Source: Nitrospinota bacterium
GTDB taxonomy: Bacteria > Nitrospinota > Nitrospinia > UBA9942 > JAHJSF01
Direction of reading: 5' to 3'
NCBI GenBank assembly: GCA_018830405.1
Contig: JAHJSF010000136.1
Coordinates: forward strand, 1-12,089
Length of the DNA: 12,089 nt
Every line of letters begins with the position of its first letter. Within the stretch, counting starts at the first letter, position 1. Under the pieces are notes generated by a model. The model saw nothing but the letters and a program-made list of their open reading frames with translations. It made no database searches and was not told the DNA's origin. The translations under genes and the position numbers were made by a program. This document shows, piece by piece, positions 1 to 12,089 of this stretch.

Positions 1-783
1 AAAGAGGGGGCGGTCTCCTATCTCTATTATGCGGATAGGATTGTCCAGTTTCCATTGGCGACCTTCGGGATAGCCTTCGGGACGGCCATTCTCCCTTCTC
101 TGTCGAGGCTGGCCGCCAAGAATCAACTGGATGAGATAAGGGATACCCTATCCTTCGGACTCAGGTTTACCTTTTTTATAACCATTCCGGCCATGGTGGC
201 CCTGGCAATTCTGGCCAAACCAATTATTACCATTCTCTTTGAGCGGGGAAAGTTTGGGGCTGCAGACTCGGCCAATACCGCCGGAGCCCTTGTTGCCTAC
301 ACAATCGGTCTATGGGCCTTTTCTGGGATTAAGATTCTGGCTCCCGCCTACTATTCGATGAAGGATACCAAGACCCCCGTCAGGATAGCCATTGTGGCTA
401 TGTTGTCCAATGTTGTCCTAAACCTCATCCTGATGAGGCCATTGCAGCATATGGGAATTGCCCTGGCTACATCGTTGTCGGCGACCATCAATATAGCCCT
501 GCTTATCTACTATTTAGAGGCGCGTGTGGGGAGACTTGATTGGCACAATGTGGCGGTCTCTCTCCTCAGGATAATCTTTGCTGCGACTATAATGGGCGGG
601 GCTTGTTACCTGATGCTCTTTACCCGCGATTCATACACTATGCGGATGGGACAGGTTTTGTGGTTGGTTATGACGATGATGATTGGTCTTTCAACCTATC
701 TTATAGCCTCATATCTTGTTAAGGCGGAAGAGATGCATTTCTTTATTGATGTGGTTGTCGGCAGGCTGAAAAGAAAGGGGTAA
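1..783 (+). CDS. murJ: Lipid II flippase MurJ (MviN), C-terminal part
   Basis: The reading frame is open from base 1 to the TAA at 781-783, giving about 260 residues of a protein that normally has about 500, so the N-terminal half lies upstream of the window. MurJ is the inner-membrane MOP-superfamily flippase that moves lipid II to the periplasm for peptidoglycan synthesis. The visible part begins with the family motif YYADRIVQFP, followed by GTAILPSLSR and the FERGKF segment. A series of hydrophobic helices follows, and the protein ends in a basic tail (GRLKRKG). An in-frame TTG at 55 is internal to this conserved region and is not the start. The stop codon touches the left arm of a palindromic repeat that begins at 783. 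Recognition as MurJ is firm; only the gene's beginning is missing. Confidence 0.93.
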   Translation, partial: KEGAVSYLYYADRIVQFPLATFGIAFGTAILPSLSRLAAKNQLDEIRDTLSFGLRFTFFITIPAMVALAILAKPIITILFERGKFGAADSANTAGALVAYTIGLWAFSGIKILAPAYYSMKDTKTPVRIAIVAMLSNVVLNLILMRPLQHMGIALATSLSATINIALLIYYLEARVGRLDWHNVAVSLLRIIFAATIMGGACYLMLFTRDSYTMRMGQVLWLVMTMMIGLSTYLIASYLVKAEEMHFFIDVVVGRLKRKG

Positions 784-908
784 TTCCAATTCTAAATCAA
801 AGCGCTATCTTCGTTGGCATCGGCAATCGGCGCCTCGACGTATGAAAAATACGTCTGCGTTGTCTCTGCCTTGCCGCCTTGATTTCATCTTTGATTTAGA
901 ACCGGAAT
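783..908. repeat. Miniature palindromic repeat A, directly after murJ
   Basis: The ends are inverted repeats: ATTCCAATTCTAAATCAAAG at 783-802 matches the reverse complement of 889-908 at 18 of 20 positions. The centre holds a perfect 7-bp hairpin (GACGTAT/ATACGTC, loop GAAAA) at 837-855. The left interior (CGTTGGCATCG, GCGCCTCGAC) and the right interior (CCTTGCCGCCTTG, then a TTTGAT tail) match the element at 8494-8653, so the two belong to one family. The first base is also the last base of the murJ stop codon. It has no coding capacity. It could act as a transcription or mRNA-stability barrier after murJ, but that is inference. Confidence 0.75.
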
Positions 909-928
909 AATACGGCGACCCCAAAAAC

Positions 929-997
929 TATACAGAGCGGCAGAAAAAAGTAGACCAAGGCGGGACGAAGGCATACAAATTTATGTCGCTCTGTCTA
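929..997. repeat. Short palindromic repeat B, overlapping the acyl ligase stop
   Basis: About 69 bp with terminal inverted repeats: TATACAGAGCGGCAGAAA from 929 pairs with the reverse complement of the right end (TAGACAGAGCGACATAAA), with four differences over 18 positions. ACAGAGCG/CGCTCTGT at 932-939 and 987-994 is perfect. The interior carries CCAAGGCGGGACGAAGG, which resembles the CAAGGCGGCAAGG core seen on the opposite strand of repeats A and E. It may therefore be a shorter, inverted family member. The right end includes the TAG stop codon (995-997) of the minus-strand acyl ligase. Confidence 0.5.
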
Positions 998-2923
998 CCC
1001 CTTGGTTTTTCTGTTCAGGATATCTTCCAGGTCTTTAAGGGTTTGAACCGAGATCATCTCTTCCTCGCTGAACTTTATACCATGGTTCTGCTCAAGTCCG
1101 CTGAATAGGGAGAATTTGGCGAGTGAGTCTAGTCCCAAATCTGTGTCAAGGTGACTATCCATAGAGAGATTTTCCGATATTCTTAGAAGCTTATTTATTT
1201 CATCAAGAAAATCATTGCCGGAGACAGATTCGCTCGGGACTGTTTTAGGTTTTACCCTTCTTTCGAGTATTTCGGCGACTTTAAATCTTCTCAGCTTACC
1301 CATGGGTGTTCTTGGCAAATCTTCGAAGATAAGCTCTACTCTGGTAACCTTCTGAAAGGAGGGGAGTACTTTGGCCGATTCTTCTATGCTGGATTTAATC
1401 TCTTCAAATATTTCGTCCCTATGTTTTCCTGCAAAATAGTCTTCGCACGGATTAATCAAAACGGCTAAATATTCTCTTTCTCCTTCTTTGAGCATGATGA
1501 TGCAAAGATCTTTTATCTTTTCCGGATTGGCATACAATTGTTCCAGTTCTTGCGGGTAGATGTTTTTACCGTTGGAGAGGATAATTACCTCCTTCTTCCG
1601 TCCGGTAATATATATAGCGCCGCTTTCGCTGATTCTGCCAATATCCCCGGTGTAGAACCAGTCGTTTCTTACCGCCTCGGCGGTCAAATCTGGCCTCTTG
1701 TAGTAACCCATCATTACGTTTGGCCCTTTGATGCAGATCTCTCCTTCAGGGTCGGCCAAGTCTTTTTTGGTCAGCTTTATCTCTACTCCGGGGGCGGCTC
1801 TTCCGACTGATCCGGGGAGGGGAGTTCGGAGAGAATTTATGGCGGCAATGGGAGATGTCTCGGTCAGCCCGTAGGCCTCCAATATAGTGAACCCGATGGC
1901 GTGAAGATTGCGGTGAAGTTCTTTGCCCAGGGGCGCTCCCCCACAGGCAAAGCACCTGAAGTTGGGGAAGTTTTTGTGTATGGAACCAAAGATTATCTTC
2001 CCGCAGGGAAGGCTGCATCTGTCGAGAAAACGGGATATCTTGAGAAGATTCTTGAATATATTCTGCTTTATCTGCGGTTGGGCCTTAATCTTTTCGGTAA
2101 TATTGTCCCACATCAGTTCGAGAAGTCTCGGGACGGTAATAAGAGTTGTCCCCCCATGCTTCTTTATGGCCCCGAAAATATCCTCTCCCTTTAGAGATTT
2201 AACCAAGATGGTTGTTCCCCCTAAGTAGAGGGGAAGGATAACCGTTCCCATGAATGGATAGACATGGTGAAAGGGGAGGAAAGAGACAAATCTGTCCTCG
2301 GCCGAGTAGTATTTATCGGCTATCATCTCAAGGTTAGAGAGATAGTTTAACTGGCTAAGCATTACCCCCTTGGGTTCGGCCGTAGTCCCTGAGGTGAAGA
2401 TAATTGACATCGGCTGGTCGGCGGGGAAGGGGTGTATTGTCGGTTCGACATAGTTTGATAGGGGGGCAATCTCATCTATAAATATCTTCTTGTCTGTTTT
2501 TTTGAAAACGCCGGAAAATTTTTTATCACAGAGTATCAAAGATGGTTCGGTAAAGTCCTCTATATTGGCAAACTCAGACTCGGTGAAGTTGGCGTCCCCG
2601 TGAACCACGGTCAGTCCGCTCATATGGGCAGCCAGATAGGCTGCCGACCAGTGGGGAGAATTTTCCCCTACCAATATTGCTCTTCCCCCGGCGGGGACAT
2701 TCTCTTTGTCTATGGCGTTTTTAAGGGAAAGGATCAGCTTAAGAAAATCGCGGTAGATAAGGGAGTGGGCCTGGTCATTCTGATAATAGATGTAGGCCGG
2801 CTTGTCTTCCAGCCTGAGGCAGTTGCCTAAGATGCGGTTTAGGATAGGTTCCATAACTTTCCCCAGATGTTTATATTGGGCCGAAAAGCGACCCCATTTT
2901 AATTGTAGCAGAATTTTGTTCAT
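995..2923 (-). CDS. AMP-dependent acyl-CoA/acyl-ACP ligase with C-terminal carrier domain
   Basis: An adenylate-forming (ANL superfamily) ligase that activates a carboxylic acid, probably a fatty acid, with ATP. Residues are counted from the ATG at 2923. Motif A3 TSGTTAEPKGV is at 177-187, YGLTETSP at 351-358, YTGD at 424-427 and GRKKEVI at 441-447. The C-terminal catalytic lysine is K543 in PRTPMGKLRR. Residues about 575-642 form an extra acyl-carrier-like domain, with GLDSL placing the phosphopantetheine-attachment serine at S600. This fusion suggests the acyl group may be loaded onto the protein's own carrier; the substrate cannot be told. The ATG at 2854 (protein starting MEPILNRIL) is an alternative and perhaps better start, because purine-rich GGGGAAAG precedes it and nothing SD-like precedes 2923. 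It follows gatB on the same strand and may be cotranscribed with it. Confidence 0.88.
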   Translation of the reverse strand: MNKILLQLKWGRFSAQYKHLGKVMEPILNRILGNCLRLEDKPAYIYYQNDQAHSLIYRDFLKLILSLKNAIDKENVPAGGRAILVGENSPHWSAAYLAAHMSGLTVVHGDANFTESEFANIEDFTEPSLILCDKKFSGVFKKTDKKIFIDEIAPLSNYVEPTIHPFPADQPMSIIFTSGTTAEPKGVMLSQLNYLSNLEMIADKYYSAEDRFVSFLPFHHVYPFMGTVILPLYLGGTTILVKSLKGEDIFGAIKKHGGTTLITVPRLLELMWDNITEKIKAQPQIKQNIFKNLLKISRFLDRCSLPCGKIIFGSIHKNFPNFRCFACGGAPLGKELHRNLHAIGFTILEAYGLTETSPIAAINSLRTPLPGSVGRAAPGVEIKLTKKDLADPEGEICIKGPNVMMGYYKRPDLTAEAVRNDWFYTGDIGRISESGAIYITGRKKEVIILSNGKNIYPQELEQLYANPEKIKDLCIIMLKEGEREYLAVLINPCEDYFAGKHRDEIFEEIKSSIEESAKVLPSFQKVTRVELIFEDLPRTPMGKLRRFKVAEILERRVKPKTVPSESVSGNDFLDEINKLLRISENLSMDSHLDTDLGLDSLAKFSLFSGLEQNHGIKFSEEEMISVQTLKDLEDILNRKTKG

Positions 2924-2989
2924 ATCTGGATTTATATTTGGAAATTTTTATAGATAGGAGCAACCATCCGAAAAGAGAACAAGCCCCCT

Positions 2990-4417
2990 TTACAGCTTTT
3001 CTTTAAGGAGTTCGTTGACCGTCTGTGGATTGGCCTTCCCCTTGCTGGCCTTCAAGACCTGTCCTACGAAGAACCCGAATAGCCTATCCTTCCCCCCTCT
3101 GTAGTCTTCAGCTTCTTGAGGGTGGCTGGCGATTACCTCGTCTATTATCTTGGCAATGTCATCCTTCCCGCTTATCTGGGCCAACCCCTTCTCCTCGACA
3201 ATCTCTTGGGCGGTCTTATTCTCTTTGGCCATATCTTCGAGGATGGCTTTCCCCATCTTGCCGCTTATCTTCCCCTCCTCTATCATGACCAGAAGTTCGG
3301 ACAGCCTTTCAGGGGTAACGTTAAAGTCGGCTACATTGATGTTGCCATCCTTTAGAAGTCTAAGGACTTCCCCCATTATCCAGTTACTGGAGGCCTTAGG
3401 GTTGTTATATTTTGAGACGGTTTTCTCAAAATAGTCTCCCAAGGCTATCGAGGAAGAGAGGACACCGACATCATATTCAGAGAGAGAGTATTCGGAGATA
3501 AAGCGCTGCCTCTTGGCCTCGGGAAGCTCTGGCAATTCCTTTCTTATCTCCTCAACCCATGAATTCTTGACCACTATCGGCTGAAGGTCAGGTTCGGGGA
3601 AGTATCTGTAATCGTGGGCCTCCTCTTTGCTACGCATCGAAATAGTAATACCTTTGGCCGAGTCGAATAAGCGTGTTTCCTGAATTATTCTTCCCCCATC
3701 CTCCAATATCTCAATCTGCCGCTCAATCTCATACTCTATAGCCTTCTGCATGAAACGGAACGAGTTTAGGTTTTTAATCTCCGCCCTGGTTCCAAAGGTA
3801 TTACTTCCTACGGGCATGACCGATACGTTGGCGTCACAGCGGAGTGACCCCTCCTCCATATTGCAGTCGCTGACCTCGATATATTCGAGTATCTCCTTCA
3901 GCCTGGTCATATACTCCTTGGCCTCCTCGGACGACCTCATATCGGGTTCGCTGACGATCTCCATCAGGGGAACCCCGGCCCTGTTTAGGTCAACATAGGA
4001 GTTTTGGTCTCCCCCGTCACCATGTATAAGCTTCCCGGCATCCTCTTCCATGTGGAGTCTGGTGATGCCTATTCTCTTCTTGGCCCCCTCCAAGCCTATA
4101 TCTATGTAGCCGCCCGTGGCTATAGGGAGGTCATACTGAGATATCTGATATCCTTTGGGGAGGTCCGGGTAAAAGTAGTTTTTGCGGGCGAACTGGTTTA
4201 GAGGTTCTATCTTGCAGTTTATGGCCAAAGAGGTCTTTATAGCCAACTCAACCCCTTTTTTATTTATAACGGGGAGCATGCCTGGCATTCCAAGGCATAT
4301 TGGGCAGACGTTGTTGTTAGGTTTCTCTCCGAATCTAGTGGAGCAGGCACAGAACATCTTGGTCTCTGTCTTAGATTGGACGTGAACTTCCAAGCCTATA
4401 ACCGGTATGTATTCCAT
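2990..4417 (-). CDS. gatB: Asp-tRNA(Asn)/Glu-tRNA(Gln) amidotransferase subunit B
   Basis: GatB is the tRNA-binding, kinase-like subunit of the GatCAB complex. That complex converts misacylated Glu-tRNA(Gln) or Asp-tRNA(Asn) to the amide form in the cytoplasm. The 475-residue product matches the family length. It starts with the signature [12 protein letters not shown], then the metal-binding cysteines C23, C25, C38 and C41 (MFCACS...CPICLG). [36 protein letters not shown] and [15 protein letters not shown] follow, with a YqeY-like helical C-terminal region. The start at 4417 is chosen because AGGAG lies 5 bases upstream and the family begins there. A longer frame from 4453 adds 12 unrelated residues. 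gatA and gatC are not in the window. The tRNA-Glu gene lies just upstream on the same strand. Confidence 0.96.
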
Positions 4418-4458
4418 AAGGTCTCCTGCGTCTCCTAAAAGAAGAGCAAACATAGTGT

Positions 4459-4615
4459 TTAGTTGTATAATTCTGCGTCAGTATCAAGACCGAGAATTTG
4501 GCGCGGCTGGCACGAAGACAACCGCAGCCATAGCACGCACGGCCTATGGCGAGGATTGACGACAAAGCCGGGCGTGTCAAAGGCCGGTCGGCTACAGCAA
4601 AATTTATGCAATTAA
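4459..4615. repeat. Miniature palindromic repeat C, between gatB and tRNA-Glu
   Basis: The ends are imperfect inverted repeats: TTAGTTGTATAATTCTGC at 4459-4475 pairs with the reverse complement of 4597-4615 (TTAATTGCATAAATTTTGC), with three differences and one gap. A central hairpin CCATAG/CTATGG and partly palindromic flanks (GCACGAAGACAACCGCAG against the other arm) give the whole 157-bp unit a long imperfect stem. The interior resembles the ACGAAG-CAACGCAG stretch of repeat E on its reverse strand. A frame of 82 codons crosses it on the minus strand but matches no recognisable protein. Confidence 0.55.
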
Positions 4616-4624
4616 GCACAAGAG

Positions 4625-4699
4625 CGTCCCCAAGGGGATTTGAACCCCTGTCGCCGCCGTGAAAGGGCGGTGTCCTGGGCCTGACTAGACGATGGGGAC
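4625..4699 (-). tRNA. tRNA-Glu (UUC)
   Basis: Read on the minus strand, the acceptor stem GTCCCCA pairs perfectly with TGGGGAC, followed by discriminator G at 4625. The anticodon stem is CCGCC/GGCGG around the loop CTTTCAC, giving anticodon TTC. The T arm is GGGGTTCAAATCCCC. The gene is 75 bases long, normal for tRNA-Glu, and CCA is not encoded. It lies downstream of tRNA-Lys on the same strand, with a repeat between them, and is probably on the same transcript. Its product, once charged with Glu, is also the natural counterpart of the GatCAB pathway encoded next door, though the adjacency may be chance. Confidence 0.95.
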
Positions 4700-4712
4700 G
4701 TATAAGTCATAA

Positions 4713-4816
4713 ATAAGAGTCGTCTTCAAATTATTCCCCCTTAACAAAGGGGGGTAGGGGGTTGTAGGTTGCCTCCTCCTTGCTTCCTTGTTACCGATTT
4801 GAATCCGGCTTCTTAT
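4713..4816. repeat. Miniature palindromic repeat D, between the two tRNA genes
   Basis: The terminal inverted repeats are ATAAGAGTCGTCTTCAAAT from 4713 and, reading inward from 4816, ATAAGAAGCCGGATTCAAAT. The interior shares the stretch CCCCCTTAACAAAGGGGG, then TAGGGGGTTGTAG, then CCTCCTTGC.CCTTG with repeat E at 8494-8653, in the same orientation. The left ACAACCCCCT arm present in repeat E is missing here, so this copy looks shortened. It sits in the tRNA-Lys to tRNA-Glu spacer and would be removed during tRNA processing if the two are cotranscribed. Confidence 0.7.
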
Positions 4817-4825
4817 ATAATAAAG

Positions 4826-4898
4826 TGAGCCGCCTCGGGATCGAACCGAGGACAACCGCCTTAAAAGGGCGATGCTCTACCAACTGAGCTAGCGGCTC
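4826..4898 (-). tRNA. tRNA-Lys (UUU)
   Basis: On the minus strand the acceptor stem GAGCCGC pairs with GCGGCTC, with discriminator A. The D arm contains AGCTCAGTTGGTAGAGC. The anticodon loop CTTTTAA sits between TCGCC and GGCGG (one G-T pair), giving anticodon TTT. The T arm is CTCGGTTCGATCCCGAG. The gene is 73 bases without an encoded CCA. It is the first gene behind the promoter at 4918-4947. Confidence 0.96.
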
Positions 4899-4917
4899 AT
4901 AAATTCAACAGCCCATC

Positions 4918-4947
4918 ATTGTATTTCATTGACGTTTGCTAAGTCAA
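4918..4947 (-). promoter_or_regulatory. sigma70-type promoter for the tRNA-Lys/tRNA-Glu unit
   Basis: On the minus strand, TTGACT (4942-4947) and TACAAT (4918-4923) are separated by 18 bases; each hexamer matches the consensus at five of six positions. A GC-rich stretch (GATGGGC) follows the -10 box, as is common for stable-RNA promoters under stringent control. The -10 box ends about 20 bases before the tRNA. The -35 region lies inside a small palindrome (CATTGAC/GTCAATG, 4928-4950). Confidence 0.65.
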
Positions 4948-4980
4948 TGAGAAACATGGGACTCTTGTAAAAAAGAGGTG

Positions 4981-5010
4981 TTGACACCGAGTAAAGGGGT
5001 GGAATAGAGT
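4981..5010 (+). promoter_or_regulatory. Possible promoter upstream of the cassette block
   Basis: A perfect TTGACA at 4981-4986 is followed, after 18 bases, by TAGAGT (5005-5010), which matches the -10 consensus at four of six positions. It points toward the plus-strand cassette gene at 5106 and could drive it in the absence of an integron Pc promoter. The -10 is weak, so this is only a candidate. The rest of 5011-5086 shows no attI, attC or gene that I can recognise. Confidence 0.35.
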
Positions 5011-5086
5011 CTAAAAATAGATAGGGAAGGTAAAAAGGTAACGAAAGAGCTATCTTTACCAATTTATACAGACAGTATATTTGTTG

Positions 5087-5941
5087 TTATGTTTTGGGAT
5101 CAACAATGAATGATAAAACTGAATCACAATCTTTATCTACTCCACTCTTTGGATTACTTGGTTCTCTTGGACACTCAGAATTTAGATGGTATCACCATTT
5201 TGATACAGGAACACTTTTTTGGTCACTGACAAGACTGTTCGGATTTTACCATAGGATTATTTTATCCCTTCAATTACAGAGAGAACAACGTGTTTTTCTG
5301 GATTCAGATATTGAAAGTTTTATAATTAGGATGCGTATAGTCCTTAACGATACTGCGTTTATTATCAGACAACTCCTGCCAAAAAACGAACAGGGTTTGA
5401 AAGGCCCTAAAGGAGGTGTTCATCCCAGAAATAAAGAAATGTCGATGATGGATATATTTAAGTATATTGAGAAAAATCCAAATGACTTTCACGAATTCAC
5501 TAACGTACTAAAGCAAAATAGGGATTGGATCTTCAGATTAAGAGATCAACGTGACAATATCATTCATTATAAGTCTAAAGTCATAATCTTCGAGACTGAA
5601 CCAAATATTTCATTTGCGATGCTAAATGCCGCAGGCACTGAAGTAACTGAACCCACTGAGGATGGAGGACAGCGTGTAGTTACGACTCCTATATTTGAGT
5701 ACATAAATTCCCAGACATTGTCTTTACACAAATTTTTACATGTCGATTTAGTAAGTGCTATCGAACAATATATTAAAAGAAGTGGTATGAAGTTTAGTGA
5801 AGTTGGGGAAAATCCAAGGATGACATGTATGGGAATTCCTTTATTTAAGGAAATCAATAGCATAGAAACATAACAAGTCGTTTGAGACGGATTTCTTGGG
5901 GCACCGCTTTGCTCTGCCCCAAGAAACCGCTCAACTCTGCG
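5087..5941 (+). mobile_element. Integron gene cassette (gene plus attC)
   Basis: The left boundary is G/TTATGT at 5086-5092 and the right boundary is G/TTAGCT at 5941-5947, the latter inside a well-formed attC. The 5' simple site of that attC, ACATAAC (5868-5874), is the exact reverse complement of GTTATGT at the cassette's own left end. That is expected if the 855-bp unit once closed into a circle with a fully paired R box. The gene starts only about 19 bases from the left boundary and its stop codon lies inside the attC 5' box, the usual compact cassette layout. No integron integrase or attI is in the window. Confidence 0.8.
5106..5873 (+). CDS. Cassette-borne protein with HEPN-like RDNIIH motif
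   Basis: A 255-residue, probably soluble, mostly helical protein that I cannot assign to a named family. Residues 144-154 read RLRDQRDNIIH. R149-D150-x3-H154 fits the Rx4H catalytic motif of HEPN RNases, which usually have a polar residue after the arginine. HEPN domains are common in toxins and abortive-infection proteins, so an RNase toxin or defence role is a reasonable guess but unproven. The N-terminal part contains a hydrophobic amphipathic stretch (about 38-60) with no clear signal peptide. I chose the ATG at 5106; an in-frame TTG at 5094 would add four residues and sits almost on the cassette boundary. Ribosome-binding signal is weak (GGGA). No antitoxin partner lies next to it in the same cassette. 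Base composition is AT-richer than the flanking core genes, consistent with acquisition. Confidence 0.75.
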   Translation: MNDKTESQSLSTPLFGLLGSLGHSEFRWYHHFDTGTLFWSLTRLFGFYHRIILSLQLQREQRVFLDSDIESFIIRMRIVLNDTAFIIRQLLPKNEQGLKGPKGGVHPRNKEMSMMDIFKYIEKNPNDFHEFTNVLKQNRDWIFRLRDQRDNIIHYKSKVIIFETEPNISFAMLNAAGTEVTEPTEDGGQRVVTTPIFEYINSQTLSLHKFLHVDLVSAIEQYIKRSGMKFSEVGENPRMTCMGIPLFKEINSIET

Positions 5942-5947
5942 TTAGCT
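5868..5947 (+). other. attC recombination site of an integron cassette
   Basis: The 80-bp site has all expected parts in order. They are a 5' R box ending AAC (5868-5874), an L box TTGAGACGG (5882-5890), and a 12-bp perfect stem TTTCTTGGGGCA/TGCCCCAAGAAA (5892-5903/5915-5926) with an 11-base loop. The second L box CCGCTCAA (5927-5934) and the terminal GTTAGCT (5941-5947) complete it. The first L box carries one additional A relative to the complement of the second (TTGAG-A-CGG against TTGAGCGG). This matches the extrahelical base that orients integrase recognition of the folded bottom strand. Recombination would cut between G5941 and T5942. Confidence 0.88.
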
Positions 5948-5990
5948 CCTTCCTTTAGGATAATGTGTTAAGAAAGAACATTTGCAGACT

Positions 5991-7025
5991 ATGAGCATTT
6001 ACGACCAAAGAGACAAGCCAGCATATGGATTATTAAAAACTGAACCTCACTACTCCAAGAATCAAAATATATTGAAGTGGTGGAATTCAGATTTGGACAA
6101 AGTATTAGTTTCTCAAATTTTGCGCTGGCAGTGGGTATGGTATTGGGGTATCACTGATGAAATAGTTAAACACACAACACCAGAAATAATTGAAAACTGG
6201 AAAAAAACTGACCCTCTTTGTTCAAAATACGCATGGTACAACATATTGATGAATTTTGCCGCAACACGAGCCGAGCAATTAGACTTTACAAAGGCAATTC
6301 GGAATCCACAAAAGAAAACATGCCTTTTGTGCAAGAATCATTTCACTGAAGACTCTTTGCCAATGCCATTAATTGAAAGGCTATGTATTGATAAACTGGA
6401 TTTTTGCGCTCCTTGTCTCAGAGATACAATCCTTCAAGGAACTGGTAATGACGCTTTACCTGAGAAGGATATACTTAAATATCTTCAAGATTTAGCATTA
6501 CTGATAGGACGCGTACCCACTCAAAATTTTGGTGAAGGTATCACAGATTTAAGAGAGATGAACAATAATGAAAGATTGGCTTTTTTAGAACTTCTGAGAA
6601 ATAAGCCTACCGTTGGACGCGTGAAATCAGCATTTAGTTCTTGGCTTAATGCACTTATACAAGCAGGCGTACTTGAAGATGGGACAAGGAAAACCAGCAG
6701 AGGCATTCACAGCATAGCAAAAGACGGTCACGTTTGTCTTTCGCTGGGAGAGAAAACGATTGATGATTACCTATCTTCACATGGTATTAATCACGACAAG
6801 GAGCCAAGATACCCAGAAGGCAATTATCGGGGCGACTTCAAAATTGGAACAACCTTTATTGAATATTTTGGACTTACCGGGAATCCTGACTATGACGCAA
6901 AAACAAAAGAAAAGATTCGATTATGCAAGAAACACAATATTGTGCTTGTGGCGATTTACCCACAGGACTTGGTAAGTCAACAAAAAATAGAAAGCAAATT
7001 ATCGGCATTGATTACAAAGGCATAA
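5991..7025 (+). CDS. Zinc-finger / endonuclease-associated-repeat / PD-(D/E)xK (Vsr-like) nuclease
   Basis: A 344-residue protein built from four parts. Residues 1-105 are an aromatic-rich N-terminal region of unknown role. Residues 111-142 hold two CxxC pairs (C111/C114 and C139/C142), a probable zinc-binding finger. Residues about 160-230 resemble the repeat found next to HNH and homing endonucleases (LGRVPTQ; later FSSWLNALIQAGVL), usually DNA binding. Residues about 250-340 look like a Vsr/EDxHD-type PD-(D/E)xK fold: E254 in LGEKTIDDYL, D282 in GDF, E291 in IEYFGL, then a lysine-rich helix and LVAIYPQDL. Probably a DNA endonuclease, for restriction, repair or mobility; no methyltransferase partner is present. 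The ATG at 5991 is chosen; an in-frame TTG at 5982 adds three residues. It lies right behind the attC, so it occupies the position of a second cassette. Confidence 0.75.
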   Translation: MSIYDQRDKPAYGLLKTEPHYSKNQNILKWWNSDLDKVLVSQILRWQWVWYWGITDEIVKHTTPEIIENWKKTDPLCSKYAWYNILMNFAATRAEQLDFTKAIRNPQKKTCLLCKNHFTEDSLPMPLIERLCIDKLDFCAPCLRDTILQGTGNDALPEKDILKYLQDLALLIGRVPTQNFGEGITDLREMNNNERLAFLELLRNKPTVGRVKSAFSSWLNALIQAGVLEDGTRKTSRGIHSIAKDGHVCLSLGEKTIDDYLSSHGINHDKEPRYPEGNYRGDFKIGTTFIEYFGLTGNPDYDAKTKEKIRLCKKHNIVLVAIYPQDLVSQQKIESKLSALITKA

Positions 7026-7152
7026 GGTAAATTCATGAGCAATCAATCAAACTTCAACGTTATGTATGGTTAACGGCAAAACGGTATCTATCCCCCTCGC
7101 CAGGGCGCGTGAACGCTACCCAAACGAAGTCGAAAATATGGAAATAGCATGG

Positions 7153-7200
7153 AAAAAAGGGGACGCAACCCTTTTCCTCTTTTCCTTCTGTTTTTCTTCC
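7153..7200 (+). terminator. Possible Rho-independent terminator
   Basis: The stem AAAAGGG/CCCTTTT (7155-7161 and 7169-7175) has a 7-base loop and is followed by a long pyrimidine, T-rich stretch to about 7200. It would end transcription of the nuclease gene before the toxin-antitoxin promoter. The stem has only three G-C pairs and the T run is interrupted by C, so support is modest. Confidence 0.35.
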
Positions 7201-7213
7201 CCGAAAATAACGC

Positions 7214-7248
7214 TTGCCTGTACCATAAAGCGTGCGATAAAATGTACC
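7214..7248 (+). promoter_or_regulatory. Toxin-antitoxin promoter with TGTACC operator-like repeats
   Basis: TTGCCT (7214-7219) and TAAAAT (7238-7243) are 18 bases apart and about 30 bases before the antitoxin start. Two copies of TGTACC (7219-7224 and 7243-7248), 24 bases apart, overlap the promoter edges. YefM-family antitoxins are known to bind TGTACA-type sites, so these are candidate autoregulatory operators; binding is inferred. Confidence 0.5.
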
Positions 7249-7273
7249 AAACATATACTTAATGAGGCGCAAT

Positions 7274-7555
7274 ATGCAAAAACTAAAAATAGGGGAAGAC
7301 ATCAGATCTCTGTCAGAAGTCAGGAATGGCATGGCAAATTTTATAAAGCAGGTTCATGATACTAAAAGGCCGTTGATAATTACACAGCATGGGAAAGGAA
7401 TTGCGGTTCTTTTGGGCGCGAATGAATTTGAAGCCATGCAAGAGAAAATAGAGCTCCTCTCAGATATTCAAACCTCTCTCAATCAGTTGGAAAAGGGCTC
7501 TGGAATCAGCCATAAAGATGCGAGAGAGAAGCTATTAAAGCAAGTTTCAAAATGA
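7274..7555 (+). CDS. Phd/YefM-family antitoxin
   Basis: A 93-residue protein with the Phd/YefM layout. The N-terminal DNA-binding region is KLKIGEDIRSLSEVRNGMANFI, followed by the conserved core KRPLIITQHGKGIAVLLGANEFEAM. The C-terminal helical tail (about 60-93) would wrap the toxin. It neutralises the toxin encoded immediately downstream and likely represses their shared promoter. The ATG at 7274 is chosen because GAGG lies six bases upstream; an in-frame ATG at 7262 has no such site. Its stop overlaps the toxin start by four bases (ATGA), so the two are translationally coupled. Confidence 0.9.
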   Translation: MQKLKIGEDIRSLSEVRNGMANFIKQVHDTKRPLIITQHGKGIAVLLGANEFEAMQEKIELLSDIQTSLNQLEKGSGISHKDAREKLLKQVSK

Positions 7556-7848
7556 GAGTAATCTGGTCTCCCCTTGCTGTCGACAGGGCATCAGAAATAG
7601 CCGATTACATTGCCCGAGACAAACCATCAGCTGCGGAAAAATGGATTGATACTATATTTTCTAAAGTTGAACAGCTGGAGTCATCTCCCGAAATCGGCCG
7701 AATTCTACCTGAAATCGATAATAGCCAATTTAGGGAATTAATTTACGGCAATTACCGCATCATTTATCGTATCGAAACCAAACAAATATCCATCCTCACA
7801 ATTCGACATTGCAAACAAATATTGCCAACAGGTGAAATTAAGGGGTAA
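7552..7848 (+). CDS. RelE/ParE-family toxin
   Basis: A 98-residue basic protein typical of the ParE/plasmid-stabilisation branch of the RelE superfamily. It opens with MRVIWSPLAVDRASEIADYIARD, has the middle motif PEIGRILPEI, and contains the conserved FRELIYGNYRIIYRIE followed by ISILTIRHCKQ. ParE members poison DNA gyrase while RelE members cleave ribosomal mRNA; sequence alone does not decide which applies here. It overlaps the antitoxin by four bases and converges with rdgB, the two stop codons being about 40 bases apart. Such modules are often carried in integron arrays and stabilise them, which fits the block it lies in. Confidence 0.9.
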   Translation: MRVIWSPLAVDRASEIADYIARDKPSAAEKWIDTIFSKVEQLESSPEIGRILPEIDNSQFRELIYGNYRIIYRIETKQISILTIRHCKQILPTGEIKG

Positions 7849-7889
7849 CGGACATATTTATATCACTATCTCTGCCGCTCTATGGGCTA

Positions 7890-8492
7890 CTATCCGAGAG
7901 GATTGTTTTTCAGGTATTCCCTAACCTTGGCAAAGGCGATGGCTCGATGGCTTATCCTATTCTTAATCTCCTTCCCCACTTGGGCAAAGGTTTGGCCAAA
8001 AGAGGGGGCAAGGAATATAGGGTCGTAACCGAATCCCGAATCACCCGCCATCTCCTCTGTTATAAAACCTTCATATTCCCCCCGGAATGTCATCGGGGGG
8101 AATTCCCCCTTGGGGCTGGCCAAAGCTGCGACACATACAAAGCGAGCCCCCCTCTTTTCAGGAGGAACATCTTTCATCATCTCAAGGAGTTTTATATTTT
8201 TTTCTTTGGCGTTACGTTCATCACCGCCGAATCTGGCCGAATGGATCCCAGGAGCTCCGTTTAAGGCATCCACCTCAATGCCGGAGTCGTCCGATATGGT
8301 TATCAGCCCCGACCTATCGGCAGACTCAGAGGCCTTTTTTAGGGCGTTTTCTTCGTATGTCAGACCATCTTCGACTATTTCTCCGATGTCAGGGATAGAC
8401 TTTAGGGAGACGATTTCTATCCCTATATCTGCCAGAAGTCTGCCAACCTCGACCGCCTTCCCTTCATTACCGGTAGCCAGAAGGATCTTCAT
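7890..8492 (-). CDS. rdgB: XTP/dITP diphosphatase (RdgB/HAM1 family)
   Basis: Hydrolyses non-canonical purine triphosphates (dITP, XTP, ITP) to monophosphates plus pyrophosphate, cleaning the nucleotide pool. The 200 residues match the family length. Signature motifs are ATGNEGK (6-12), the E48-N49 pair in the EENA segment, SDDSGIEVDALNGAPG (67-82), GFGYDPIF (153-160) and SHR (181-183). It is the last gene of the minus-strand operon after rph. The gap to rph is entirely occupied by palindromic repeat E, whose terminal arm reaches to within a base or two of the ATG, so the upstream GAAGG that could serve as ribosome-binding site (about 12 bases away) comes from the repeat. Confidence 0.95.
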   Translation of the reverse strand: MKILLATGNEGKAVEVGRLLADIGIEIVSLKSIPDIGEIVEDGLTYEENALKKASESADRSGLITISDDSGIEVDALNGAPGIHSARFGGDERNAKEKNIKLLEMMKDVPPEKRGARFVCVAALASPKGEFPPMTFRGEYEGFITEEMAGDSGFGYDPIFLAPSFGQTFAQVGKEIKNRISHRAIAFAKVREYLKNNPLG

Positions 8493-8493
8493 T

Positions 8494-8653
8494 ATACAAA
8501 GTCGCCTTCAAACGCTGCCTGCGTTGGCTTCGTCGTCAGCTCCTCGACCACAACCCCCTCAAAGTCCCCCTTAACAAAGGGGGAATAGGGGGTTGTAGCC
8601 CTGTGTCGCTTCCTCCTTGCCGCCTTGGTATCATTTTGAATGCGACTCCGTAT
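8494..8653. repeat. Composite palindromic repeat E between rph and rdgB
   Basis: The terminal arms ATACAAAGTCGCCTTCAAA (8494-8512) and, inward from 8653, ATACGGAGTCGCATTCAAA match at 16 of 19 positions. The interior is CGCTGCCTGCGTTGGCTTCG...GCTCCTCGAC on the left and CCTCCTTGCCGCCTTGG on the right, shared with repeat A. In place of repeat A's central hairpin, this copy has a second palindrome at 8550-8596: outer arms ACAACCCCCT/AGGGGGTTGT and an inner CCCCCTT/AAAGGGGG. That inner part recurs in repeat D. The right end takes in one base of the rph stop codon, and the left end abuts the rdgB start. Confidence 0.75.
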
Positions 8654-9381
8654 TAGAAACATATCCCCCCCAGTGCTTCTTTCTGCAATTCGATAAGACC
8701 GTTAATCCCCTCTCGCCCTAGACCAAGCAGGGCCTCCATCTCTTCTTGGGAGAATGGTTCCTGTTCGGCCGTCCCCTGAATTTCAACAAACTTTCCCTGG
8801 CCGGTCATGACAATGTTCATATCGACATCGGCCGAGGAGTCTTCTTCATAGTTAAGATCGAGGCAGGGGGTTCCCTTTACCACCCCGACACTTGCGGCCG
8901 CCAAAAAGTCCTTTATAGGGAGTTTACCAATCATCCCCTTTTCTTTCATCCACTGCATAGCCATGGCCATGGCTACAAAGGCGCCGGTGATTGAGGCGGT
9001 TCTAGTACCTCCGTCTGCCTGAATTACGTCACAATCTATTAATACGGAACGTTCGCCCAAGATGGTCATATCGACTACCGAGCGGAGTGCCCTTCCTATC
9101 AGACGCTGAATTTCATAGGTTCGTCCCCCCAGTTTGCCTTTAGAGGCCTCTCTAACCATCCTTGTTCCGGTCGATCTGGGGATCATCGAATATTCAGCGG
9201 TTACCCAACCCTTTCCCTGTCCTCTGAGGAAAGGGGGAACCTTATCCTCTACTGAGGCGGTGCATATCACCTTAGTGTCTCCGCAGGCTATAAGCACCGA
9301 ACCCTCGGCATGCTTTATGAAATCTCTGGTTATGATTGTTTCTCTCTTTTCGTTGGGCTGTCTGCCGTCGCTCCTGGCCAT
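8653..9381 (-). CDS. rph: Ribonuclease PH
   Basis: A phosphorolytic 3'-to-5' exoribonuclease that trims tRNA 3' ends using phosphate. The 242 residues fit the family (about 240). Seen in order: RSDGR at the N-terminus, [49 protein letters not shown] (catalytic-site arginines), [21 protein letters not shown] and the closing [14 protein letters not shown]. The ATG at 9381 gives the standard MxRSDGR start. A TTG at 9393 would add four residues and is less likely. It lies 31 bases after murI and before rdgB on the same strand, a common arrangement of rph and rdgB. Confidence 0.96.
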
Positions 9382-9412
9382 AAATTTTTCCAATCTGTTT
9401 TTTATAATTAAC

Positions 9413-10219
9413 CTAAAAGGTATCGATATCTATCTTATCAACCCTGCCTATACTCCCATTTCCCAAAAAATTATCCCCAACCAATTTAAATCTGTTTGGA
9501 TTATCACTGACGTAGAAAATGCTTGCGCCTGTTCCATCCGATAAGAGATTAAGTTCCGCCAGGCACCTTTCCACCTCTTTGGCGGTTTCCTCCGCCGAAT
9601 CTACCAGGGTGACGCCCTTCCCCACTACCTTGCTTATAGTCTTTTTCAGTAGCGGATAATGGGTGCAGCCGAGGACGATGGTGTCTACCTTTCCCTTCAT
9701 TACCGACAGATATTCTTCGGCGGCTATTTTGGCTATCCGATGTTCGCCCCACCCCTCTTCGGCCATCGGCACAAATAGAGGACAGGCGTGAGACACCACC
9801 GATATATATTTGTCTATCCGTCTTATCGCCAGAGAGTAGGCGTCGCTGTTTATGGTTGCCTCTGTCCCGATTACCCCTATTTTTTTATTTAATGAGGCGG
9901 CTACGGCACCTTTGGCCCCCGGTTCGATAACGCCTATTATCGGGATATCTATCTCCTTCTTTAGGGTATCAAGGGCCAGGGCCGAGGCGGTATTACAGGC
10001 GGCTACAATCATCTTAACCCCTTGGCTCATAAGAAAGTGTATGTCCTGTCTGGCAAACTTAGTGACTGTCTCGGTGCTCTTTGTCCCATAGGGGACGCGG
10101 GCGGTGTCGCCAAAGTAGATTAGGGTTTCTTTGGGGAGCCTCTTTTTAATCGATTGAAGGACGGTGAGGCCGCCTACCCCTGAATCGAATATCCCTATTC
10201 CGGACGATTTATCAGACAT
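9413..10219 (-). CDS. murI: Glutamate racemase
   Basis: Interconverts L- and D-glutamate, supplying D-Glu for peptidoglycan. The 268-residue cytoplasmic protein shows [12 protein letters not shown] and [14 protein letters not shown]. The two catalytic cysteines are C75 in AACNTASA and C185 in LGCTHYPLL, with H187 following the second. The start at 10219 has GGAGG six bases upstream; a longer frame from 10252 only reads back into the preceding gene. The start overlaps the end of the upstream sugar-isomerase-like gene by 8 bases, so translation is probably coupled. Confidence 0.96.
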
Positions 10220-10973
10220 TCCAAGCCTCCATAAATTTGAGTGATTTCTCAAGGTCGGTTTTGGTGTGAGACTCCAGGGTGAGTATTGGGCTTAGGTCTG
10301 CCAATTGCCCGGCCAGTCGATCGAAGTCAAAGGTTCCCTCCCCCATACTAAGGTGTTGGTCATCCCCTCCACTGTTATCATGCAGGTGCATCTCAATTAG
10401 GTAGGGCTTGACCATACCTATCCACTTCTCCAACGATATCTTTCCGAAGAGATTGAAGTGTCCCGTATCAAAACAGTGCCCTGCGCGCTCAGTCCCCAGC
10501 GCCTCTATCAGCTCAATCAATATTTCAGGGGTCGCGTCGAAGACATTCTCTACCGCCAATTTTATTTCTTTGGGGGTTTCGGCCAAGACACGGTTCCATG
10601 TTTCGAGACTGTTTTTCAGCCAGATGTCTTTTCTCCCGTCGAAGCGGAAGCGGTCGTAGCCCGGGTGGATAACAACCGTTTTAGGGTTCATATCGGCCAC
10701 AACGTTTATTGCCTCTATTACGCGGTCGGCCGTCAGGGTTCTGACCTTTTCGTCAAATCCCCCCGGACTCAGATCCATGAATGGTGCGTGGAGGGAGAGA
10801 GTTTGGCCGCCGGCTATATATTCCCTGAGAGGGGCCAACCTGTCTATTGGCGGGCGGTCAAGAAAGTAGGAAGAAAGAAATATCTCTACCCCCTTCCCCT
10901 CTTGAATGGCTAGGGGGAGGAGTTCGTCTATCTTCTTATACGACATCCTTATATGTATATTTTCTTTGTTCAT
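10212..10973 (-). CDS. Sugar phosphate isomerase/epimerase (xylose isomerase-like TIM barrel)
   Basis: A 253-residue TIM-barrel protein of the AP-endonuclease-2/xylose-isomerase superfamily. Strand-end motifs with likely metal ligands are visible: LSLHAPF, VVIHPGYD, LAVENVFD, GHCFDTGHF, MHLHDNSGGDDQHLSMGEG and LTLESHT. The histidines, glutamates and aspartates fit a divalent-metal site. The substrate is unknown; it could be an isomerase, an epimerase or an AP endonuclease-like enzyme. The ATG at 10973 is preferred. The frame extends to a TTG at 11081, but that TTG coincides with the -35 box of a good promoter. ATG at 10946 is a shorter option. First gene of the operon with murI, rph and rdgB. 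Confidence 0.82.
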   Translation of the reverse strand: MNKENIHIRMSYKKIDELLPLAIQEGKGVEIFLSSYFLDRPPIDRLAPLREYIAGGQTLSLHAPFMDLSPGGFDEKVRTLTADRVIEAINVVADMNPKTVVIHPGYDRFRFDGRKDIWLKNSLETWNRVLAETPKEIKLAVENVFDATPEILIELIEALGTERAGHCFDTGHFNLFGKISLEKWIGMVKPYLIEMHLHDNSGGDDQHLSMGEGTFDFDRLAGQLADLSPILTLESHTKTDLEKSLKFMEAWNV

Positions 10974-11052
10974 AAAGTTTTTATCTATTTTGTTTGATAT
11001 CGGAGGACACCTTATTAAGTATGCGGAGGCAACCTTGCGGTCTATCCAAGCT

Positions 11053-11081
11053 ATGATAGAACAAAGAACTTTCCGCTTCAA
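11053..11081 (-). promoter_or_regulatory. Promoter of the isomerase-murI-rph-rdgB operon
   Basis: On the minus strand TTGAAG (11076-11081) and TATCAT (11053-11058) are separated by 17 bases, matching the sigma70 consensus at four and five of six positions. It precedes the chosen start at 10973 by about 80 bases and supports placing the gene start downstream of the TTG at 11081. No clear ribosome-binding site was seen before 10973. Confidence 0.5.
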
Positions 11082-11092
11082 GGAGTAAATAA

Positions 11093-11113
11093 TCGGGGCG
11101 GGGGGATTTGAAC
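11093..11113 (-). other. tRNA 3'-end-like fragment, possible attachment-site remnant
   Basis: On the minus strand, GTTCAAATCCCCCCGCCCCG, then A, reads as a T loop, the 3' half of a T stem, the 3' half of an acceptor stem and a discriminator. The implied 5' acceptor would be CGGGGCG, as in many tRNA-Pro genes. The rest of a tRNA is absent: the bases upstream on that strand cannot form the T stem. Such fragments are often left at the far end of an element integrated into a tRNA gene. In that reading the element extends to the right, beyond the window. Confidence 0.4.
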
Positions 11114-11340
11114 TATGTTTTAACCACAGATAGACACTGATTCATATAGATATTTTTTGTGTCATTCCCGTGCAAACGGGAATCCAGTCTCTTCCTTCTC
11201 CTATATTCGGAGCCTGTCCCGCACTTGATGCGGGGGTCAATCCCCCGATCAAGTCGGAGGAGGGGAACGATATTTGGGGGAGGACTTTTTAAGCGGCAAA
11301 TAGATTTGCTCGTCTTCCTTTTTGCATGATACATTCAACT
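11114..11340. repeat. Cluster of dispersed intergenic repeats
   Basis: No gene is supported here. The stretch holds an ACCACAGATAGACACTGAT unit (about 11122-11140). It also holds a perfect hairpin ATTCCCG/CGGGAAT (11164-11183) within GTCATTCCCG...GGGAATCCAG, and a second perfect hairpin CCCGCA/TGCGGG (11218-11234). All three resemble short repeats scattered in many proteobacterial genomes. On the minus strand they translate to the LDSRLHGND-type peptide typical of such repeats, which explains a spurious 73-codon frame. Confidence 0.6.
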
Positions 11341-11410
11341 TAAGTTCGGGGGAACTCCATCAAAATAAAACAAGTAATAATGTTCATATAACAAAAAGCA
11401 ATTAAAGATT

Positions 11411-11665
11411 ATGAAAAAAACGTTCCAGGAACTTCGATTATTCCTCACGACTATTATGCTTGGTGCAATCCTTGCTGTAATATTGGGAAATTTTGGGTTT
11501 TTAAACGCCGACCCCAAGATAATTGGATTACATAGAATAAGAAAAGCCCCAGAGATAGACGATGTCAAAGTATTTATTACTGTTATTCTCCCATATCTTG
11601 TGGTTCTGGCTTTTAGGCTTGTACATTCTATAAAAAACCAACTGAATAATCAGAACAAAGAATAA
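11411..11665 (+). CDS. Small two-helix membrane protein, hypothetical
   Basis: An 84-residue protein of unknown family. Two hydrophobic segments are visible (about residues 10-31, LFLTTIMLGAILAVILGNFGFL, and about 53-70, VKVFITVILPYLVVLAFR), joined by a charged loop. It ends in a polar basic tail (KNQLNNQNKE), suggesting an inner-membrane hairpin with cytoplasmic ends. The ribosome-binding signal is weak. A minus-strand frame over the same bases (11335-11568) is less convincing because it lacks this regular topology. Local composition is AT-rich compared with the operon to its left. Confidence 0.6.
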   Translation: MKKTFQELRLFLTTIMLGAILAVILGNFGFLNADPKIIGLHRIRKAPEIDDVKVFITVILPYLVVLAFRLVHSIKNQLNNQNKE

Positions 11666-11751
11666 TCAATAAAATATAGAATAGAAATAGGGTGGAAATT
11701 TTATTGCTATTTTTATGAGATGAGTAGTTTCATTGGAGAGGATGGGATGCC

Positions 11752-12057
11752 ATGATTGGGGGTTTGTTATCAATCTCTATTGCTTTTGGCTGTGGGCTTG
11801 TGCTTATGAGCTTTAGTGAAATGAATCTATTGCCGCCTGAAGTAATGGCACGCGTTGGATGGTCAATTATTGCATTTTCTATTCTGGGCTACTGCCTAAA
11901 AACTTTGTTTGAGAAGTCAAAAAAGTTGCAGGAGACAACATTTAAGATAAAAGGCTCATCGCGTCTTAGTGTGGGTAAAATGATGAACTTTATGGGGTAT
12001 AACGTGTTATTAAACAAAGAGAAAAGAGCTTTTAAAAGGGGTAAAAAATCGGTATGA
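11752..12057 (+). CDS. Small membrane protein, hypothetical
   Basis: A 101-residue protein of unknown family. It has two predicted membrane segments (about residues 2-21, GLLSISIAFGCGLVLMSF, and about 34-52, VGWSIIAFSILGYCLKTLF). A strongly basic C-terminal half (KSKKLQ, KEKRAFKRGKKS) follows and would lie in the cytoplasm. A purine-rich GGAGAGGATGGG precedes the ATG, though slightly far away. Its TGA stop overlaps the ATG of the next gene by four bases, indicating coupled translation. Confidence 0.65.
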   Translation: MIGGLLSISIAFGCGLVLMSFSEMNLLPPEVMARVGWSIIAFSILGYCLKTLFEKSKKLQETTFKIKGSSRLSVGKMMNFMGYNVLLNKEKRAFKRGKKSV

Positions 12058-12089
12058 TTTACGGATGGGAAAAAACAGACGATTACTGG
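12054..12089 (+). CDS. Start of a gene cut by the window edge
   Basis: An ATG overlaps the stop of the preceding gene (ATGA at 12054-12057) and the frame stays open for the remaining 12 codons, MIYGWEKTDDYW. The overlap is the main support; the fragment is too short to identify. Confidence 0.45.
   Translation, partial: MIYGWEKTDDYW

Follow-up and report, generated by a model that had tools for sequence, protein, structure and literature searches.

The window analysed here, a 12,089-bp contig of a Nitrospinota bacterium, contains an integron gene cassette of 855 bp (5087..5941, +) that ends in an attC site and lies in a housekeeping region. It probably represents a SALIN, i.e. a single cassette inserted by an integron integrase (IntI) acting in trans at a putative attG-type site distinct from attI.

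The attC site and the limits of the cassette

The attC site is 80 nt long (5868..5947, +) and was delineated on the basis of its structure, its fold and covariance-model matches. Its R'' box (ACATAAC, 5868..5874, +) and R' box (GTTAGCT, 5941..5947, +) conform to the nnnnAAC...GTTnnnn pattern, where everything from 5942 on is part of either the target or a following cassette. The L'' box (GTTTGAG, 5880..5886, +) pairs with the L' box (CTCAAC, 5930..5935, +) as GTT[T]GAG, leaving T5883 extra-helical at a position that agrees with that of aadA2-type attCs. Spacers separate R'' from L'' and L' from R' (TCTGC for the latter), and two more unpaired bases, A5887 and A5891, are found on the same arm as T5883. 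The variable terminal stem (5892..5926, +) consists of a perfect 12-bp stem (5892-5903/5915-5926) and an 11-nt loop. As single-stranded DNA, the bottom strand forms a stable, imperfect hairpin of -21.2 kcal/mol, and 200 shuffled sequences all folded less well (z -5.6). In the minimum-energy fold, TTGAG pairs with CTCAA, one base off the canonical register, in which T5883 is extruded.

An Rfam search yielded no match to an attC family, and hence we built a covariance model, R1, with 16 attCs taken from integrons on public plasmids. They were picked by structure, the long ones were trimmed in the middle, and all were then aligned; the window attC was left out of this seed. With filters off, R1 returned a single match in the 12,089 bases of the window (5872-5943, E 0.017). 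Searching the whole genome (1.42 Mb), it matched 5868-5947 at full length (28.4 bits, E 0.0026), the second of three clear matches; these E-values are only rough because the calibration was short. A second model, R2, derived from 47 R1 matches and trained with the window attC included, scores the site at 41 bits. The original prediction had placed an attC with R boxes, L boxes, an extra base and a 12-bp stem at 5868-5947, and had proposed the bottom-strand fold and an attC model search as checks. Every feature is found where it was predicted, and both checks, the second with our home-made R1, confirm a genuine attC.

The R'' box is the exact reverse complement of GTTATGT at the left junction (5086..5092, +), i.e. 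of the R' half that a circular cassette would carry. This complementarity, part of the same prediction, even extends to 11 nt (5084-5094, TTGTTATGTTT; 5866-5876, AAACATAACAA). As R'' is thus complementary to the left junction G|TTxxxx, 5087-5941 corresponds to one cassette, with G|TT crossovers at 5086/5087 and 5941/5942. According to a first-order Markov model, the probability of GTTATGT occurring by chance at most 100 nt upstream is 0.006, and matching left junctions were found for 12 of 40 attCs of the lineage, versus 5.8% for mismatched R boxes. The cassette has a GC content of 36%, compared with 49-50% for gatB, rdgB and rph. Its identification as an integron gene cassette, as first proposed, is therefore borne out by the structure, covariance-model and junction tests.

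The cassette holds one orphan AT-rich ORF (ORF1; 5094..5873, +), which codes for 259 residues from a TTG at 5094, with an ATG at 5106, and has its TAA stop inside R''. ORF1 belongs to no family above cut-off in Pfam, PADLOC or NCBIfam, and no homologues were found in the other 76 genomes of the class, in genome_contigs, in plasmids or in viral contigs. It harbours an Rx4H motif (RDNIIH) resembling that of HEPN RNases. Its predicted structure (mean pLDDT of 37) is too poor to lend support to a HEPN-like function, which stays a guess based on this motif resemblance. An ORF on another contig of the genome (C150) has an Rx4H motif as well. A weak promoter-like sequence, TTGACA-18-TAGAGT (4981..5010, +), is present ~75 nt upstream of the cassette, and promoter-like sites in this region are no more frequent than in shuffled sequences.

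Genomic surroundings, integrase and attI-like copies

To its left, the cassette is flanked by tRNA-Lys (4825-4898, -), tRNA-Glu (4624-4699, -) and gatB. On the right are ORF2 (5982..7025, +; 347 residues), a PhdYefM/ParE toxin-antitoxin (TA) pair adjoining the insert and identified by family match (7262..7848, +), and then rdgB, rph and murI. The C-terminal part of ORF2 resembles PD-(D/E)XK proteins of PADLOC (PDC-S69 and HEAT_CxxC_PD-DEXK); an HNH_repeat match falls below the cut-off, and viral contigs contain no homologues of ORF2. ORF2 and the TA pair have a foreign-looking composition (38-40% GC). The sequence AGCTAAC, the R'' expected for ORF2, is absent anywhere downstream in the contig, and hence ORF2 lies outside any intact cassette. 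A candidate second attC at ~7020-7065, ending with GTTATGT at 7059, was rejected (no stem and no model match); this second GTTATGT has no explanation, and chance is plausible.

The nearest relatives belong to the same order only, with ~50% identity between RdgB proteins. The murI-rph-rdgB genes are syntenic in four of them, none of which has ORF1, ORF2 or the TA pair nearby. As no tRNA-Lys/Glu was found next to murI-rph-rdgB in relatives of the order, the insertion region is not alignable. Among named genomes (best GatB at 62% identity), no tRNA was detected near GatB.

The 12-kb contig has no integrase gene, and all intI matches of the genome are on other contigs. Thus, the initial remark that the cassette has no integrase nearby holds for the contig and not for the genome, since contig C76 codes for a full-length integron integrase (419 bits against a cut-off of 265 for NCBIfam TIGR02249). 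This protein aligns end to end, over 312 residues, with the integron integrase of V. cholerae of solved structure, and the alignment shows that the catalytic R, K, H..R, H and Y residues are conserved. The start of the intI gene is 644 bp away from the contig end, beyond which the cassettes belonging to it would be expected. The genome (G000) is a binned genome of 1.42 Mb that is 87% complete. Integrase and cassette lie on separate contigs of this bin, and it is probable, but unproven, that they belong to the same cell.

A conserved block upstream of the C76 intI gene (L040:470-590, -) ends with CTATTAACACTG|TTA and was taken here as attI (attI-like). Copies of it were found on C123 (L150:2444-2527; 89% over 84 bp), C150 (L063:15492-15532; 90% over the last 41 bp of the block) and C167 (L151:9190-9287; 82% over 98 bp), each heading decayed cassettes without intI. 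A match on C80 (73%) was too weak to use. A truncated N-terminal IntI fragment is encoded on C83. The genome carries other lone attCs besides that of the window. In particular, a further lone cassette, on C104, shares the architecture of the one in the window and has a 10-nt junction (TTGTTAGGAG/CTCCTAACAA); its attC abuts the malQ stop codon, and just 43 bp of contig are left of the cassette.

We made several additional observations around these loci. The ORFs next to the attI-like sites of C123 (L150:2768-3493) and C167 (L151:10223-11179) match PADLOC candidate defence families, namely PDC-M03B with HIRAN and PDC-S31 with DUF2971, respectively, as ORF2 of the window does with PDC-S69. Before the C150 site, the 3' end of tRNA-Ala is duplicated ~600 bp downstream, flanking a small insert (L063:14715-15427). 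In the window itself, 11286-11384 resembles the sequence immediately upstream of the C123 attI-like site (L150:2336-2428; 72% similarity over ~99 bp). The two sequences have GCATGATACATTCA in common, which is also present at the broken end of the C83 IntI fragment, and two orphan AT-rich ORFs follow at 11411-12057 of the window; this may be another integron relic. The final 137 bp of the window (11953-12089) recur unchanged at the end of contig C71, and hence both contigs stop in the same repeat. Lastly, a 166-bp intergenic stretch (4454-4619) recurs on C83 (93%) and in several other places of the genome (72-76%).

Origin of the lone cassette

A CALIN by current definition needs at least two attCs. 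The 12-kb contig contains exactly one attC, with no second site even with the R1 filters off, and no intI nearby; this is the definition of a SALIN, and neither two or more clustered attCs, as in a CALIN, nor an intI and an attI beside an array, as in a complete integron, were found. The original prediction had offered two readings, a CALIN or a single insertion at a secondary G/TT site. The latter fits better, because there is one attC only, no R'' for the next ORF and no attI-like sequence in the window. A single insertion is further supported by the fold, the independent model, the 11-nt junction and the ORF stop inside R'', as well as by the foreign composition, the lack of a homologue in the class, the full-length IntI and the lone cassette of C104.

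Most demonstrations of cassette insertion outside integrons have used laboratory integrases in E. coli. In the mechanism that we propose, a circular copy of the cassette would have entered the intergenic region next to tRNA-Lys at a G|TT that is not part of an attI. Its attC folds as single-stranded DNA, whose bottom strand an integron integrase recombines at G|TT. The recombinase was probably supplied in trans by an IntI, for instance the intact C76 enzyme of the same genome. We infer that IntI carried out the insertion, that its target was an attG site and that the window attC is still active. It is established that IntI recombines the folded bottom strand of attC and can insert cassettes at chromosomal attG sites (Loot et al. 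2024, as cited in PMC12901181 and PMC12444791).

The main alternative, which we regard as rather unlikely, is that the cassette is the relic of a larger integron or CALIN whose attI, intI and other attCs were deleted. ORF1 would then be the last intact cassette, and ORF2 and perhaps the TA pair would be decayed ones. The downstream segment (5942-7848) is also AT-rich, and it is gene-poor in the relatives, so that a longer array may have existed, with the cassette as its remaining edge. The foreign composition of ORF2 and of the TA pair is consistent with such an origin, TA pairs are common cassette cargo, and at three other loci of this genome (C123, C150 and C167) decaying cassettes that lack intI follow an attI-like copy. 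However, none of the attI-like sequences of the genome occurs in the window, the search with filters off revealed no other attC, ORF2 has no complementary R'', and the left flank (4900-5086) is devoid of attC. It is very improbable that the cassette was a passenger of some other mobile element that placed the whole block between tRNA-Lys and rdgB: the block (4900-7850) adjoins tRNA genes, is AT-rich and contains a TA pair, but no direct repeat of a tRNA end, integrase or transposase was seen in it. Finally, a reading of the hairpin as an ordinary terminator or fortuitous palindrome beside an unrelated ORF is largely refuted, as the hairpin, although directly 3' of the ORF stop, has no T tract and no match in a terminator scan, is recognized by an independent attC model, and has R and L boxes, an extra-helical base and a matching left junction that would be left unaccounted for.

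Interpreted as a single insertion, the lone cassette belongs to an already known kind of element. Like SALINs (IntegronFinder with a calin-threshold of 1), it has one attC, one cassette gene and no adjacent intI or attI; the differences are that an integrase is present elsewhere in the same genome and that the order has many such sites. It resembles CALINs in having an attC without a nearby intI but differs from them in that this attC is single. The order of the boxes, their spacing and the extra base are the same as in cassettes of class 1 integrons (blaIMP, aadA2), and the 12-mer TAACAAGTCGTT is common to the blaIMP attC and that of the window; in contrast, the stem and the gene are different, and there is no platform. 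The location, a G|TT of the chromosome that is in neither attI nor attC, is reminiscent of attG insertions, which, as far as Loot et al. 2024 (Nat Microbiol) is cited in PMC12901181 and PMC12444791, are known from E. coli experiments and genome surveys, whereas here the insertion is deduced from sequence in an uncultured lineage.

Dispersed attC sites in the order

Among 77 genomes of the class, R1 matches (E 0.02) are present in all seven genomes of the order, versus 5 of the 70 others (Fisher p 3e-7, with genomes treated as unrelated). The paired columns of R2 covary strongly, with a covariation score of 0.37 versus 0.04-0.10 when slid, for an alignment fitted to the structure, which favours the score. 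In searches with filters, R2 identified 84 attCs on 63 contigs in the seven genomes, with 46 of these contigs having one only. Individual genomes (G000-G006) have 5-21 attCs on 5-15 contigs, most of them single-attC contigs. Full integrases are encoded in 7 of the 77 genomes, within the order in G000 and G001 only, and G002 has a degraded copy. In G004 and G006, two left flanks have in common a promoter-like unit (TTGACT..TATAAT) and, after it, an identical junction.

Several attCs of the order are no more than a few hundred bases away from a contig end, and draft genomes inflate the counts of integrase-less clusters, since arrays break assemblies (PMC9024848). The window attC is free of this artefact, because it is 5.9-6.1 kb from both contig ends, with housekeeping genes on either side.

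At five loci of other genomes of the order (L209, L210, L211, L221 and L227, in G005, G001 and G003), the attC runs straight into G|TTCTCC, which continues as CTTCGC or CTCCGC(TTCGCTCAGGG) in four of them. A palindromic repeat thus seems to be where arrays terminate or become inserted.

As similar scattered cassettes are found in every sampled genome of the order, its integron machinery seems to spread genes, dispersing them around the genome rather than holding them in one array. We tentatively raise the possibility, itself unlikely, that the integron is a distributed system in this order, with an IntI (one in this genome) acting in trans on many scattered promoter-bearing attI-like and attG sites that, in place of one long array, each hold one or a few cassettes with defence-like genes. 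The dispersal across the order is what makes the case interesting, with the reservation that the assemblies are fragmented. The window provides a clean natural case of a single cassette in a deep uncultured lineage with an intact integrase and several attI copies, and hence concrete, testable junctions. If the scatter of attCs across the order survives long-read assembly, integrons in this lineage would be shaping the chromosome as a whole and not one locus.
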